From Candidatus Poribacteria bacterium (GTDB taxonomy: Bacteria; Poribacteria; WGA-4E; WGA-3G): a stretch of DNA of 64,000 nucleotides. Shown here one piece after another: positions 1-64,000 of this stretch; position 1 is the stretch's first letter, and each line of letters starts with the position of its first letter. Under the pieces are notes generated by a model, which was not told where the DNA came from, did no database searches, and worked only from the letters and a program-made list of their open reading frames with translations. The stretch is taken from positions 4,430,682 through 4,494,681 of the forward strand of contig OY282374.1 in the NCBI GenBank assembly GCA_958295815.1, in the 5' to 3' direction. The position numbers and the translations under genes were made by a program.

Positions 1-385
1 ATAGCACCGTCGCTGTTTCATGTGCGTTGTTCCATGCAGCCCAGTGTAAGGGACCGAAACCCTTATCATTCTGTGCGTTAACATCAGCACCATTTTCCAG
101 CAATACCGCCGCAGCTTCATAAGTATTGTGCCATGCAGCCCAATGCAGCGGAGGGTACCCATATTGATCCGCTGCATTGACATCAGCACCATTTTTTAGC
201 AATACTGACGCAGCTTCACAAGCATTGTCTCGTGCCGCATCGTGCAAGGAAGTATAGCCAGCGTTTACGGGATCAACGGTCGGTGCTGTGCTGACAGATG
301 TTGAGGAATTGCCTGTACCTTTCCTACCGGTTTCGATAGTGTCCTCTGATTCTGAGACATCAGATGCGATTCGTTGCTTATCCAA
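1..385 (-). CDS. Ankyrin-repeat protein, partial (C-terminus beyond window)
   Basis: Reading the minus strand gives about 128 residues. A low-complexity Ser/Thr-rich N-terminus of about 35 residues is followed by at least three ankyrin units, each ending in the hallmark NGADVNA and containing LHWAAW or LHDAA. Ankyrin repeats bind proteins; no enzymatic domain is visible. I chose the TTG at 385 because it follows GGGAG by 9 bases and no ATG or GTG lies between the upstream in-frame stop and the first repeat. No signal peptide is visible, so a cytoplasmic place is likely, though the real start could differ. The gene runs off the left edge, so its C-terminal domains are unknown. Confidence 0.8.
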   Translation of the reverse strand, partial: MDKQRIASDVSESEDTIETGRKGTGNSSTSVSTAPTVDPVNAGYTSLHDAARDNACEAASVLLKNGADVNAADQYGYPPLHWAAWHNTYEAAAVLLENGADVNAQNDKGFGPLHWAAWNNAHETATVL

Positions 386-504
386 AATGGCAATCTCCCT
401 ATTTTTTAAGGACAGAATTCTAAATTAATAATTATAATACATTCGGCGTAAAAATGCTACATTTTTTGCCCTAATATAACTTTCAATCGTGTGACAAAAC
501 AAAA

Positions 505-792
505 TCATTCAGCGATTTCGGGTTTAACGACTTTGAACTTGAACTCACCGGGTTTAACATAACCGAGCCGTTTTCTGGCGAGCCGTTCCTTCGTAAGCGT
601 ATCGCTTTTCAGCATTTCGACGCGCTGCTGAAGCAGATCCCGTTCAGCTTCCAATTTCCGTATCTCAGCGCGGTAGGCTTCCTCGGCGATCTGTGCCTGT
701 TGCCAATCGCTGTAGCCATTCATGAATTGCCTGACGCTTACCAGTAGCAAGCCGAGCGCGATTAGAAATAAGATAGATCTCACAATGCTCAT
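505..792 (-). CDS. ftsB: FtsB/DivIC-like septum formation protein
   Basis: A 95-residue bitopic membrane protein: one N-terminal transmembrane segment (about residues 5-22, SILFLIALGLLLVSV), then a coiled coil (about 35-70, rich in E, K, L and Q), then the family-typical tail with ERLARKRLGYVKPGE. FtsB/DivIC proteins join FtsL and FtsQ in the division septum. It lies 107 bases downstream of enolase on the same strand, the eno-ftsB order known from proteobacteria, which supports the call. A TTG twelve bases upstream could add four residues; neither start has a strong ribosome site. The eno-ftsB pair may be the end of the long korA-korB-ccmAB-eno transcript. Confidence 0.85.
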   Translation of the reverse strand: MSIVRSILFLIALGLLLVSVRQFMNGYSDWQQAQIAEEAYRAEIRKLEAERDLLQQRVEMLKSDTLTKERLARKRLGYVKPGEFKFKVVKPEIAE

Positions 793-910
793 AATGTAAA
801 GCAAAGACGAATTCAGCCGGATATAGACTACATTCCGTCTGAAAAAAGTTTTATACGAAGCGAAGATAATTTAGGACAGCACGAGCACTGCCCTATCCGA
901 ATACAGGGTT

Positions 911-2945
<2,035 letters not shown>

Positions 2946-2973
2946 GTTTGTCCCAATTTGAAAGTGTCTATCT

Positions 2974-3693
2974 TCAGCTGCTTCGGATCGGTGTGCCTAT
3001 CAACCTCTCCTCATACTTGAACAGAAGTGCTTCTGCTGTGATTCCATCTTTCTGTGCGACCTCTTCGAGTTCGCCGTTTATCATAAAGAGAAACCTTGTG
3101 CCCACGAGATAGCCCAACTCCGTGTTGTGTGTTGTGACGACAATTCCGGTCCCATTTTGGCGTTCTTGTGTAATGCGTTCCAAGACGAACTGCTTCGCAG
3201 AAGCATCCAGTCCGGAGAAGGGTTCATCAAGTAACAAAACGGAGGGATGATGGAGAAGGGCTCTGGCGATCATAAAACGCTGCGTCATACCACGAGAAAA
3301 AATATGTAGGGGTTCATGGATAAAACGCTGCAGACCGACTTCAGCGAGAAGCGTTGTTGCGCGATGTTCAAATTCTGTGACACCGTACATCTGCGCGAAG
3401 AACTTCAGATTCTCATAAGGGCTGAAGGTCGGATAAGCCAGATGTTCATGAATGACGACCCCTAACGCCTTTCGCACGTGCGAAGCATCAGCGATTGCAT
3501 CAGTGCCTTCAATCTCAAGTTCCCCCGATGTTGGTCGGAGGAGTGTTGCGAGAATTTTGATGAGTGTCGTTTTTCCTGCCCCGTTAGGACCGAAAATCGT
3601 AGCGACTTCTCCTGGACGAACCGAGAGTGTAGCATTTTTGACGATTGAGCGGTGTCCAAAGTCCTTCGTGAGTTGAGAAGCACGGATGCGCAT
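2974..3693 (-). CDS. ccmA: Heme exporter ATP-binding protein (CcmA-type ABC ATPase)
   Basis: ABC ATPase of 239 residues, partner of the adjacent CcmB. Walker A is GPNGAGKTT, the signature is FSRGMTQR (a degenerate LSGGQ as often seen in CcmA-like ATPases), Walker B is VLLLDEPFSGLD and the switch His is in VVTTHN. The ATG at 3693 (MRIRASQLTKDFG) begins the domain; an upstream ATG at 3738 would add 15 residues encoded partly by a GC-rich palindromic repeat, so it is probably not used. The pairing with ccmB, rather than sequence alone, gives the heme-export assignment. Transcription probably comes from the kor genes upstream. Confidence 0.88.
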   Translation of the reverse strand: MRIRASQLTKDFGHRSIVKNATLSVRPGEVATIFGPNGAGKTTLIKILATLLRPTSGELEIEGTDAIADASHVRKALGVVIHEHLAYPTFSPYENLKFFAQMYGVTEFEHRATTLLAEVGLQRFIHEPLHIFSRGMTQRFMIARALLHHPSVLLLDEPFSGLDASAKQFVLERITQERQNGTGIVVTTHNTELGYLVGTRFLFMINGELEEVAQKDGITAEALLFKYEERLIGTPIRSS

Positions 3694-3727
3694 GGTATGA
3701 ACAGTTCCGTAGCGGGAAAAAAGCATT

Positions 3728-3748
3728 GGGCGGGACACCGCCCCGCCC
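3728..3748. repeat. GGGCGGG palindromic repeat, copy 1
   Basis: GGGCGGG (3728-3734) pairs with CCCGCCC (3742-3748) around a 7-base loop. The flank AAGCATT before it matches AAGCAAT before the hairpin at 35898, so both seem to be copies of one dispersed repeat. It lies between korB and ccmA and has no T-run, so it is not a standard intrinsic terminator. Confidence 0.6.
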
Positions 3749-3838
3749 TACATGCCGTGCCCCACCCGTTACTGGGAAGGGTACATCGCGAACAACAAGG
3801 TAGGTGTATGCAATAACCTACCGATACTACGCCCGTAT

Positions 3839-4750
3839 TTACATCATACTCTGGATGATTGCGTCACCCTGTTCTTTGCTAATACCGAGCGGTTGATGTG
3901 CCATGGGACCGTTATCTAAAACGGGTTCCATTTCATCTAAGGCGGGACGACTGGTATCTTGATAGAACAAGCCAATCGGAATCTCTTCTCCCCATTTGAC
4001 AGCTTCTTCAAGAGCAGCGGCCTTATCACTCGGATCGTGGTTTTCGAGTTCATTGACGCGCTGTTTGAAAAAGTCACTGGTATTGTCTTTATTGAAAGTA
4101 ATGCAAGGACTAAACACATCAATAAGGGCAAAACCCTTGTGTTGCATGCCGTTGTATATCAATTCTGTCAGTTGTCTTGGATTACCACTAAACCCTCTTG
4201 CGACGTAGGTTGCTCCTGTAACAATTGCCATAGCAATCGGATTGAGCGGAGCCTCTATATTACCAAAAGGTGTGCTTTTGGTTTTCATATCCATCAAACT
4301 TGTCGGGGAGGCTTGACCAATGGTCAACCCGTAAATCTGGTTGTCCATTACAATATAGAGGAGGTCAATATTCTTTCGCATCGTATGAACGAAATGGTTT
4401 CCGCCGATGCCATATCCGTCCCCATCGCCGCCTGTAACAACGACGTTCATCTCGTGATTAGCGAGTTTGGCACCAGTTGCAACTGCGAGTGATCGTCCAT
4501 GGAGCGTATGCATTCCATACGTCCGGATGTAGCCAGGAAGGTTGGAGGAACAACCAATGCCACTCACGGTGAGGTGTTCATGATTGCCTTTACCGAGTTT
4601 TGCATAAGCATTTTGCAGGGAACTGAGTACACCGTAATCACCACAGCCTGCACACCAATCTGGACGAACATCGCCTTGAAAATCTTTCGCCGTAGGCGCG
4701 CCTTTAACAGGTCTTTCTCGTTTCGCCTTGGGTCTTTCTCGTTTCGCCAT
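3839..4750 (-). CDS. korB: 2-oxoacid:ferredoxin oxidoreductase, beta subunit (KorB-like)
   Basis: Thiamine-diphosphate subunit of a 2-oxoacid (probably 2-oxoglutarate) ferredoxin oxidoreductase, 303 residues. PDWCAGCGDYG gives cysteines for a 4Fe-4S cluster, and GGDGDGYGIGGNHF plus MDNQIYGLTIGQASPTS form the ThDP/Mg site. A further conserved Cys lies in VFSPCITFN. The start at 4750 is preferred because AGGAGG stands nine bases upstream; the ATG at 4759 abuts that site. The N-terminus holds a small tandem copy, AKRERPK-AKRERPV, coded by a 21-base repeat. It follows korA by 18 bases. Substrate is inferred from the gamma-alpha fused partner; pyruvate is less likely. Confidence 0.9.
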   Translation of the reverse strand: MAKRERPKAKRERPVKGAPTAKDFQGDVRPDWCAGCGDYGVLSSLQNAYAKLGKGNHEHLTVSGIGCSSNLPGYIRTYGMHTLHGRSLAVATGAKLANHEMNVVVTGGDGDGYGIGGNHFVHTMRKNIDLLYIVMDNQIYGLTIGQASPTSLMDMKTKSTPFGNIEAPLNPIAMAIVTGATYVARGFSGNPRQLTELIYNGMQHKGFALIDVFSPCITFNKDNTSDFFKQRVNELENHDPSDKAAALEEAVKWGEEIPIGLFYQDTSRPALDEMEPVLDNGPMAHQPLGISKEQGDAIIQSMM

Positions 4751-4768
4751 CTGATTCATCCTCCTGTG

Positions 4769-6550
4769 TTAAACGACGATTTCTTGGTAAGGAATATAAA
4801 GCTCTGTCTTGCTACTGAGGAGTTCTCGGACTCCATCAGCAATATGGTGGGGCATAAACGGCTCGCCATCGTATTTTCGGATCTGACCGTCCGCCTTAAA
4901 TCCGGTTTCACCGCGTAGGAATCGTGCGAATTGACCGGAGTAGTTACACTCAACGATAACGGAGTGAGCTGATTTTGCGAGCACCTCGTTGACTGCATCT
5001 TCATCTATTGGATAGAGCCACTTAAAATGGATATGGTTGGTGACAACGCCAGCTTCAGTCAGGAGCTGAGCGGCTTCCGCGATCACACTGAGCGTAGATC
5101 CCCACCCAACGAGGGTGACTTCGGCATCTTCAGGTCCTTCAAGCGTCGGGGGCGGTAGGAGTTCAAGGATACCGTCCATTTTCCGCTGCCGTTTCTCCAT
5201 GATGTCACGCCGCTTATGTGGATTCGTGAATTCATCGCTAATCAGAGTGCCGTCTTCATCGTGATCATCGGTCGCGACGACGTGAACGTGGCCTGGGGTA
5301 CCGGGGATTGCTCGCGGTGAAATTCCACTGTCGGTAATCTCGTATCGGAGGTATTCACCATCGGGTTGTGCGGGAGCACTGATAAGTGCGCCGCGGTCAA
5401 TTTCCGGTTGCCAATCGACGGAGTCTGGTTCAAAGGTCGTGAAACCCATGGAAAGCGTGAGATCGGAGAGCACCATACCCGGACATTGGAATTTATCTAC
5501 AAGATTGAAAAGTTCAGGAATAGTGTCAAAACCGTCCATAATGCTTGTAGGGGCGACAACAATCTTCGGGAAATCGCCTTGGCTCGCACCGAGGATCTGC
5601 CATAGATCGCCCTGCTCGGTTTTTGTAGGCAAGCCTGTGGAGGGACCACCGCGTTGGACGTTAATAACGACGATAGGAATTTCCATCATACCAGCACTGC
5701 CAATAGCTTCTGACATGAGAGCGAATCCGCCGCCTGATGTTGCGCACATAGCGCGGCATCCGGCATGTGCTGCACCAATAATCATATTAACGACACTAAT
5801 TTCGTCTTCACATTGGCGGACCATGATATTTAGGTCGCGAGCGTTGTTTGCCATCCAGTGAAGGACACCCGTTGAAGGACTCATGGGATAGGCAGCGTAA
5901 AATTTGACGCCTGCGGCTGCACCACCCATTGCCATTGCTGAATTTCCATCAACGAAAGCGAGAGCAGGTTCCTGTTTTTCAAACTGAGCTTCAAAGGCGG
6001 TGAAGTGTTCTGTTGCGTGATTGTAGCCTGCACGCGCCACGTCAATATTCGCATCCACCAATGCCTGCCCTTTGCGTCCGAACGTCAGGTTAATGATGTC
6101 CTCAAGCACCTGTAAATCTCCACCAACCATTTTCAAAGCGACACCGAACATACAGATGTTCAGCATTAATTTTCTTCTATCGGTAGCGTTGGATAACTCT
6201 GAATAGGAGATAGGACACAGTTGGATGTCATCGCGCTCTGGTGTGGTTTTAACATCATCACTGTTATAGATAATTGCGCCGCCGGGTGCGACATGTGGAA
6301 GGTGTACTTCTAAACTGTTCCGATCTAAGGCAATAATCATGTCTATCTTATCGCCGTGGTTTGCCACCGGTTCGGAACTAATTCTGACGGTAAGGAAGGT
6401 ATGACCGCCGCGGATGAGGGATTGGTAAGCACTATAGGTATAGACGTGGAGACCGTGCCGAGCGCAGATTTGGCTCATACTCTTACCAACGGTGTCAATC
6501 CCTTGACCGGGTGCCCCTCCTACAGCGATTACAAAATCGTACTTTGCCAT
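4769..6550 (-). CDS. korA: 2-oxoacid:ferredoxin oxidoreductase, fused gamma-alpha subunit (KorA-like)
   Basis: 593 residues. The N-terminal 190 or so form the gamma domain (VGGAPGQGIDTVGK, RGGHTFLTVRISS), and the rest is the alpha domain with DGNSAMAMGGAAAGVKFYAAYPMSPST, ATSGGGFALMSEAIG and NVQRGGPSTGLPTKTEQGDL. This fusion is typical of the aerobically used KorAB type, which oxidises 2-oxoglutarate to succinyl-CoA and reduces ferredoxin. AAGGGAG precedes the ATG by a good distance. A promoter on the minus strand lies about 190 bases upstream. Reduced ferredoxin made here could feed complex I encoded at 54-64 kb, which lacks the NADH module in this cluster. Confidence 0.93.
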   Translation of the reverse strand: MAKYDFVIAVGGAPGQGIDTVGKSMSQICARHGLHVYTYSAYQSLIRGGHTFLTVRISSEPVANHGDKIDMIIALDRNSLEVHLPHVAPGGAIIYNSDDVKTTPERDDIQLCPISYSELSNATDRRKLMLNICMFGVALKMVGGDLQVLEDIINLTFGRKGQALVDANIDVARAGYNHATEHFTAFEAQFEKQEPALAFVDGNSAMAMGGAAAGVKFYAAYPMSPSTGVLHWMANNARDLNIMVRQCEDEISVVNMIIGAAHAGCRAMCATSGGGFALMSEAIGSAGMMEIPIVVINVQRGGPSTGLPTKTEQGDLWQILGASQGDFPKIVVAPTSIMDGFDTIPELFNLVDKFQCPGMVLSDLTLSMGFTTFEPDSVDWQPEIDRGALISAPAQPDGEYLRYEITDSGISPRAIPGTPGHVHVVATDDHDEDGTLISDEFTNPHKRRDIMEKRQRKMDGILELLPPPTLEGPEDAEVTLVGWGSTLSVIAEAAQLLTEAGVVTNHIHFKWLYPIDEDAVNEVLAKSAHSVIVECNYSGQFARFLRGETGFKADGQIRKYDGEPFMPHHIADGVRELLSSKTELYIPYQEIVV

Positions 6551-6743
6551 CTTGGCTCCCTTCTAATTTTTCCGTATTCCATTCCGATGTCGCACAATTT
6601 ACCGAAAACACGCCACAGTTCGTCGAATCTGAGGACACCAGATTGGTGGATAAATAAGCAAATTGATTCGTTTGTTAGTTACGTTGCAATATTTGCGTCT
6701 TTTTCTTAATATTCATGCACGTAAATATAGTCTACTTTTTTTA

Positions 6744-6773
6744 ATTATACCACATTTGAGCCTAATTTTTCAA
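6744..6773 (-). promoter_or_regulatory. Sigma70-like promoter for korA operon
   Basis: On the minus strand TTGAAA (6773-6768) and TATAAT (6749-6744) are separated by 18 bases. It faces korA and would give a leader of about 190 bases. The 6551-6778 gap otherwise holds only AT-rich sequence. Confidence 0.6.
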
Positions 6774-6778
6774 ATTTT

Positions 6779-7387
6779 TTAACGATGCAATGCCATAAGT
6801 GCTTGTTTCGCTTCTGGGGTGCCAATTTTATCCAAGGCATACGCCACATGCTGTTGAACACGTTCAGAATCATCTTCCAATGCCGCGATTAGCGCGGGTA
6901 CGGCATCCTTGGCGGCACTCTCAAGGTTTGCGAGCGCATAAGCACTATAAGTTCGGACCTCATCCTCTGGATCGCTTAAAGCCTGAATAAGTATCGGTAT
7001 CGCGTCAACCGCAGCACACCCCATATTGCTGAAGGCACGGATAGCATATTCGCGGAACTGTTCATCTAAGTCCTGTAAAGCCTCGCCCAGCGCGGGAATA
7101 GCGGGTGTGCCAATACGACCTAACGTATCGCTAATGCATAGGGCGTGATACCGTCCCACTATCGCCAATTTTTCCATGAGTGGTGACACTGCAGGTTCAC
7201 CAATTTCCGCTAAGATGTCGGCGGCTTGGTCAGGAACATCCCACAAGTTCTCGGAGAGTGCCTCAATCAATTGTGGAATAGCGGGTTCACCGATAGCAAC
7301 CAGATCTTTCTTTGCTGCCTCACGGACATCGTCATCCATATCTGACAAATCGTCGATTAAGTCAGCTATGGTGCGTTCGTCCTCCAT
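6779..7387 (-). CDS. HEAT-repeat protein
   Basis: 202 residues made almost wholly of HEAT units (about five), with repeated AVPALIAAL, AIPALGEAL and AIPILIQALSD motifs each followed by a short helix such as VRTYSAYALANL. Such alpha-solenoids bind proteins; no catalytic residue is expected. No signal peptide, so cytoplasmic. AAGGAG lies upstream of the ATG. Its first 60 residues are clearly related to those of the gene directly upstream (IADLI...MD..V..AAK..L.AIG.PA.PQLI), so the pair arose by tandem duplication. It is the last gene of the ccmEFH transcript; whether it has a role in cytochrome assembly is unknown. Confidence 0.85.
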   Translation of the reverse strand: MEDERTIADLIDDLSDMDDDVREAAKKDLVAIGEPAIPQLIEALSENLWDVPDQAADILAEIGEPAVSPLMEKLAIVGRYHALCISDTLGRIGTPAIPALGEALQDLDEQFREYAIRAFSNMGCAAVDAIPILIQALSDPEDEVRTYSAYALANLESAAKDAVPALIAALEDDSERVQQHVAYALDKIGTPEAKQALMALHR

Positions 7388-7392
7388 CCTAT

Positions 7393-7788
7393 CTATTCTC
7401 CTTTCTTAACATACGCCAACATAGTGATAAGACGGTCAGTCTGTTCAGGTCGTAAGTACTTATAAAACCACTCCGAAAACTCGCGTTCGGCTCTGGTGAG
7501 TTCGGCTGTTAACTCTGGGACGGTGGATTCCCCGATTTCCGCCAGTATTTCCGAAGCCAGATTCGCCATCTGTTCCATGTAAACAGGGATAGCAGATTCC
7601 TCGATGTGTGTGTAGAACTCGGCACCATACCCGGAAACATACCAGCATTCTTGGGTGAGAACATCAATTAACTGAGGAACAGCGGGTCTGCCTATGGCAA
7701 TGAGTTCCGCTTTCGCTGCGTTCTGAACATTCTCGTCCATATGACCTAACATGACTATCAAATCAGCGATGTGGTGTTTGCTATGCAT
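7393..7788 (-). CDS. Short HEAT-like protein with chimeric C-terminal tail
   Basis: 131 residues. The first 90 or so are degenerate HEAT repeats, paralogous to the downstream 202-residue protein. The last 30 (EFSEWFYKYLRPEQTDRL) match the C-terminus of the gene just upstream (EISERVYKRLRREQTERL), a SHOCT-like helical tail. So this protein looks like a fusion of the two neighbours, perhaps made by recombination between them. ATG 7788 overlaps the preceding stop by 8 bases, suggesting translational coupling. Function unknown. Confidence 0.75.
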   Translation of the reverse strand: MHSKHHIADLIVMLGHMDENVQNAAKAELIAIGRPAVPQLIDVLTQECWYVSGYGAEFYTHIEESAIPVYMEQMANLASEILAEIGESTVPELTAELTRAEREFSEWFYKYLRPEQTDRLITMLAYVKKGE

Positions 7789-9100
7789 TGTTTTCCCTTT
7801 TTTGTTGCTCTAAGAGCGTGGTGAGGCGTTCAGTTTGTTCTCGGCGCAATCGTTTGTAGACGCGCTCCGAGATCTCCTGCTTCTCATATTTATCATCAAG
7901 ATGCGTAATGAATTCAAGCCTTGCGATGCGGACATGCTCGCGATCATTTGGATCAAGTTTACGGAGCCAACCCACATCTGGTGGTGTCGCGGCATCGTCA
8001 ATATTATTTGCCGCTGTGCTATTATTAGGCGTGCGGAGTTTGAAAAGTGCGGCTACGAAAAAGCCACCGGTTAATGCCGCCGCAACAGCAATAAGAATCA
8101 ACTTTCCGATGTCAGATGTTTGTCCGGGTAAAGCACCACTGGCAGAGCCCATGTTTACATTAAGGGTCAAATCAACAGTCGTCCCCGCTTTGAAAGTCTT
8201 TCCTGCAGTACTCTGATATATAAGATAAACGCCACCATGAATTTGTTCGCGTTTTGGTGCATCAAAAAACTTAGCATTCGGCGTAAAATTGATACCTTCA
8301 GGAACAAAAAAATAGAATTCTGTGGTGTCAAAATTCAAGCGGCGGGATAAATTCAGCTTGCTCTTTTCAACATGAAAGATATAATCATAATCTATCAGTG
8401 ATTCGCCAGGTGGTAGTGGCGTAGTGAGAACGACTTCATTGGTGGCAGGATCTATCGTGAGTGCCTTCGTGGAACGTGACTGAAAACCTTCAGTCCGTAT
8501 CGGGAGCGTTAAATGTAAACCGACTGTTTGCGTGCCGTGTTTCGTTTGGAAAGGCAGATCGCTCTGATTTACAATGCCGACTGCTTCAAACACTGTAACA
8601 GCCCCATCCGGTGCATGGTCTGGCGGTGGCGGTGCAATGACAAAACTGTGTGCTTTAATCTGAACTTGCGTTTTGTCATCTGTAAATGCCCCGATGTCGA
8701 AATTAAGGGTTATATTCGGAGCCCAAGTTGACAAAACAATATCTTTCTCCGTATAATCAGTGTCTTCATAAAGAGTAGCAACTGTGTAATGGACACTCGG
8801 ATCAAGCGGTAAATCTCCAAAACGGTAATTCCCGTCTTCATCTGTTGTTGTTTCTTGTGTTTCAGCAATATCACCTTTGTGAATCGTGAGGATCATAGGA
8901 TGTGCGACGAGCGGTTCCTGACGTTTTCTGTCAATAACTGTGCCTTGAATGTCACCAGGTGTTGCTGTTTGGGCATGAGAGTTAGGAAGCCAGAAAAGCG
9001 TCAGGGCAACTGCTAACAGGCTACCGATGCACGCCGAAATGACACATCGAACCTGTAGGTTGCCCCTTAAATTGCTGTATGAGAATGGGTTAATGTGCAT
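7781..9100 (-). CDS. Exported membrane protein with carboxypeptidase-regulatory-like domain
   Basis: 439 residues. A signal peptide or anchor (about residues 20-42, ending in SHAQ) is followed by a CarboxypepD-reg beta-sandwich (IQGTVIDRKRQEPLVAHPMILTIHKG region, about 48-120), a long beta-rich periplasmic domain, one C-terminal transmembrane helix (LILIAVAAALTGGFFVAALF) and a charged cytoplasmic tail with a SHOCT-like helix pair. ATG 9100 is preferred: it lies one base beyond the stop of the upstream ccmI-like gene, with GGAA nearby; an ATG 33 bases earlier is possible. Its place within the ccm cluster suggests a periplasmic or membrane role in that pathway, but no known Ccm protein has this architecture. 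Confidence 0.75.
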   Translation of the reverse strand: MHINPFSYSNLRGNLQVRCVISACIGSLLAVALTLFWLPNSHAQTATPGDIQGTVIDRKRQEPLVAHPMILTIHKGDIAETQETTTDEDGNYRFGDLPLDPSVHYTVATLYEDTDYTEKDIVLSTWAPNITLNFDIGAFTDDKTQVQIKAHSFVIAPPPPDHAPDGAVTVFEAVGIVNQSDLPFQTKHGTQTVGLHLTLPIRTEGFQSRSTKALTIDPATNEVVLTTPLPPGESLIDYDYIFHVEKSKLNLSRRLNFDTTEFYFFVPEGINFTPNAKFFDAPKREQIHGGVYLIYQSTAGKTFKAGTTVDLTLNVNMGSASGALPGQTSDIGKLILIAVAAALTGGFFVAALFKLRTPNNSTAANNIDDAATPPDVGWLRKLDPNDREHVRIARLEFITHLDDKYEKQEISERVYKRLRREQTERLTTLLEQQKRENNA

Positions 9101-9101
9101 A

Positions 9102-9446
9102 TTACGTTCCACGTTGTTGTTTAAATCTCTCAATTTCTGCTTCTACATCCGACAAGGATTCCTCTTCAAGCTGCACGATAACGTGTGCGGTTTCTTGCAA
9201 GAGTCCCTCGCGTAATTCTTGGTAGTCGGTTTCCGAGAGTTTTCCGATCTCATAATCCTCATCAAGTTCTGCGAGTGCGGCGTAGCTGCGTTCACGTTCT
9301 TGGAAGAGGGTCTGCCGCCGTTCTTCGATTATATCCTCAGACATCTGAGAGTGTTGTGTCTTGGTTTTCGAGAAAATTGGGAATCCGAGATAAACAAGAA
9401 GCATGATTCCGAGGATTACCAGCCATAAAAGAACAAGAGAAGACAT
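9102..9446 (-). CDS. CcmI-like cytochrome c biogenesis membrane protein
   Basis: 114 residues: one N-terminal transmembrane helix (SSLVLLWLVILGIMLLVYLGF), then a charged coiled-coil-forming region with ERERSYAALAELDEDYEIGKLSETDYQ. This helix-plus-(D/E)YE.GK(L/I)S..DY pattern is the N-terminal half of CcmI; the TPR half of proteobacterial CcmI is missing. Known CcmI presents apocytochrome to the CcmF/H heme ligation complex. Position directly after ccmH and ccmF supports the assignment. It could instead be a general small membrane protein of the same pathway. Confidence 0.7.
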   Translation of the reverse strand: MSSLVLLWLVILGIMLLVYLGFPIFSKTKTQHSQMSEDIIEERRQTLFQERERSYAALAELDEDYEIGKLSETDYQELREGLLQETAHVIVQLEEESLSDVEAEIERFKQQRGT

Positions 9447-9492
9447 AAAAAACCTTTTTCAAAGTGTGTTATTTTGTGCGAGAAATTTCTAT

Positions 9493-10047
9493 TTATTTTT
9501 CTTCTTTGTATTTTTCGAGTTCCGCTTCAACCTGTTTCAGGGTCTTATCAGCAACCTGTTGGTTTGATCCTTCAGGTCCGTTTGTTGTTGCGACCGGCTG
9601 CTGCTTTGATTTTCGTAGCACCACAAAAGCAACACCTCCGATGAGGACAAAAATGACAGCGGGCATAATATAAGCAATCAGATTAATGCCTTCCGCTGGC
9701 ATAACCGCGTAAAATTGGGGTCCGTAGGTGTCAAGGTAATTGGTGCGGATTTGTTCGACTGTTTGCCCTGCCAACAGCTGATTGCTAAAATCGTCTTCAA
9801 TCCGCTCTGCCGTACCGCACACACAGACTTCGATCGTTTCCCGTTCACAACCACAGTAACAGTAGACTGTGGTGAGCAGCTCCTTGAGTTGAGACTCAAA
9901 TTGGGGATTTTCTGTGTTTTGGGATTCTGTCTGTGCTGTCGTAGTTGCGACGAAAAAGCAGGCAACGAGAAACACAGCAACCGACGCCAAACTAAAAATT
10001 AAAGCGGCGTTGAATGTTAAACTGTGCTCAAATTTTCCGACTTTCAT
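9493..10047 (-). CDS. ccmH: CcmH-family thiol-disulfide protein for cytochrome c maturation
   Basis: 184 residues. An N-terminal hydrophobic segment (15-38) exports the domain; a second transmembrane helix (about 124-146, GINLIAYIMPAVIFVLIGGV) anchors it. In between lies the CcmH three-helix domain, seen as AERIEDDFSNQLLAGQTVEQIRTNYLDTYGPQFYA. Instead of the usual LRCxxC there is CYCGC followed by CVC (Cys 63, 65, 67, 75 and 77). CcmH reduces apocytochrome CxxCH before heme attachment. A short charged C-terminal tail (EKYKEEK) is cytoplasmic. It follows ccmF by 18 bases and precedes the ccmI-like gene. Confidence 0.85.
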   Translation of the reverse strand: MKVGKFEHSLTFNAALIFSLASVAVFLVACFFVATTTAQTESQNTENPQFESQLKELLTTVYCYCGCERETIEVCVCGTAERIEDDFSNQLLAGQTVEQIRTNYLDTYGPQFYAVMPAEGINLIAYIMPAVIFVLIGGVAFVVLRKSKQQPVATTNGPEGSNQQVADKTLKQVEAELEKYKEEK

Positions 10048-10065
10048 AGTCTCGTCCCTATCTCA

Positions 10066-12084
10066 TCAAACATCTCTACTGTGTTGAGACTTTTCAGCTA
10101 TGGCGACAATCCCACCCAGCACCATGATAGCGACACCAATCCAGACGACACCAATCAGGGGATTGTGGTACACTTGAACATTCACGACATCTCCGCCATT
10201 AATATTCGGAGGCAGATCACCGAGAGCGATATATAGGTCATTCACACCAAAGTGGCGGATAGCAGATTCAATAGTATCCTGTTCTCCCTGTCCGGCTTTG
10301 AAATAGAAGTTGCGCGCCGGTTCCATTTTCCCGATCTGTTTACCGTTCTTTGCAATATCAAAAACGACACCCGCTCGATTATAGTTTGCGTACTCTTTCT
10401 GAAACGAGTCCGTCATAGTGAGTTCAAACGAACCCACCTCCATTGACTCCCCGAGTCTCATACTTTTAGATTCAAGTAGAAAGTAGCCTTTCGATCCCAT
10501 AATACCTATGTAAAGGATCACAATCCCAATATGGATGATATAACCACCATATCGCCTTTTGTTGCGTTGGATGAGTAGGCTTAAGCCGTTGAGAAAGGAG
10601 ATCTCCTGTCGTTTCGCCCGAAGTTTTGCGCCGCGATAAAATTCCGCAAAGATCGCCACAATTACAAAGACGCTAACAGAAACACAGAGCACCGAATAGA
10701 TGGGAAATGTGTTGCCTTTTAATGCGAGAAATCCCCAAGTCAAGGCACCACTGATTAAACCGACAACAATCGGCACCAAAAACATACGCCGGAAGTTATT
10801 AGCGGTAATCTTCTTCCATGAGATAATGGGTCCTGCCCCTGTTAGGAAGAGAAGCAACAATCCGGGAATAATAACGACCTGATTGAAAAAGGCTTCAGGA
10901 ACAGATGCCTTCTGACCATTAATCGCCTCAGAAATAATCGGCCATAACGTACCCCAGAGGATAATTAGTGTTAACCCGACGAGGAGCCAATTATTCAGTA
11001 GAAAGGCACTTTCACGCGAAAGGAGTGATTCAAGACGATTCACACTTTTGAGTCGTTTCCAACGAAAAATAATAAGTCCGATAACGCCAGCCGTCGAAGC
11101 TAAGATGAAGCCGAGAAAATACCCACCGATGTCAGATTGTGCGAAGGCATGCACCGATGAAATAATTCCGCTTCGCGTGATAAAAGTTCCCAGTAATGTG
11201 AATTGGAAGGCAAGGGTGATAAGGAGAATGTTCCACAATTTGAGCATACTCCGCTTTTCTTGTATCATCACGGAGTGTAGATAAGCGGTGCAGAGGAGCC
11301 ACGGCATAAACGAGGCGTTTTCAACAGGATCCCATGCCCAGTACCCGCCCCAACCGAGTTCGCGATATGCCCAGTTGCCACCGAGCGTAATACCAATGGT
11401 CAAGATAATCCAAGAGAAGAGTGTCCACCTGCGCGATCGAAGTATCCAGTCGCTTCCAATTCTACCAGATGCGAGTGCACCGACGGCAAACGCGAACGGT
11501 ACCGTCAGACTAATCCAACCGATATATAAGGTCGGCGGATGGAATGCCATACTCGGGGTTTGGAGAAGTGGATTCATACCGGCACCATCGGGTGCCATCT
11601 GTCCATTAGGGAATCGGGCGAGTGGATTGTAAACACCTTCAATTAGTCCTGTGACGAGGACAATAAAGAAGAGTTGTACAACAACAATGGGAATCAGGGC
11701 GTAATCTGCGAGGGTATCATGCGTTTCTTTATTATATCGGTGGTTTTGCCAGACGACAATCACACCAGCAAGTGTAAGTAGCCAGAGCCAGAACAGGAGT
11801 GATCCAGACATCCGACCCCAGAGTGCTGTGATTTTATAGAGGAGGGGTTGTGCTGCGCTTGATACCTCAACAACATAGCGCATCGAAAAATCGTTGGTTA
11901 CAAAACCGTATATCAATGCCCCCGTTGCAATACTAATAAGGATGAAAGTACCAACAACAGCGTTTCTGCCGCTTCGCACAGCGTTTTGATTTCGCGAGCG
12001 GAGTCCAATGCTTAAGAAAACAATCGCCCACAAGCCAGAAAGCACAGAGAGATATATGGCAGCTTGTCCAATTTCCGCAGTCAT
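10066..12084 (-). CDS. ccmF: Cytochrome c heme lyase CcmF
   Basis: 672-residue polytopic membrane protein with about 14-15 hydrophobic helices. The WWD heme-handling motif is present as WGGYWAWDPVENASFMPWL, and TPSMAFHPPTLYIGWI, GTFITRSGIISSVHAFAQSD are also hallmark CcmF segments. A periplasmic beta domain is found near residues 540-640. CcmF takes heme from holo-CcmE and attaches it to apocytochrome c with CcmH/CcmI. It is followed by ccmH after 18 bases and preceded by ccmE about 100 bases upstream. Length and helices match the family, so it appears intact. Confidence 0.96.
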   Translation of the reverse strand: MTAEIGQAAIYLSVLSGLWAIVFLSIGLRSRNQNAVRSGRNAVVGTFILISIATGALIYGFVTNDFSMRYVVEVSSAAQPLLYKITALWGRMSGSLLFWLWLLTLAGVIVVWQNHRYNKETHDTLADYALIPIVVVQLFFIVLVTGLIEGVYNPLARFPNGQMAPDGAGMNPLLQTPSMAFHPPTLYIGWISLTVPFAFAVGALASGRIGSDWILRSRRWTLFSWIILTIGITLGGNWAYRELGWGGYWAWDPVENASFMPWLLCTAYLHSVMIQEKRSMLKLWNILLITLAFQFTLLGTFITRSGIISSVHAFAQSDIGGYFLGFILASTAGVIGLIIFRWKRLKSVNRLESLLSRESAFLLNNWLLVGLTLIILWGTLWPIISEAINGQKASVPEAFFNQVVIIPGLLLLFLTGAGPIISWKKITANNFRRMFLVPIVVGLISGALTWGFLALKGNTFPIYSVLCVSVSVFVIVAIFAEFYRGAKLRAKRQEISFLNGLSLLIQRNKRRYGGYIIHIGIVILYIGIMGSKGYFLLESKSMRLGESMEVGSFELTMTDSFQKEYANYNRAGVVFDIAKNGKQIGKMEPARNFYFKAGQGEQDTIESAIRHFGVNDLYIALGDLPPNINGGDVVNVQVYHNPLIGVVWIGVAIMVLGGIVAIAEKSQHSRDV

Positions 12085-12185
12085 GCGTGTCCGTGCCTCC
12101 CCATTTTTGATAGCAAGTTAAAACTTGCGAGCTGCGTCAAAAAGGCGTTTTTGAACATATTGTAAGTGTGTTGTGTATCATTTAT

Positions 12186-12632
12186 TTACTGAGAAATGTA
12201 GGAAGTTTCATCTGTGGGTGTGGCGCTCTCCGCTCCTTCATATTTTGAGGCGCACTTCGTCATGAGTTTAGAAGCGATAATGAGATTCTGCGTTGCATCG
12301 TATCTACCTTCGACGAAAACGCTGCCACCATCGGTGAAGTTATCGGGTTTAAGCCTGTCCTTATAAATCACATTGACCGTCGCTGAACTTTCGCGGTCGC
12401 GTACGGCGAAAGTAAGTTCAAAATTGGCGGTGTCCCATTTGGAACTACCCTCCGAAATGAGTCCATCAACTTGGACGAGTTGATTATCCATTTTTCCCTT
12501 ATCTTCCACAAGTAAAGCAGGCGTGAAATGCCGTATACTCGTCTTTTTAAGCACAGCAAACCCCAGAAATACCATACCAATCAGCAAAATGATGCTTGCG
12601 GCGGCGATTTTAAGTCTTTTCTGATTTGGCAC
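12186..12632 (-). CDS. ccmE: Heme chaperone CcmE, CXXXY type
   Basis: 148 residues: an N-terminal membrane anchor (IAAASIILLIGMVFLGFAVL) and a periplasmic OB-fold (LVQVDGLISEGSSKW, VNVIYKDRLKPDNFTDGGSVFVEGRYD). Where E. coli CcmE has its heme-binding His in HXXXY, this protein has KCASKY, that is CXXXY with Cys 127 and Tyr 131. This variant is known from archaeal and Desulfovibrio-type CcmE. The GTG at 12632 is chosen because GGAGG stands 8 bases before it and the anchor follows as in other CcmE; ATGs at 12647 and 12680 lack a good site. It heads the ccmE-F-H-I cluster behind a palindromic promoter. Confidence 0.88.
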   Translation of the reverse strand: MPNQKRLKIAAASIILLIGMVFLGFAVLKKTSIRHFTPALLVEDKGKMDNQLVQVDGLISEGSSKWDTANFELTFAVRDRESSATVNVIYKDRLKPDNFTDGGSVFVEGRYDATQNLIIASKLMTKCASKYEGAESATPTDETSYISQ

Positions 12633-12708
12633 CTGAACATCCTCCATTAATGCGAGTCGGGCGTAGCGATAATTAACCACACCGACAAATCAAATTCCAC
12701 TCTTTAAA

Positions 12709-12745
12709 ATAATACTTGATTTTACATTCAAAATCAAGTTAAAAT
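12709..12745. promoter_or_regulatory. Palindromic operator with overlapping divergent promoters
   Basis: A perfect 10-base inverted repeat, ACTTGATTTT (12714-12723) and AAAATCAAGT (12730-12739), with a 6-base spacer. On the minus strand TTGATT (12737-12732) and TATTAT (12714-12709) are 17 bases apart and face ccmE. On the plus strand TTGATT (12716-12721) and TAAAAT (12740-12745) are 18 bases apart and face the gene at 12905. Both -35 boxes lie inside the palindrome, so one bound regulator could cover both. Operator function is inferred. Confidence 0.5.
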
Positions 12746-12904
12746 AGAAGAAAATCAGAAATGGTTGCAGAATCCTGCGCAAAAAAGCGGGCAAATTCAC
12801 TGTTTTCCAAAACAATTGCGCCACATAATTTTCTGACTAATCACAAACGGAAAGAGAACTGTGTGGAAATTCTCGATCCTCATAAACGCCTTTAGGAAAA
12901 AACC

Positions 12905-13852
12905 ATGAAACTGAACTGGCAACACCATCCTTGGGCAGGTGTATTTCCTGCGACACTTTGTCCTTTTCATGAAGATGAATCCATTGACGAAACCGGACTA
13001 CGTCAGTATATGCGGGAACTCGCGAGTGTCCCTGGAATAAAAGGTGTCGTTTGTAACGGACACACCGGCGAAATTATGTCCCTCCGCCTGCATGAAAGAC
13101 AACGGGTTACACAGATCACCGCTGAAGCTGTCGGGGACCTGGTTAAAGTTGTTTCAGGGGTGAGTGCGGAAGGCAGTCTCCCAGCAATTGACGATGCACT
13201 TGCGGCGAAGGAAGCCGGAGCAGATGCTATTCTTTTAATGCCTGCGCATCACTGGCTACGTTTCGGGAGAACCCCGGAAACCGCAGTCGGATACTTTCAA
13301 GATGTCGCTGAGGGTGCGGATATACCGATCATCGTTCACCAATATCCGGCATGGACAAAGGCAGGATATAGTCTCGAAGAGATGTTAGAGATGGTGAAGA
13401 TCCCACAGGTCGTTTGTATTAAGATGGGTACCCGCGACATGGCGCGCTGGCGATGGGACTATGAACAATTAAAAGAAGCTGCGCCGGATATTCCTGTCCT
13501 GACCTGCCACGATGAATACCTACTGGCTTCACTCCTTGAAGGCAGCGACGGTGCGCTCATCGGCTTTGCAGGCTTTGTGCCAGAGTTGATGGTAGATGTA
13601 GTTCACGCCGCTCTCAACGACGACCTTCTCGGAGCCCGCAAAGCACGGAGTCAGGTGGACGCTCTGGCGCGGATCGTCTATAATTTCGGCGAACCGAGCA
13701 GTGACGCCCATCAACGGATGAAATGTGCGCGTTGGTTGATGGGTAGATTTCCGTCAATGACCATGCGCCGCCCGCTCCGCCAATTGTCCACCGCTGAAAT
13801 AGACAATATCCGAACTCGACTTGAGGCGACCGGTTATCAGTGTATTAATTAG
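12905..13852 (+). CDS. Dihydrodipicolinate synthase family aldolase/lyase
   Basis: 315-residue class I aldolase of the DapA/NanA superfamily. The Schiff-base Lys is K173 in VCIKMGT, the catalytic Tyr is Y147 in HQYPAW, and GVVCNGHTGEIMSL replaces the usual GTTGE loop, so true DapA is unlikely. Family members cleave or form 2-keto acids and keto-deoxy sugar acids. It stands first in a plus-strand run with three Gfo/Idh/MocA oxidoreductases, which argues for sugar or sugar-acid catabolism. AGGA precedes the ATG by 9 bases, and the gene is transcribed from the divergent promoter at 12716-12745. Substrate cannot be read from sequence. Confidence 0.88.
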   Translation: MKLNWQHHPWAGVFPATLCPFHEDESIDETGLRQYMRELASVPGIKGVVCNGHTGEIMSLRLHERQRVTQITAEAVGDLVKVVSGVSAEGSLPAIDDALAAKEAGADAILLMPAHHWLRFGRTPETAVGYFQDVAEGADIPIIVHQYPAWTKAGYSLEEMLEMVKIPQVVCIKMGTRDMARWRWDYEQLKEAAPDIPVLTCHDEYLLASLLEGSDGALIGFAGFVPELMVDVVHAALNDDLLGARKARSQVDALARIVYNFGEPSSDAHQRMKCARWLMGRFPSMTMRRPLRQLSTAEIDNIRTRLEATGYQCIN

Positions 13853-13912
13853 GTTTGGTTAGAAGCGCTATTATTGCTTGATTCGGGTGCTGTACGCAGC
13901 TGGAGGGATCGA

Positions 13913-15127
13913 ATGTCACGTCTAAAATACGCTTTAATCGGTCACGGTAGACGCGGTGCAGCACATCTGTCAACAGCCGCTACCCTTCAGGACACCTTTG
14001 ATGTTGTTGCCGTGTGCGATGCGCATCAAGAATCCGCAGAGGCGGGTGCCGCGAAACCCGGCGTTAAAGCCTACACCGATGTCCGCAAACTTGTTGACGA
14101 AATATCTCCAGATGTCTGTGATGTCGTCGTCCCTGCGCCCCTGCATCATATCGTTTCTTGTTATCTTTCCCGACGTGGTATTCCGCACAACGTGGAGACG
14201 GGTCTCGCGCCCACGCTCGGTTTGATGGATATGATGATCGCTGATGCTGCCGAAAATGGTGTGAAGCTTCAGACCTCGGAGAATTTTCCCTTTGTTCCTG
14301 TGGAACAGTTTGTGTGCAAACTCATACAGGAAGGTGTAATTGGGAAAGCGCACAAGTGCTATCGGCTTTTTTCCACGACAGGATACCACGGGCTTGCTGC
14401 GATACGATGTCGGATGAACGCTGCTCCGAAGTCTGTTAGTAGTATAGGACACACGATGCCTGTCACGCCTTACGTTGATAGGGCAAAACGGGACTTCAAT
14501 CGGGAAAACCTTGAATTTTACGCCGTTGACTTTGAAAACGGTGGGCTCGGCATCGCGATGGTCGGGAACAAGAATGGATGCCTCGGACGGAATAAACTCG
14601 TTGGTTTTGAGACGTGTGGCGAACGCGGCACAATCATTACCAACGGAAATCAAGGGGCTTCGGGTGGAGAGACGGTCAATGTTTGCACAGATGAGGATCT
14701 CTCCAAGAACGCAGGAAAGGCACAGACCTACGAATTTCAGAGAGAGTATAGTGAGAACGGCACGCTGCGTCGCATTTTTGTAGAACTTCCATCATCGTTA
14801 GGTGGCACTGTTGAGTGGGTAAATCCTTACGAGCGGACGAGCATACCGGAGAATGGTATCTCATTGGCGACGATGCTCGACGGTATCGCTCGTGCGGTCC
14901 GAGAAGATACGCAACCGCTTTGGACGGGAGAAATGGGTAGGGCAGACCAAGAGATGGTTATCGCCGCACACCGATCTATTCGGACGAATCGCCAACCGAT
15001 CCAACTTCCGCTTCAGCCAGATGCTGATGAAGAGGATGCATTCGACCGCGATTTTGAGGCGCAATTCGGTGTCCACCCCCGCGAAAATATCGAAAAGGCG
15101 TTGCAGGTTAATTTTAAGGCGCGTTAG
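13913..15127 (+). CDS. Gfo/Idh/MocA family protein, divergent (no EKP lysine)
   Basis: 404 residues. The N-terminal Rossmann fold shows LKYALIGHGRRGAAHL, a GxGxxG-like dinucleotide loop, and the C-terminal alpha/beta domain carries a substrate site. In the usual place of the catalytic EKP the sequence is VETGLAP, so the Lys that acts in NAD(P)-dependent sugar dehydrogenation is missing; the enzyme may use another residue or not be a dehydrogenase. GGAGG lies 6 bases before the ATG at 13913, which also starts the Rossmann fold; the longer frame from 13874 lacks such a site. Second gene of the 12.9-17.2 kb cluster. Confidence 0.85.
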   Translation: MSRLKYALIGHGRRGAAHLSTAATLQDTFDVVAVCDAHQESAEAGAAKPGVKAYTDVRKLVDEISPDVCDVVVPAPLHHIVSCYLSRRGIPHNVETGLAPTLGLMDMMIADAAENGVKLQTSENFPFVPVEQFVCKLIQEGVIGKAHKCYRLFSTTGYHGLAAIRCRMNAAPKSVSSIGHTMPVTPYVDRAKRDFNRENLEFYAVDFENGGLGIAMVGNKNGCLGRNKLVGFETCGERGTIITNGNQGASGGETVNVCTDEDLSKNAGKAQTYEFQREYSENGTLRRIFVELPSSLGGTVEWVNPYERTSIPENGISLATMLDGIARAVREDTQPLWTGEMGRADQEMVIAAHRSIRTNRQPIQLPLQPDADEEDAFDRDFEAQFGVHPRENIEKALQVNFKAR

Positions 15128-15175
15128 TTAGCGCGAAGATTCTAATACTTTCAGACTGCTAAAACAGAGGTGAAA

Positions 15176-16150
15176 ATGCAAGAAGTTAAAATTGGATTTA
15201 TTGGATGCGGTGGCAACGCGAATGGGCACATGAATCGATTAGCCGAAATTGAAGGTGCACGTGTTGTGGCTGTATGTGACGTTCAAGCTGAACGCGCACA
15301 GAGTGCTGCGGAAAAACATAATGCGGATGCTTATACCGCACACCCAGCCTTACTCGAACGCGATGACTTGGATGCAGTCTATCTGAGTCTTCCAGTCTTT
15401 GTCCACGGGCAACCGGAACTCGACGTTATAGCGCGAGGTTTACCGTTCTTGGTAGAAAAGCCAGTTGCCATCAGTATGGAAATCGCTCGTGAGATTGAAG
15501 CGGCGGTAGCGAAAGCGGGACTAATGACCTGCGTCGGTTATCAGTTGCGATATCTCGGTTCGACGCGGATAACGCGGCAGATCCTGCAGGAAAGAACGAT
15601 TAACATGATCATTGGTAAATACTGGTGCAGCACCGGACATGGTGACCCGAACGCATGGCTTCGACAAATGAACAAATCTGGCGGTCAACTTGTCGAACAA
15701 GCGACACATACGATTGACATGATGCGTTACATGGGTGGGGAAGTAGAAACCGTCTATGCCATGCAGGCGAACCGGTTTCTCAAAGAGACGGATTGTCCTG
15801 ATGCCAATAGTGTCTCGCTCCAGTTTGCGAGTGGTGCCGTAGGTTCGTTGACCGCTACTTGGGCTTATGCAGGTGACTGGTCAAACGCGAATATCCTCGA
15901 TTTGCTGTATGAGGGAGAACTATTGAATTGGAATCCATCAAGGGTCTCCGTACAGGAAGATGGCGAATGGGTAGATAAAACAGCACCAGGTCCGACAATC
16001 GATGACGTTTTCGTCGAAGCAGTCCGAAGCGGTGATGCCTCCCCAATCCTGAGTCCTTATAGCGATGCGGTTAAAACGCTCGCGATCTCGCTCGCGGCAA
16101 ACCAATCTGCACAAGAGAACAGACCGATAGACGTTTCGTCAATTTTATAA
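15176..16150 (+). CDS. Gfo/Idh/MocA family oxidoreductase
   Basis: 324 residues with an N-terminal Rossmann fold (KIGFIGCGGNANGHMNRL), the EKP motif (FLVEKPVAIS) carrying the expected catalytic Lys, and the C-terminal domain with GGQLVEQATHTIDMMRYMGG where the His and Asp typical of inositol/glucose-type dehydrogenases are found. It likely oxidises a sugar, inositol or sugar acid with NAD(P). AGAGG stands 5 bases before ATG 15176; a GTG at 15170 is possible. Forty-eight bases after the preceding relative and in the same direction. Confidence 0.9.
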   Translation: MQEVKIGFIGCGGNANGHMNRLAEIEGARVVAVCDVQAERAQSAAEKHNADAYTAHPALLERDDLDAVYLSLPVFVHGQPELDVIARGLPFLVEKPVAISMEIAREIEAAVAKAGLMTCVGYQLRYLGSTRITRQILQERTINMIIGKYWCSTGHGDPNAWLRQMNKSGGQLVEQATHTIDMMRYMGGEVETVYAMQANRFLKETDCPDANSVSLQFASGAVGSLTATWAYAGDWSNANILDLLYEGELLNWNPSRVSVQEDGEWVDKTAPGPTIDDVFVEAVRSGDASPILSPYSDAVKTLAISLAANQSAQENRPIDVSSIL

Positions 16151-16185
16151 GCGGACGTTCTAAGCACGCCGAGAAGGAGGAGGTC

Positions 16186-17199
16186 ATGTCCGAACCCACT
16201 AATGCCTCACCAAAATATCGCGTAGCAATCGTTGGCTGTGGCGGTATATCACATGCACACGCCAAGGCTTGGCGAAATCTGCCAGAAATTGAAATCGTAG
16301 GTGCCTGTGATGAGAAGTTTGAATCGCTTGCCCGTTTCGCTACCGAGTATAATGTCGAGAATACTTACAACGATCTCCGACAGATGCTGGAGAAACAGCA
16401 ACCCGACTTCTTAGTGATTGCGACGTGGCCATCCAGTCATCTCAAAAATGTCCTGGAAGCAGTACGGTGTGGGGTTAAAGGTATCCTTGTTGAAAAACCG
16501 ATTGCTATTAATAGCACACAATTGGAACAGATGATTCAGGTTACAGCGCGCGCCAATATTCTGTTGATGGAAGCGTTCATGTATCGACATCATCCTTTGA
16601 CGCTCGCGGTGAAGCAGAAGATTGAGGAAGGGGCAATTGGAGAGGTGCGCTATGCACGCTCCAGCTTTTCGACAGGACTCACAGACCGTCAAAATTGGCG
16701 ATTAAGAGGCGATCTCGGTGGCGGTGCTGTTATGGATTTAGGGTGCTATAGCATTAACATCATGCGCTATCTTGTTGGGCGAGAACCACAGTCGGTCTGG
16801 GCAACAGGTAAGTTTGAACCGATTAACACTGTGTGGGAAACCCTCATTGGGACCTTGGACTTTGGGGATGGGGTTACTGGACAATTGGATTGTAGTTTCG
16901 GTTGGACATGGCGTGAATGTTATGAGGTGGCTGGCACAGACGGGACGCTCTTTGTTCAGAGCGCGTGGGGCAATTCAGAAGGGGAATCGCATTTTACAGT
17001 GAACGGTGAAATTTTTAGTGTTAGTGGAGTGAATCCGTATGCGGCTGAGATTCTGGATCTATGTCAAGCAGTGGAAACTGGTACGGCAACTCACTTACCG
17101 ATAACCGACGCGCTTGGAAACATGCGGGTCATTGATGCATTGCACGAATCCGCCCACACTGGTCAGCGAATCGCCTGCCGTCCGATCAAATCGGAATAG
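16186..17199 (+). CDS. Gfo/Idh/MocA family oxidoreductase
   Basis: 337 residues. Rossmann fold with VAIVGCGGISHAHAKAW, an EKP motif (ILVEKPIAIN), and a C-terminal domain with EAFMYRHHPLT and GGGAVMDLGCYSINIMRYL, as in dimeric-dihydrodiol- or xylose-dehydrogenase-like members. GGAGGAGG is ideally placed before the ATG. It is the third such enzyme in a row and closes the cluster that starts with the DapA-like lyase. Together they could convert one sugar or cyclitol by stepwise oxidation, epimerisation and retro-aldol cleavage; the substrate is unknown. Confidence 0.9.
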   Translation: MSEPTNASPKYRVAIVGCGGISHAHAKAWRNLPEIEIVGACDEKFESLARFATEYNVENTYNDLRQMLEKQQPDFLVIATWPSSHLKNVLEAVRCGVKGILVEKPIAINSTQLEQMIQVTARANILLMEAFMYRHHPLTLAVKQKIEEGAIGEVRYARSSFSTGLTDRQNWRLRGDLGGGAVMDLGCYSINIMRYLVGREPQSVWATGKFEPINTVWETLIGTLDFGDGVTGQLDCSFGWTWRECYEVAGTDGTLFVQSAWGNSEGESHFTVNGEIFSVSGVNPYAAEILDLCQAVETGTATHLPITDALGNMRVIDALHESAHTGQRIACRPIKSE

Positions 17200-17587
17200 C
17201 AAAATTGTCAAAGTTTAGCGTGTTGTTTTAATACCTACATTAAAGGTGAGTTCGACTCAAGCCCGGCTTGTTGGGTTTTGCTGGATTTATCTACAGGAAT
17301 GATTCATTGAAGATGGAAATACTCCGGTATAAGTTGGGTATTTTTGGTCATTCACCGCTCAACCCAACCTACGTCTGAACTTAATTTACAGACATAGCAC
17401 TCTAATGAAGTCCAAGGCGCGATTTGGCGGAATTCGGGGTTACAAACCCCTCCCACAATGTGAATATCACTTTAATCACTTTGTTGAAACGTCCAAAACT
17501 TATTAGTAGCAACTTGGGTTACGGAGAATAAAAAGATGTTGTGTCTATTGTAGAGCATAGACCTTCCTACGCAAGGATAAAAGAATT
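17200..17587. other. Intergenic region with repeats
   Basis: No gene seen. It has GTTGGGT at 17270 and 17333 with the complementary ACCCAAC at 17362, a dispersed-repeat-like inverted pair, and then the GGGGTTACAAACCCC module. No convincing promoter for the VWA gene was found. Confidence 0.55.
17431..17533. repeat. GGGGTTACAAACCCC repeat module, long form, copy 1
   Basis: The core palindrome is 17436-17450 (stem GGGGTT/AACCCC, 3-base loop). Similarity to the copy at 53109-53198 runs on about 80 bases beyond the core (TCCCA.AATGTGAA.ATCACTT, then AACGTC..AAA.TT.TTAG, then CAACTTGGGT.AC against CGACTTGGGT.AC). Both copies stand shortly upstream of an exported-protein gene. Confidence 0.75.
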
Positions 17588-19963
17588 ATGTTTGAGAAAA
17601 TGATGAAGTACCCCATTGAGGTCTTTCAAGAGGGAAATTTTTCGTTTGGGGTGCCTCTGCCGGGACTCTTGATAGCGGTGCTTCTTGTTGCACTTTTTGC
17701 GGCTACGATATGGGCATACCGTAGTACGCAGGGACGCACCCGACGCGGTTTTCGAGGTCTTCTCATTTTTCTCCGTGCCGTTGTCCTCTGTTTCCTTGCC
17801 TTCTGTTTGCTTAAACCGTTCCTCACAATTTACCAGACAAGCCCTGATGATTCCTATTTGTTAGTGATGGTGGATCAGTCCAAAAGTATGCAGATTACTG
17901 ATTCGCCCGATGCTACGACCCGATTGCATCGTGCTAACGAACTACTCTTTGGAGAGGGAGACGGACTCCTTGAAAAACTAGACGCCAAATTTAAAGTGCG
18001 GCTTTTTGAATTTGATACAACGTCAAAACGGATTCCGAGCGAAGCATTGAAGCGCGCAGACGGCGAAAACACGGATATTCCACAGGCGATCAACGAGGCA
18101 CTCGATGATCTGCAGGGAATTCCACTTTCCGGAGCCGTGCTATTGACAGATGGCGCGGACAGAAGTGGTACGGACATCACAAAATTTGCGATGCAAATTC
18201 GTGAGCAGAAACTTCCTATCCATACAGTTGGTATCGGTTCAGAAGCGGGCAATCCGGATCTGGAAATCGTTAAAGTAGATGTACCTCGAAGCGCAGAGGA
18301 AGATTTTCCAGTGGAGATGTGGGTGACCCTGAAACGGAAAGGATTCAATGGCAAAAAAGTTAACGTTCAATTAACGAGCAACGGACGTATACTGAAAACA
18401 GAGTCCGTTGACATGGATAAAGGCACCTCTTGGATGGGGCAACTCCGTGTAACTGAAGATCCATCAGACACAAAAACAGAACGTGTATCGCTCAGGTTCA
18501 CGCCCCAACAAGCAGGCACCCAAAGATTTGAGGTTCATGCGGAGTTGGGAGAAGTGGAGTCGGTACCCCAGAATAATACGAAGACATTTTTACTGAAGGT
18601 AGCACCCACCAAACGTGTAAAAATTCTATTTGTTGATGGCAAACCGCGTTCTGAGCTTGGCTTTATAAAGCGTGCTCTTAAAAACGACCCGAACATCCAG
18701 TTAACCGATCGGTTTTTGACAAACATCTCGACCGATAAACAGCTTTATGGGGGAACCCGTTCCGAAGCATCACACACCTTTGGCTTTTATCCAGATGAAA
18801 AGGAGATGCTTTTCGATTTTGACGCGATTATTTTAGGCAACGTTGATGCGTCCGAATTTACCCGCGCGCAATTAGAGAATACGCTTGAATTTGTTCGCAC
18901 TCGAGGTGGTGGTCTACTCATGTTAGGAGGTTCCAGCTCTTTAGCGAACCACGAACTCTCTGGGGCTTATATTAACACACCGATCGCCCAATGTCTGCCA
19001 GTAGAATTGGAACTCGGTTCACCGCCAGCACCGTTAGCACCGAGACGACGCGGTTCGCAGTCCAGCGAAAATGAGGGGTATAAATTACAATTGACACCGG
19101 ACGGGAAAGTCGAAACCCTGATGGCATTGGCAAATAGCCCTATAGAAAACGCAGAACGCTGGATGCGTCTTCCGACGCTTATGGGTTACAGTAAAGTAAA
19201 ACGTGCGAAAGCAGGTGCACTCGTTCTCGCTGAACATCCGACAGACCGGAATGAATTCGGCAACCGAATTCTTATTGCAACGCAGAATTACAATGCCGGA
19301 CGCGTCATGGTGTTTACACCTCACACCTCATGGCGATGGCGGATGCACACACCACACGAAGACGATAGTTATGAAAGATTTTGGCGACAGGTCGCTAAGT
19401 GGTTAACAACGGCACCGAAGGAACATATTAAACTTGATATTGCGAAAACAGCCTATTCCTTGAAAGAGCCGGTGGTAATTGAGGTTACCGCCACAGATCC
19501 ACAGTTTGAACTAACAAACAACGCAAAACTCCGTGCGGTTGTGGTTGATGAAACAGGGAAACGCAAAGAGATAAAACTTGAGCAAGTCCTCGGCAAAGAC
19601 GGATTCTATACAGCGCGTTTTATCCCGAATCGATATGGTGAATACACTGTCACTGCTACTGGCACTCTTAATGGTGAAAACCTCGGGGAACAACAAAGCC
19701 TATTTGAAGTAAGGACCTCTTACGCCGAATTTAGTAACGCTGAACTCAATACGGCTTTTCTCAAAACACTTGCTGAAGGCAGCGGCGGGGAATATTATAG
19801 TATTGAGAAGGCACCACAACTCGTAAACCAGATTCCGCTTGTCGAGAGTGCGACGTCAAAGATTACAGACGTAGATATTTGGGATATGCCCCTAATTTTC
19901 GGTGCTGTTATTGCACTACTTGGGTTTGAGTGGTTCTTAAGAAAACGCGGCGGTCTTGTGTAA
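17588..19963 (+). CDS. Large VWA-domain membrane protein with GATase1-like domain
   Basis: 791 residues. Two N-terminal transmembrane helices (about 20-38 and 52-72), a von Willebrand A domain with an intact MIDAS (DQSKS at D96, LTDGADRSGTD later), an immunoglobulin-like region, a middle part resembling class I glutamine-amidotransferase folds (KILFVDGKPRSELGFIKRAL, GGGLLMLGGSSSLAN), and a C-terminal beta domain followed by one transmembrane helix (LIFGAVIALLGFEWFLRKR). Such proteins of Planctomycetes-like bacteria occur with MoxR ATPases and BatA-like proteins. Here MoxR is two genes downstream. Likely a metal-dependent periplasmic assembly or stress protein; exact role unknown. Confidence 0.85.
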   Translation: MFEKMMKYPIEVFQEGNFSFGVPLPGLLIAVLLVALFAATIWAYRSTQGRTRRGFRGLLIFLRAVVLCFLAFCLLKPFLTIYQTSPDDSYLLVMVDQSKSMQITDSPDATTRLHRANELLFGEGDGLLEKLDAKFKVRLFEFDTTSKRIPSEALKRADGENTDIPQAINEALDDLQGIPLSGAVLLTDGADRSGTDITKFAMQIREQKLPIHTVGIGSEAGNPDLEIVKVDVPRSAEEDFPVEMWVTLKRKGFNGKKVNVQLTSNGRILKTESVDMDKGTSWMGQLRVTEDPSDTKTERVSLRFTPQQAGTQRFEVHAELGEVESVPQNNTKTFLLKVAPTKRVKILFVDGKPRSELGFIKRALKNDPNIQLTDRFLTNISTDKQLYGGTRSEASHTFGFYPDEKEMLFDFDAIILGNVDASEFTRAQLENTLEFVRTRGGGLLMLGGSSSLANHELSGAYINTPIAQCLPVELELGSPPAPLAPRRRGSQSSENEGYKLQLTPDGKVETLMALANSPIENAERWMRLPTLMGYSKVKRAKAGALVLAEHPTDRNEFGNRILIATQNYNAGRVMVFTPHTSWRWRMHTPHEDDSYERFWRQVAKWLTTAPKEHIKLDIAKTAYSLKEPVVIEVTATDPQFELTNNAKLRAVVVDETGKRKEIKLEQVLGKDGFYTARFIPNRYGEYTVTATGTLNGENLGEQQSLFEVRTSYAEFSNAELNTAFLKTLAEGSGGEYYSIEKAPQLVNQIPLVESATSKITDVDIWDMPLIFGAVIALLGFEWFLRKRGGLV

Positions 19964-19998
19964 CCAAAGTCTGAAAATTAAGATTGAAAAGGAGAGCT

Positions 19999-21348
19999 AT
20001 GAGCTACAAAAGCGTCATGTTTGTCATCGCTGACGATTGGAGCCGCATCGCGAAGTGTTACGGGAACGATATTATCCGAACCCCGCACATTGATGCATTC
20101 GCAGAACGTGGTGTCGTGTTTGACCACGCATTCTGTACAAGCCCATCTTGTGCTGTGAGCCGGGCGTGTATCCTTACTGGACAACACAGCCACACGCATG
20201 GACAATATGGACACTGCCACGGCATTCACGGATTTCGCACCCATGAGCACATGCAATCGGTGCCGAAAATCCTGAAAACACATGGCTTTGCTACAGCGTG
20301 CATCGGAAAGAAACACGTTGAACCTGCTACTGTCTACCCCTTTGATTTTGAGCCGAAAGTCGATGGGAGGAGTCCAGCAGACATGGCAGCGAAGGTGAAT
20401 CAATTCCTTACTGATAACGCAGATAAACCTTTTTATCTCCATATCGGCAGCAGCTACCCACATCGTGCAGGTAAAGGTTTCGGAAATGACCGTACGCATG
20501 CCGGTATTCAGCCCAGCTCCTACAGTCCCGATGAAATAATTGTACCGAACTTTCTGCCGGATGTCCCAGCTGTGCGTGAAGACCTGGCGGACTATTATGA
20601 AAGCGTTTCACGATGGGATGCCGTAGTGGGTGCAGTATTGGACGCGCTTGACGCTTCTGGACGGGCAGACGAAACCCTTGTTTTCGTTACAACAGATCAC
20701 GCGATGCCGTTTCCGGGTGCCAAGGCATCAAGTTTCGACAGCGGACACCACTGTCCACTGCTTATCGGGAGTCCTACGCAACAAAAACGTGGCTTCCACA
20801 ATCAGGCACTCGTCAATTGGGTAGATTTCTGTCCAACGATGCTGGATTGGTGTGGCGTTGCGCACCCTGATGGAGGAGACGCGCTTCCAGGCAAGTCGAT
20901 TCTTTCCGTCCTTGAAGACGACAGTGCACAACCCGGGAACGGTGAATGGGAGGGAACTTATTTTTCCCACTGTTTCCACGAGGTAACCAACTACTATCCG
21001 TATCGCGTGTTGCGCGGTAGGCGGTATAAGTACGTCCGCAATCTGGCGTATCAATTGGAGACACCGCTCCCCAGCGATCTGTTCCGATCAATTTCATGGA
21101 CAGCCGTACGGAATGATAATGTACAACAACTCGGTGAACGGCAGCGAGCGGACTTCTTACAGCAAGGTCGTGAGGCACTGTTTGATATAGAAAACGATCC
21201 AGCAGAATCGCGGAATCTTATCGACGTGCCAGCGTTGCAAGACGTTGCCAACGAGATGCGCCAAAAGGTTATCGATTTCAGGCAGAAAACCGAGGATCCG
21301 TGGCTTGAACAGTCCTTTCAGGAAGGCGAAACGCAGCCCTTTTTTTAA
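19999..21348 (+). CDS. Sulfatase family protein (alkaline-phosphatase fold)
   Basis: 449 residues resembling N-sulfoglucosamine sulfohydrolase-like sulfatases: metal-binding VMFVIADDW, HIDAFAERGVVFDHAFCTSPSC, TGQHSHTHGQYG, the downstream TTDHAMPF metal site, and a C-terminal DIENDPAESRNL typical of the family. The formylglycine motif, normally C-x-P-x-R, is C51-A-V-S-R, with Val for Pro. No signal peptide, so cytoplasmic. AAAGGAG precedes the ATG at 19999; TTG at 19984 is less likely. It sits between the VWA gene (35 bases) and MoxR (38 bases), probably one transcript. Substrate unknown; sulfated polysaccharide is likely. Confidence 0.9.
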   Translation: MSYKSVMFVIADDWSRIAKCYGNDIIRTPHIDAFAERGVVFDHAFCTSPSCAVSRACILTGQHSHTHGQYGHCHGIHGFRTHEHMQSVPKILKTHGFATACIGKKHVEPATVYPFDFEPKVDGRSPADMAAKVNQFLTDNADKPFYLHIGSSYPHRAGKGFGNDRTHAGIQPSSYSPDEIIVPNFLPDVPAVREDLADYYESVSRWDAVVGAVLDALDASGRADETLVFVTTDHAMPFPGAKASSFDSGHHCPLLIGSPTQQKRGFHNQALVNWVDFCPTMLDWCGVAHPDGGDALPGKSILSVLEDDSAQPGNGEWEGTYFSHCFHEVTNYYPYRVLRGRRYKYVRNLAYQLETPLPSDLFRSISWTAVRNDNVQQLGERQRADFLQQGREALFDIENDPAESRNLIDVPALQDVANEMRQKVIDFRQKTEDPWLEQSFQEGETQPFF

Positions 21349-21349
21349 C

Positions 21350-21378
21350 AGCGGTCAGCGGTCAGCGGTTAGCAGTCA
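21350..21378 (+). repeat. Heptamer repeat before moxR
   Basis: Four successive seven-base units, GCGGTCA, GCGGTCA, GCGGTTA, GCAGTCA, fill the space between the sulfatase stop and the MoxR start. There is no obvious ribosome site after them, so the unit may affect MoxR translation. Confidence 0.6.
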
Positions 21379-21386
21379 TTATTACT

Positions 21387-22379
21387 ATGCAAAACTACGA
21401 TTTAGAAGCGATGAATGCCCGTATCCAAGCGGATAGCGGTCTTGTACAACAGATTCTCACAGAGACGGGAAAAATTATCGTTGGGCAAAGCGAGTTGCTG
21501 GAAGGGCTGCTAATTGGGTTGCTCTGTAATGGGCATATTCTACTTGAGGGCGTCCCTGGATTGGCAAAGACAACCGCCGTGAGCGCGCTTGCCCAAACGA
21601 TTGACGCTTCCTTCAACCGCCTGCAGTTCACACCTGATCTGCTGCCAGCAGACCTCGTCGGCACACTTATCTACGATCAGCAGAAGGGCGACTTTTATAC
21701 GAAAAAGGGACCTATTTTCGCCAACGTTATCCTTGCGGACGAAATAAACCGTGCGCCTGCCAAAGTCCAAAGTGCGCTCCTTGAAGCGATGCAGGAACGA
21801 CAGGTCACGATTGGGGGTACTACCTATCCACTTGACGATCCGTTCCTCGTCTTGGCAACCCAAAATCCGATTGAACATGAAGGCACTTATCCGCTACCGG
21901 AAGCACAGGTGGATAGATTTATGTTAAAAATTAAGGTTGACTATCCGTCGCATGCGGAGGAATTGCAGATCCTCCGAAGAATGACAACCGAAGAGATTCC
22001 GTCTATTCAACGCGTAATTTCCCCGGAAGATATTATTCGATTCCGCGAGGTCGTCCGCAGTATCTATATGGCGGAACAGTTGGAAAATTATATTGTAGAT
22101 CTTGTGTGTGCGACACGCACACCGGAAGCGTATCAGTTAGAAGAACTGAGTACACTGATTGAATACGGGGCATCACCGCGTGCGACCATCTTTCTTGCTT
22201 TTGCTGCAAGAGCGCGAGCGTTCCTCTCCAAACGTGGCTACGTCACCCCTGAAGACATCCATAAGGTCGGGATGGATGTACTAAGACACAGGGTTATCAT
22301 CAGCTACGAAGCGGAGGCGGATGGACGCGATGTTGAGAGCATCATCTCGCAGGTGTTTGCGAAGATTGAAGTGCCTTAG
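21387..22379 (+). CDS. MoxR-family AAA+ ATPase
   Basis: 330 residues with Walker A GVPGLAKTT, Walker B VILADEINRA, sensor-1 ATQNPIEHEGTYPLPEAQVDRF and an arginine-finger region AQVDRFMLK, all typical of MoxR. C-terminal lid helices follow. MoxR chaperones act with VWA-domain partners in assembling or metallating exported or membrane proteins; the VWA gene is two genes upstream. ATG at 21387 lies after the heptamer repeats. Convergent with argG, whose stop is 8 bases away, with no terminator seen between them. Confidence 0.93.
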   Translation: MQNYDLEAMNARIQADSGLVQQILTETGKIIVGQSELLEGLLIGLLCNGHILLEGVPGLAKTTAVSALAQTIDASFNRLQFTPDLLPADLVGTLIYDQQKGDFYTKKGPIFANVILADEINRAPAKVQSALLEAMQERQVTIGGTTYPLDDPFLVLATQNPIEHEGTYPLPEAQVDRFMLKIKVDYPSHAEELQILRRMTTEEIPSIQRVISPEDIIRFREVVRSIYMAEQLENYIVDLVCATRTPEAYQLEELSTLIEYGASPRATIFLAFAARARAFLSKRGYVTPEDIHKVGMDVLRHRVIISYEAEADGRDVESIISQVFAKIEVP

Positions 22380-22386
22380 AAAACAT

Positions 22387-23625
22387 TTACTCCTGCGTGT
22401 GTCCAGCAACAGCTGATGCACGAGCACCAACACCAAGTACCGCTAAAAATCCCTCAGAATCCGCATGGTCGAAGTCACCGATCGCTTCCATAGATGCGGT
22501 CTCCTCGGAGTAGAGTGAGTGTGCTACCCCACCTGCGGCGTGGAATGCGATATTTCCTTTGTAGAGTGCTACCGTAATAGTCCCACTCGCCAAATCTGTC
22601 AGCGGTTGAATCGAAGCCAGCAGTGCCTGCGTAGCAGCATCAAACCAATAGCCTTGATAAATCTGCTCAGCGATTGTAGCAGCGACGCCATCAAAGTGTC
22701 GGCGCGCCCGTCTATCTAAAATCAGTTGGAGCAGATACTCGTAGCACTTCCCAAGCAATTCCATCCCTGGAGACTCATAGACCCCGCGGCTCTTAATCCC
22801 GACAAATCGGTTTTCAACGGTATGAATGCCGATACCGATACCGTTGCGTCCACCAACGCGGTTTGCCTCCAATAGACTCTGGAGTGGGGTAACGGGACTT
22901 CCGTTGACCTCAACAGGTGTTCCCCGTGCAAAAGTGACGGTAAAGTGCTCAGCATCATCAGGGGCATTTTTCGGATGGACTCCCATACCTGGACTAATAA
23001 ATCCTGCCGGAGTTTTTAGAGATTCGAGTCGTCCTGCTTCATGTGTGAGTCCCAAAAGATTTGCATCTGTTGAGTAAGGTTTCTCGTGTGTAGCGGTAAT
23101 CGGGAGGTTATGCGCTTGGCAGAAGTCTATCATCTCTTTTCTGCCGCCGAAGTGTTTGAGGAATTCAGGATCTCGCCACGGGGCATAGACATCAAAGTGC
23201 GGATTGAGCATATTGGTAGCGAGTTGAAACCGGACCTGATCGTTGCCTCTGCCGGTTGCGCCGTGTGTTAAAATGGAGACGTCGCGCTTTTCCATTTCGG
23301 GCAGGAGTGCTTTCACTGTAACATGCCGTGCGATGCCTGTTGTATTCCAATAGCCGCCTTCATACATCGCCTGAGATTGAACGAGGCGAATCCCCGCTTC
23401 CGCCAGTGCGTCTTTCGCGTCTATAATAATAGCGTCTTCGGCACCACATGCCAACATTCGATCCCGAATTTCGGAAACGTCCCGTTCGTCAGGTTGTCCG
23501 AGGTCAGCCGTAAAGCAAACGACGCTGACGCCGTTATCAACCAACCATTTGGTGATGGTGCAACTATCTAAGCCGCCTGAAACAGCGGCACCCACTGTTT
23601 TTCCTTTTAATGTATCAATATTCAA
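22387..23625 (-). CDS. argG: Argininosuccinate synthase
   Basis: 412 residues. Joins citrulline and aspartate with ATP in arginine synthesis. The P-loop of N-type ATP pyrophosphatases is AAVSGGLDSCTITKWL; CFTADLGQPDERD, HGATGRGNDQVRFQLAT and SPGMGVHPKNAPDDAEH are also conserved. The TTG at 23625 is preferred, with GGAG 6 bases upstream; a TTG at 23637 would add four residues. The C-terminus resembles the long E. coli-like form of ArgG. It is monocistronic on the minus strand. argH is not in the window. Confidence 0.94.
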   Translation of the reverse strand: MNIDTLKGKTVGAAVSGGLDSCTITKWLVDNGVSVVCFTADLGQPDERDVSEIRDRMLACGAEDAIIIDAKDALAEAGIRLVQSQAMYEGGYWNTTGIARHVTVKALLPEMEKRDVSILTHGATGRGNDQVRFQLATNMLNPHFDVYAPWRDPEFLKHFGGRKEMIDFCQAHNLPITATHEKPYSTDANLLGLTHEAGRLESLKTPAGFISPGMGVHPKNAPDDAEHFTVTFARGTPVEVNGSPVTPLQSLLEANRVGGRNGIGIGIHTVENRFVGIKSRGVYESPGMELLGKCYEYLLQLILDRRARRHFDGVAATIAEQIYQGYWFDAATQALLASIQPLTDLASGTITVALYKGNIAFHAAGGVAHSLYSEETASMEAIGDFDHADSEGFLAVLGVGARASAVAGHTQE

Positions 23626-23637
23626 AGTAGTCTCCAA

Positions 23638-23939
23638 GGTATTGTGTTTAATTATGACGGAATTATATCACTTTTTGTCGCAGCATGCAAACCAATATTG
23701 AGACGTTCAACAAAGATGTATTGATAATTTATCTTATTTTAAGTATAATGGTTTCAATGGTACGATAGCACCCGCTCCGTCTGGGGCAACGCACCTGAGA
23801 AGAGGAAGGAAGCGAGATCTTTCTTCGTCCGACCTATCACAAACAGCGTTAGGTTCGCATTTTTCACACAACTCTCTCAAGTCGTTTTTTAAGTTCGTAA
23901 AAACTCGATACCGTATGTTCTCTATGGAGATTTTCCTAC
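23638..23939. other. Regulatory gap before the accessory island
   Basis: No gene seen. It holds a strong promoter for the 1007-residue gene and a leader of roughly 180 bases with a purine/pyrimidine stretch (GAAGGAAG and CTTTCTTC) that could form a G-U-rich hairpin. This is the left edge of the accessory region. Confidence 0.55.
23721..23749 (+). promoter_or_regulatory. Sigma70-like promoter for the 1007-residue gene
   Basis: TTGATA (23721-23726), 17 bases, TATAAT (23744-23749). Expected start near 23756, giving a leader of about 185 bases. Confidence 0.65.
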
Positions 23940-26900
23940 ATGGAATCTGTGAAGGATATTATCCAGCAGTGCCATGAACGGCGACGAAAGGATCTGCAGC
24001 AGCGGGAGACGATTGTCTCACCCACGTTGCACGGTGAGTACCCTTACCACTATATTGTTTATTGTGCACATCGGTATCCGTTGCTTTTGCATGACCTTGA
24101 ACAGGCAGATATTTCATTTATGCCGATTGGACAGGCACCATTTGATCGAGGTCCAGCGTATCGTGGTGGCAGTCGTTTCTTAAGACGACAACGCACGCTC
24201 GACTGGAGCCCGAGGCGATGGTTTTCGTCGTGGGGTATTCAGGTTTATACAGGAACGCCATCTGCACGCGAGGAAACTAACTGGCATGATATCGAGTTCA
24301 CCTACAGAGCAATTCGAGACGCACCTGATGCCGTCGTTGCGTGTGTGGATGCTCTCGTTAACGCTGTTATGAACCCGCTACTCACCTTACTCAAGGGTGG
24401 AGGCTTGCGGTTTTCGTGTCGAGTGCCGGACTATCTTCATTCAAACACAATGGACGCGAGGCAGTATGTTCATAAGCACCGACCTGACATAGATCATCCT
24501 CGTGATCGAGATGTCTACGTAGACATCGTTGGGGATAAAGGCTACAGCCGCTGGGATGCCCGTTACGAGATTCTTAAGGGCAACCTATTAGATCCGCCTA
24601 TCATTTCTAAAGACGTGCTTTTTGCGTTTCTCGATGTCTTGCGAGAGTTACTACATGAACCCGCCCCGGCATCAGAATTAGACACGACAAATGAAGTGAT
24701 CGTGGATACACAGGATTGGGACGATTTCGCTGCTATAGAATCATTAGAAGCAGAGCAAGTTGTGAATGAAAGTATCCTTGCAGTACGACGTGGGAAGCTT
24801 TCTCCGATTGGCATAAAACGACCAAGACCGTTTCTTGAAAACGTGGAACACACTGAGTCGGAGGATGAGAGGAATCTCTCCGAAGGGGAAGAACGCATTC
24901 TTGGGGTCGTCACGGGTCCCATAAGCACTGAAAAGAGACGTAAGATCGAAGCCACGTTTCTCGATACCACCCCTATATGCGTCAACTCTAATACGGTTTC
25001 TGACGCCGAGAATGCAGAGCAGTACTACAAACATCAGGGGGTTACCGTCGGGCGTTGGAAACCGAGAAACTATCGCTGGGAACAGGTAAAGGCGATACCG
25101 ATTGCTGAACGGATACAGAACCCTTTTGCGCATGAGAACGTCTGCGAAGATGCTGAAAGATGTGATGCGTTAGAGCAGAAAGGCGGTGATCCAAATAAAA
25201 GTATCTGCCCGAGTTGTCCTGTTTATGAGGCGTGTCAAGCGCGCGGTTATCTTTCGCAATTCGAGACGCTCAAGGAGAAGCAAGTCATTGTATCAGAGAT
25301 TCCGAACCTTTTTCTGGATCGGCGGTATACAGCGTTTGTTGATGCGTTGATTGTTCCAAATCGAATCTGTATTATAAATGATTTTGAATCCCAACTCGCT
25401 AAACTCTTTTCAGAACATCATCTGTCAATCGAAATTCTTGAAGGCTGGCTCATTAATTGGAGTGGTGCAGTGTTGGGTGAATTCGCGAAAACAATGCTGA
25501 ACGCAATTAGGATCACAGACAGTCAACATGGCGATATTGCTAAGCGGATTCGCACCGTTGTTCAGGCGTTTGAAGGGTTTGAAGATAGCATTATTCAACA
25601 GATGTGTCAGGTAAATTGTACAGGCAAAGATGGCAGCAGGGTCGCAATAGATATTGATAGTGCGATCGAGTTTGGGACTTTGGATATATCGACCTCAGAA
25701 ATCATAGAGAAGTCCACAAATGTGTATCGCGACCCGGAGTGGACGCTATGGCATCAGTTGAAGACATTCTTTGCGTATTACACGCGCGACATGGATGCTC
25801 CAATGTTTGTTGACGACGGGATTTTACGGTTCTGGTTACCGCCGAAAATTCATCAAGAGATTCAGGAACTAGTGTTTATATCGCCAACGTTCTCGGAAGA
25901 TTGTTTCAAAGAAGTGTTTCCTGAAGAGACTGTTTCGGTCAGGCGGGTTAAACCACAGGAGATATCGCTTTCAGGAAACAAGTCTTTTCAGCTGCGGAGC
26001 GCGCCGCATATCTCCTATGCCATCGCAAACTACGAGGTTAATTGGGATGTGTTTAGCCTTTCTGAAATTGCGAGTCGCTTTTTTCGCGGTATCTATCAAG
26101 AAATGAATCGGCATCCGGATCGCAATCATGTCATTATCTCGAGCACAAGCGCGGTGCACATGTTGAAAAATGTATTTGATAAGGTTATCAGCTACCACGA
26201 TCTCATCAAAGACACCCCGGCACACCCTGAGGATTTGCGATCTACTTTTGAAGATACTAACGTTTACTACGACCGCATCAGGGTTCTACGATCCATCTTT
26301 GAATCCGCTAACGTTGTCTGGATCGTTGGCACGCCTTATTGGCCCCCAAAATTCATCTGGGAACAAGCGAAAATATTGTTTGGAAATCAAGTGGAGCCCT
26401 TAAATTATAACTTGACAATGAATCCTTATCAATTTGAAGATGAACGGGTACAAGAACTCTACGAACAGAATGCCGTGGGTGTCCTGGCACAGATTATCCG
26501 TATTGCTGGATTTAATGAGGCACCAGATAAAACGCTGATCCTCAACACGCCGTTGCGGATTCCCTCTATCACCGATGCACCAGAGACGGAATTGTTTGAT
26601 TGGGAAGACTTTGAGATCGCTAATGGGTTGGATGAACTTTCAGAAACGATTCGGATACGCGAGGATCACGAGGCAGAATACGCGAACATGGACGCGTCTT
26701 GGAGTCGGAAACGCGTTGAATATTTGCTTGGTGTCTCTAAGGCACAAGCGAACCGCATCTTGATGAGACTGAGGGGCAGTAAACTCGAGCGTGTCCCATT
26801 TCACGCCCAGATTTTCGAGCTGCTCTCGGATGGAGAGAAAACAACATCTCAAATCGTTGAATCGATTCAGGGAAATCCGGGGTCCATTAAAAATGAACTC

Positions 26901-26963
26901 ACACATCTTGTAGAAACAGGTGAGATTGTGAGGGTCCGACGCGGTGTTTATGCGTTAGCATAG
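23940..26963 (+). CDS. Large helicase-like protein with Cys cluster and C-terminal winged helix
   Basis: 1007 residues, function unknown. Residues 1-260 form a conserved-looking domain of unclear fold. Cysteines 402, 408, 423, 426 and 432 (C-x5-C-x14-C-x2-C-x5-C), followed by GYLSQ, VIVSEIPNLFLD and RICIINDFE (480-483), parallel the Fe-S cluster and motif II region of DinG/XPD helicases, but DEAH is replaced by NDFE and no GKT/GKS Walker A is visible. A region near residues 840-890 (LAQIIRIAGFNEAPDKTLILNT) resembles a degenerate helicase motif VI. The last 75 residues form a winged helix (TTSQIVESIQGNPGSIKNEL). GGAG precedes ATG 23940 by 10 bases. Helicase ancestry is inference; a replication protein of a mobile element is an alternative. 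Confidence 0.75.
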   Translation: MESVKDIIQQCHERRRKDLQQRETIVSPTLHGEYPYHYIVYCAHRYPLLLHDLEQADISFMPIGQAPFDRGPAYRGGSRFLRRQRTLDWSPRRWFSSWGIQVYTGTPSAREETNWHDIEFTYRAIRDAPDAVVACVDALVNAVMNPLLTLLKGGGLRFSCRVPDYLHSNTMDARQYVHKHRPDIDHPRDRDVYVDIVGDKGYSRWDARYEILKGNLLDPPIISKDVLFAFLDVLRELLHEPAPASELDTTNEVIVDTQDWDDFAAIESLEAEQVVNESILAVRRGKLSPIGIKRPRPFLENVEHTESEDERNLSEGEERILGVVTGPISTEKRRKIEATFLDTTPICVNSNTVSDAENAEQYYKHQGVTVGRWKPRNYRWEQVKAIPIAERIQNPFAHENVCEDAERCDALEQKGGDPNKSICPSCPVYEACQARGYLSQFETLKEKQVIVSEIPNLFLDRRYTAFVDALIVPNRICIINDFESQLAKLFSEHHLSIEILEGWLINWSGAVLGEFAKTMLNAIRITDSQHGDIAKRIRTVVQAFEGFEDSIIQQMCQVNCTGKDGSRVAIDIDSAIEFGTLDISTSEIIEKSTNVYRDPEWTLWHQLKTFFAYYTRDMDAPMFVDDGILRFWLPPKIHQEIQELVFISPTFSEDCFKEVFPEETVSVRRVKPQEISLSGNKSFQLRSAPHISYAIANYEVNWDVFSLSEIASRFFRGIYQEMNRHPDRNHVIISSTSAVHMLKNVFDKVISYHDLIKDTPAHPEDLRSTFEDTNVYYDRIRVLRSIFESANVVWIVGTPYWPPKFIWEQAKILFGNQVEPLNYNLTMNPYQFEDERVQELYEQNAVGVLAQIIRIAGFNEAPDKTLILNTPLRIPSITDAPETELFDWEDFEIANGLDELSETIRIREDHEAEYANMDASWSRKRVEYLLGVSKAQANRILMRLRGSKLERVPFHAQIFELLSDGEKTTSQIVESIQGNPGSIKNELTHLVETGEIVRVRRGVYALA

Positions 26964-27066
26964 TCAGAAACTCCCCTTTCAAAACTCATTTTTTGCACAA
27001 AATTCAAAAAAACAAGGCTTTTTCTTCCAAAAATTGTATTTTTCATACAAAAAATGCATTTTTTTC

Positions 27067-27095
27067 TTGCAAAAGTGAATTAATTTGTGTATAAT
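27067..27095 (+). promoter_or_regulatory. Sigma70-like promoter in the AT-rich region
   Basis: TTGCAA (27067-27072), 17 bases, TATAAT (27090-27095). No annotated gene follows on this strand for 3 kb. Transcription would start near 27102, right at a 32-codon open frame (27103-27201) whose ATG is the first bases of the inverted repeat. Confidence 0.6.
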
Positions 27096-27102
27096 CTTAA
27101 AC

Positions 27103-27221
27103 ATGACTGAAATCCACCTATACATAATACGTCATTATGATTACAGTCATATAGAATTCATACTGAAATCCATTCATACCTACATTCATACTTTTCCATG
27201 ATTTCAGTCATACAGAATTCA
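27103..27221. repeat. Inverted and direct repeat block
   Basis: ATGACTGAAATC (27103-27114) is the exact complement of GATTTCAGTCAT (27200-27211). The direct repeat units are 27139-27160 and 27200-27221, both ending in AGAATTCA. A third half-site, TACTGAAATCC, is at 27161. The spacing suggests several binding sites for one protein. Confidence 0.65.
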
Positions 27222-27257
27222 ACAGAAGATTTCGGTAGAGTGCGGAGAGGATGCTTT

Positions 27258-27273
27258 AGAGGAGCTCTCCTCT
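27258..27273 (+). other. GC hairpin
   Basis: AGAGGA (27258-27263) pairs with TCCTCT (27268-27273) over a GCTC loop, without a following T-run. It could end or stabilise an RNA made from the promoter at 27067. Confidence 0.4.
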
Positions 27274-27647
27274 CTGCCTCTGCTGAAATACTACGACTGC
27301 CTTTCAACCCTCCCTCAAGCCACTTGGATAAATATCCCCTCGCATGCTTAACAGATAGAAATATTTGTTGAATCCATCAGGAATTACCCAATGCGCTACG
27401 AAATGTGCTGCTACAAACCATGCCGCTTTCGAGAAACAGACGTATTAGGCGGCTATTTATAGTCAGGAAACGCCTTATTGCCTGTCTGCGTAAGTTCTAA
27501 ACGTTGTTGTCGTCCATCTTGTGTTGGATTTGTAGGTTATCGTCGAAGAGAAGGGTGCTTAGTTCAAATCGGATGTTCATACCTGCAAAATTATCATATA
27601 TTCTTACTTTTATCCAGATGCCCATAGGTTGGGCAAACAATAAAAAT

Positions 27648-27917
27648 TTATTTTGGAATAATCTCGACTCTTATTGAAACACCAAGACGTTCAGCAATCC
27701 TGTCAAGACATGCCTTTTTGTGTTCGTTTCTTAGATCTCTTGATATATAATACCCTCCCACTTTATAGAACACCCGGCTGCTTGAAGATAACTGAAACCG
27801 TGAAATAAGCATATTGTTGTCATCTACACTTAAGACACGTTCCGGACCGAGTCTAAAAATCACCTTTTCTACAGTATCCGCTGCTATAGGGCACGCAATA
27901 ATTTCTCCATCGGGCAT
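27648..27917 (-). CDS. Small hypothetical protein, possibly frameshifted
   Basis: 89 residues beginning MPDGEIIACPIAADTVEKV and ending with a basic helix (NEHKKACLDRIAERLGV). No known family recognised. The ATG at 27917 has no ribosome site. A well-placed AGGAAGGG precedes an ATG at 27949 that opens MNNPHNDFG and then shifts out of frame; removing one base near 27917 would join it to this frame as MNNPHND...RVTMPDGEII. So the gene may be frameshifted, or the shift may be a sequencing error. It lies downstream of the two TIR-like genes on the same strand and could be a third member of that array. Confidence 0.45.
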   Translation of the reverse strand: MPDGEIIACPIAADTVEKVIFRLGPERVLSVDDNNMLISRFQLSSSSRVFYKVGGYYISRDLRNEHKKACLDRIAERLGVSIRVEIIPK

Positions 27918-28058
27918 CGTGACCCGAAGTCGTTATGTGGGTTGTTCATACAATTTCCCTTCCTATATTCATCCAAAGATGGTAAAGTTTTCAACATTCA
28001 TAGGTCAGTTTTTTGCTTTTCAAATGCCATTATGAAGTTGAGTGTGAGCATAAGGCTC

Positions 28059-28880
28059 CTAAAAAATCTTATTCATATCAACAGGAAAATCTGTGTTTTT
28101 CAATTCTTGCCCCAGTTTCAATTTCCAATCTTCACCATCCATGGACACATAGATTACACCATCAATATCTGAAGGTTTCTCTATTTTCCCTTTGAAGAGC
28201 GGACATACTCGTTCACGTCCCAATTTTCCCATGAAATATCCGAGTTCAAAAACAACATTCTGTCGGGCTCTCGGTTTGTGCTCGTACTCAATCTTATTTT
28301 TTAGACCGCCAATATCATCAGGTGTGAGCAAAACGACTGCAAAGCCTGCCTTGTCAGCGTATTTTTCAAGTTTCTCAATTATTGTTTGTGATCCACTAGG
28401 TTGCTCGTGAAGGATAGTTGCCTTTAAGCCCAATTTCTCTAGGAACCTCGCGACAGTTTCCTTAGCCCCATCGTCCTGCCCGTGTACAATAAACACTTCG
28501 CTGCCAAAGACAGACGGATGAGTGTCTGATAGTTCATCATACAACTCAAGCTGCTCAAAGATCCCCTCTAGATTGGTAACCTCGTAGGATACATCTTTTC
28601 GGTACCAACCTATTTCATCATTCAGGGCAGGATTTGTCCATCCAACAAAAACAGGAAATCCCTTGTATTTATCTGCTATTGAAGAATTATCAAATAGTTT
28701 AGACAAGAGCGTTTTATTGTACCCTGACCATTTTTTAAACTCAGATTTAGCCTTGTTCAATTCAGTTTTTGAATCTATCTGCCGATCACGAAGCAGTTGT
28801 CCCTCGTTAATTCTCTCTTGTATTTTCTTTTTTGCTTCTTCTCTACTCACAAGTAACTTTGGATGAACTTTCTCCTCCAT
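28059..28880 (-). CDS. TIR-like nucleotide-binding protein (CAP12/PCTIR type), copy A
   Basis: 273 residues. The N-terminal 110 are helical and charged (VSREEAKKKIQERINEGQ); the C-terminal domain (about 128-273) is the TIR-like fold first described as a predicted nucleotide-binding protein: SEVFIVHGQDDGAKETVARFL, AVVLLTPDD, RARQNVVFELGYFMGKLGRERV and DIDGVIYVSMD. E212 in FELGY is the likely catalytic Glu by analogy to NAD-cleaving TIR domains. Related domains serve as effectors in CBASS and other anti-phage systems. No cyclase gene is nearby. It lies 72 bases downstream of copy B, with a similar leader and GAGGAG ribosome site. Confidence 0.88.
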   Translation of the reverse strand: MEEKVHPKLLVSREEAKKKIQERINEGQLLRDRQIDSKTELNKAKSEFKKWSGYNKTLLSKLFDNSSIADKYKGFPVFVGWTNPALNDEIGWYRKDVSYEVTNLEGIFEQLELYDELSDTHPSVFGSEVFIVHGQDDGAKETVARFLEKLGLKATILHEQPSGSQTIIEKLEKYADKAGFAVVLLTPDDIGGLKNKIEYEHKPRARQNVVFELGYFMGKLGRERVCPLFKGKIEKPSDIDGVIYVSMDGEDWKLKLGQELKNTDFPVDMNKIF

Positions 28881-28951
28881 AGTTTCTCCTCTATTTCACC
28901 ATTTATTGATCTATTGGATGAAAGCAATATGATCCCGTAGTGTTAAGATAT
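28877..28951 (-). repeat. Duplicated leader of TIR-like gene A
   Basis: This segment, which includes the ribosome site AGAGGAGAAAC and the start codon, closely matches 29810-29885 ahead of copy B. So the duplication unit covered leader plus gene. It may carry a promoter, but no clear -10/-35 pair was found. Confidence 0.6.
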
Positions 28952-28952
28952 G

Positions 28953-29813
28953 TTAGTTAGGTAGGAGTTTATTCATATCAACAATTATACCAACGGATGC
29001 CATTTCTTGAGCCAAGTCTAGTTTCCACGCGCCGCGCTCATCCATCTGCACATAGATTATTCCGTGAATGTCTGACGGTAGTTCAACACCTTCTTCATAA
29101 AGTATACGCACACGCTCGCGCCCTAACCCACACAAGAAATAGCCCAGTTCCAAGATAACGTTCTGACGAGCCCTTGGTTTGGGTTTGTCTGTTTTATCTT
29201 TTGGCGCAACAATATCATCAGCTGTTAGCAAAACAATTGCAAAGCCTGCTTCATCTGCATGTTCTTCAAACTTATCAATGATTGTTTGGCCTCTGCTTGG
29301 CTGCTCATCAAGTATAGTTGCACTTAAGTCCAAGTCAGCAATGAATCTAGCGATCTTGTGTTTGGCAGCTTCGCTATGTCCGTGCACTATGAAAATCTTG
29401 TCACCAAAAGTGCGTGTAGGAGGGTCTGGTTTATCAAACAGTTCAAGTCTGTTCTGGATTCCCTCTAGGCTTTTAATGGTATTTGTCATCTTGCCCTTGA
29501 ATTCAACTACTAGATCGTTCAAGTCTGGTACGCCCCATCCCATAATACTCCTGTTTTCTAACTCATCAAAAGTAAGCTTGGAGTAATGAAAATTTTCATA
29601 TTCATCCTCCAATGTAAAATTGTCAAATAGTCTTATTAAGAGATCAATATTATATCTTGACCAATTGTTGGAATCCTTACCTACTCTGTCCAAGTCATTG
29701 TCTGAGGATATTTCCTGGTCGTGGAGTTGTTGTCCCTTATCAATTCGCTCTTGTATTTTCTGGGCTGCTTCTTGTTTACTCACAAGTAACTTTGGTAGTG
29801 TTTTCTCCTCCAT
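28953..29813 (-). CDS. TIR-like nucleotide-binding protein (CAP12/PCTIR type), copy B
   Basis: 286 residues, clearly paralogous to copy A: MEEK.LPKLLVS..EA..KIQERI..GQ.L at the N-terminus, then DKIFIVHGHSEAAKHKIARFI, AIVLLTADD, RARQNVILELGYFLCGLGRERV and DIHGIIYVQMD. The catalytic Glu candidate is E222. Identity is higher in the TIR domain than in the middle (about 75-130), where this copy has 13 more residues, so the two may sense different partners. First gene of the minus-strand array, transcribed away from the HNH gene. SD and leader match copy A. Confidence 0.88.
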   Translation of the reverse strand: MEEKTLPKLLVSKQEAAQKIQERIDKGQQLHDQEISSDNDLDRVGKDSNNWSRYNIDLLIRLFDNFTLEDEYENFHYSKLTFDELENRSIMGWGVPDLNDLVVEFKGKMTNTIKSLEGIQNRLELFDKPDPPTRTFGDKIFIVHGHSEAAKHKIARFIADLDLSATILDEQPSRGQTIIDKFEEHADEAGFAIVLLTADDIVAPKDKTDKPKPRARQNVILELGYFLCGLGRERVRILYEEGVELPSDIHGIIYVQMDERGAWKLDLAQEMASVGIIVDMNKLLPN

Positions 29814-30201
29814 AGTTTCTCCTCTATTTCACTATTCGTTGGTCTATTGGATAACAGTAATGTAAGTCTGTAATGTTAAGGATTGTAGCATTAATTGGCA
29901 GACCCATCAACAGAAACCACGCGAACGATAGAAATACTTAGTAGATTACAAGGACACTATCCTTTAAAGAGCTAAAGAACAAAAAAACTCTGCAACAAAA
30001 ATCCAGATTGAGTTTTATATAACCAACTTGAAATTCCTACCACATACATATTATAATTGTTAGTCAACCATTGCCTCAATTTATTCACATGACCTGTCAT
30101 AGAACTGGTGAAGTTCTCATAAACGCAAGCAAACCTTTATCGCACCAATTCACTTAGGTGCCCTTTATATCAGTGAACGGTTAGAGGACTCTAGAAATAC
30201 T
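29814..30201. other. Divergent control region between TIR-like gene B and the HNH gene
   Basis: No gene seen in 388 bases. The left part is the copied leader of gene B. The rest is AT-rich and holds the promoter for the HNH gene (30028-30057). No clear minus-strand promoter was found. Confidence 0.55.
30028..30057 (+). promoter_or_regulatory. Sigma70-like promoter for the HNH gene
   Basis: TTGAAA (30028-30033), 18 bases, TATAAT (30052-30057). Leader would be about 140 bases. Confidence 0.6.
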
Positions 30202-31314
30202 ATGTCCACACAGAAATTCAGCGCAGCAGAACGAGAGGCTATTTGGTTAGCTCATGGTAAGAAGTGTACATATACAGGAGAATCCCTTGACGTAAGTAAT
30301 TTTCACATTGATCACATAATTCCAGAGTCTCTTACTAAAGATCCTACTGCATTCAAAGATAAAATAGCAGAACTGAACTTGCCATCTGACTTTAACATAC
30401 ATGGTTATGAAAATTTGTTGCCTTGTTGCCCCAGAGCAAATTTTCAAAAAAGTAATTTAATACTTCCGCGCCCCGATTTCTTTTTAGGTATAGCTGCTGC
30501 GAAAAAGGAGAAGGTAGAATCAAATCTATCTCACATCAACAAACAAAAAGTTCGTGGAAAGGCAATTATCCTACTGCATCAATGCTTGGAAAGTGGCTCC
30601 CTTACTCCGGATGAAGTCGCTAAAATTCTTCAGCAATATTCTAAGCAACCAGAATCTATCTTTGAACTTATCGCAGGTATGAAGTTTTCTAATGGCGATG
30701 AAGTGAAGTCTATCGCTCAAGCTGAAATCGAATCTCTTTGGGACCTGCCTATTTGGTTCGGTGAGTATTATATTGATGGATTACCCTTCAGGAATAAAAA
30801 CGGTGAACAAACTTTTGTTCGAACGTGTAGAGAATATGAGTCTGCTTGTGCACAAGACTACTATGCCGTTTCAAACGCCGTTCTCAAAACGTCGGTAAGG
30901 TTCCATCAACGATGTGGACTACTAAGGTCACTTCAGTCCGCAACTACTCCACAACAGAGTTTTATTTCAAACCCTAAAGTCGGAGTCGTCGATTTAGAAT
31001 TACTGCCACTGTTGCTTTTTCCTTGGATTGAAGATGAGTTAGGAAGCATAGAACTGGACGCGACATATCAGAGTAAAGTAAAAGATGGGGAACTCGTAGT
31101 AAAAAGCGTGAGCCAAAATTCATTGGAAATTGTAGCACCAAGAGATATGGGACAACGTTTGATAGAGGTGGTTCGAGCTGACTTTAACGGAGATGGCATT
31201 GAAGATATATTGCTTTTTGAGTACTGCTTCGCTACAGAGGGAACGCTGGGCTTTGGCGGGACTCGGATCTTGACAAGGAAATCAATAGATGGGAAATTTG
31301 AAATAGTAGAATAA
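30202..31314 (+). CDS. HNH endonuclease-fold protein with FG-GAP-like C-terminus
   Basis: 370 residues. Residues 10-90 hold an HNH nuclease fold: C22 in KKCTYTG, then NFHIDHIIPESL (H35, D37, H38), a loop, NLLPCC and N80/N85 in NFQKSN, matching the HNH signature with Asp-His and the last Asn. The middle is a helical domain without recognised family. Near the end, RADFNGDGIEDILLFEY resembles an FG-GAP or EF-hand-like calcium loop, unusual for a DNA-cutting protein. No signal peptide. It faces away from the TIR-like genes. A nuclease for restriction or defence is likely, but the target is unknown. Confidence 0.8.
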   Translation: MSTQKFSAAEREAIWLAHGKKCTYTGESLDVSNFHIDHIIPESLTKDPTAFKDKIAELNLPSDFNIHGYENLLPCCPRANFQKSNLILPRPDFFLGIAAAKKEKVESNLSHINKQKVRGKAIILLHQCLESGSLTPDEVAKILQQYSKQPESIFELIAGMKFSNGDEVKSIAQAEIESLWDLPIWFGEYYIDGLPFRNKNGEQTFVRTCREYESACAQDYYAVSNAVLKTSVRFHQRCGLLRSLQSATTPQQSFISNPKVGVVDLELLPLLLFPWIEDELGSIELDATYQSKVKDGELVVKSVSQNSLEIVAPRDMGQRLIEVVRADFNGDGIEDILLFEYCFATEGTLGFGGTRILTRKSIDGKFEIVE

Positions 31315-31341
31315 GAGAGCGTTTTTACGGACTTCACCCCA

Positions 31342-31359
31342 GAGGTACAGTAGTACCTC
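31342..31359 (+). promoter_or_regulatory. Inverted repeat, possible operator of the DUF433 gene
   Basis: GAGGTAC (31342-31348), AGTA, GTACCTC (31353-31359): perfect 7-base arms, 24 bases upstream of the DUF433 start. Without a T-run it is a poor terminator. Antitoxins often bind such palindromes to control their own operon. Confidence 0.45.
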
Positions 31360-31383
31360 ACAAGCCTAATAAAAAGAGCACAC

Positions 31384-31608
31384 ATGCCAATTCATTGGAA
31401 AGACCACATTATTAGCACATCGGATATATTACGAGATAAATCGCGTATAAAGGGAACAAGAATACCAGTAAGTCTGCTCCTCGGATATTTGGCAGCAGTT
31501 CGGACAATAGACGAAATTATTGCTGAATTTCCTGATCTCAAAGCCATGCAAATTCAAGGTTGTCTTGATTACACGCGTGAGTTAGCAGAATTTGAGGTAG
31601 TTGCTTAA
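31384..31608 (+). CDS. DUF433 antitoxin-like protein
   Basis: 74 residues with the DUF433 pattern: IISTSDILRDKSRIKGTRIPVSLLLGYLAAVRTIDEIIAEFPDL is the HTH-like family core. DUF433 proteins are antitoxins normally followed by a DUF5615 PIN-like toxin whose start overlaps their stop. Here the overlap TAATG (stop 31606-31608, ATG 31608) is present, but the toxin is cut to 36 codons. So this is an orphaned antitoxin. Confidence 0.85.
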   Translation: MPIHWKDHIISTSDILRDKSRIKGTRIPVSLLLGYLAAVRTIDEIIAEFPDLKAMQIQGCLDYTRELAEFEVVA

Positions 31609-31718
31609 TGGAATTTCAGCTTTTCGTAGATCAATGTGTTCCTACTAAATATTTACATCAAACAGTGAAAAATATAACTATGGTGAATTATAGAAATAAG
31701 TTAACATGTTTTCTGTAG
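31608..31718 (+). pseudogene. Truncated DUF5615-like toxin remnant
   Basis: 36 codons starting MEFQLFVDQCVPTKYL, which matches the start of DUF5615 toxins (a hydrophobic strand, then the acidic V-D-x-x-x-P motif). The rest of the roughly 110-residue domain is missing. The last Leu codon and the TAG stop lie inside the palindromic repeat that begins at 31713, so insertion of that repeat, or deletion at it, ended the gene. Assignment rests on the short motif and on position. Confidence 0.55.
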
Positions 31719-31780
31719 GAGCGATCTCCGAATCGCGACGAAACGCCCTGAGAGTCGGGAATCGGAGTTCCCTCCTACAG
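31713..31780. repeat. CTGTAGGAG palindromic repeat element (MITE-like), copy 1
   Basis: 68 bases with 25-base imperfect terminal inverted repeats: CTGTAGGAGCGATCTCCGAA at the left and its near-complement at the right, ending CCTCCTACAG. Each arm contains its own small hairpin (GCGA/TCGC and GGGAA/TTCCC). Related single arms are at 55941-56018. Confidence 0.8.
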
Positions 31781-31836
31781 TGTAAAGTGTAAGATTAATT
31801 CTAAAATCTACCATAAATTCACATTGGAGGAAATAT

Positions 31837-32064
31837 ATGAAACCTTATGGAAATCTGGGTAGAAACTCTGGAGTCGCTGCGTATGAAGTCGGACCAGATT
31901 TCATCGTAGTTGAGTTCTCTACCGGTGCCATGTATGAGTACACATATGAAAGTGCTGGCAGGGATAATATTGAGCATATGAAACAATTAGCAGAAAGTGG
32001 ACATGGCCTAAACTCATTCATCAATACGGAGGTCAGGAACCTCTATGCTGCGAGAAAGCGTTAG
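31837..32064 (+). CDS. KTSC-domain protein
   Basis: 75 residues fitting the KTSC domain: GVAAYEVGPDFIVVEFSTG, YEYTYESAG and the end GHGLNSFINTEVRNLYA. These small domains occur alone or next to lysyl-tRNA synthetase-like and phage or defence genes; function unknown. GGAGG stands at good distance before the ATG. It closes the accessory island. Confidence 0.88.
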   Translation: MKPYGNLGRNSGVAAYEVGPDFIVVEFSTGAMYEYTYESAGRDNIEHMKQLAESGHGLNSFINTEVRNLYAARKR

Positions 32065-32102
32065 TTGGTTTTTCGTTAGAATGAAATGCGCGGATGGATT
32101 CT

Positions 32103-32175
32103 TAGTAAAACCCACAATTACTTGGACACTTGTAAAGAGTCGGGGTTACAAACCCCTCCTACAAAGAGCAGATCT
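32103..32175. repeat. GGGGTTACAAACCCC repeat, short form, copy 1
   Basis: About 72 bases nearly the same as 36052-36122: TAGTAAAA...ACAATTAC, then ACTTGTAA, GAGTCGGGGTTACAAACCCC, then TCCTACAAAGAGCAGATCT. The core palindrome is 32142-32156. Confidence 0.8.
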
Positions 32176-32353
32176 CATATGTGTTAATAATGTCTATTTA
32201 TGGGATTTACCATAATCCGTTGTTTTCACAGAGTGGTGACTTATCCATACTGCTATCTACTTTATCTGAGCAGTTTGAGAAAATTCTTGACATCCCACCT
32301 TAGATCTTGTACAATAAAACCCCAAGTAAGACATATCGCATGTGGAGGTTCTT

Positions 32354-32983
32354 ATGCCGACAATCGAAAAAGTTTTTGACTCCCCAGGTCCACAACCCAA
32401 CGGAATGCAAGCTACAGAGGAAGGTCTTTGGATTCTCGACCAGCAGACCAACGAGGTGCATCTCGTCTCATATCAGGGTGATGTGAAAAAGACGCTCGCG
32501 ACCGCTTCCGACAGAGGCAGCGGTGTTACGGATACAGGCGATACGCTTTGGCTCGCGTCTACCTATAGTTGTGAAATCCTTTCAACCGATCCAGAAAGTG
32601 GCGAGACACGTGCCTCTTATGGCACACCCGGTGCAGGTCAGACAGGTGCACACGGCTTAGAATGGCGCGACAATAAACTCTGGATAGCAGTACCACCGTC
32701 TGCCACTATTTATCAAGTCGATGTCGAAGATGGTTTCAAAGTGATTCATACACTCCCTGCCCCCGGCGATCGACCGCACGGTGTCGCCTGGGTCGGCGAC
32801 GATCTGTGGTGTGTTGAGACGAACCATCGCGCAATCTTCCACCTCAATCCAGAGGACGGTAGTCATCTAAACAAAATTGAGATACCTGAACCGCATCCTG
32901 AACCGCATGGGATGACATACTGGGATGGGTATTTCTGGTATTGCGACGCACATACGACAGCGGTGTGCCGCGTAGCCCCATGA
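32354..32983 (+). CDS. SMP-30/Vgb-like beta-propeller protein
   Basis: 209 residues of repeated strands (VGDDLWCVETNHRAIFHLNPEDG, WRDNKLWIAVPPSATIYQVD), typical of a streptogramin-lyase (Vgb) or NHL-like propeller. No signal peptide. GGAGG is 7 bases before ATG 32354; a GTG at 32342 is embedded in that site. The stop overlaps the next start (ATGA at 32980), so the two genes are probably coupled. Function unknown; a sugar-lactone hydrolase is possible but its metal ligands are not obvious. Confidence 0.8.
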   Translation: MPTIEKVFDSPGPQPNGMQATEEGLWILDQQTNEVHLVSYQGDVKKTLATASDRGSGVTDTGDTLWLASTYSCEILSTDPESGETRASYGTPGAGQTGAHGLEWRDNKLWIAVPPSATIYQVDVEDGFKVIHTLPAPGDRPHGVAWVGDDLWCVETNHRAIFHLNPEDGSHLNKIEIPEPHPEPHGMTYWDGYFWYCDAHTTAVCRVAP

Positions 32984-33822
32984 CAGAATCAACATCGCGA
33001 GGCACAGAACGCGAGGCACAGGGACCTCGCACTACAGACGATATGCGCGGACGGCTATTGAACATGGGGGCAAGCCCCGCAGCAATGAACATGGCAGTTG
33101 ATGAGGCGATGCTGCTTTCCCAACAGGAACAGCCGAATCCGACACTGCGGTTCTATACATGGTCGTCCCCTGCGTTCAGTTTCGGTTATTTCCAAGATAT
33201 TGCCACGGAAGTTGACGTGGAGGCGTGTCGTGCAGACGGCATCGAATTGGTGAAACGGATGACAGGCGGCGGTACCGTTGTACATGGGCAGGACTTAACT
33301 TACACACTGATCCTTCCACGTCATGCTGGTGAAAAGAGCATCTCCGAAGTATATCAATGTATCGGGCAATCTCTGGTCAAGGCATTTGCAAAACTCGGTA
33401 TTCCGGCAGAGTGCCATGCTGTAGGCGCAGATGCCCTGAAAACCACCCAAAACATCTGCTTGACAAATCCTGCTGACTACGATGTCATGTGCGACGGTAA
33501 AAAGTTGGCAGGCGTTTCCGTCAGGCGGAATCGAAACGGGATGATGTTTCAAGGGTATATCTCGTTAGATATGCCATCCTTGTCCATTCTCGCGCGGGTC
33601 TCAAGAGATCCAGAAGTTCAGCAGATACTGATTAAAAAATCGACTGCTATTAATACGGCAGGACGTTTCATAACCAAAAGCGCGCTCATCGAAGCAATAT
33701 CTGAAATATTTAATATAGGTGTTGCGTTTCATTCAGGTAAATTGTCATCATCGGAGCGTGCACAGGCAGAAACTTTAGCCGACACCAAGTATGCCGCAAC
33801 GAAGTGGAACTTCTTGGGTTAA
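32980..33822 (+). CDS. Lipoate-protein ligase A family protein
   Basis: 280 residues of the biotin/lipoate ligase fold: MNMAVDEAML, RFYTWSSPAFSFGYFQ, VKRMTGGGTVVHG and DGKKLAGVSVRRN (the catalytic Lys in DGKKLAG). It transfers lipoyl or octanoyl groups to lipoyl domains. ATGA overlap with the upstream gene suggests start 32980, but the first 21 residues are coded by a dispersed repeat (two GCGAGGCACAG units at 32997 and 33011). The ATG at 33043 (MRGRLLNMGAS) begins the conserved domain and may be the real start. Confidence 0.88.
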   Translation: MTESTSRGTEREAQGPRTTDDMRGRLLNMGASPAAMNMAVDEAMLLSQQEQPNPTLRFYTWSSPAFSFGYFQDIATEVDVEACRADGIELVKRMTGGGTVVHGQDLTYTLILPRHAGEKSISEVYQCIGQSLVKAFAKLGIPAECHAVGADALKTTQNICLTNPADYDVMCDGKKLAGVSVRRNRNGMMFQGYISLDMPSLSILARVSRDPEVQQILIKKSTAINTAGRFITKSALIEAISEIFNIGVAFHSGKLSSSERAQAETLADTKYAATKWNFLG

Positions 33823-33859
33823 CTCGCAGGTTTCTGAAAACTTGCTACAGCATAGCTCA

Positions 33860-34939
33860 ATGGATCAAGAGCGAAAACCTACCAACACTATACTCATCCC
33901 AACCGGTGCGTTCATCATGGGCACGGATATTGAAGCCTTTTACGGCACCGCCTTAGCGAATTCGGAGCATGCCAAACTCGACGAGGCACCGATGCACATC
34001 CGCTATTTGGACGCATATCTCATTGAGCAGTACCCGGTAACAAACGCCGAATATGCCGTTTTTGTGCAGGAAACGGATCACCCATCGCCACCACACTGGA
34101 AAAACGGTAAATTCGCACCTGAAGACGCCGATCTCCCAGTTATCCATGTGAGTTGGTATGATAGCAACGCATACGCACAATGGGCAGGCAAGCGGTTGCC
34201 AACAGAAGCAGAATGGGAGAAAGCCTGCCGTGGTCCCGATGGACGGATTTATCCTTGGGGTAATATCTTTGTTTCAGATGAATCTGAATCTACAGAAGCT
34301 CTACCAGAAACTTCAGAAATCTTGACAGCGCATCTCACCGCTATAGGCGTTCGTCCCGCCATAGTCAGCCCTTACGGTGTCGGCGAGGCTGTCGGAAACG
34401 TCTGGGAGTGGACTGCGGATTGGTATCAGCTATATACTGATTCAAAGCGTCCAAAGAATGGACGTAGTTTGGACGATAAACATAAAACCCTGCGCGGTGG
34501 ATCGTGGCTGGAAGTCCGTGACGGGACGGCGAAACGCTATTTTCGGTGTGCCAACCGTCTACATGCACCACCCGACTACACCGCTGGAAACATCGGATTT
34601 CGCTGCGTCCGGGACGCACCGTCGGGGCAGGTTGCGTCGGTGCATGTTCCGATAGAACCGCTTGCTGATTATGTAAAGCAACGGAAGTTGGCTAATCTAC
34701 ATCTGCTCCAAAAACGGACGGAGAAAAATGGTCTCAAAGATATACTGCTTGCTGCCTTCCTTATAGGCGGTGGGGTTTATAGTATTGTGGAGAAGCCTGA
34801 GTTAGTACTGGGCGGGGTGACCGCTGGTATTATTGGTGTTGGGTTTCTCTGTAGTGCCGGTGTCAATTTTTGGCGGCGGTGGTGCGCTGTGAAGCGTGCA
34901 AAACAGGTAGCGTCTGAAAATTCTTTGCTTTCTCATTAG
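33860..34939 (+). CDS. SUMF1/FGE-fold protein with C-terminal membrane anchor
   Basis: 359 residues. The SUMF1 domain spans about 10-255: IPTGAFIMGTD, YPVTNAEYAVFVQ, VSWYDSNAYAQWAGKRLPTEAEWEKACRG, VGNVWEWTADWY, RGGSWLEVRDG and GNIGFRCV. In true formylglycine-generating enzymes two cysteines lie in the RGGS..C..YC segment; here that segment (LEVRDGTAKRYFRC) has only one Cys, so FGE activity is doubtful. Two transmembrane helices follow (LLAAFLIGGGVYSI and VTAGIIGVGFLCSAG). A start at 33791 is possible but overlaps the ligase by 32 bases; no strong ribosome site marks either. Confidence 0.82.
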   Translation: MDQERKPTNTILIPTGAFIMGTDIEAFYGTALANSEHAKLDEAPMHIRYLDAYLIEQYPVTNAEYAVFVQETDHPSPPHWKNGKFAPEDADLPVIHVSWYDSNAYAQWAGKRLPTEAEWEKACRGPDGRIYPWGNIFVSDESESTEALPETSEILTAHLTAIGVRPAIVSPYGVGEAVGNVWEWTADWYQLYTDSKRPKNGRSLDDKHKTLRGGSWLEVRDGTAKRYFRCANRLHAPPDYTAGNIGFRCVRDAPSGQVASVHVPIEPLADYVKQRKLANLHLLQKRTEKNGLKDILLAAFLIGGGVYSIVEKPELVLGGVTAGIIGVGFLCSAGVNFWRRWCAVKRAKQVASENSLLSH

Positions 34940-35001
34940 TAATTCTTTTGATATTGACGATAATTTTAATTCGGTGTAAACTTTTCGCAAATCAAAGCAT
35001 C

Positions 35002-35016
35002 GCGACCGAAGGTCGC
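35002..35016. repeat. GCGACC-GAA-GGTCGC hairpin
   Basis: Perfect 6-base stem with a GAA loop in the 5-prime leader of the PhyH gene. It looks like one of the dispersed palindromes of this genome and could hinder ribosome entry. Confidence 0.5.
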
Positions 35017-35034
35017 TTCTATGAGGGAAAAACG

Positions 35035-35883
35035 ATGAACCCGCTATGTTTAGAACACTGTTTGACTGAGTCAGAAAAACAGCAATTTGAAGAGAACGGC
35101 TTCTTTGCGGTTGAAGACGCAATCCCGCAGGAAATGGTTGATAAACTAATCGATGCTGTCGATCGGGTCGGCGCGGAGCACTTAGGTAAAGAAGAGCTCC
35201 CAACCGATTCACGCTTCAATCTCCTCGATTTTGTCGGCAGAGACGAAAGCTTCATCGAATTGGTCGATTGGCACACAACTTTCCCAAAAGTATGGGGGAT
35301 TTTGGGGTGGAACATCAAACTCTACCACTCACATCTGATCGTACTGCCCCCACTCCCACCGGAAGAACACGACAAACAGCAACGTCTCGGTTGGCACCAA
35401 GATAGTGGTAGACTTAATTTTGAGTTGGAAGGTGACCCGCGCCCGCGAGTATCATTGAAGGTTGCATTCTTTCTCACTGATACATCTGTCCCAGGTCGCG
35501 GCAATTTCTCAGTCGTCCCCGGTAGCCAAAAATCGAATACACTGGAAATGCCCGAGGCTGCAACTGCGGATCCAAAAAAAGCGATCCCTGTTTTCGCCAA
35601 ACCTGGAACAGCGGTCTTTTTTGATCGTAGACTCTGGCATTCAGCCGGACGAAACACCTCTGACATCGTTCGCAAAGTACTATTTTACGGCTACAGCTAC
35701 CGCTGGTTGCAACCTCGCGACGACATGACGGTAGAACATTGGATGGAACGTTCTGATCCGATTCGTCAGCAGATTTTGGGCAAAAGCACAGGAGGACACG
35801 GCTTTACATCTCCCGGTGAAAAGGATGTGCCACTCCGTACGTGGATTCAAGAAAACCTCGGTGCTGAGGCAGTTGCCCGTTAG
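35035..35883 (+). CDS. Phytanoyl-CoA dioxygenase (PhyH) family protein
   Basis: 282 residues of the Fe(II)/2-oxoglutarate dioxygenase fold. The facial triad is RLGWHQDSGRLNF (His and Asp) and LWHSAGRN (distal His), with a 2-oxoglutarate Arg in VRKVLFYGYSYRW or nearby. An FAV-type N-terminus (GFFAVEDAIPQEMV) is standard. GAGGGA is 8 bases upstream of ATG 35035; the longer frame from 34948 has no site. PhyH-like proteins are very many in Poribacteria-like genomes; substrates are mostly unknown. Confidence 0.92.
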   Translation: MNPLCLEHCLTESEKQQFEENGFFAVEDAIPQEMVDKLIDAVDRVGAEHLGKEELPTDSRFNLLDFVGRDESFIELVDWHTTFPKVWGILGWNIKLYHSHLIVLPPLPPEEHDKQQRLGWHQDSGRLNFELEGDPRPRVSLKVAFFLTDTSVPGRGNFSVVPGSQKSNTLEMPEAATADPKKAIPVFAKPGTAVFFDRRLWHSAGRNTSDIVRKVLFYGYSYRWLQPRDDMTVEHWMERSDPIRQQILGKSTGGHGFTSPGEKDVPLRTWIQENLGAEAVAR

Positions 35884-35897
35884 GATACAAAAGCAAT

Positions 35898-35919
35898 GGG
35901 CGGGTCCCAAAACCCGCCC
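35898..35919. repeat. GGGCGGG palindromic repeat, copy 2
   Basis: GGGCGGGT (35898-35905) pairs with ACCCGCCC (35912-35919). Flank AAGCAAT matches AAGCATT at 3721. It follows the PhyH stop by 14 bases, so it may also end the transcript, though no T-run follows. Confidence 0.6.
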
Positions 35920-36051
35920 TTCAACACGCCATAAAGTCCCCAACCAGTACGGAAATCAATACTTCCGCTGACAAGTGAAGATCCCCCTGCATTTCATTTT
36001 TTTAGCAATTCCGAAAAAGAAAATTGTATACTTTACTATTGCACACATTAT

Positions 36052-36122
36052 AGTAAAATCTACAATTACACAGAGACTTGTAAGAGTCGGGGTTACAAAC
36101 CCCTCCTACAAAGAGCAGATCT
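36052..36122. repeat. GGGGTTACAAACCCC repeat, short form, copy 2
   Basis: Near-identical to 32103-32175 over about 72 bases. Core palindrome GGGGTTACAAACCCC at 36089-36103. It lies upstream of the first TonB-dependent receptor gene. Confidence 0.8.
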
Positions 36123-36221
36123 GCAGTTCCTAACTGTTATGTAAACATTTTGCTGCCTGCCAACGTTTGCGTACAACACACGACTTTTTAAGACATCGCA
36201 GGAGAGGAGTTGTCGACCACC

Positions 36222-38444
36222 ATGAAAGAATTTTTCTGTCTGTTAACGCTTCTTTTAGTTCCCGCAGTTGCCTTTTCCCAAACAGGGTCAATTGAAGGCA
36301 CTATCTATGACAACATCACACGAGAACCGTTAGCAGATACGGAAGTCCAAATTGTTCAAACCGATGAACGCCAAAAAACAGATGAAAATGGAAAATTCGT
36401 CTTCAGTACTATCCCTGAAGGCACCTACACCTTAACTATAACACCGCTTGATACTGAACTAACACAAGAAACCTCAATTATCGTTGTATCGGGGGAAATC
36501 TCAAAGCCCGGAATTTATGTCGGTACAGCACCCGACCGCCTTGAAGAGATTGAAGTCATCGGTGAGCGTACCCCTAAAACTGTCAGTAAAAAGAGCATTC
36601 AATCAGAAGAAATTACACGCTTGCCCGGCACAGGTGGTGACGCGCTTCGCGCCCTTCCGGCTATTCCTGGTATTGGCGTAGCAAACGATTTTAGCGGCGC
36701 ACTCTATATCCGCGGCGGCTCCGATGAGGATAATCTCTATTACTTCGACAGAGTGCCTGTCGCTTACCCTTATCACTTTGGCGGGATAGTCTCTTCCTTA
36801 AGCTCTGAAATTATTGATCGTATTGATGTTTACGCTGGTGGCTATGGTGCTGAATATGGCGTGGACTCCCAAGCCGTGATTGACATCTACTCACAGAACG
36901 ATAGCCGAGCGAATTTGGGTGGAAAGTTTAACCTTAACCTTCTCTACTCAGAGGGACTACTTCAAGGCAAAATCGGTAAAAAAGGGTTTTGGTACGCTGC
37001 GGGTCGTAGGAGTTACATTGACTTGTTCGTCGGATCACTGTCGTTTGGTCCTGCTACTACCACTGCTTTTCCGCGGTTCTGGGACTACCAACTGAAGGCG
37101 GGATACGATTTCAGTGAAAAACATCAATTCTTTTTTAATCTGTTTGCCTCAGGAGATCGGTTCGCACTGAAGTTGGATGGCGAAAACGTAGATGAAGATT
37201 TCAGAGGGAATACCAGTTTTGAGAGCGGCTTTGAGGGAGCAGGCTTTCACCTGCGTTCCATCCTCACGGATCGGTTCACCTCCTATTTATCGCTAACTCG
37301 TTCGGACTTCCTGTTCGATGTCAATTTTGGTCCCGCATTTTCTCTGAAAATTGATGCACCAAACTATACACTTCGCGAAGATATTACATACGAGTTAAAT
37401 CCGAGGCACCGTTTGGAATCAGGGTTAATTCTTGGACTCGAACCAGGTCAAGTTAGCGGAACGTTCACCCGGATACCCGATGAGGGTGAGGTCGACTTTG
37501 ACATCCGACTTGAGGAAAAGGTCGCGTTGGATGAATACGTCCGCGGACAACGCATTGAAGGCTACTTCCAAGACAGGTATACGCTGCTGCCGTTTTTATC
37601 GGTTGTGTTTGGGCTCCGTTTCGATTATTTTAACCGCGTTGACCAACTTTCTGTCCAACCACGAGGGAGTGTCCTCGTGGAACTCCCGAACAGCTCGGAA
37701 CTCCAATTTGCTTACGGAATTTACAATCAAACGCCACTGCCAGCCCTACTTTCTCCGAGCATTGGCAACCCTGCCTTGAAATCAAGTCGCGCAAGCCATT
37801 ATATTCTCGAACTTAAACGGCAACTCTCGCAAGATACAGAAATCAAAATAGCGGCTTATTACAAAGATCTGACAGGCTTAGTGACTGTTGATGAGGAAGC
37901 CGCCTATCTCAACCAAGGCGAGGGTTACGCACAAGGCGCTGAAATCTTTCTACGGCATCGGAGTGGAGAACGGTTGTTTGGTTGGATTTCCTATGCGTAT
38001 GCAGTGTCTGAGCGTCGCGACCGTCCCGGTGAACCCTACCGCCCCTATTCGTTTGATCAACCGCATGTTGCTACACTCGCTGCAAGTTACAAACTTACCC
38101 CTACCTGGGAGTTCGGCGCGAAGTGGCAGTACCGAACGGGGAACCCCTATACGCCTTGTGAAGGCGCTACAGTCCAGTTTGATCCGAGAAATGGAGAGCC
38201 TATCTTTATCCCTATTTATGCGGAAACCAACTCGGACCGTCTGCCACCGTATCATAGGCTGGACCTGCGCGTCAGTAAAATTTTCCAATTTAGCAACTGG
38301 AACCTCGGAATCTTCCTTGAACTCCTGAATACCTATAATCGGCAGAACTTACTTGATTTCAACTACAGCGAAGACTGCCAAACGCGGAACGACATCAACC
38401 AGTTGCCCTTCATCCCCTACTTAGGAATTACAGCAGCATTTTGA
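36222..38444 (+). CDS. TonB-dependent receptor with N-terminal carboxypeptidase-regulatory-like domain
   Basis: 740 residues. Signal peptide (KEFFCLLTLLLVPAVAFSQ), a CarboxypepD-reg beta-sandwich (about 22-105), a plug with RLPGTGGDALRALPAIPGI and LYIRGGSDEDNLYYFDRVPV, then a 22-strand barrel ending in LGITAAF with a terminal aromatic residue. It imports a substrate across the outer membrane using TonB energy. The next gene is its paralog. Starts at 36210 (TTG) and 36222 (ATG) are both near AGGAG; the ATG directly precedes the signal peptide. Substrate unknown. Confidence 0.9.
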   Translation: MKEFFCLLTLLLVPAVAFSQTGSIEGTIYDNITREPLADTEVQIVQTDERQKTDENGKFVFSTIPEGTYTLTITPLDTELTQETSIIVVSGEISKPGIYVGTAPDRLEEIEVIGERTPKTVSKKSIQSEEITRLPGTGGDALRALPAIPGIGVANDFSGALYIRGGSDEDNLYYFDRVPVAYPYHFGGIVSSLSSEIIDRIDVYAGGYGAEYGVDSQAVIDIYSQNDSRANLGGKFNLNLLYSEGLLQGKIGKKGFWYAAGRRSYIDLFVGSLSFGPATTTAFPRFWDYQLKAGYDFSEKHQFFFNLFASGDRFALKLDGENVDEDFRGNTSFESGFEGAGFHLRSILTDRFTSYLSLTRSDFLFDVNFGPAFSLKIDAPNYTLREDITYELNPRHRLESGLILGLEPGQVSGTFTRIPDEGEVDFDIRLEEKVALDEYVRGQRIEGYFQDRYTLLPFLSVVFGLRFDYFNRVDQLSVQPRGSVLVELPNSSELQFAYGIYNQTPLPALLSPSIGNPALKSSRASHYILELKRQLSQDTEIKIAAYYKDLTGLVTVDEEAAYLNQGEGYAQGAEIFLRHRSGERLFGWISYAYAVSERRDRPGEPYRPYSFDQPHVATLAASYKLTPTWEFGAKWQYRTGNPYTPCEGATVQFDPRNGEPIFIPIYAETNSDRLPPYHRLDLRVSKIFQFSNWNLGIFLELLNTYNRQNLLDFNYSEDCQTRNDINQLPFIPYLGITAAF

Positions 38445-38468
38445 CCCAATCTTGCAAGGGATAGAAAT

Positions 38469-40679
38469 TTGAGACAGATATTGATCTTTATGATGCTCAT
38501 AGGACCGTTGGGTGTTTTCGCGCAAACCGATAATGATGCTGTTGAGTCAGACGCAGCCGCAGACGAAGCATCCCGTCCTGTTCCCACATTAGAAGCAATA
38601 GAGATCGAAACAGAGCGAGCAGAGAAAACAACACAACGGACACTGGACGGGGAACTACTCAGAAGAGCCACTAGCAGTGCTGGCGATCCATTCCGTGCAA
38701 TGACTCGACTCCCAAGTGTTGGTTCGGTCAATGATTTCTTTGGAGTGCTTTCCGTGCGTGGCGGGGCACCTGGTGATAACCTTTACTACTTCGACCGATT
38801 ACCTTTGGGATATCCGTATCATCTCCTCGGTATTGTCTCAACAGTGAGTTCTGAGGTCATTGGAAAGATTGATGTACATCCCGGCGGGTTTGGTGCTCAA
38901 TTTGGAGCGGATTCACAGGCGGTTATTGACATTCATTCCCGTCCGCAAAATATGAAGACCTTGGGGCGGTTTGATGGTATGCTAAAACCGAGTTTTATCT
39001 ATACTGAAGTCTTCTTGAATGGATCTTTTTCTCTCCGAGACGTCCCTCCCAACGATGTCTTAGCGGACTCCCCGGACAACAAAAGCGTTGAAAAACCTGC
39101 GAGTACGGATCAAGAATACTTGGAGAGCAAAGCGTTAGCTGCTGGGCAAGGCTATTGGTATGCCTTCGGTAGACGCAGCTCCTTGGAGCCATTTTTTGAA
39201 TTGGCTTCAAGATTGGTAGACTTGGAAGAGTTAGTGCGACAAGTGCCGAGTTTTTGGAGTTATCAGTTAAAAGGTGTTTATAAACTCAACAGTGCGAATG
39301 GCATCGTTCTTAACGCAGTCACGGCGTATGATTCATCTGAATTGCAATTGGGATCAAAGGAAGTTCACGACAGCGACCTCCGAGGACCTTTAAGCTCAGA
39401 AAACCCTTTTGATGTTCAAGGGATTCACCTTTACTCCCAATTGTTGCCACGATTCAGGTCTATTCTGTCGTTAACCCGCTCGTTTACGGAAAATGAACTT
39501 GCTTTTGGTGAAGGGTACTACTACCGTACGGCAGCGTCTGTCTACGCACTCCGAAACGATTTTACTTGGACGACCCCTTCAGAAGATACCGATGTCGAAT
39601 TCGGCTATTTGCTTTCAAGTACACCTTCAACGGTTATAAGCCATGGGACTCGTCGACCTGAAGAAGGTGATCCAGATTATGAATACCGGGTTCGGTACAA
39701 CAGCGAGAAAGTCAATGTTACCGAGACCCAAAATCTCCATCGTTTAGAAGGTTACCTCCAAGCAAGACAGAACTTGTTTTCTTCTAACGTCTTGGGCACT
39801 GTGGGGATGCGTGCCAGCTACTTTAACCTCACAGACAATCTGGCACTACAACCACGCGGACAACTTCGTTTCAGTCTTCCTTGGGAAGCGTTTCTATACC
39901 TCAGCTATGGTCGCTACGCCCAAAATCCACGATTAGATCAGTTTGTACTCGGCGTAACACCAAACTCGTCTCTTGAACAGAGTCTTGCAACGCACTACGT
40001 CCTTGAGTTGAGTCAAAAACTACCCTTCGGTGCGAACGTGAATATAGCGGGTTATTACAAAACGCTCGACGACCTCATTACCTACAATAAGAGTGACAGG
40101 CAATATCAAAACATTCAGGAAGGATTTGTGCGTGGATTTGAAGTTTCCTTTGGATATACAATTCCCGACACCTTCAATGGCTGGTTGGCATACGCTTACA
40201 CTGTCTCTAAACGCCGAGATCTTTTTGAAAGATTTCATCGATTTTACACCTATAATAGTCCGCATGTGCTGACTGTCGCGGCAAGTTACAGTGCACCTCA
40301 GCCAGTCCTCCGCTCGATTCCACTCATTGACACGTTGGATATAAGTGCGAAATGGCAATACCAGAGTGGTGTACTCTATGCCCCTTTGGTAGATCGTGAA
40401 CGCTATACGGTTCCGCGTACGAAAGCGCAAATATGGCAACCAATTTACGGGGAATGGAAACGGCACTCGCCGTATCATCGGTTGGACTTGAGTCTTCGGT
40501 TCAAATTGTTAGGAGACTTAGAACTTCGAGGTTGGGAATTAGGGGGTGCTCTCGAAATATGGAATGTCTATAACCGCAACAATATACTTGAGGTGCGCTA
40601 CAGCGAAAATTTTACAAAAGAAGAACCTGTTTCACAATTGCCGATTATCCCATTTGTAGCACTGACGCTGGAATTTTGA
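38469..40679 (+). CDS. TonB-dependent receptor, paralog of the preceding one
   Basis: 736 residues. Signal peptide (LIFMMLIGPLGVFAQ), plug with GDPFRAMTRLPSVGSV and LSVRGGAPGDNLYYFDRLPLGYPYH, barrel ending in VALTLEF (terminal Phe). Plug motifs are near-identical to the first receptor (YYFDR.P..YPYH, GG.GA..G.DSQAVIDI), but it lacks the carboxypeptidase-regulatory domain. The start is a TTG 24 bases after the preceding stop, with AGGG upstream. Likely imports a related ligand, perhaps with the first receptor as partner or alternative. Confidence 0.88.
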   Translation: MRQILIFMMLIGPLGVFAQTDNDAVESDAAADEASRPVPTLEAIEIETERAEKTTQRTLDGELLRRATSSAGDPFRAMTRLPSVGSVNDFFGVLSVRGGAPGDNLYYFDRLPLGYPYHLLGIVSTVSSEVIGKIDVHPGGFGAQFGADSQAVIDIHSRPQNMKTLGRFDGMLKPSFIYTEVFLNGSFSLRDVPPNDVLADSPDNKSVEKPASTDQEYLESKALAAGQGYWYAFGRRSSLEPFFELASRLVDLEELVRQVPSFWSYQLKGVYKLNSANGIVLNAVTAYDSSELQLGSKEVHDSDLRGPLSSENPFDVQGIHLYSQLLPRFRSILSLTRSFTENELAFGEGYYYRTAASVYALRNDFTWTTPSEDTDVEFGYLLSSTPSTVISHGTRRPEEGDPDYEYRVRYNSEKVNVTETQNLHRLEGYLQARQNLFSSNVLGTVGMRASYFNLTDNLALQPRGQLRFSLPWEAFLYLSYGRYAQNPRLDQFVLGVTPNSSLEQSLATHYVLELSQKLPFGANVNIAGYYKTLDDLITYNKSDRQYQNIQEGFVRGFEVSFGYTIPDTFNGWLAYAYTVSKRRDLFERFHRFYTYNSPHVLTVAASYSAPQPVLRSIPLIDTLDISAKWQYQSGVLYAPLVDRERYTVPRTKAQIWQPIYGEWKRHSPYHRLDLSLRFKLLGDLELRGWELGGALEIWNVYNRNNILEVRYSENFTKEEPVSQLPIIPFVALTLEF

Positions 40680-40782
40680 TAAGTCCCTCCAATTGAAATT
40701 TATATAGTCCAATTCGCTGCTTTTTACGTCTTTAATATTTAAAGTGTAAAATTAGATTTCTTTTTTGGAGGAGGCACTGTTC

Positions 40783-43041
40783 TTGGACGACTATATATTT
40801 TTTTCACGGAGACTTAGGAGAACAATAATACCCTTTCTTCTTTTCACACTGATGCACGTCGGTATCATCAGTGTCCACACCGAATCAAACGACAACGAAA
40901 TTAAGGCGTATCGTACCTACCAGAGTATTGAGATTGACGGTGATTTAACAGAGGAAGATTGGCAGCACGCTGAGGTTATGGACCGATTTGTCCAAGTCGA
41001 GCCATACGAAGGCGAAGACCTTTCCGAACCGATGGAACTTCGGATTCTCTACGATGATGAGCACATCTATTTCGGTTTCACCTGTTACGATTCTGAGATG
41101 TCCAAACTCATCGCCAACGAAATGCGCCGAGACTCACGCGACCTACACGAAAACGACAACGTTTTTGTATTGTTGGATACGTATAACGACAAGCGGAGCG
41201 GCTTTTTCTTTCGGATGAACGCTCTTGGTGCAGTACAAGACAGAGCTATAACAAATAGCGGGGACACATTTAACTCGGATTGGGACGCTGTTGTCGCTTG
41301 CAAATCGAAAATCAATGATTCTTACTGGACGGCGGAGCTTAGCATCCCGTTTAGTCAACTCCGTTTTGAAAAGAACGATCCAATGACGTGGGGAATCAAT
41401 GCTGGACGTGGAATCGCGCGTTCACGAGAAGAAGCAATCTGGAATCCAGTTCCCTCCTCTTATGGGGGTAGAGCAAAATACCGAACAGCTCACGTCGGAA
41501 GCCTCGTCGGATTAGAAGGGATCGCGCCCTCACGAAACTTGGAAGTTCTCCCGTACATTTTGCCCGGAATTGCCCAGGTCAGCGACGACGACGCACAACT
41601 CGAAACAACACGCGAATTTAAACTTGGTTTTGACGCAAAATACGGTATCACCTCAAATCTCACCGCCGATGTTACCTATAATACCGACTTCGCACAAGTA
41701 GAAGCAGATGAAGAACAGGTAAACCTTACCCGATTCAGTCTATTTTTCCCTGAAAAACGTCCCTTCTTTTTAGAAGGTGCTGGTCTGTTCGATTTTGGGA
41801 TTCCGCGGACGAGTTTCCGTCGACCGCCACCGATGCTCCTTTTCTATAGCCGACGTATTGGACTTGCTGAAGGAAACGCTGTACCTATTATATTTGGTGG
41901 AAAAACGACCGGTAAGATTGGGTCTTATGGGGTTGGGCTTCTCAATGTCCTTACCGACGAATTTCATGATGACCTTACGGATGATGATCCTGTCAATGTA
42001 CCGCGGACGAACTTTTCTGTGCTTCGGCTTACCAAAGACATCTCATCGGGTTCTCGTGTCGGTGTGATGGGCGTCAATAAGGAGGAATTCGGGAATTACA
42101 ACCGCGCCGGTGGTCTTGACTTTGAATATCGACCCAGCGATCGTTTAAATGTTCGAGGTATGTGGTCCCGAACTTTTGAACCCGGTATATCCGGGCAAAA
42201 CAACGCGTGGTACCTTGGTTCCCAATGGCAGAATAATAACTTCCGTGTAGAGGGTTCATATACTGATATTGATGAGGACTTCAATCCAGCTGTCGGATAT
42301 GTACGGCGTACCGGCATCCGCCATTTCCGAAGCGAGATGCGTTGGACACCGAGACCCCAAAAATTTGGTATTCGGCAGGTTTGGTCAGGACCAGAGATGA
42401 ACTACCTTTTAAATCACGACAACGAAGTCCAAGAATGGGACGTCTCTTATCTTAATTGGTTTGAGTTCAACAGCGGGGACTATATCCTATTCAGGGGTAG
42501 ACGCAATTATGAACGGTTAGACGAGATTTTCGATTTCAGAGACGGTGTAGAAATTCCGACAGGTGGCTACTACGCTAATACTTACAGTGTCCGTCTCTCC
42601 AGTAACGATAGTCGTACGATTGGTGGAACTCTTGATTTCGGCATTGAGGATTTCTACAACGGGGAAGTTCGCAGAGCATCTGTCGAAACCGTCCTTAAAC
42701 CGAATGGGAATATCGCTGTAAGGGCAGAATACCAATTTAATCAGATCGTTGACCTCCCAGCAACTTACTTTACCGATGGACAACCTCGTCCTGTTTATGT
42801 CAACCTTTTCCGAGGTAGACTTGACTACTCCTTTTCTACGGAACTTTTCGCAAAGGTCTTTGCACAGTGGAATACGGATGCGGACGTTGTGTCTATGAAC
42901 TTCCTGATTAATTACATCTATCGTCCCGGAAGCGATTTCTATTTCGTTTTCAATCAGACTTACGATACCGACGGCACCACGAAATCTACGCTGTTAGATT
43001 CAACTGTTGTTGCAAAGGTAACCTATTGGTGGAACCCGTAG
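40783..43041 (+). CDS. CBM9-like and DUF5916 outer-membrane protein
   Basis: 752 residues. A signal peptide or anchor (about 10-30) is followed by a CBM9-type carbohydrate-binding domain (about 35-230: IDGDLTEEDWQHAEV, DRFVQVEPYEGEDLSEP, MRRDSRDLHENDNVFVLLDT) and a DUF5916 beta barrel (about 250-752: NTDFAQVEADEEQVNLTRF, FPEKRPFFLEGAGLF, RRIGLAEG). DUF5916 proteins occur near SusC/TonB receptors. TTG 40783 stands 8 bases after GGAGGAGG; TTG 40765 overlaps that site. The C-terminal Pro is atypical of a barrel end, but strand pattern is strong. Confidence 0.88.
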   Translation: MDDYIFFSRRLRRTIIPFLLFTLMHVGIISVHTESNDNEIKAYRTYQSIEIDGDLTEEDWQHAEVMDRFVQVEPYEGEDLSEPMELRILYDDEHIYFGFTCYDSEMSKLIANEMRRDSRDLHENDNVFVLLDTYNDKRSGFFFRMNALGAVQDRAITNSGDTFNSDWDAVVACKSKINDSYWTAELSIPFSQLRFEKNDPMTWGINAGRGIARSREEAIWNPVPSSYGGRAKYRTAHVGSLVGLEGIAPSRNLEVLPYILPGIAQVSDDDAQLETTREFKLGFDAKYGITSNLTADVTYNTDFAQVEADEEQVNLTRFSLFFPEKRPFFLEGAGLFDFGIPRTSFRRPPPMLLFYSRRIGLAEGNAVPIIFGGKTTGKIGSYGVGLLNVLTDEFHDDLTDDDPVNVPRTNFSVLRLTKDISSGSRVGVMGVNKEEFGNYNRAGGLDFEYRPSDRLNVRGMWSRTFEPGISGQNNAWYLGSQWQNNNFRVEGSYTDIDEDFNPAVGYVRRTGIRHFRSEMRWTPRPQKFGIRQVWSGPEMNYLLNHDNEVQEWDVSYLNWFEFNSGDYILFRGRRNYERLDEIFDFRDGVEIPTGGYYANTYSVRLSSNDSRTIGGTLDFGIEDFYNGEVRRASVETVLKPNGNIAVRAEYQFNQIVDLPATYFTDGQPRPVYVNLFRGRLDYSFSTELFAKVFAQWNTDADVVSMNFLINYIYRPGSDFYFVFNQTYDTDGTTKSTLLDSTVVAKVTYWWNP

Positions 43042-43074
43042 TGCGAGAAACAAAATTTGTCTGACACCAAAAAG

Positions 43075-43103
43075 TTGACATCAAAAAAGAAATGTGTTAT
43101 AAT
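43075..43103 (+). promoter_or_regulatory. Perfect consensus sigma70 promoter
   Basis: TTGACA (43075-43080), exactly 17 bases, TATAAT (43098-43103). It is the best promoter in the window. It faces tonB, with start near 43110. Confidence 0.8.
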
Positions 43104-43181
43104 TAGCGTATCTTTACGCAAAAATGGGAAATTTTCATCACATTTTATGGGACCTACTAAACATTTTGGTAATGCTTGACG

Positions 43182-43223
43182 TCAAAAATTGGTACTTGCA
43201 AGCAATTTTTGAAGTTTTTTTTT
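43182..43223 (+). terminator. Intrinsic terminator in the tonB leader
   Basis: TCAAAAATTG (43182-43191) pairs perfectly with CAATTTTTGA (43203-43212) over an 11-base loop, followed by AG and nine T. It lies between the consensus promoter (43075) and tonB (43313), so transcripts would be either attenuated or released as an RNA of about 110 bases. Confidence 0.65.
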
Positions 43224-43312
43224 CAATGCTGGTTTCCGTCAGGCTCGTATAAAAATAAAAATAGGGTCCTGATGCCGAACTATCCCTCTTCTCTCTATAG
43301 GAGGATAAGCGA

Positions 43313-44269
43313 ATGAGTAGCAGCAGAACTTCCGGCATGCTTGGTGCGATGCGCCAACGTCGGGCAGAGCGTAAAAAACCGAAGCGTTTTGTCGCGCTGA
43401 AGAAGGTTTCGCTTGATGCCAATCAGCAGCACGGCATTTCTACTGCGCGAGCGAACGTAGTGAAGCACCCCGTTACCCAAAAGCACGTTAGACGGAGTTC
43501 CACGGCGTTTTCAGTCGCAGCAGTATTTCATGTAATTATTGGGTTTATTATTAGTGCTTTCTTTATTGTCGAGCAAATTGACATGGATCAAGAGATATTT
43601 GATATCAGTATCGTCACACAGGACTCGCAAACCAAGCGTCGTTTCCGCCGTAGGGAAACACCTAAGTTCGAGTCAAAAGAGCAACAGCAGCAGCAACTCC
43701 TCATCAAGAGACCGGTAAAAACTGATACTTCTCAAGCCCTCTCAAGTGATGCATTCTCAATTCCTGACGGCTCCGATACCGCGGTCGATCTTACATCGCC
43801 AAGTGCTGACGCAGGTCCAAAAATGATAGATGTTGAGCGTAGTCTTGTCCAACCGTCGCGTTCAATAGAACCAGAGACGAAAGCACCGACCGTCGAGGTG
43901 CCGCGTGAGGCACCATCACTGATCAACAAACTTGACACTGATATTATAAAAGAGGGACCCGGATTAGGTGGTGTTGACTTCGAGTCTGAACCTGGCGTCA
44001 TCAATCCGCAGTATAAGTTCAGAGTAGAACCGAAATATCCGGATGCGGCGAAGAAGGCGGAGAAGGAAGGCGAAGTTGTTCTACAGGCAACTATTGATGA
44101 GAATGGCATCCCGCAAGACATTGTAGCACTTACAGATATCGGGTTCGGGCTTGAGCAAGCGGCGATCGATGCGTTGAAGAAGACGACTTTTCGTCCTGCC
44201 ACGAAGGGTGGAGAACCGATCAGTAAGCAGGTTGCTATACCTTACAAGTTCACACTCAAGGACAAATAA
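43313..44269 (+). CDS. tonB: TonB-family energy transducer
   Basis: 318 residues. A long basic cytoplasmic N-terminus (RRAERKKPKRFVALKK), one transmembrane helix (about 66-84, FSVAAVFHVIIGFIISAFF), a periplasmic linker rich in Gln, Lys and Thr, and the C-terminal TonB domain (KFRVEPKYPDAAKKAEKEGEVVL, TFRPATKGGEPI). It transfers proton-motive energy to the TonB-dependent receptors encoded just upstream. AGGAGG precedes the ATG. No exbB or exbD is visible here. Expression may be set by the leader terminator. Confidence 0.88.
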   Translation: MSSSRTSGMLGAMRQRRAERKKPKRFVALKKVSLDANQQHGISTARANVVKHPVTQKHVRRSSTAFSVAAVFHVIIGFIISAFFIVEQIDMDQEIFDISIVTQDSQTKRRFRRRETPKFESKEQQQQQLLIKRPVKTDTSQALSSDAFSIPDGSDTAVDLTSPSADAGPKMIDVERSLVQPSRSIEPETKAPTVEVPREAPSLINKLDTDIIKEGPGLGGVDFESEPGVINPQYKFRVEPKYPDAAKKAEKEGEVVLQATIDENGIPQDIVALTDIGFGLEQAAIDALKKTTFRPATKGGEPISKQVAIPYKFTLKDK

Positions 44270-44337
44270 TTATATTGTTGGCAAATTCACCGAGCCGTGT
44301 TAAACGCCAGAGAAAACTCACCAGAAAGATCGAGGGT

Positions 44338-45099
44338 TCATCCGATTCGCAGCAATCCTTTTGCTGCGAAATTTCGCACTAAATTGACGACAGATTGACG
44401 TGCTGTTTCGGCTATTTGTGTTTGTTCAAACGTTAACTGTGTAGCTTCTGCCTCAACTGCTTCTGCCTGCGATGCCGACATGTTTTCAAAGAATCGATCG
44501 TGTATTGCAGGCGGTGCGTTGTGCAGCGCAATGGCTAAGGTCTGTTGGTCCAGCACTTTCAGGATAGCTTTAATCGCTTCGTTTTCTAACCCACCCAAGT
44601 CCTCAAAGTTAAACAGTTGTTCGGAAATACTATTTACTACCTCCGGGTTCTTCTCTGCCAAAACTTCCAACAACTGATTTTGTTCCGCTACATCCATATA
44701 CGATAAGAGCTTGGTAAGATTCGTTGTGCCTTCACCCAAGAAGGCTGTTTTTTGGAGTGTCTCTTTAATTTTAACGATATGTTCGTGCCAGATTTGCGCC
44801 GCACGTTCGGCATCAACGACCTCTGTCGTCGTTATTTTCTCAGCGATGCTTACCTTTTTGTCAAAGGGCAATTGCGCGAAAAGTTTCCCAGCGTGTGCAG
44901 CGAGTGCATTTCCTGTAGGTTCGCTTTTCAAATGCGCGCACATTACAAAAAATACAGCGGCGTCGCTGTCATCTACATCTTGCAACGCTGCTAAAACAAC
45001 TTGCGGATGTGTTTCATCAAGCAAAACCGCCAATTCCTTTAGAGCGGCTTCATTTAAAAAGGGAGGAACTGTCCGCGAGTCTGTATCAGGAAGTGACAC
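44338..45099 (-). CDS. FliG-like protein
   Basis: 253 residues resembling flagellar motor switch protein FliG in its middle and C-terminal armadillo domains: LDETHPQVVLAALQDV, AEKI for the helix linker, LTKLLSYMDVAEQNQLLEVLAEKNPEVVNSISEQLFNFEDL, and the GG linker. FliG binds FliF, FliM and MotA. No other flagellar gene lies in the window. The GTG at 45099 is chosen, with GGGGG upstream; TTG 45123 is possible. It overlaps purM by 14 bases. Either the organism has a flagellum elsewhere, or this fold was recruited for another complex. Confidence 0.72.
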   Translation of the reverse strand: MSLPDTDSRTVPPFLNEAALKELAVLLDETHPQVVLAALQDVDDSDAAVFFVMCAHLKSEPTGNALAAHAGKLFAQLPFDKKVSIAEKITTTEVVDAERAAQIWHEHIVKIKETLQKTAFLGEGTTNLTKLLSYMDVAEQNQLLEVLAEKNPEVVNSISEQLFNFEDLGGLENEAIKAILKVLDQQTLAIALHNAPPAIHDRFFENMSASQAEAVEAEATQLTFEQTQIAETARQSVVNLVRNFAAKGLLRIG

Positions 45100-46126
45100 C
45101 CTGTACCCCCTTTTCGCCTGCAACCACTTCTCCGATTAGGTAAGTGGATTCCCCAGAGGCATTGAGAGACGACAAAGCAGCATCAACATCATCCGGCGAG
45201 AGAACGACCACCATCCCGATTCCCATATTGAAAACTTTGTACATTTCCTCCTCTTCAACGTCCCCTTTTGTCTGTAAAAATGGAAAAATAGCCGGAATCT
45301 CCCATGTCCCTTTCCGAATATGGGCTACACATCCGTCCGGTAGGATCCGCAGGACATTCGCAGGCAATCCTCCACCTGTGATATGGGCAAGTCCTTTAAT
45401 CTCGCATACCTCGCGGAGTGCCAACACGGATCTTACATAACTTTTGTGGGATGCCAGGAGCGCGTCTCCAACTGTTTTCGAGAGTTCTGGCAGGTGAGCA
45501 TCAACATCATAGTTGCACCGCTCAAACAGAATACGACGCGCCAATGAAAAACCGTTGGTATGCAAACCCACGGAGCCTAAACCGATTAACTTATCGCCAG
45601 GTGTAATCGTACTTCCAGTAATTACATCTTTTTTTTCCACAACCCCAACAATTGTGCCGACTAAGTCGTATTCACCGACAGCGTAGAGATCCGAGAGTTC
45701 TGCGATTTCACCACCGATTAACGCACAACCGATCTCTCGACAACCCGATGCCAGTCCTTCAATAATCTGCTCAATAACTGCTGGCACAACTTTGTTAATA
45801 CCGATGTAATCTAAAAAGAAAAGCGGCTCGGCTCCCTGTACAACGATGTCGTTTCCACAATGAGCGACAATATCAAAGCCGACGGTATCATGTCGGGACG
45901 CTTTAAACGCAACCTTAAGCTTCGTTCCAACACTATCTGTACTCGAAACGAGAATAGGTTCGTCATATGCTTTAAGTGCGAAAAGTCCACCAAACCCTCC
46001 TACATCACTGAGGACTTCGGGACGATAGGTCGTTTGAACCAGTCCTTTTAATCGCTTTATCGCCTCGGCTTCGGCTTCAAACGAGACACCGGCGTCAGCA
46101 TAATTCAACGGTTTTTTATCTGCCAT
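45086..46126 (-). CDS. purM: Phosphoribosylformylglycinamidine cyclo-ligase
   Basis: 346 residues. Closes the imidazole ring of AIR in purine synthesis. Motifs: NYADAGVSFEAEAEAIKRLK, STDSVGTKLKVAF, HCGNDIVVQGAEPLFFLDYI, LIGGEIAELSDLY, HITGGGLPANVLRILP and FNMGIGMVVVL. Length is normal. It overlaps the upstream small membrane protein gene by 11 bases and the downstream FliG-like gene by 14, so the array is translationally coupled. Its partner purF is two genes upstream. Confidence 0.96.
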   Translation of the reverse strand: MADKKPLNYADAGVSFEAEAEAIKRLKGLVQTTYRPEVLSDVGGFGGLFALKAYDEPILVSSTDSVGTKLKVAFKASRHDTVGFDIVAHCGNDIVVQGAEPLFFLDYIGINKVVPAVIEQIIEGLASGCREIGCALIGGEIAELSDLYAVGEYDLVGTIVGVVEKKDVITGSTITPGDKLIGLGSVGLHTNGFSLARRILFERCNYDVDAHLPELSKTVGDALLASHKSYVRSVLALREVCEIKGLAHITGGGLPANVLRILPDGCVAHIRKGTWEIPAIFPFLQTKGDVEEEEMYKVFNMGIGMVVVLSPDDVDAALSSLNASGESTYLIGEVVAGEKGVQGVTS

Positions 46127-46424
46127 CTGATTTTTCTTGTTCCTTCAACAATTGTTCACGAAGAGGGGAGACCTTCTCCTTCCTCGGTCTCAAGAGGCTA
46201 ATGACCAACACGATTCCACTAATGCCTAAGGCGATGAGTACACCAATTTCCTCTGCTTCTGCCGCATTCATATTGGGTCGCAATTTCGCAACTAAATAGG
46301 GGAGAATTCTGCTCAGAACCATGCCAAGGATTGCACAGCCGAGTAAGGAGATGAGCGTATGCCGTCCTTGCGCTGTACCTATTGGATTTGGTCTTTTCTG
46401 CTTACCACGTTGTCTGTATTGCAT
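46116..46424 (-). CDS. Small membrane protein between purF and purM
   Basis: 102 residues with a basic N-terminus (QYRQRGKQKRPNP), two transmembrane helices (about 24-46, LISLLGCAILGMVLSRILPYLV, and 60-80, IGVLIALGISGIVLVISLL) and a charged C-terminal tail. No family recognised. Its stop overlaps the purM start, so it is in the purine transcript. Role unknown. Confidence 0.7.
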   Translation of the reverse strand: MQYRQRGKQKRPNPIGTAQGRHTLISLLGCAILGMVLSRILPYLVAKLRPNMNAAEAEEIGVLIALGISGIVLVISLLRPRKEKVSPLREQLLKEQEKSDGR

Positions 46425-46477
46425 AAAAAATTAACCCTTGCAGTACGCCGTTAACCAATTTATGTTAGGACACGGGA

Positions 46478-47887
46478 TTAATCTACAATTAGGGGCAGCT
46501 GCTCTGAAGGCTGTTCTACAAATGGGATCGGATACTTTCCATCAAAACAGGTGGTGCAAAAATCTTCTGATGCCTTTACTGAGTTAAGCATTCCGTCGAT
46601 ACTCAGATAACCGAGACTGTCGGCGCGGATATATTTGCGGACTTCATCAATTGTGTGTGAACTGGCAATTAACTCACCACGTGTGGGTGTGTCTACGCCA
46701 TAGAAGCATGGAAACTTATTCGGGGGTGATGCGATACGGAGGTGTACGGCTGTCGCTCCACCTTGCCGAACGATTTTGATAAGCTTCCGGCTATTTGTTC
46801 CACGCATAATCGAATCATCTACAAGCACGACCCGTTTACCGCGTAGCACATCGCGGACGGGGTTCAATTTCACTTTCACCATGAGTTCTCTGATATCCGG
46901 GGTAGGGTTCATAAAAGAGCGTCCAACAAACGTATTCCGCGAGAGTCCTAAATCGAATGGAATGCCCGACTCTTCAGCATATCCGAGCGCAGCAATCGTT
47001 GCGGAATCAGGGACTGGAATAACAACATCCGCTTTGACGGGGTGTTCACGGGCAAGTTGTCTCCCGAACTCACGGCGCGTGCTATTTACGCCCTGACCGA
47101 ACATCATGCTATCATGTCGCGCCAGATAGATATACTCGAAGATGCACTGTGATAATTTAGGTTGTTTCTGATGAAAACGGAAGGACTTTACGGCTTGAGG
47201 CGTGGAGCGTGTAAATACCAATTCTCCTGGTTCTATCTCACGTATCGGTTCCGCTTCGATTACATCAAGCGCGCAGGTTTCAGATGCCAAGACATAGGCA
47301 TCATCGAGCTTACCAAGCCAGAGGGGTCGGAACCCGTGGGCATCACGAGCACCGATGAGTGTATTTTTATCCATGCACACGAACGAATAAGCACCTTCAA
47401 TCCTCCGAAGTGCATCAATGATTCTATCCTCCAAAAACTGCTTTCGCGAATGCGCTATTAGATGGAAAATCACCTCAGTATCAAGGCTCGTGCTAAAGAT
47501 TGAACCTGCATTCTCCAAATGGTTCCGAATCTGCAATGCGTTGACAAGATTGCCATTATGACCAAGAGCGAGGGGACCCTGTTTGTAATTCCGCACCAAA
47601 GGCTGCGCGTTTTCCAGCGTGCTTTCCCCTGCCGTTGAATATCGGTTGTGCCCAATAGCGATATGCCCATTGAGTCTCGCTAAAACCTCTGGTGTGAAGA
47701 CAGAGTGAACAAGCCCCATGCCGTGGTGATATGTAAACTTTTCACCATCTGAGGCAACAATCCCGCTGCTCTCTTGTCCTCGATGCTGAAGTGCGCGTAA
47801 CCCCAAATAGGTTAATTCTACTGCCCTCGGGTGACCGAAGATGCCGAATACACCGCACTCGTCCTTTGGTTTATCATCATATTGCAT
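46478..47887 (-). CDS. purF: Amidophosphoribosyltransferase
   Basis: 469 residues. First committed step of purine synthesis: PRPP plus glutamine to phosphoribosylamine. N-terminal nucleophile glutaminase: KDECGVFGIFG, whose Cys would become residue 1 after removal of a 10-residue propeptide if ATG 47887 is the start, as in other PurF. PRPP site VVLVDDSIMRGTNSRKL and the tail CFDGKYPIPF complete the family pattern. An ATG at 47911 would lengthen the propeptide; the ribosome site GGAGG is between the two. No cysteine pattern for an Fe-S cluster was checked beyond C-terminal SEDFCTTCFDGKY, which fits the B. subtilis-like type. Confidence 0.94.
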   Translation of the reverse strand: MQYDDKPKDECGVFGIFGHPRAVELTYLGLRALQHRGQESSGIVASDGEKFTYHHGMGLVHSVFTPEVLARLNGHIAIGHNRYSTAGESTLENAQPLVRNYKQGPLALGHNGNLVNALQIRNHLENAGSIFSTSLDTEVIFHLIAHSRKQFLEDRIIDALRRIEGAYSFVCMDKNTLIGARDAHGFRPLWLGKLDDAYVLASETCALDVIEAEPIREIEPGELVFTRSTPQAVKSFRFHQKQPKLSQCIFEYIYLARHDSMMFGQGVNSTRREFGRQLAREHPVKADVVIPVPDSATIAALGYAEESGIPFDLGLSRNTFVGRSFMNPTPDIRELMVKVKLNPVRDVLRGKRVVLVDDSIMRGTNSRKLIKIVRQGGATAVHLRIASPPNKFPCFYGVDTPTRGELIASSHTIDEVRKYIRADSLGYLSIDGMLNSVKASEDFCTTCFDGKYPIPFVEQPSEQLPLIVD

Positions 47888-47957
47888 TTTGATGGATGAA
47901 ACCTCCAGCATACGCTTTTAGATTCTCGCAACTGTTCATCAAAAAGCCCTCCAATAT

Positions 47958-48500
47958 CTATCCGTGTTCTGCACTTACTTCTGTGTTTTCTACTGCCGCT
48001 AACCTATACCCTAATATCGCTCCGATAGGAACAGAAAGAATATACCAAATCTCGACTGGTAAATTGAGGGATACCCATCCGCGCATTGGTAATGAAACAA
48101 TGTAGGCGAGCGTCTTAAGCACCGGAAGCAGCAACGCCAAAATCAAATTAGGTCTACCAAATATCTCCCAAGGAACGTTAAGCAGGGCAAGTAAACCGAC
48201 GACAGCAGGCGGACCCAAAAAAGCACCTGAGCAAAGCGGTCTTAAAGGGATATTGACACCGAATTTCCGGCTCACGAATCGGACACCTTCGCTCGCACCT
48301 ATAACCATGGTGCCATAGGAGATCCCCAACGAAATGAGGAGAAATAAACCCACCCAGAAGCCGTGACGAACCGAATCCCCGAGAAGCACTTGCCAAATAA
48401 AATAGTCAAAGACCAATAGGCAGATCCAACCACCTACCAGCCCAATGACGCTTCCTGCAGCAATTTGCCCAAGGGTCAGTGTGACACTATTTTTTTCCAT
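47958..48500 (-). CDS. Polytopic membrane protein, unknown function
   Basis: 180 residues with about five hydrophobic helices (SVIGLVGGWICLLVFDYF, GFWVGLFLLISLGISYG, GAFLGPPAVVGLLALLN, NLILALLLPVLKTLAYI, ILSVPIGAILGYRLA) joined by short loops. No family recognised. It precedes purF on the same strand and may belong to that transcript. Confidence 0.65.
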   Translation of the reverse strand: MEKNSVTLTLGQIAAGSVIGLVGGWICLLVFDYFIWQVLLGDSVRHGFWVGLFLLISLGISYGTMVIGASEGVRFVSRKFGVNIPLRPLCSGAFLGPPAVVGLLALLNVPWEIFGRPNLILALLLPVLKTLAYIVSLPMRGWVSLNLPVEIWYILSVPIGAILGYRLAAVENTEVSAEHG

Positions 48501-48695
48501 ACACTCCGACTCTCTTTTGCGTTTTATTCTATTGTACCATTATGCCACATAATTGTCAAAAAAATCTTTTTGCTGCCAGAGAATTGGTTTGACAGAATTT
48601 TGATTTTGGGTTACACTATGTCCGCAAAGTGGAGTTCTCACATTCAATCTTTCACCAGAAGCGGCGGATTCAGTGCCGTTTTAAAGGAGGCTCTT

Positions 48696-49343
48696 ATGTC
48701 GAAAATTCTCGTGCTATCAGGTGAAAATCATCGCTTCAATGCGAGTGCCAGCGTTATTCACGACTTTCTTTCCGAAGATGCCGATATTACAGCGACCTTA
48801 ACCGACGATAAAGGGGTTTTAGCATCATCTGAATTGAATACCTACGATGCATGCGTCTTTGGTACAGGCTTCACGCGTACGGAACGCCGAGAAGATGGAT
48901 CTGTCGAGCGCGTCTCCGATTTAACCCCCGCTGAAGAAGATGGCTTATACCAATTTGTCAGTGAAGGTAAAGGGTTGGTCGGGATTCACGGTACTGCATG
49001 GTGGATCAACGGTCAGGCAATGGATCTCATCGGTGGTGCCTCTAATTGGCATCCACCTGGCTCAACCTTTACTGTCCATATTGAGGATAACGAGCACCCT
49101 ACGACCCAAGGCATTGAGGACTTCGATGTAGAAGATGAAATCTATATCTCTGCACACGATCCGCACATTCATGTCTTGGCATCCGCTGAATGGTTCGGCA
49201 AAGCGCACCCGATGGCTTGGGTAAAGCCTTACGGTTCCGGACGGGTCTTTTACACCACTTTGGGGCACGGACCGGGTACTTTTGAGCGTGCAGGGATGCA
49301 GAAATTCCTTACCCAAGGTGTAAAATGGGCATCAGCGTCGTAG
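48696..49343 (+). CDS. ThuA-domain protein
   Basis: 215 residues of the ThuA fold (class I glutamine-amidotransferase-like): SKILVLSGENHRFN, GKGLVGIHGTAWW, DEIYISAHDPHIHVLASAEWF, HPMAWVKPYGSGRVFYTTLGHG. In ThuA, related to trehalose use, the fold has no glutaminase triad. AAAGGAGG lies 6 bases upstream of the ATG. It is followed by the sugar-acid dehydratase; together they suggest sugar catabolism. No signal peptide is visible. Confidence 0.9.
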   Translation: MSKILVLSGENHRFNASASVIHDFLSEDADITATLTDDKGVLASSELNTYDACVFGTGFTRTERREDGSVERVSDLTPAEEDGLYQFVSEGKGLVGIHGTAWWINGQAMDLIGGASNWHPPGSTFTVHIEDNEHPTTQGIEDFDVEDEIYISAHDPHIHVLASAEWFGKAHPMAWVKPYGSGRVFYTTLGHGPGTFERAGMQKFLTQGVKWASAS

Positions 49344-49353
49344 AATTCTACAC

Positions 49354-49375
49354 GGCGAGGCACAACTGCCTCGCC
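49354..49375. repeat. GGCGAGGCA palindromic repeat
   Basis: GGCGAGGCA (49354-49362), CAAC, TGCCTCGCC (49367-49375), perfect 9-base arms. The GCGAGGCACA core also occurs twice at 32997-33021. It sits between the ThuA stop and the next start; it may act as a transcript end, though no T-run follows. Confidence 0.6.
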
Positions 49376-49395
49376 ATACTACTGCTAAAACACAA

Positions 49396-50475
49396 ATGCC
49401 CACAATAAAAATCAAGACTATAGAAACCGAAATCGTTGAGGTAAATCATCGGGGCAATTGGCTCTTTGTCAAGTTGCACGCCGATGATGGCACAGTCGGT
49501 GTCGGTGAGGCTTCCCACGGTAGAGATGACACTCGCATTCAAGAGGTCATTGACACCCTTAAACCCGTACTGATCGGATGGAACCCGTTCCAACTCGAGG
49601 CATTCCGCCAACGTTTCTACCATGATACCGAAAGCCACACCTACCACACCGCGCTCAGTGGGATTGAACAGGCGATGTGTGATCTGACAGGCAAGACGTT
49701 AGACATGCCGAGTTATCAACTACTCGGTGGTAAGTGCCGAGAAAAGATCCGCCTTTATGCGAACATTAATCGTGCCACAGTTGATCGCAGTCCATTTGGT
49801 TTCGCCAGCAATGCCGAACGCGCTGTCGTCGAAGGATTTACGGCTATAAAATGTGCCCCTTTTGACGACGTTTCAACGGCAAACATTTCGAGTGGAAGTC
49901 TTACGCCTGCGATTTGCTTAGGGATCGATCGTATCCGCACAATTCGCGCTGCGATTGGTGGAGACATCGATTTGATGGTAGACTGCCACAGTCGCTTTAA
50001 CCCGGGCATCCTCATCCAAGTCGCAAAAGAACTGGAGGACTTACACCTCTTCTGGATTGAAGACGCAGTTTCACTGGATAATCTTGATGCTTTTGCGTAT
50101 GCGAGTCGTTCTATCGGCATCCCAATCGCAACCGGTGAACGCTTACGAACCCTTACAGATTTCGATAGACTACTCAGAAGAGCTGAGGTCGATTATATCT
50201 TACCGGATGTCAAACATGTCGGCGGAATTTCGGGGTTGAAAAAAATCTCTACACTTGCTGCTGCACGCAGCGTCATGGTAACACCTCACAATCCAAGCGG
50301 TCCCGTGGCAACGGCTGCAAGCGTGCAATGCATGGCGAGTGTGCCAAATTTTGCCATCCTTGAATACGCTTGGGGAGAGGTAGAGTGGCGGTCTTCCCTC
50401 GTTTCACCTGCAGAAAAAATTGTTAACGGATTTATTGAAGTGCCTGACCGACCGGGATTGGGTATTACACTCTAA
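49396..50475 (+). CDS. Mandelate racemase/muconate lactonizing enzyme family, sugar-acid dehydratase
   Basis: 359 residues of the enolase superfamily. Metal ligands D196 (MVDCHSRF), E222 (WIEDAV) and E248 (TGERL) are present, with H298 (TPHNPSGP) as base. H198 two residues after D196 matches the D-galactonate dehydratase subgroup, in which such a His acts as acid; this points to dehydration of a sugar acid such as galactonate. It follows the ThuA gene. ATG 49396 has no strong ribosome site; a coupling to the upstream gene is likely. Substrate is inferred only from active-site residues. Confidence 0.9.
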   Translation: MPTIKIKTIETEIVEVNHRGNWLFVKLHADDGTVGVGEASHGRDDTRIQEVIDTLKPVLIGWNPFQLEAFRQRFYHDTESHTYHTALSGIEQAMCDLTGKTLDMPSYQLLGGKCREKIRLYANINRATVDRSPFGFASNAERAVVEGFTAIKCAPFDDVSTANISSGSLTPAICLGIDRIRTIRAAIGGDIDLMVDCHSRFNPGILIQVAKELEDLHLFWIEDAVSLDNLDAFAYASRSIGIPIATGERLRTLTDFDRLLRRAEVDYILPDVKHVGGISGLKKISTLAAARSVMVTPHNPSGPVATAASVQCMASVPNFAILEYAWGEVEWRSSLVSPAEKIVNGFIEVPDRPGLGITL

Positions 50476-50502
50476 AACACAATAAACATCAGGAGTCATA
50501 AA

Positions 50503-51267
50503 ATGAGAACCACACTAAAATTTATCCCGCTTTATCTCTTTCTATTTGTTATGACCCTTGCAGGATGTGTCAGCAGCCTGCCAACGACGCAACCAGAAAG
50601 CGCGCAAACCGATGAGACCGTTTCCGCTGCAGAAACTGAAGCGTCCCGTCCGCCTCTCGCGGAACTCCAACTTTCGACCCCTAAAACAAATTACGCTGCG
50701 AAGGAAGAGATCCCTCTCCAACTGAATATTCAGAATGGTAAATTCGATCTTCTTGTGCCTGCTTTTGCAGTTGCGACGAAGGGTGCTTTTACACGAATAA
50801 CGGTAAAGGATACGAACGGACAAATTGTTGAACCGAAACGCGCTATTACACAAGAGAATCCACAAAAATATGTAGCGCGAGATGGGAAACAGGTCCGTTG
50901 TATACACGGGTTTGAACTCAAAGCCTCCTCGAATCAGGAGTTGAAGTTGAAAGACTTACAGAGATACTATCGGTTACAACCCGGCACTTACATCGTAACA
51001 CTTGGGATTGAGTTAGAGGTATATCGGGATTCTATAACCGAGGAACATCCCGACGTGCTTGAGTTACAACGGGATTTAACACGACTTCAGAACGATCCGA
51101 ATCTTCAAGCCGCTGCAAAGCAGGACGCAGTAAACTACTTCCAAGAACAGATTAAATTCGTTAAAGAGAGATACAAGGATGAGGAGAAGGATCTTTACTT
51201 GCCTGTCAAATCGCGTCGTGGGAAAACATCACTGGTATCCAATAAGATCACTCTCATAATAGAATAG
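50503..51267 (+). CDS. Lipoprotein of unknown function, paralog A
   Basis: 254 residues. Signal peptide with lipobox LAGC (Cys about 22), a Ser/Thr/Glu-rich linker, then a beta-sandwich (LQLSTPKTNYAAKEEIPLQL, FDLLVPAFAVATKGAFTRI) of probable Ig-like or bacterial-immunoglobulin type, and a coiled-coil end. Anchored in a membrane. Directly followed by its paralog. Start ATG follows AGGAG by 9 bases. No function recognised. Confidence 0.78.
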   Translation: MRTTLKFIPLYLFLFVMTLAGCVSSLPTTQPESAQTDETVSAAETEASRPPLAELQLSTPKTNYAAKEEIPLQLNIQNGKFDLLVPAFAVATKGAFTRITVKDTNGQIVEPKRAITQENPQKYVARDGKQVRCIHGFELKASSNQELKLKDLQRYYRLQPGTYIVTLGIELEVYRDSITEEHPDVLELQRDLTRLQNDPNLQAAAKQDAVNYFQEQIKFVKERYKDEEKDLYLPVKSRRGKTSLVSNKITLIIE

Positions 51268-51277
51268 AATTCTTCTC

Positions 51278-51997
51278 ATGAGAGCGTTCAAAAAGCTTGC
51301 TTTTCCTTATTTACTTCTGATTTTTAGCATTACAGGATGTGTTACTGGTTTGCAACGTTTGCCAAACGACGCGGCCACTGCCACTTCTGGGATGGTTCTC
51401 TCCCTTTCAACTCCTAAGTCCGTTTACACCGTTGAAGATAGCATAAAACTTAACCTCAGTATCCAGAACGGACAGTTTGATCTCCTCATTCCGTCTGTCA
51501 ACGTTGCAACGTCCGGTGCGTTTAAACGGTTAAGTGTTAAGGATAACGACGGTAATATTATTGAACCAAAACGTTCGATTAGCGTCCCCATTTCTGAAGA
51601 CGTATTTATTGAAAAAAATGGTAAATCTGTTCAGTGTATTCAAGGCTTTAAATTAAAAGCTGAGGAAACGCATGAAGTTCTATTGGAAAATTTTCAGAAA
51701 TATTATGGGCTTCAGAAAGGTAACTACACAGTCGAACTCACAATGGAGCTATCGGTTTATCGAGATTTTTTGAAAAAGCGACATCCAGAGATTACGGGAT
51801 TAGAAGAGGAAATTAATCGGATTCAGAAGGTATCAGATGTGCATGTCTCCGCTGCGGATAAGCGTTCTGCAGTCAACGACCTGCAGCGACAGATTGAGTT
51901 CCTTAAAAAGAAGCACACCGATACCTATCTACCTATCAAATCGTTGCTCGGTAAAGCACCACTGACATCCAACAGCATCAGTCTAACGATAGAATAA
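51278..51997 (+). CDS. Lipoprotein of unknown function, paralog B
   Basis: 239 residues, paralog of the preceding gene (LSTPKS.Y...D.I.LNLSIQNGQFDLLIPS, QCI.GFKLKA, Y.TVELTMELSVYRD, HPEI..LE.EI). Lipobox SITGC. Ten bases separate it from paralog A. Both share IQNGxFDLLxP, which is the clearest motif of the family. They may form a pair at the membrane surface. Confidence 0.78.
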   Translation: MRAFKKLAFPYLLLIFSITGCVTGLQRLPNDAATATSGMVLSLSTPKSVYTVEDSIKLNLSIQNGQFDLLIPSVNVATSGAFKRLSVKDNDGNIIEPKRSISVPISEDVFIEKNGKSVQCIQGFKLKAEETHEVLLENFQKYYGLQKGNYTVELTMELSVYRDFLKKRHPEITGLEEEINRIQKVSDVHVSAADKRSAVNDLQRQIEFLKKKHTDTYLPIKSLLGKAPLTSNSISLTIE

Positions 51998-52056
51998 TAC
52001 AGACCTTAAAAATAATCAGCACTGTCCGTCGGATTTCTTTCTTAGGAGAACCTACC

Positions 52057-53088
52057 ATGAAAAATATCAGACTTCTGCTTTTCCTCAGCACCAGTCTGAT
52101 GCTGGCATTTTCAAACCTGTCCAGTGCCTGGGCAGAACCACCTACGCGTGCTAAAATTGTGTATACCTCTACCCGTGATGGTAATGGCGAGATCTATATG
52201 ATAAATGCCGATGGAAGTGGAGAGGTCCGATTAACTAACCACCCTGGAGACGATTTCGATCCGACTTGGTCTCCAACGGGAGAAAATATCGCTTTTGTCT
52301 CAGAGCGGGATCATCTGGGACTTTATGACATCTATCTCATGGATGCTGATGGTGGAAATATCCGCCGAGCGTTCGACGAATTGGACTATAGGACCGCGCC
52401 GACTTGGTCGCCGGATGGAGAAAGGATTGCTTATCATACTTACTCACCTGTGCCAGATTGGGCAGTATACTTTAACACACTCGGTGGCGGCGAGGCGGAG
52501 CGACTTTCGGAAGCAGGAATTCCGGGTGGTGGTTTTCCTGCCTGGTCCCCTGATGGAACTGAGATCGCCTTCACTGATCGTATACCGGTAGGAGCACCCA
52601 TTCCAGTAGAACCGCGTTTTAAAGTTGTGTCAATGGAAATGCGGATTTGGATTCTCAACCTACAAACCGGCGAGAAAGAGATACTCCTTCCAAGAATTAA
52701 AGAAGGCGACACGCACTATCCCATTTGGTCACCTGATGGGACAAAACTCGCCTTTTATTGGTGGAAACGGAAGGATCGGAAGGCAGGTATTTACATTGTC
52801 AATCGCGATCGTAAAGGGCTTGAGGAGATCGTTAAAGATGCGGGTGGAATAGTTGCATGGTCACCCAGTGGGAAAGAACTTCTCTTTAAAAAGAGCGTTG
52901 GAGGTCAAAGACAGTTGTTTAAAATAGACTTACACTCTCGCGTCAAGGCACCACTAGCGCTCTTGGGTCCAAGCATACGGCGCGGGCAAAATACAGGTTG
53001 GGACTGGTTTGATCCAAAAGGTTTGCCAGTATCTCCAAAACCCCACTTGCTTACTACAGTCTGGGCAAAAGTGAAAACGACCGATTGA
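52057..53088 (+). CDS. TolB-like beta-propeller exported protein A
   Basis: 343 residues. A signal peptide (LLLFLSTSLMLAFSNLSSAWA) and five or six propeller blades with PDWSPDG or PTWSPTG and IYLMDADG repeats (TWSPTGENIAFVSER, TWSPDGERIAYHT, AWSPDGTEIAF, IWSPDGTKLAF). This WD40-like TolB/PD40 repeat protein is periplasmic; such propellers bind peptides or take part in envelope assembly. Its paralog is the next gene. AGGAG is 8 bases before ATG. Confidence 0.85.
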   Translation: MKNIRLLLFLSTSLMLAFSNLSSAWAEPPTRAKIVYTSTRDGNGEIYMINADGSGEVRLTNHPGDDFDPTWSPTGENIAFVSERDHLGLYDIYLMDADGGNIRRAFDELDYRTAPTWSPDGERIAYHTYSPVPDWAVYFNTLGGGEAERLSEAGIPGGGFPAWSPDGTEIAFTDRIPVGAPIPVEPRFKVVSMEMRIWILNLQTGEKEILLPRIKEGDTHYPIWSPDGTKLAFYWWKRKDRKAGIYIVNRDRKGLEEIVKDAGGIVAWSPSGKELLFKKSVGGQRQLFKIDLHSRVKAPLALLGPSIRRGQNTGWDWFDPKGLPVSPKPHLLTTVWAKVKTTD

Positions 53089-53108
53089 TTCTATCATATT
53101 AACGGGGA

Positions 53109-53198
53109 AATTCAGGGTTACAAACCCCTCCCATAATGTGAAAATCACTTCAAACGTTTTTTAGGAACGTCTGAAATTTGTTAGAGCGACTTGGGTCA
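53109..53198. repeat. GGGGTTACAAACCCC repeat module, long form, copy 2
   Basis: Core AGGGTTACAAACCCCT at 53113-53128, with one mismatch in the stem. Extended similarity to 17431-17533 reaches ACTTGGGTCAC at 53189-53199. It ends 17 bases before the next gene start, so it forms part of that leader. Confidence 0.75.
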
Positions 53199-53215
53199 CC
53201 TTAGGAGATTGTCTC

Positions 53216-54178
53216 ATGAAAATGTTCCGTTTTTTTCTGCTATGTAGCCTCAGTGTCTTGTTATGTCCCGCCATTTTCGCGCAAGCACCTACAACGGCAA
53301 AAATCGCTTTTGTATCGAGGGGTATAAATCCCTCGGGTGTCCGCCAGTCCAACATCTATATGATGAATCCAGATGGGAGTGGTTTAGTCACGCTCATCAG
53401 CAGACGGGGCATTAACCACATCGCTTGGGAACTCTCGGGGCAGCGAATCCTCTTCTGCTCTGATCATAAGGGCAAGCATGATATACATGTTATGAATGCG
53501 GATGGAACAGATGCGAAACCGGTGTTCACTGAACCGAGATATAGAGTAGAACCCGCTTGGTCCCCGGACGGCAAACGGATTGCCTATGTTGCTTCGGCAA
53601 AACTTATAGGGCGTAGTGTCTACATCGCATCGATAAACGGGGAGTCCAGCAAACCGATTGTTCAGGTAGGGGCAGGTGGACAACCTGCTTGGTCACCCGA
53701 TGGGACCGAGATAGCCTTTGTCGTTGGATCCCCGGGTGTTCGAAAAATTTATATTCTGAATCTTGAGGCACATACCCAAAGACAACTACTGCCAGATAAG
53801 AACCCGTGGATGCAGCATCCTGCTTGGTCGTCTGACGGTGAGAGAATCGCCTTCGCTTGGTCGCCAGAAAATTCGGGTACAGGTATCTTCGTTGTAAACC
53901 GTGATGGAACTGAACTACAACAAATCACGGAACCAGACCCATTGCGGATATTATCCATAACGTGGGCACCGTCCGGTGATGAACTCGTCTATGGTAAGAT
54001 AATAAGAGATAGCGCACATCTCTTCAAAGTCAGTTTAAGAGATAGCGGTACCCAGCAACTGACCCATGAGATGGTGAATACCGAAGCAATTTGGTTCGAT
54101 CCAGCGGCAGTTGTATCTGTTAAACCTTCGACATCCGCACTCATAACAACCTGGGGTAAAATCAAAAATCAGGACTAA
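53216..54178 (+). CDS. TolB-like beta-propeller exported protein B
   Basis: 320 residues. Signal peptide (FFLLCSLSVLLCPAIFAQ) and propeller repeats AWELSGQRILFCSDHKGKHDIHVMNADG, AWSPDGKRIAYVAS, AWSPDGTEIAFVVG, AWSSDGERIAFAWSP. It is a paralog of the preceding gene, sharing the same blade motifs and the C-terminal LIT/TTWGKIKN end. It could act in envelope integrity. GGAG is 9 bases before ATG. Confidence 0.85.
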   Translation: MKMFRFFLLCSLSVLLCPAIFAQAPTTAKIAFVSRGINPSGVRQSNIYMMNPDGSGLVTLISRRGINHIAWELSGQRILFCSDHKGKHDIHVMNADGTDAKPVFTEPRYRVEPAWSPDGKRIAYVASAKLIGRSVYIASINGESSKPIVQVGAGGQPAWSPDGTEIAFVVGSPGVRKIYILNLEAHTQRQLLPDKNPWMQHPAWSSDGERIAFAWSPENSGTGIFVVNRDGTELQQITEPDPLRILSITWAPSGDELVYGKIIRDSAHLFKVSLRDSGTQQLTHEMVNTEAIWFDPAAVVSVKPSTSALITTWGKIKNQD

Positions 54179-54252
54179 GTCGGTCCTTTGAGAGGCATTG
54201 TGAGAAAAAATAGATCTGAACACAATGCCCTCACACAAGCTAAAAATTTTAC

Positions 54253-54281
54253 TTGCAAATCAGTGCAAAATGATATATAAT
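54253..54281 (+). promoter_or_regulatory. Sigma70-like promoter for the nuo operon
   Basis: TTGCAA (54253-54258), 17 bases, TATAAT (54276-54281). It lies 67 bases upstream of nuoA and has the same -35 variant as the promoter at 27067. Confidence 0.7.
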
Positions 54282-54347
54282 TTTAACAATAAAATCGTCC
54301 ATGCACAAAAGTTTTCACGACCCCGCGGTTCTCAAGGATAATCCAGA

Positions 54348-54758
54348 ATGCTTTTTAACTTTGCAAATGTACTAATTTTCTTGATTGTTGGCAGTCTATT
54401 TGTCGTTCTAAACCTGACTATCTCTCGCCTCCTGCATACCAAGATATATTCAGGCGAAAAGTATATCCCCTACGAATGCGGCGAAGATCCGATCGGCGAC
54501 ACGCGGATTAAGTTTAACACCCGCTTTTACGTCATTGCGCTTATCTTTCTAATCTTCGACGTGGAAGCCGTATTCCTGTTCCCGTGGGCAGTTGTTTTCC
54601 GGGATTTTGGACTCTTCGCGTTTTTGGAGATGCTCGTCTTCATCGTTATCCTTTTAGTCGGACTTGCCTACGTTTGGGCAAAAGGCGATCTGGAATGGAT
54701 CCGCTCCACGCAGTTGGAAGTCCAATCGCTCCGGAGGGAAGAAAGTTATGATAATTGA
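54348..54758 (+). CDS. nuoA: NADH-quinone oxidoreductase subunit A
   Basis: 136-residue membrane subunit with three helices and the family motif [37 protein letters not shown] is 9 bases before ATG. First gene of the complex I operon. NuoA sits at the junction of the membrane arm and the hydrophilic arm near the quinone site. Confidence 0.95.
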
Positions 54759-55353
54759 TGAGAAATTAGATAAAAACGTTATTGTTACCTCAGTTGATGC
54801 TGTTGCTAACTGGGCACGCTCCTCAGCACTCTGGCCCATGACGTTCGGACTCGCCTGTTGCGCCATTGAATTCATGGCGACTGCCGCTTCCAATTATGAC
54901 TTGGATAGGTTCGGTGCTGGTGTCCCACGCGCAACCCCACGGCAATCCGACCTGATGGTTATCTCTGGCACGGTAACGCTCAAAATGGCGACACGAATCC
55001 GGCGACTCTATGAACAGATGCCAGAACCGAAATACGTCATTTCGATGGGCAGCTGCGCAACAAGCGGAGGTCCTTACTGGCAACACGGATATCACGTTCT
55101 CAAAGGTGTTGATCGTATTATCCCTGTTGACGTTTATGTCCCTGGATGTCCACCACGTCCAGAAGCTCTCATTGAAGGGTTACTCAAACTACAAGAGAAA
55201 ATTAAAACCCAAACCGTAGCCAAACGTGCACACGTACCGTTCCTGAAAAGGCTCTTTACCAAAACAGAATGGTATGAACTTGAGGGAACTGAAACGGAGA
55301 CTGACCCAGAAACACCATCTGCGGAAGGCGATAGTGCCGAGAATACTGCTTAG
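54748..55353 (+). CDS. nuoB: NADH-quinone oxidoreductase subunit B
   Basis: 201 residues. Carries cluster N2 next to the quinone site; the four Cys ligands are in [21 protein letters not shown] and [13 protein letters not shown] 54748 overlaps nuoA by 11 bases and has GGAGGG upstream. The longer frame from 54664 lies inside nuoA. A C-terminal extension rich in Glu and Thr (about 170-201) is longer than in E. coli. Confidence 0.96.
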
Positions 55354-55413
55354 CATAGCAACGCGCCCGCCGATGGGAACAATCTGTAATCACGAACACG
55401 GAGTAAGAATTAG

Positions 55414-55899
55414 GTGAAACCGGAAGAAATCTATGAAGTTCTAACCAAGCAATTTGGTGAAGCTGTCCTCGGCTTTGATACCGAACTTGCAGGTGATCCG
55501 AGCATCCGCATTGCCCCCTCAGCAATCACCGATGTGTGCCAATATCTCGCCGAAACAGATACATTGGCGTTCGATTCTTTGATGTGCCTCAGTGGTGCCG
55601 ATTTAAGTGCTAAGGACGAAGAATTTGCCGTCGTATACCATATCTATGCCATGCAACATCGGCATAGCATCGTCCTTAAAGCCATGGTGCCAAAAACAAA
55701 TCCGCATCTTCCGAGTGTTTCACATATCTGGAAAACCGCGGATTGGCACGAACGCGAAGCATACGACCTCTACGGAATTCTCTTTGAAGGGCACCAAGAC
55801 CTTCGACGCATTTTACTTCCCGACGATTGGGATGGATACCCCCTGCGTAAAGATTACAAGGAACCCGAATTCTATCGTGGTATGCGCGTGCCATATTAG
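55414..55899 (+). CDS. nuoC: NADH-quinone oxidoreductase subunit C
   Basis: 161 residues of the 30-kDa subunit, separate from nuoD. Motif DWHEREAYDLYGILFEGHQDLRRILLPDDWDGYPLRKDY is clear. GTG start at 55414 follows GGAG by about 9 bases. It lies 60 bases after nuoB, and 215 bases of repeats separate it from nuoD. Confidence 0.95.
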   Translation: MKPEEIYEVLTKQFGEAVLGFDTELAGDPSIRIAPSAITDVCQYLAETDTLAFDSLMCLSGADLSAKDEEFAVVYHIYAMQHRHSIVLKAMVPKTNPHLPSVSHIWKTADWHEREAYDLYGILFEGHQDLRRILLPDDWDGYPLRKDYKEPEFYRGMRVPY

Positions 55900-55940
55900 G
55901 TAAGAATACGATTCAAAAAAACAGGTTGAGCCATTCATTT

Positions 55941-56018
55941 TTAGTGATGAGTCGGGATTCGGAGATTCTACCTACAGATTTAGTGAAGAGTCGGGATTCG
56001 GAGATCCCTCCTACAGAA
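55941..56018. repeat. Tandem 39-base repeat pair
   Basis: Two adjacent 39-base units, 55941-55979 and 55980-56018, each with TTAGTGA.GAGTCGGGATTCGG and ending in CCTACAGA. Each contains one arm of the CTGTAGGAG palindrome seen at 31713-31780. They sit between nuoC and nuoD. Confidence 0.75.
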
Positions 56019-56028
56019 TAGTTGAGAT

Positions 56029-56057
56029 TTGACTTTGGACCGCAAAAGTAGTATCAT
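56029..56057 (+). promoter_or_regulatory. Internal promoter before nuoD
   Basis: TTGACT (56029-56034), 17 bases, TATCAT (56052-56057), just after the tandem repeats. The nuoD-M part may be transcribed apart from nuoABC. Confidence 0.5.
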
Positions 56058-56114
56058 ATATAGCGGAAACAGATAACCATTGGTAACAACGCTAAGTTTC
56101 GCAAAACCCGCATT

Positions 56115-57320
56115 ATGGAAACAACACAACAGACTGAAAGCAAAATTATAGAATTAAAACCGTTCGCCGATGAGATGGTAGTGAACATGGGACCTCAGCA
56201 TCCGAGTACACACGGTGTCCTACGCTTGGAGTTGAAACTCGATGGTGAAGTAGTCCGTGAAGCAATTCCCCATATCGGTTACCTGCATCGCTGTTTTGAA
56301 AAACATTCCGAGAACCTCTCTTATCCCCAAATCATTCCGTTTACTGACCGGATGGATTACGTGGCGGCGATGAACCAGAATTGGGGATTTTGTCTTGCTG
56401 TTGAGAAGTTGATGGAAACAGACGAAAGTCGAAATTTTGAGGTGCCGGAACGGGCTGAATATCTGCGGGTGCTTATCTGTGAATTGAATCGGATCGCAAG
56501 TCATCTCCTCTCGTTTGGAACCTACGGGATGGATATCGGCGCGTTTACGCCGTTTCTCTACGCCTTTCGCGACCGCGAACGGCTGCTTCTCCTTTTCGAG
56601 AAGGTGTGTGGCGCACGCCTCACCTATAATTATATCCGCATCGGTGGTGTCTCTGAAATCATACCGATGGAGCCTGGTTCCATCGCCGAACAGAACTTTT
56701 TGGATGAGATAGAAGCGTTTTTAGACTATTTTGAACCCTTGATTGACGAATATAACGATCTTCTGACAAAAAATAGCATCTTCGCGGAACGCACAACACG
56801 GGTTGCTGTCATGTCAGCAGAGATGGCACTCAGTTATGGCGCGACCGGTCCTAACCTTCGCGGTTCTGGGGTAGACTGGGATCTCAGGCGAGACGAACCC
56901 TACTCCATTTACGACAGGTTTGACTTTGATGTGCCTGTTGCCGTGGATGTACCGGAATTAGGCTCGGTTGTTGGTGACTGCTGGAGTCGGTATAAAATAC
57001 GCATGGATGAGATGAAGGAATCTGTTCGGATTGTTCGACAGATTTTAGCAGAAGGACTCCCGAGCGGTCCTGTCATGGCAGATCTAAAAGCCGTTCGTCC
57101 GCCACAGGGTGAAATCTATTTTCGTAGTGAAGCACCGCGCGGTGAACTTGGATTCTACATTGTAAGCGACGGCACTCCGAAACCAGTACGTCTGAAAGGG
57201 CGCTCGCCTTGCTTTAGTGCTTTAAGTGCACTACAAGAACTCAGTCGAGGCTTGATGGTAGCAGATATTATCGCTATTATCGGCAGCATTGATATTGTAA
57301 TGGGAGAAGTAGACCGCTAA
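56115..57320 (+). CDS. nuoD: NADH-quinone oxidoreductase subunit D
   Basis: 401 residues of the 49-kDa subunit, with VVNMGPQHPSTHGVLRLELKLDGE, GYLHRCFEKHSENLSYPQ, ERAEYLRVLICELNRIASHL and a final GSIDIVMGEVDR. It forms the quinone pocket with NuoB. No ribosome site is strong. Length is normal. Confidence 0.96.
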   Translation: METTQQTESKIIELKPFADEMVVNMGPQHPSTHGVLRLELKLDGEVVREAIPHIGYLHRCFEKHSENLSYPQIIPFTDRMDYVAAMNQNWGFCLAVEKLMETDESRNFEVPERAEYLRVLICELNRIASHLLSFGTYGMDIGAFTPFLYAFRDRERLLLLFEKVCGARLTYNYIRIGGVSEIIPMEPGSIAEQNFLDEIEAFLDYFEPLIDEYNDLLTKNSIFAERTTRVAVMSAEMALSYGATGPNLRGSGVDWDLRRDEPYSIYDRFDFDVPVAVDVPELGSVVGDCWSRYKIRMDEMKESVRIVRQILAEGLPSGPVMADLKAVRPPQGEIYFRSEAPRGELGFYIVSDGTPKPVRLKGRSPCFSALSALQELSRGLMVADIIAIIGSIDIVMGEVDR

Positions 57321-57330
57321 AGGAGGTCAG

Positions 57331-58596
57331 ATGTCGGATTTTAGGGCGATGCTTGCAAGCCCACATTTCAACGTATCTGAAAGTTTCTTCCCGAATATAA
57401 ACTTGCAAGATGGACTCAATTGGGCAGAGGAATTTATACAGAACGTCGTTCTTCCGCGATTGCCGGAAGCGGTTGCTTCGCATTTCCCTGTAGAGTTAGG
57501 CACGGTCCTTGTTATGTTTGCCTGTGCTGGCATCTTCGTCGGAGTTTTTCCCCTACTCCCTTTAGTATTGGTGCTTGCGGAACGAAAAGTCTCCGCTCGT
57601 TTTCAGAATCGAACGGGTCCAATGCGCGTTGGACCGTGGGGTGTATTGCAAACGTTAGCGGACGGTGTTAAACTCCTCTTCAAAGAAGATTATATCCCAC
57701 CACAAGGCGATAGATTCCTTTTCCTGCTTGCCCCGTATGTCATTTTCGCCTGCTCTTTCGCTGTCTTCGCTGCTATTCCGTTTAGTCAAAGTATACTGGT
57801 TAGCGACTTTAATATCGGTATCTTTTATATCATGGCGATCTCCTCCGTCATCGTCATGGGTGTAATTATGGCGGGTTGGTCTTCAAACAGCAAATGGTCG
57901 CTATTGGGTTCGCTTCGCTCTGCCGCCCAGATTGTCAGTTATGAAATTCCACTCGGTCTCTCTATCCTAACAATCGTCATGCTCGTAGAAAGTTTGAGCA
58001 TGTCAGAGATCGTAGCAAGTCAATCCAACGGCATTTTCAGTTGGCTGATTTTCCGAACTCCCTTTACCTTCATTGCATTCTTTATCTTCTTTATCTCTTC
58101 GATTGCCGAGGTAAACCGTACACCGTTTGATTTGCCAGAAGCCGAGTCTGAAATTGTTGCAGGTTTTCATACCGAGTATAGCGGAATGCGTTTCGCACTC
58201 TTCTTTATTGCTGAATATGCGAATATGTTCGCCGTGAGCGCGATTGCTGTGACACTTTTCCTCGGTGGTTGGGAAGGTGTCTTACCGGGGTACGATATTC
58301 TCGGAGGGTTCCCGGGTTTCGTCATCAAAAGCTTGGGACTGGTCTTTTTGATGATGTGGTTGCGGTGGACGCTGCCGCGTCTGCGGGTAGATCAGCTTAT
58401 GAACCTCTGTTGGAAGTATTTCATCCCTATCGCATTCTTTAATATTTTAGGTACTGGCATTTGGGGACTCATTTTCCCAGAGGATACCCTGATTAGCACC
58501 AGTATCAGCTGCGCAATTATTTACATCGGACTCATCGCCGCGTATAAAGTTGCTGGACGGACACTCGCACAGAGACCAGCACCACAGCCAAGTTAG
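57331..58596 (+). CDS. nuoH: NADH-quinone oxidoreductase subunit H
   Basis: 421-residue membrane subunit with about eight helices and the conserved PLLPLVLVLAERKVSARFQNRTGPMRVGPWG and EVNRTPFDLPEAESEIVAGFHTEYSGMRFALFF. About 55 N-terminal residues before the first helix are longer than in E. coli. AGGAGGT precedes the ATG 10 bases after nuoD. Confidence 0.96.
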   Translation: MSDFRAMLASPHFNVSESFFPNINLQDGLNWAEEFIQNVVLPRLPEAVASHFPVELGTVLVMFACAGIFVGVFPLLPLVLVLAERKVSARFQNRTGPMRVGPWGVLQTLADGVKLLFKEDYIPPQGDRFLFLLAPYVIFACSFAVFAAIPFSQSILVSDFNIGIFYIMAISSVIVMGVIMAGWSSNSKWSLLGSLRSAAQIVSYEIPLGLSILTIVMLVESLSMSEIVASQSNGIFSWLIFRTPFTFIAFFIFFISSIAEVNRTPFDLPEAESEIVAGFHTEYSGMRFALFFIAEYANMFAVSAIAVTLFLGGWEGVLPGYDILGGFPGFVIKSLGLVFLMMWLRWTLPRLRVDQLMNLCWKYFIPIAFFNILGTGIWGLIFPEDTLISTSISCAIIYIGLIAAYKVAGRTLAQRPAPQPS

Positions 58597-58638
58597 GTTA
58601 GTGTTGTAGCCGCTAATTGTTGGAGGGAGCATCTGAAA

Positions 58639-59358
58639 ATGGACAAATACATACGAAACATCTACAGAGGCGTTTATACCGTTCTCGTCGGAATGCGGGT
58701 GACAATTAGGCAGTTCTTTGAACCGAACGTCACGCATCAATACCCGTACGAACACGATTATGAAAAGAAGCGGAACGTTCGGGAGATTCCTAAAGGCTAT
58801 CGCGGACAGCTCTATAATCGAATTGAAGATTGCATCGGATGTAAAAAGTGTGAGATGATCTGTCCGGTCGATTGCATCACGATTACAGGCACCAAACTCC
58901 CCAGAGGCGAACAACTATGGGATAGCATGAACGTTGTGCATCTCAAGGATGGCACTGAAGTTATCGGTATCATTGAAGGCGACGATAAAAAGATAAAGTC
59001 GGAAGATTCGATAACCCTCACAAATATTACCTCTCGCTTAGGTTCACAGGAAGTAATAGATCGGCTTGAACCATCCGGTGCTGAAAGTCGAACGGCGACC
59101 TTTTCCGGTGATGAGGTATCGCGGGTTGTTACGCGAAATCCAGTCGTTTTCTATCTGGATCAGTTCGATATTGATATGTCTCTCTGTATGTACTGTGGAC
59201 TTTGTACCGAGGTCTGCCCGACAGAATGTCTTGTTATGAAGGATTCACTTGAGGGTATTGAATACTCCAAGTTCGATAGGTCAGATCTAATTTTCAATTT
59301 TGATAAGCAGGAGATGTACAGTAAAGGTGGCACCGAAGACGTAGAAGCCGCGGATTAG
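58639..59358 (+). CDS. nuoI: NADH-quinone oxidoreductase subunit I with an insert
   Basis: 239 residues. The 4Fe-4S motifs are CIGCKKCEMICP (from Cys 65) and CMYCGLCTEVCP (from Cys 183). In E. coli these lie about 39 residues apart; here about 118, giving an insert of some 79 residues including VVHLKDGTEVIGIIEGDDKKIKSED, which resembles an SH3/Sm-like strand pattern. The clusters N6a and N6b are thus retained. The ATG has a distant GGAGG. Gene order is normal (after nuoH). Confidence 0.93.
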   Translation: MDKYIRNIYRGVYTVLVGMRVTIRQFFEPNVTHQYPYEHDYEKKRNVREIPKGYRGQLYNRIEDCIGCKKCEMICPVDCITITGTKLPRGEQLWDSMNVVHLKDGTEVIGIIEGDDKKIKSEDSITLTNITSRLGSQEVIDRLEPSGAESRTATFSGDEVSRVVTRNPVVFYLDQFDIDMSLCMYCGLCTEVCPTECLVMKDSLEGIEYSKFDRSDLIFNFDKQEMYSKGGTEDVEAAD

Positions 59359-59369
59359 CAGGTTCAAGG

Positions 59370-59891
59370 ATGGAATTTACACTCACAAACTTTATTTTTT
59401 ACGGCTTCGCGCTGATGACGATCGCCTCGGCACTCGTTGTCGTCACGGTTCGGAACATCGTTCACGCGGCGTTTTCGCTTATGGTGACGCTTTTTGGTGT
59501 TGCCGGGCTTTATGTGTTTTTACAGGCTGATTTTCTTGCCGCAACGCAGGTGATTGTCTATGTCGGTGGTATACTTGTCCTCATTCTATTCGGGGTCATG
59601 ATGACAAGCGGACGTTTGGAGATGCGCATCCACATTGAACGTGGACAGCTTCTACTTGGAGGACTGATCTCCTTGATGCTTCTTATGCTCCTCTTGACCG
59701 TTATTGCGAACACACCGGCATGGAAGAATCTCACCGATGACGGCACCGAACTTCCACCAACAACCGAGCGCATTGGCGAGCTGATTCTGAATGGCCCATT
59801 CCTCCTACCGTTTGAGGTCGTCTCCGTACTGTTGTTAGTAGCGTTAATCGGAGCCGCCCTGATTTCCCGAAAGGAGGTTAGGGACGAATGA
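59370..59891 (+). CDS. nuoJ: NADH-quinone oxidoreductase subunit J
   Basis: 173-residue membrane protein with about five helices; family motifs TVRNIVHAAFSLMVTLFGVAGLYVFLQADFLAATQVIVYVGGI. Eleven bases after nuoI. Overlaps nuoK by 4 bases. Confidence 0.95.
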   Translation: MEFTLTNFIFYGFALMTIASALVVVTVRNIVHAAFSLMVTLFGVAGLYVFLQADFLAATQVIVYVGGILVLILFGVMMTSGRLEMRIHIERGQLLLGGLISLMLLMLLLTVIANTPAWKNLTDDGTELPPTTERIGELILNGPFLLPFEVVSVLLLVALIGAALISRKEVRDE

Positions 59892-60196
59892 CCTTACAAC
59901 ACTATCTTGTCATCAGTGCGATTCTGTTCACACTCGGTATTTTCGCTGTCTTGACCCGACGGAACGCTATTAGTATTTTGATGGGTATTGAACTTATCCT
60001 GAATTCGTGTAATCTCAACTTTGCTGCGTTTTCGCGTTTTATGACACCACCAGAGGACATCAGCGGACAGATTATTGCAATTTTTGGAATCGTGTTAGCT
60101 GCCGCAGAAGCCGCTGTCTTTTTAGCGATTATCCTTGCTATCTATCGCGAATTCGGTAGCATACGTCCGAACGAAGTGGATACTTTAAAAGGTTAA
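59888..60196 (+). CDS. nuoK: NADH-quinone oxidoreductase subunit K
   Basis: 102 residues with three helices; motifs GIFAVLTRRNAISILMGIELILNSCNLNF and AAAEAAVFLAIILAI give the two membrane Glu that take part in proton transfer. ATGA overlap with nuoJ, and AAAGGAGG upstream. Confidence 0.95.
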   Translation: MTLQHYLVISAILFTLGIFAVLTRRNAISILMGIELILNSCNLNFAAFSRFMTPPEDISGQIIAIFGIVLAAAEAAVFLAIILAIYREFGSIRPNEVDTLKG

Positions 60197-60226
60197 AAAC
60201 CAAGGAAAGGCTTAAAAACAGAAAAT

Positions 60227-62482
60227 ATGGTTATACCCTTAATAAGTCTCATCTTGCTCTGCCCTCTTGCCGCTTTTGCGATCTTTGGGCTTCTGGGCTT
60301 AGCGAAACGGAGTTTCCCGCGACAGGACTACCTATCTACTGCGGCAATGCTTATTGCACTCGTCTGTTCGCTCTTGCTTTTGCAAGAGGTCGTCCCTGAT
60401 CCGGAACCGCATACTGTTAAGTGGCTTTCGCTCGGTAGTGTTACCTTCTCGATGGGCTTTTACTTGGACAGTGTTACCGCAATCATGTTGATTGTTGTCA
60501 CACTCGTCAGTAGCCTTGTCCATATTTTCTCTATGGGCTACATGCACGGTGATCCGAGATACCCACGGTTTTTCGCCTTCCTCTCGCTCTTCTCTTTTTC
60601 GATGCTCTTTCTGGTCGTATCAGATAACCTGCTCGGTATCTACATCGGCTGGGAACTTGTCGGTCTCTGCTCCTATCTACTCATCGGTTTCTGGTTTGAA
60701 AAAGACTCCGCTGCGAATGCCTGTAAAAAGGCGTTTTTGACGACGCGCGTCGGCGATGTCGGTATGTTTATCGGCATGATGATGCTCTTTACGAAATTTG
60801 ACACACTCTCGCTTTACGGAGAAACAGGGATTTTTTCCTTAGCTGCTGCGCAATTAAATACAGCTGATATGGTATGGCTCTCTGTAGCAGGAGTCCTGAT
60901 TTTCTGTGGTGCTGTCGGTAAATCCGCACAGGTTCCCCTACATACCTGGTTGCCTGACGCAATGGAAGGTCCTACACCTGTTAGCGCGTTGATTCACGCT
61001 GCGACTATGGTTGCCGCTGGGGTGTATCTCACGGCTCGGATGTTCCCGATCTTGACAGAAACCTCATCGCTGGTCATTGCTTATGTGGGTGGCATCACCG
61101 CACTCGTTGCCGCGACCATCGCTATCGTCCGTTTTGACATCAAGCGGGTTTTGGCATACTCCACAGTTAGCCAGTTGGGGTATATGATGCTTGGAATTGG
61201 TGCTGGCAGTTACGTCGCAGGACTTTTTCACCTCACAACGCACGCCTTTTTCAAGGCACTGCTTTTCCTCGGTTCTGGCAGTGTTATCCACGCTTTCCAT
61301 GCAATGCATGGTCACGGACATGACGATGATCACGGACATGACGATGATCACGGACATGAGCACGAACACGGTGATCACGACGCACATGGGCACGATCACG
61401 GTGAGGATCACGATTCAGAACATGTTCTCGGTTCCGAGATTCCACCAGACCAAGATATGCGGAATATGGGTGGACTACGCCACAAGATGCCGATTACTTT
61501 CATAACGATGCTCATTGCGACGTTGTCTATCTCTGGGGTTCCGTTCGTCTTTTCCGGTTTCTGGAGTAAGGATGCAATTTTGGGCGGGGTGCTGGGGCGT
61601 GCAATGGAATGGAACTCTGTACACCACTATCTCCTATTCGGTATGGCACTCTTCGCCGCTGGGCTTACGGCGTTCTATATGTTCCGCCTAATCTTTATGA
61701 CCTTCTTTGGGGAACCGCGTAATCAAGAGATGCACAACATGGCACACGAGTCCCCTAAGAGCATGACCGTGCCGCTTCTAATCTTGGCTGCTCTGAGTTT
61801 TCCTGTCGTTAATACGCTCTGGTTCAACGCAGACTATGTTAAGCCGCCAGAACAAGCCCATCTTCATGCCCCAGAGCATGCGTACGTTTCACCCGATAGC
61901 AAAGTCGGTGAGGCAGGACTAACTTTTTCACTCTTCGGGATTTCTGAAGCCGTCGCAGCCGAAGAAGGTGGACAGGACACACACGGCGCACATGGAGATG
62001 ACGGACATCATGGACACGGTCCCGCACACACGATTGCGATGGTGCTATCTATCATCGTCGCAGGATTAGGTATACTCCTTTCATGGCTTTTCTACCATAG
62101 ACGGACATTGTCCGCCGAATCGGTAGCGAACTCGTTTCGCCCGATCTACAATCTATTCTGGCACAAATACTACTTCGACGAATTCTATGATGGTGTTTTA
62201 GTCGCCTTGACAGTATGGAAAGCGCGACTCTTCGCTCAATTTGACGGAACTATCGTTGATGGCATCGTTAACGGCGTTGGAAAGGGGACGCGCGACATTC
62301 TCGCTGTATTCGTTGGTGTTTTTGATAACCGTATCGTTGATGGTCTGGTCAACCGGGTTGCTGAGGTTACATGGTCAATCGGTGGAAGAGTCCGGCGAAT
62401 TCAGACCGGTGCGATTCAAACGTATCTTTTCGTTGTGCTGGCAGGGATTGTGTTGTTAATCTTAATTTTCCGGGCGTTGTAA
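60227..62482 (+). CDS. nuoL: NADH-quinone oxidoreductase subunit L with His-rich insert
   Basis: 751 residues, about 140 longer than E. coli NuoL. The antiporter-like core has IYIGWELVGLCSYLLIGFW, LPDAMEGPTPVSALIHAATMVAAGVYL and the C-terminal lateral helix region. After residue about 355 comes a stretch very rich in His, Asp and Gly (from H358 to about H402), coded partly by an 18-base tandem repeat at 61313-61348. A second His/Gly cluster lies near residues 585-602. Proton-pumping residues are kept. ATG has only a weak ribosome site. Confidence 0.94.
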   Translation: MVIPLISLILLCPLAAFAIFGLLGLAKRSFPRQDYLSTAAMLIALVCSLLLLQEVVPDPEPHTVKWLSLGSVTFSMGFYLDSVTAIMLIVVTLVSSLVHIFSMGYMHGDPRYPRFFAFLSLFSFSMLFLVVSDNLLGIYIGWELVGLCSYLLIGFWFEKDSAANACKKAFLTTRVGDVGMFIGMMMLFTKFDTLSLYGETGIFSLAAAQLNTADMVWLSVAGVLIFCGAVGKSAQVPLHTWLPDAMEGPTPVSALIHAATMVAAGVYLTARMFPILTETSSLVIAYVGGITALVAATIAIVRFDIKRVLAYSTVSQLGYMMLGIGAGSYVAGLFHLTTHAFFKALLFLGSGSVIHAFHAMHGHGHDDDHGHDDDHGHEHEHGDHDAHGHDHGEDHDSEHVLGSEIPPDQDMRNMGGLRHKMPITFITMLIATLSISGVPFVFSGFWSKDAILGGVLGRAMEWNSVHHYLLFGMALFAAGLTAFYMFRLIFMTFFGEPRNQEMHNMAHESPKSMTVPLLILAALSFPVVNTLWFNADYVKPPEQAHLHAPEHAYVSPDSKVGEAGLTFSLFGISEAVAAEEGGQDTHGAHGDDGHHGHGPAHTIAMVLSIIVAGLGILLSWLFYHRRTLSAESVANSFRPIYNLFWHKYYFDEFYDGVLVALTVWKARLFAQFDGTIVDGIVNGVGKGTRDILAVFVGVFDNRIVDGLVNRVAEVTWSIGGRVRRIQTGAIQTYLFVVLAGIVLLILIFRAL
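61313..61348 (+). repeat. 18-base tandem repeat inside nuoL
   Basis: CACGGACATGACGATGAT occurs twice in full (61313-61330, 61331-61348) and then partly, coding HGHDDD units of the His-rich insert. Confidence 0.75.
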
Positions 62483-62495
62483 GGATGGGCTTGTC

Positions 62496-62672
62496 ATGGT
62501 ATTGTTTAAACTGCTCCCATTTTTCGGACCACTGTTTGGCATTGCTATCGCTTGGCTTTTCGTGCGCCATCCGAACTTCAAAACGCGGCGTAAAAGGGCA
62601 CAGATTTTGCTTGTACTTGCTCCAATCGTGCTCCCAGCACTACTGTATGTAGTCTATTTGATTTCCCGATAA
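62496..62672 (+). CDS. Small membrane protein between nuoL and nuoM
   Basis: 58 residues, MVLFKLLPFFGPLFGIAIAW at the start, with two hydrophobic segments (about 5-22 and 38-56) around a basic loop (NFKTRRKRAQ). AAGGA is 10 bases before ATG 62496. It fits exactly between nuoL and nuoM, so it is probably made with complex I. No family recognised. Confidence 0.6.
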   Translation: MVLFKLLPFFGPLFGIAIAWLFVRHPNFKTRRKRAQILLVLAPIVLPALLYVVYLISR

Positions 62673-62696
62673 TGGGATAAGGAGGATCCCCTCGAG

Positions 62697-64000
62697 ATGT
62701 TATTGTCGCTAATGATTTTTATCCCGTTGCTCGGGATGGTTGCTGTTTTGCTTTTGCCGCGCGAGTCGGAGGAACTGGTTAAACGCGTTACGCTCCTCAT
62801 TACACTCATCCCGCTCGCACTCGCAGTCGCCTTATTTATATCTTATGATCGCTCGGCTGCTGGAACGCAGTACGTCGTCAATGTCCCTTGGATTTCGGCG
62901 TTTAATATCCAATACCATGTCGGTATTGACGGTCTCAGTGTAACACTTCTGCTTCTCACAGCCCTTTTAGGTCCCATCTGTGTCATTGCCTCATGGCGGA
63001 ACATCGAAAAAGGTATCAAGGCATATATGGCACTGTTTCTGTTGCTTGAGACCGGGATGCTCGGTTTCTTCGCTTCATTGGATCTATTCCTCTTTTACGT
63101 CTTTTTTGAACTCACACTATTGCCGATGTATTTCCTTATCGGTGTATGGGGCGGACCGCGTCGAGAATACGCTGCGATTAAGTTCTTCCTCTATACACTT
63201 TTCGGTAGTGTGCTGATGCTGGTTGCGATGATCGCAGTCTATCTCAGCAGTGGGGCACCAGGGGCACGGACATTTGACATTCCGACCCTTATTACCTTAG
63301 CCTCTACACAAGGGCATGCTCTTAACAACCTCGATTTCCAAATTTGGGTATTCCTCGGCTTCTTTATCGGATTCGCAGTTAAAGTACCTATCTTCCCATT
63401 CCATACTTGGCTTCCCGACGCACACGTTGAAGCACCGACCGCTATCAGTGTTATTCTGGCAGGCATCCTGCTAAAAATGGGAACCTACGGTTTAGTACGG
63501 ATTAACATGGCAATGTTCCCACAAGGCATGGACTTCTTCTGTAACGGGACTGGTACTTGGGGCAACAGTTTAGCACTCCTCGGATTCATTAATATCGTCT
63601 ACGGTTCTTTCTGCGCGTTAGCACAAACCGATTTCAAGAAGTTGGTTGCGTATTCGAGTATCGGACACATGGGATTCGTTATCTTGGGACTTGCGGCTCG
63701 AAATACGGAGGGCGTTACCGGTGCGATTCTCCAGATGTTCAATCATGGTGTTATCAGCGGAATGCTCTTCTTGCTTGTCGGTGTTCTTTACGACAGGGCA
63801 CACCATCGCGAGATTAATGGGTTTGGTGGTCTCGGTGCAAAAATGCCAGTCTATACCGGCATTACCACGCTCGCATTCATGGCATCTTTGGGACTGCCCG
63901 GCTTGAGTGGATTCGTTGGGGAAGCACTCTCCTTACTCGGTGCTTACGATAAATTCAAGATGCTGACTATCTTATCAACGATAGGCATTGTTGTCGGCGC
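62697..64000 (+). CDS. nuoM: NADH-quinone oxidoreductase subunit M, partial
   Basis: The reading frame is open from ATG 62697 to the window end (434 codons), so the C-terminus is missing. It is the antiporter-like subunit M: FFELTLLPMYFLIGVWGG, VPIFPFHTWLPDAHVEAPT, VILAGILLKMGTYG, KKLVAYSSIGHMGFVILGL. GGAGG lies 11 bases upstream. nuoN is expected next, outside the window. Confidence 0.93.
   Translation, partial: MLLSLMIFIPLLGMVAVLLLPRESEELVKRVTLLITLIPLALAVALFISYDRSAAGTQYVVNVPWISAFNIQYHVGIDGLSVTLLLLTALLGPICVIASWRNIEKGIKAYMALFLLLETGMLGFFASLDLFLFYVFFELTLLPMYFLIGVWGGPRREYAAIKFFLYTLFGSVLMLVAMIAVYLSSGAPGARTFDIPTLITLASTQGHALNNLDFQIWVFLGFFIGFAVKVPIFPFHTWLPDAHVEAPTAISVILAGILLKMGTYGLVRINMAMFPQGMDFFCNGTGTWGNSLALLGFINIVYGSFCALAQTDFKKLVAYSSIGHMGFVILGLAARNTEGVTGAILQMFNHGVISGMLFLLVGVLYDRAHHREINGFGGLGAKMPVYTGITTLAFMASLGLPGLSGFVGEALSLLGAYDKFKMLTILSTIGIVVG

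What the first reader, a model, noticed from the sequence alone, without database searches (positions are those of the whole stretch)
23940..26963. 1007-residue helicase-like protein with apparently dead ATPase motifs
A five-cysteine array followed by VIVSEIPNLFLD and a hydrophobic strand parallels the DinG/XPD Fe-S region, but motif II reads NDFE and no Walker A is seen. A degenerate motif-VI-like segment and a C-terminal winged helix follow. So it may be a structural DNA-binding sensor that evolved from a helicase, or a replication protein of a mobile element. It stands first in the accessory island with its own strong promoter.
Basis: partly seen in the sequence, partly recalled or inferred. 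Interest (0 to 1): 0.62.

Follow-up and report, generated by a model that had tools for sequence, protein, structure and literature searches.

The report
Dead primase-helicase kept by selection
A sponge-symbiont bacterium keeps many chromosomal copies of a protein descended from a plasmid DNA-copying machine (a primer-making part joined to a DNA-unwinding part); in this copy, as in most others, the unwinding motor is broken, yet selection still preserves the rest, so it probably now works by binding DNA rather than by unwinding it.

Summary
ORF 23940-26963 (+) encodes 1007 aa with a five-Cys array, no P-loop, and NDFE at motif II. The genome is a Ca. Poribacteria chromosome with 11 loci of this family, which I found only in Poribacteria. 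The predicted structure confirms an XPD/DinG-type Fe-S helicase core (Foldseek top 22 all XPD/DinG/TFIIH, E down to 1e-10). Intact relatives (GKTT, DEPN, QAILRLRQ) lie in integrative elements beside integrase, ParA/ParB-like and Rep_3 genes, so the ancestor was probably a mobile-element primase-helicase. Among 100 members only 11 keep both Walker A and motif II, and the motor was lost several times. Four cysteines stay invariant (97/97), and dN/dS is 0.16-0.21 in motif-dead clades, no higher than in motif-intact ones (0.22-0.26). The window gene is a syntenic orthologue in at least nine species, in an argG-lplA hotspot that can be empty. Best reading: a domesticated, motor-dead primase-helicase kept as a DNA-binding scaffold. 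Its biological role (regulator, Fe-S sensor or decoy against related elements) is inferred, not shown.

The parts
23940..26963 (+). CDS of the motor-dead primase-polymerase/Fe-S helicase homologue, 1007 aa
   Evidence: syntenic orthologues 78-86% identical in 14 other genomes; dN/dS about 0.19
23940..24674 (+). residues 1-245: AEP (prim-pol) fold
   Evidence: model pLDDT 81.5, pTM 0.82; top PDB hits pRN1 ORF904 and NrS-1 prim-pols; viral library top hits DNA primase/polymerases, E 3.9e-7
24288..24296 (+). residues 117-119 (D-I-E): position of AEP motif I acids (pRN1 D111/E113)
   Evidence: D117 in 104/105 members; residue 119 acidic in 68/105; equivalence to pRN1 is inferred from order, context and fold
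24393..24422 (+). residues 152-161 (KGGGLRFSCR): AEP motif II, His replaced by invariant Arg157
   Evidence: R157 in 105/105; also R in the element-borne homologues L156/L157
24522..24524 (+). residue D195: position of the third AEP acid (pRN1 D171)
   Evidence: D in the window, but R/K/H/E in orthologues, so not held by selection
24903..24941 (+). residues 322-334: eroded Walker A (GVVTGPISTEKRR)
   Evidence: alignment with AETGAGKS of paralogues and PAQTGKTT of the element-borne homologue
25143..25235 (+). residues 402-432: five-Cys array (candidate [4Fe-4S] ligands C402, C423, C426, C432)
   Evidence: four Cys invariant in 97/97, C408 in 93/97
25377..25388 (+). residues 480-483: eroded motif II (NDFE)
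   Evidence: aligns with DEVH/DEA/DEPN of better-preserved relatives
25869..25898 (+). residues 644-653: LVFISPTFSE, degenerate version of the SSTLSE/SATL motif
   Evidence: alignment
26487..26522 (+). residues 850-861: eroded motif VI
   Evidence: Q851 kept, Arg lost throughout the window clade; intact as QAILRLRQ/QAAMRLRP in L157/L148
26652..26954 (+). residues 905-1005: HTH followed by a winged HTH
   Evidence: weak AbiEi_4/HTH matches; helix/strand pattern of the model
23721..23749 (+). promoter TTGATA-17-TATAAT, about 190 nt upstream of the ATG
   Evidence: conserved in the 13 orthologues compared

Best explanation
The gene encodes a domesticated descendant of a mobile-element replication protein that joined an AEP primase-polymerase domain to an XPD/DinG-like Fe-S helicase and C-terminal HTH domains. 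SHOWN BY SEQUENCE AND PREDICTED STRUCTURE: the fold of both halves, erosion of Walker A, motif II and motif VI, retention of the Cys array, vertical or near-vertical retention at one chromosomal site, and purifying selection. INFERRED: it no longer hydrolyses ATP or unwinds DNA. The C-terminal HTH domains probably recognise a DNA site, while the Cys-array/arch and the motor scaffold hold a single-stranded or junction structure. The protein then acts by occupying DNA, as a regulator or as a competitor of related replication complexes, rather than as an enzyme.
For: XPD/DinG fold: the 22 best of 350,542 PDB chains are XPD, DinG, CasDinG or TFIIH, E down to 1.3e-10. Prim-pol fold. Intact ancestor-like proteins: L157 matches the window N-terminus at 37%, BLASTP 6e-42, and the Cys region at 4e-6; profile comparison over 877 columns gives E 1.6e-44. 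They keep GKTT, DEPN and QAILRLRQ. Such homologues lie beside integrase, ParA/ParB-like and Rep_3 genes. Motor loss: 11 of 100 members keep both motifs, 70 have neither, 5 lack the segment; the motif-intact label needs 7 changes on the tree. The motif-VI Gln/Arg pair is eroded even in most of the 11. Constraint persists: dN/dS 0.19 for the window orthologues; 0.16 and 0.21 in two dead clades and 0.20 in the segment-deleted clade, against 0.22-0.26 in clades with motifs. Four Cys 97/97.
Against: No biochemical or expression data. The AF2 models rest on shallow alignments (20 and 82 sequences from one lineage) and the full-length pTM is 0.60. Foldseek E for the N-terminal domain against PDB is only 3e-3, though the ten best hits are all prim-pols. 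Residues D117, E119 and D195 of the window could still form an AEP catalytic triad. Proteins with degenerate motifs can retain ATP binding or weak activity. DNA binding is predicted only from HTH folds.
Confidence: 0.72

Rival explanations
1. The motor is dead but the prim-pol domain is still a working primase/polymerase, so the protein primes DNA in repair or replication restart without its own helicase, as Rep proteins without an NTPase domain do.
For: The window holds acids at all three AEP positions (D117, E119, D195), E119 is kept in the whole window clade, and R157 is invariant; Arg/Lys in motif II occurs in another AEP family, and ColE2 Rep unwinds without an NTPase (PMC5862659).
Against: In the orthologues position 195 is R, K, H, D or E, and across the family position 119 is non-acidic in 37 of 105 (H, N, Y, T, Q, V, A), which no metal-dependent polymerase should tolerate. 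The accessory domain between prim-pol and helicase is deleted in the window clade.
Confidence: 0.12
2. It is the replication protein of a resident mobile element and acts in that element's replication.
For: Homologues with intact motifs are encoded next to Rep_3, ParA and integrase genes. [quoted passage not shown]
Against: No integrase, partition or Rep gene lies near it in the window. In one species (L051) it alone occupies the argG-vgb interval. Motifs are eroded. Paralogues are orphans in varied ordinary neighbourhoods. No relative in IMG/VR contigs; a better-preserved paralogue has none in the phage or plasmid records.
Confidence: 0.05
3. It is a decaying relic, in effect a pseudogene that happens to be open.
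For: Several catalytic motifs are lost; some relatives carry stops or are truncated.
Against: dN/dS is about 0.19 over 91 orthologue pairs, and about 0.13-0.16 for the prim-pol, 791-900 and HTH segments. The promoter is conserved in 13 of 13. Dead clades are as constrained as motif-intact ones.
Confidence: 0.03
4. It is an Fe-S redox or damage sensor that regulates transcription through its winged helix.
For: Invariant four-Cys array independent of the motor, tandem HTH, and an own conserved promoter with a leader of about 190 nt.
Against: No operator or target is known, and two family branches lost the whole Cys segment yet are retained, so the cluster is not needed for every member. This is one version of the best explanation, not excluded.
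Confidence: 0.08

Closest known systems
XPD/DinG (Rad3-type) Fe-S SF2 helicases, including CRISPR-associated DinG
   Same: Two RecA-like domains with Cys array and arch between motif I and motif II; same fold and motif order
   Different: Walker A, motif II and motif VI are lost; fused to an N-terminal prim-pol and C-terminal HTHs; Cys spacing 20-2-5. A 2025 DinG review returned no hit for a primase fusion or for 'degenerat' (PMC11981726)
Archaeo-eukaryotic primase-polymerases (pRN1 ORF904, NrS-1 and Caudovirales prim-pols)
   Same: N-terminal fold and order of the three acidic positions and motif II
   Different: Motif II His replaced by invariant Arg; motif I and III acids not conserved; ORF904 is fused to an SF3 helicase, not an XPD-like one (PMC3973330)
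Element-borne primase-helicases of Poribacteria (L157/L205, L156, L158/L206, L148/L154)
   Same: Prim-pol or BT4734-type N-terminus, five-Cys array, motor, HTH; 37% identity to the window N-terminus in L157
   Different: Intact GKTT, DEP/DEV and Q-x-x-x-R-x-R motifs; located in integrative elements
AbiEi antitoxins
   Same: Short similarity of the C-terminal wing
   Different: About 20-25 residues only, below the Pfam cut-off; no AbiEii partner next door

Membership tests
XPD/DinG Fe-S helicases | Two RecA-like domains with Fe-S/arch insert fold | tested here: met
XPD/DinG Fe-S helicases | Four conserved cluster cysteines between motifs I and II | tested here: met
   C402, C423, C426, C432 in 97/97; presence of a cluster itself not tested
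XPD/DinG Fe-S helicases | Walker A (GKT/S) and DEAH/DExx motif II | tested here: not met
   GVVTGPISTEKRR and NDFE; not intact in any member of the window clade
XPD/DinG Fe-S helicases | Motif VI arginines | tested here: not met
XPD/DinG Fe-S helicases | ATP-dependent 5'-3' unwinding | not testable with these tools
   needs protein
AEP primase-polymerases | Prim-pol fold | tested here: met
AEP primase-polymerases | Motif I DxD/E and a third acid held by selection | tested here: inconclusive
   present in the window (D117, E119, D195), not conserved in orthologues or family
AEP primase-polymerases | Motif II His (or family-specific substitute) | tested here: inconclusive
   invariant Arg157; Arg/Lys is known for DR0530-like AEPs
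Mobile-element replication protein | Encoded within an element with integrase, Rep or partition genes | tested here: not met
   window and paralogue neighbourhoods; met only by the intact homologues
AbiEi antitoxin | AbiEi domain above cut-off with AbiEii partner | tested here: not met
   22.9 bits against cut-off 25, 21 residues; no partner ORF beside it

The most novel reading that the evidence does not exclude
Poribacteria have turned an integrative-plasmid primase-helicase into a diversified chromosomal family of non-enzymatic Fe-S DNA-binding proteins (about ten per genome here) that occupy origin-like or replication-intermediate DNA and block related mobile elements: immunity by dead replication proteins.
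Probability: 0.15. Interest if true: 0.85.

Novelty: new variant of a known kind. Interest (0 to 1): 0.6.

Why it matters
Mobile-element replication proteins are usually thought of as element-bound enzymes. Here one has become a multi-copy chromosomal family in which the helicase motor was lost several times while the prim-pol fold, a four-cysteine array and the DNA-binding tail stayed under strong selection. That gives a natural experiment on what an Fe-S helicase scaffold can do without ATP, and it joins two known modules, a prim-pol and an XPD/DinG-like motor, in one chain. The pairing of dead chromosomal copies with intact element-borne relatives in the same bacterial family makes a test of domestication or anti-element function direct.

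Tried and rejected
Pfam, NCBIfam, PADLOC, PHROGs and PDB sequence searches gave nothing for the first 950 residues, and a family profile against PDB sequences gave nothing. The full-length model left residues 1-273 mostly below pLDDT 50, so the N-terminus was remodelled alone with 82 sequences. Profile comparison of the N-terminus with the pRN1 sequence failed (probability 0.2%), so that link rests on fold only. AbiEi membership was rejected (21 residues). A functional link with the TIR genes was considered and rejected: neighbours differ between orthologues and one species has the gene alone in the interval. A transposon was considered: paralogue flanks show local tandem and segmental duplication, with no shared ends around dispersed copies in the blastn comparison. 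Wholly vertical inheritance is not clean: divergence correlates with argG/MoxR/sulfatase (r 0.44-0.47) but not with the lplA side (r about 0.1). No Rfam family in the leader or window. Absence of the primase-DinG fusion from the literature was checked only in the held open-access library.

Full report
OBSERVATION. The ORF at 23940-26963 (+) is 1007 aa. It has the cysteine array C402-x5-C408-x14-C423-x2-C426-x5-C432, then KQVIVSEIPNLFLD and a strand ending in NDFE (480-483). It has no P-loop. Pfam finds only a sub-threshold AbiEi_4 wing at 987-1007. NCBIfam and PDB sequence searches find nothing, and PADLOC and PHROGs find only weak matches to the C-terminal end.

FAMILY. The window lies at 4430682-4494681 of a single 5.13-Mb contig. 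The nearest records are uncultured Candidatus Poribacteria. The same chromosome holds 11 loci of this family including the window gene, one of them truncated; four stand in tandem at about 461-474 kb. Among 98 related genomes, 49 have members, nearly all in one family-level group. In 84,980 species genomes all 80 loci returned, of 133 confirmed, are Poribacteria. IMG/VR gave none, and phage and plasmid records gave none for a better-preserved paralogue. Paralogues are orphan genes in ordinary, differing neighbourhoods. Flank comparison shows local tandem and segmental duplication rather than common element ends.

DEGENERATION READ BY ALIGNMENT. Better-preserved paralogues show GLIAETGAGKS, LCIVDEVH/LCIIDEA and LLLMSSTLSE where the window has GVVTGPISTEKRR, ICIINDFE and LVFISPTFSE. 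So the Walker A site is residues 322-334: the lysine (K332) is kept, the Gly and Ser/Thr are gone. Of 100 members placed on a tree built without the motif segment, 11 keep both motifs, 9 motif II only, 5 Walker A only, 70 neither, and 5 lack the whole segment. The 17 rows of the window clade are all dead. The motif-intact label needs 7 changes (4 forced by well-supported branches), so the motor state changed repeatedly (FastTree). The motif-VI Gln and Arg are eroded even in most motif-intact paralogues, so many of those may be inactive too.

STRUCTURE. The full-length AF2 model (20 sequences; mean pLDDT 67, helicase part mostly 75-95) matched XPD, DinG, CRISPR-associated DinG and TFIIH chains in all 22 best PDB hits, E down to 1.3e-10. 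The N-terminal 245 residues, modelled alone with 82 homologues (pLDDT 81.5, pTM 0.82), matched prim-pols in the ten best PDB hits: pRN1 ORF904 (E 3e-3, probability 1.00), then NrS-1. In the viral library the named top hits were mainly DNA primase/polymerases, E down to 3.9e-7. Profile comparison of sequences alone did not reach pRN1, so this link rests on fold. By order, strand context and local sequence, pRN1 D111/E113, H145 and D171 correspond to D117/E119, R157 and D195 (inference; pRN1 sequence). D117 is present in 104/105 and R157 in 105/105. Position 119 is acidic in only 68/105, and position 195 is R, K, H, D or E among the window's orthologues. The His-to-Arg change is not by itself evidence of death: motif II is family-specific in AEPs (PMC5862659).

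ORIGIN. A profile of better-preserved members found distant relatives. L157 (G054) is a 1048-aa protein whose N-terminus is 37% identical to the window protein (BLASTP 6e-42); its Cys region matches at 4e-6. The profile alignment spans 877 columns, E 1.6e-44. It has LTDLDFEF, PAQTGKTT, the same cysteine array ending GYLSQ, LAIDEPNP and MQAILRLRQ, that is, prim-pol and motor motifs apparently intact. It lies with an integrase-like gene, XRE/HTH genes and a ParB-like gene (L205). L158/L206 lies with a Rep_3-type gene. L148/L154, whose N-terminus is BT4734-like (Pfam 3.1e-12), lies with ParA, integrase, restriction-modification and Rep_3-type genes. These neighbour names are my reading of the translations, apart from the BT4734 match. 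[quoted passage not shown] The simplest history is domestication of such an element's primase-helicase, followed by expansion and repeated loss of the motor.

SELECTION. Fourteen orthologues (91 pairs) give median dN 0.091, dS 0.45 and dN/dS 0.19. The most constrained segments are prim-pol (0.16), 791-900 (0.13) and HTH (0.145); the Walker A region is looser (0.29). Two other dead clades give 0.16 and 0.21 and the segment-deleted clade 0.20, against 0.22-0.26 for clades with motifs. Loss of the motor therefore did not relax constraint. Four cysteines are invariant (97/97). The promoter TTGAYA-17-TATAAT is conserved in 13/13, although one such match is expected by chance in a single sequence.

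LOCUS. In the five further species examined over about 19 kb the gene stands beside argG, MoxR and a sulfatase gene. What follows it before vgb/lplA varies: TIR pair plus HNH here, a PemK-like gene, a type III RM-like pair plus TIR, or almost nothing. argG is also found beside the gene in most of the others, where the contig reaches. Species without the gene have an empty argG-lplA junction (G012, G022) or other cargo (G018, G027, G033, G001). Its divergence follows argG, MoxR and sulfatase moderately (r 0.44-0.47) but not lplA, so exchange among strains is possible. The neighbours are not obligate partners.

MECHANISM. Most likely: a non-catalytic DNA-binding scaffold. HTH domains select a site; the Cys-array/arch and motor fold hold single-stranded or junction DNA; the prim-pol fold is structural. 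Shown: folds (predicted), motif loss, conservation, origin, selection. Inferred: absence of ATPase, DNA binding, Fe-S cluster. Unknown: which DNA and to what end. Blocking related elements is attractive because intact relatives exist in the same bacterial family, but four genomes carry an intact homologue and three of those also carry dead copies, so there is no sign of mutual exclusion.

NOVELTY. The modules are known; this combination, and a selected, motor-dead, multi-copy chromosomal family derived from it, was not found in the papers consulted (open-access library only). I call it a new variant of a known kind.

Noticed in passing
window 28059-29813 (-): Two adjacent TIR-domain genes (CAP12/PycTIR-type TIR; PADLOC candidate PDC-S35), apparently a tandem duplicate, AT-rich relative to the flanks (GC about 0.39)
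   Followed up: partly
window 30202-31314 (+): 370-aa protein with an N-terminal HNH motif weakly similar to Cas9/PtuB HNH domains and an unrelated C-terminal part
   Followed up: no
window 23638-32342 and syntenic loci L047-L051, L198-L204: argG-vgb/lplA interval is an integration hotspot in this genus: cargo includes TIR, HNH, PemK-like, type III RM-like and other genes, and some species have an empty site
   Followed up: yes
L007, L008, L031, L034, L075 (about 790 aa): A family branch in which the whole Walker A-Cys segment is cleanly deleted but prim-pol and C-terminal parts remain under purifying selection (dN/dS about 0.20)
   Followed up: partly
L028, L029, L030, L032, L080, L096, L125 (about 950-1000 aa): Further members that lost the Cys array while keeping the prim-pol and C-terminal regions
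   Followed up: no
L040 and L041 (own genome, about 388-408 kb): Segmental duplication about 20 kb apart of a family member with its flanks (89-94% identity over about 0.8-1.0 kb on each side); the second copy is truncated
   Followed up: partly
L154 (G019:C61:10000-29000): Integrative element with ParA, integrase, thymidylate-kinase-like, restriction-modification and Rep_3-type genes, and a BT4734-N primase joined to a Fe-S-type helicase
   Followed up: partly
window 23750-23939: Leader of about 190 nt between the conserved promoter and the ATG with well-conserved stretches; no Rfam match
   Followed up: partly
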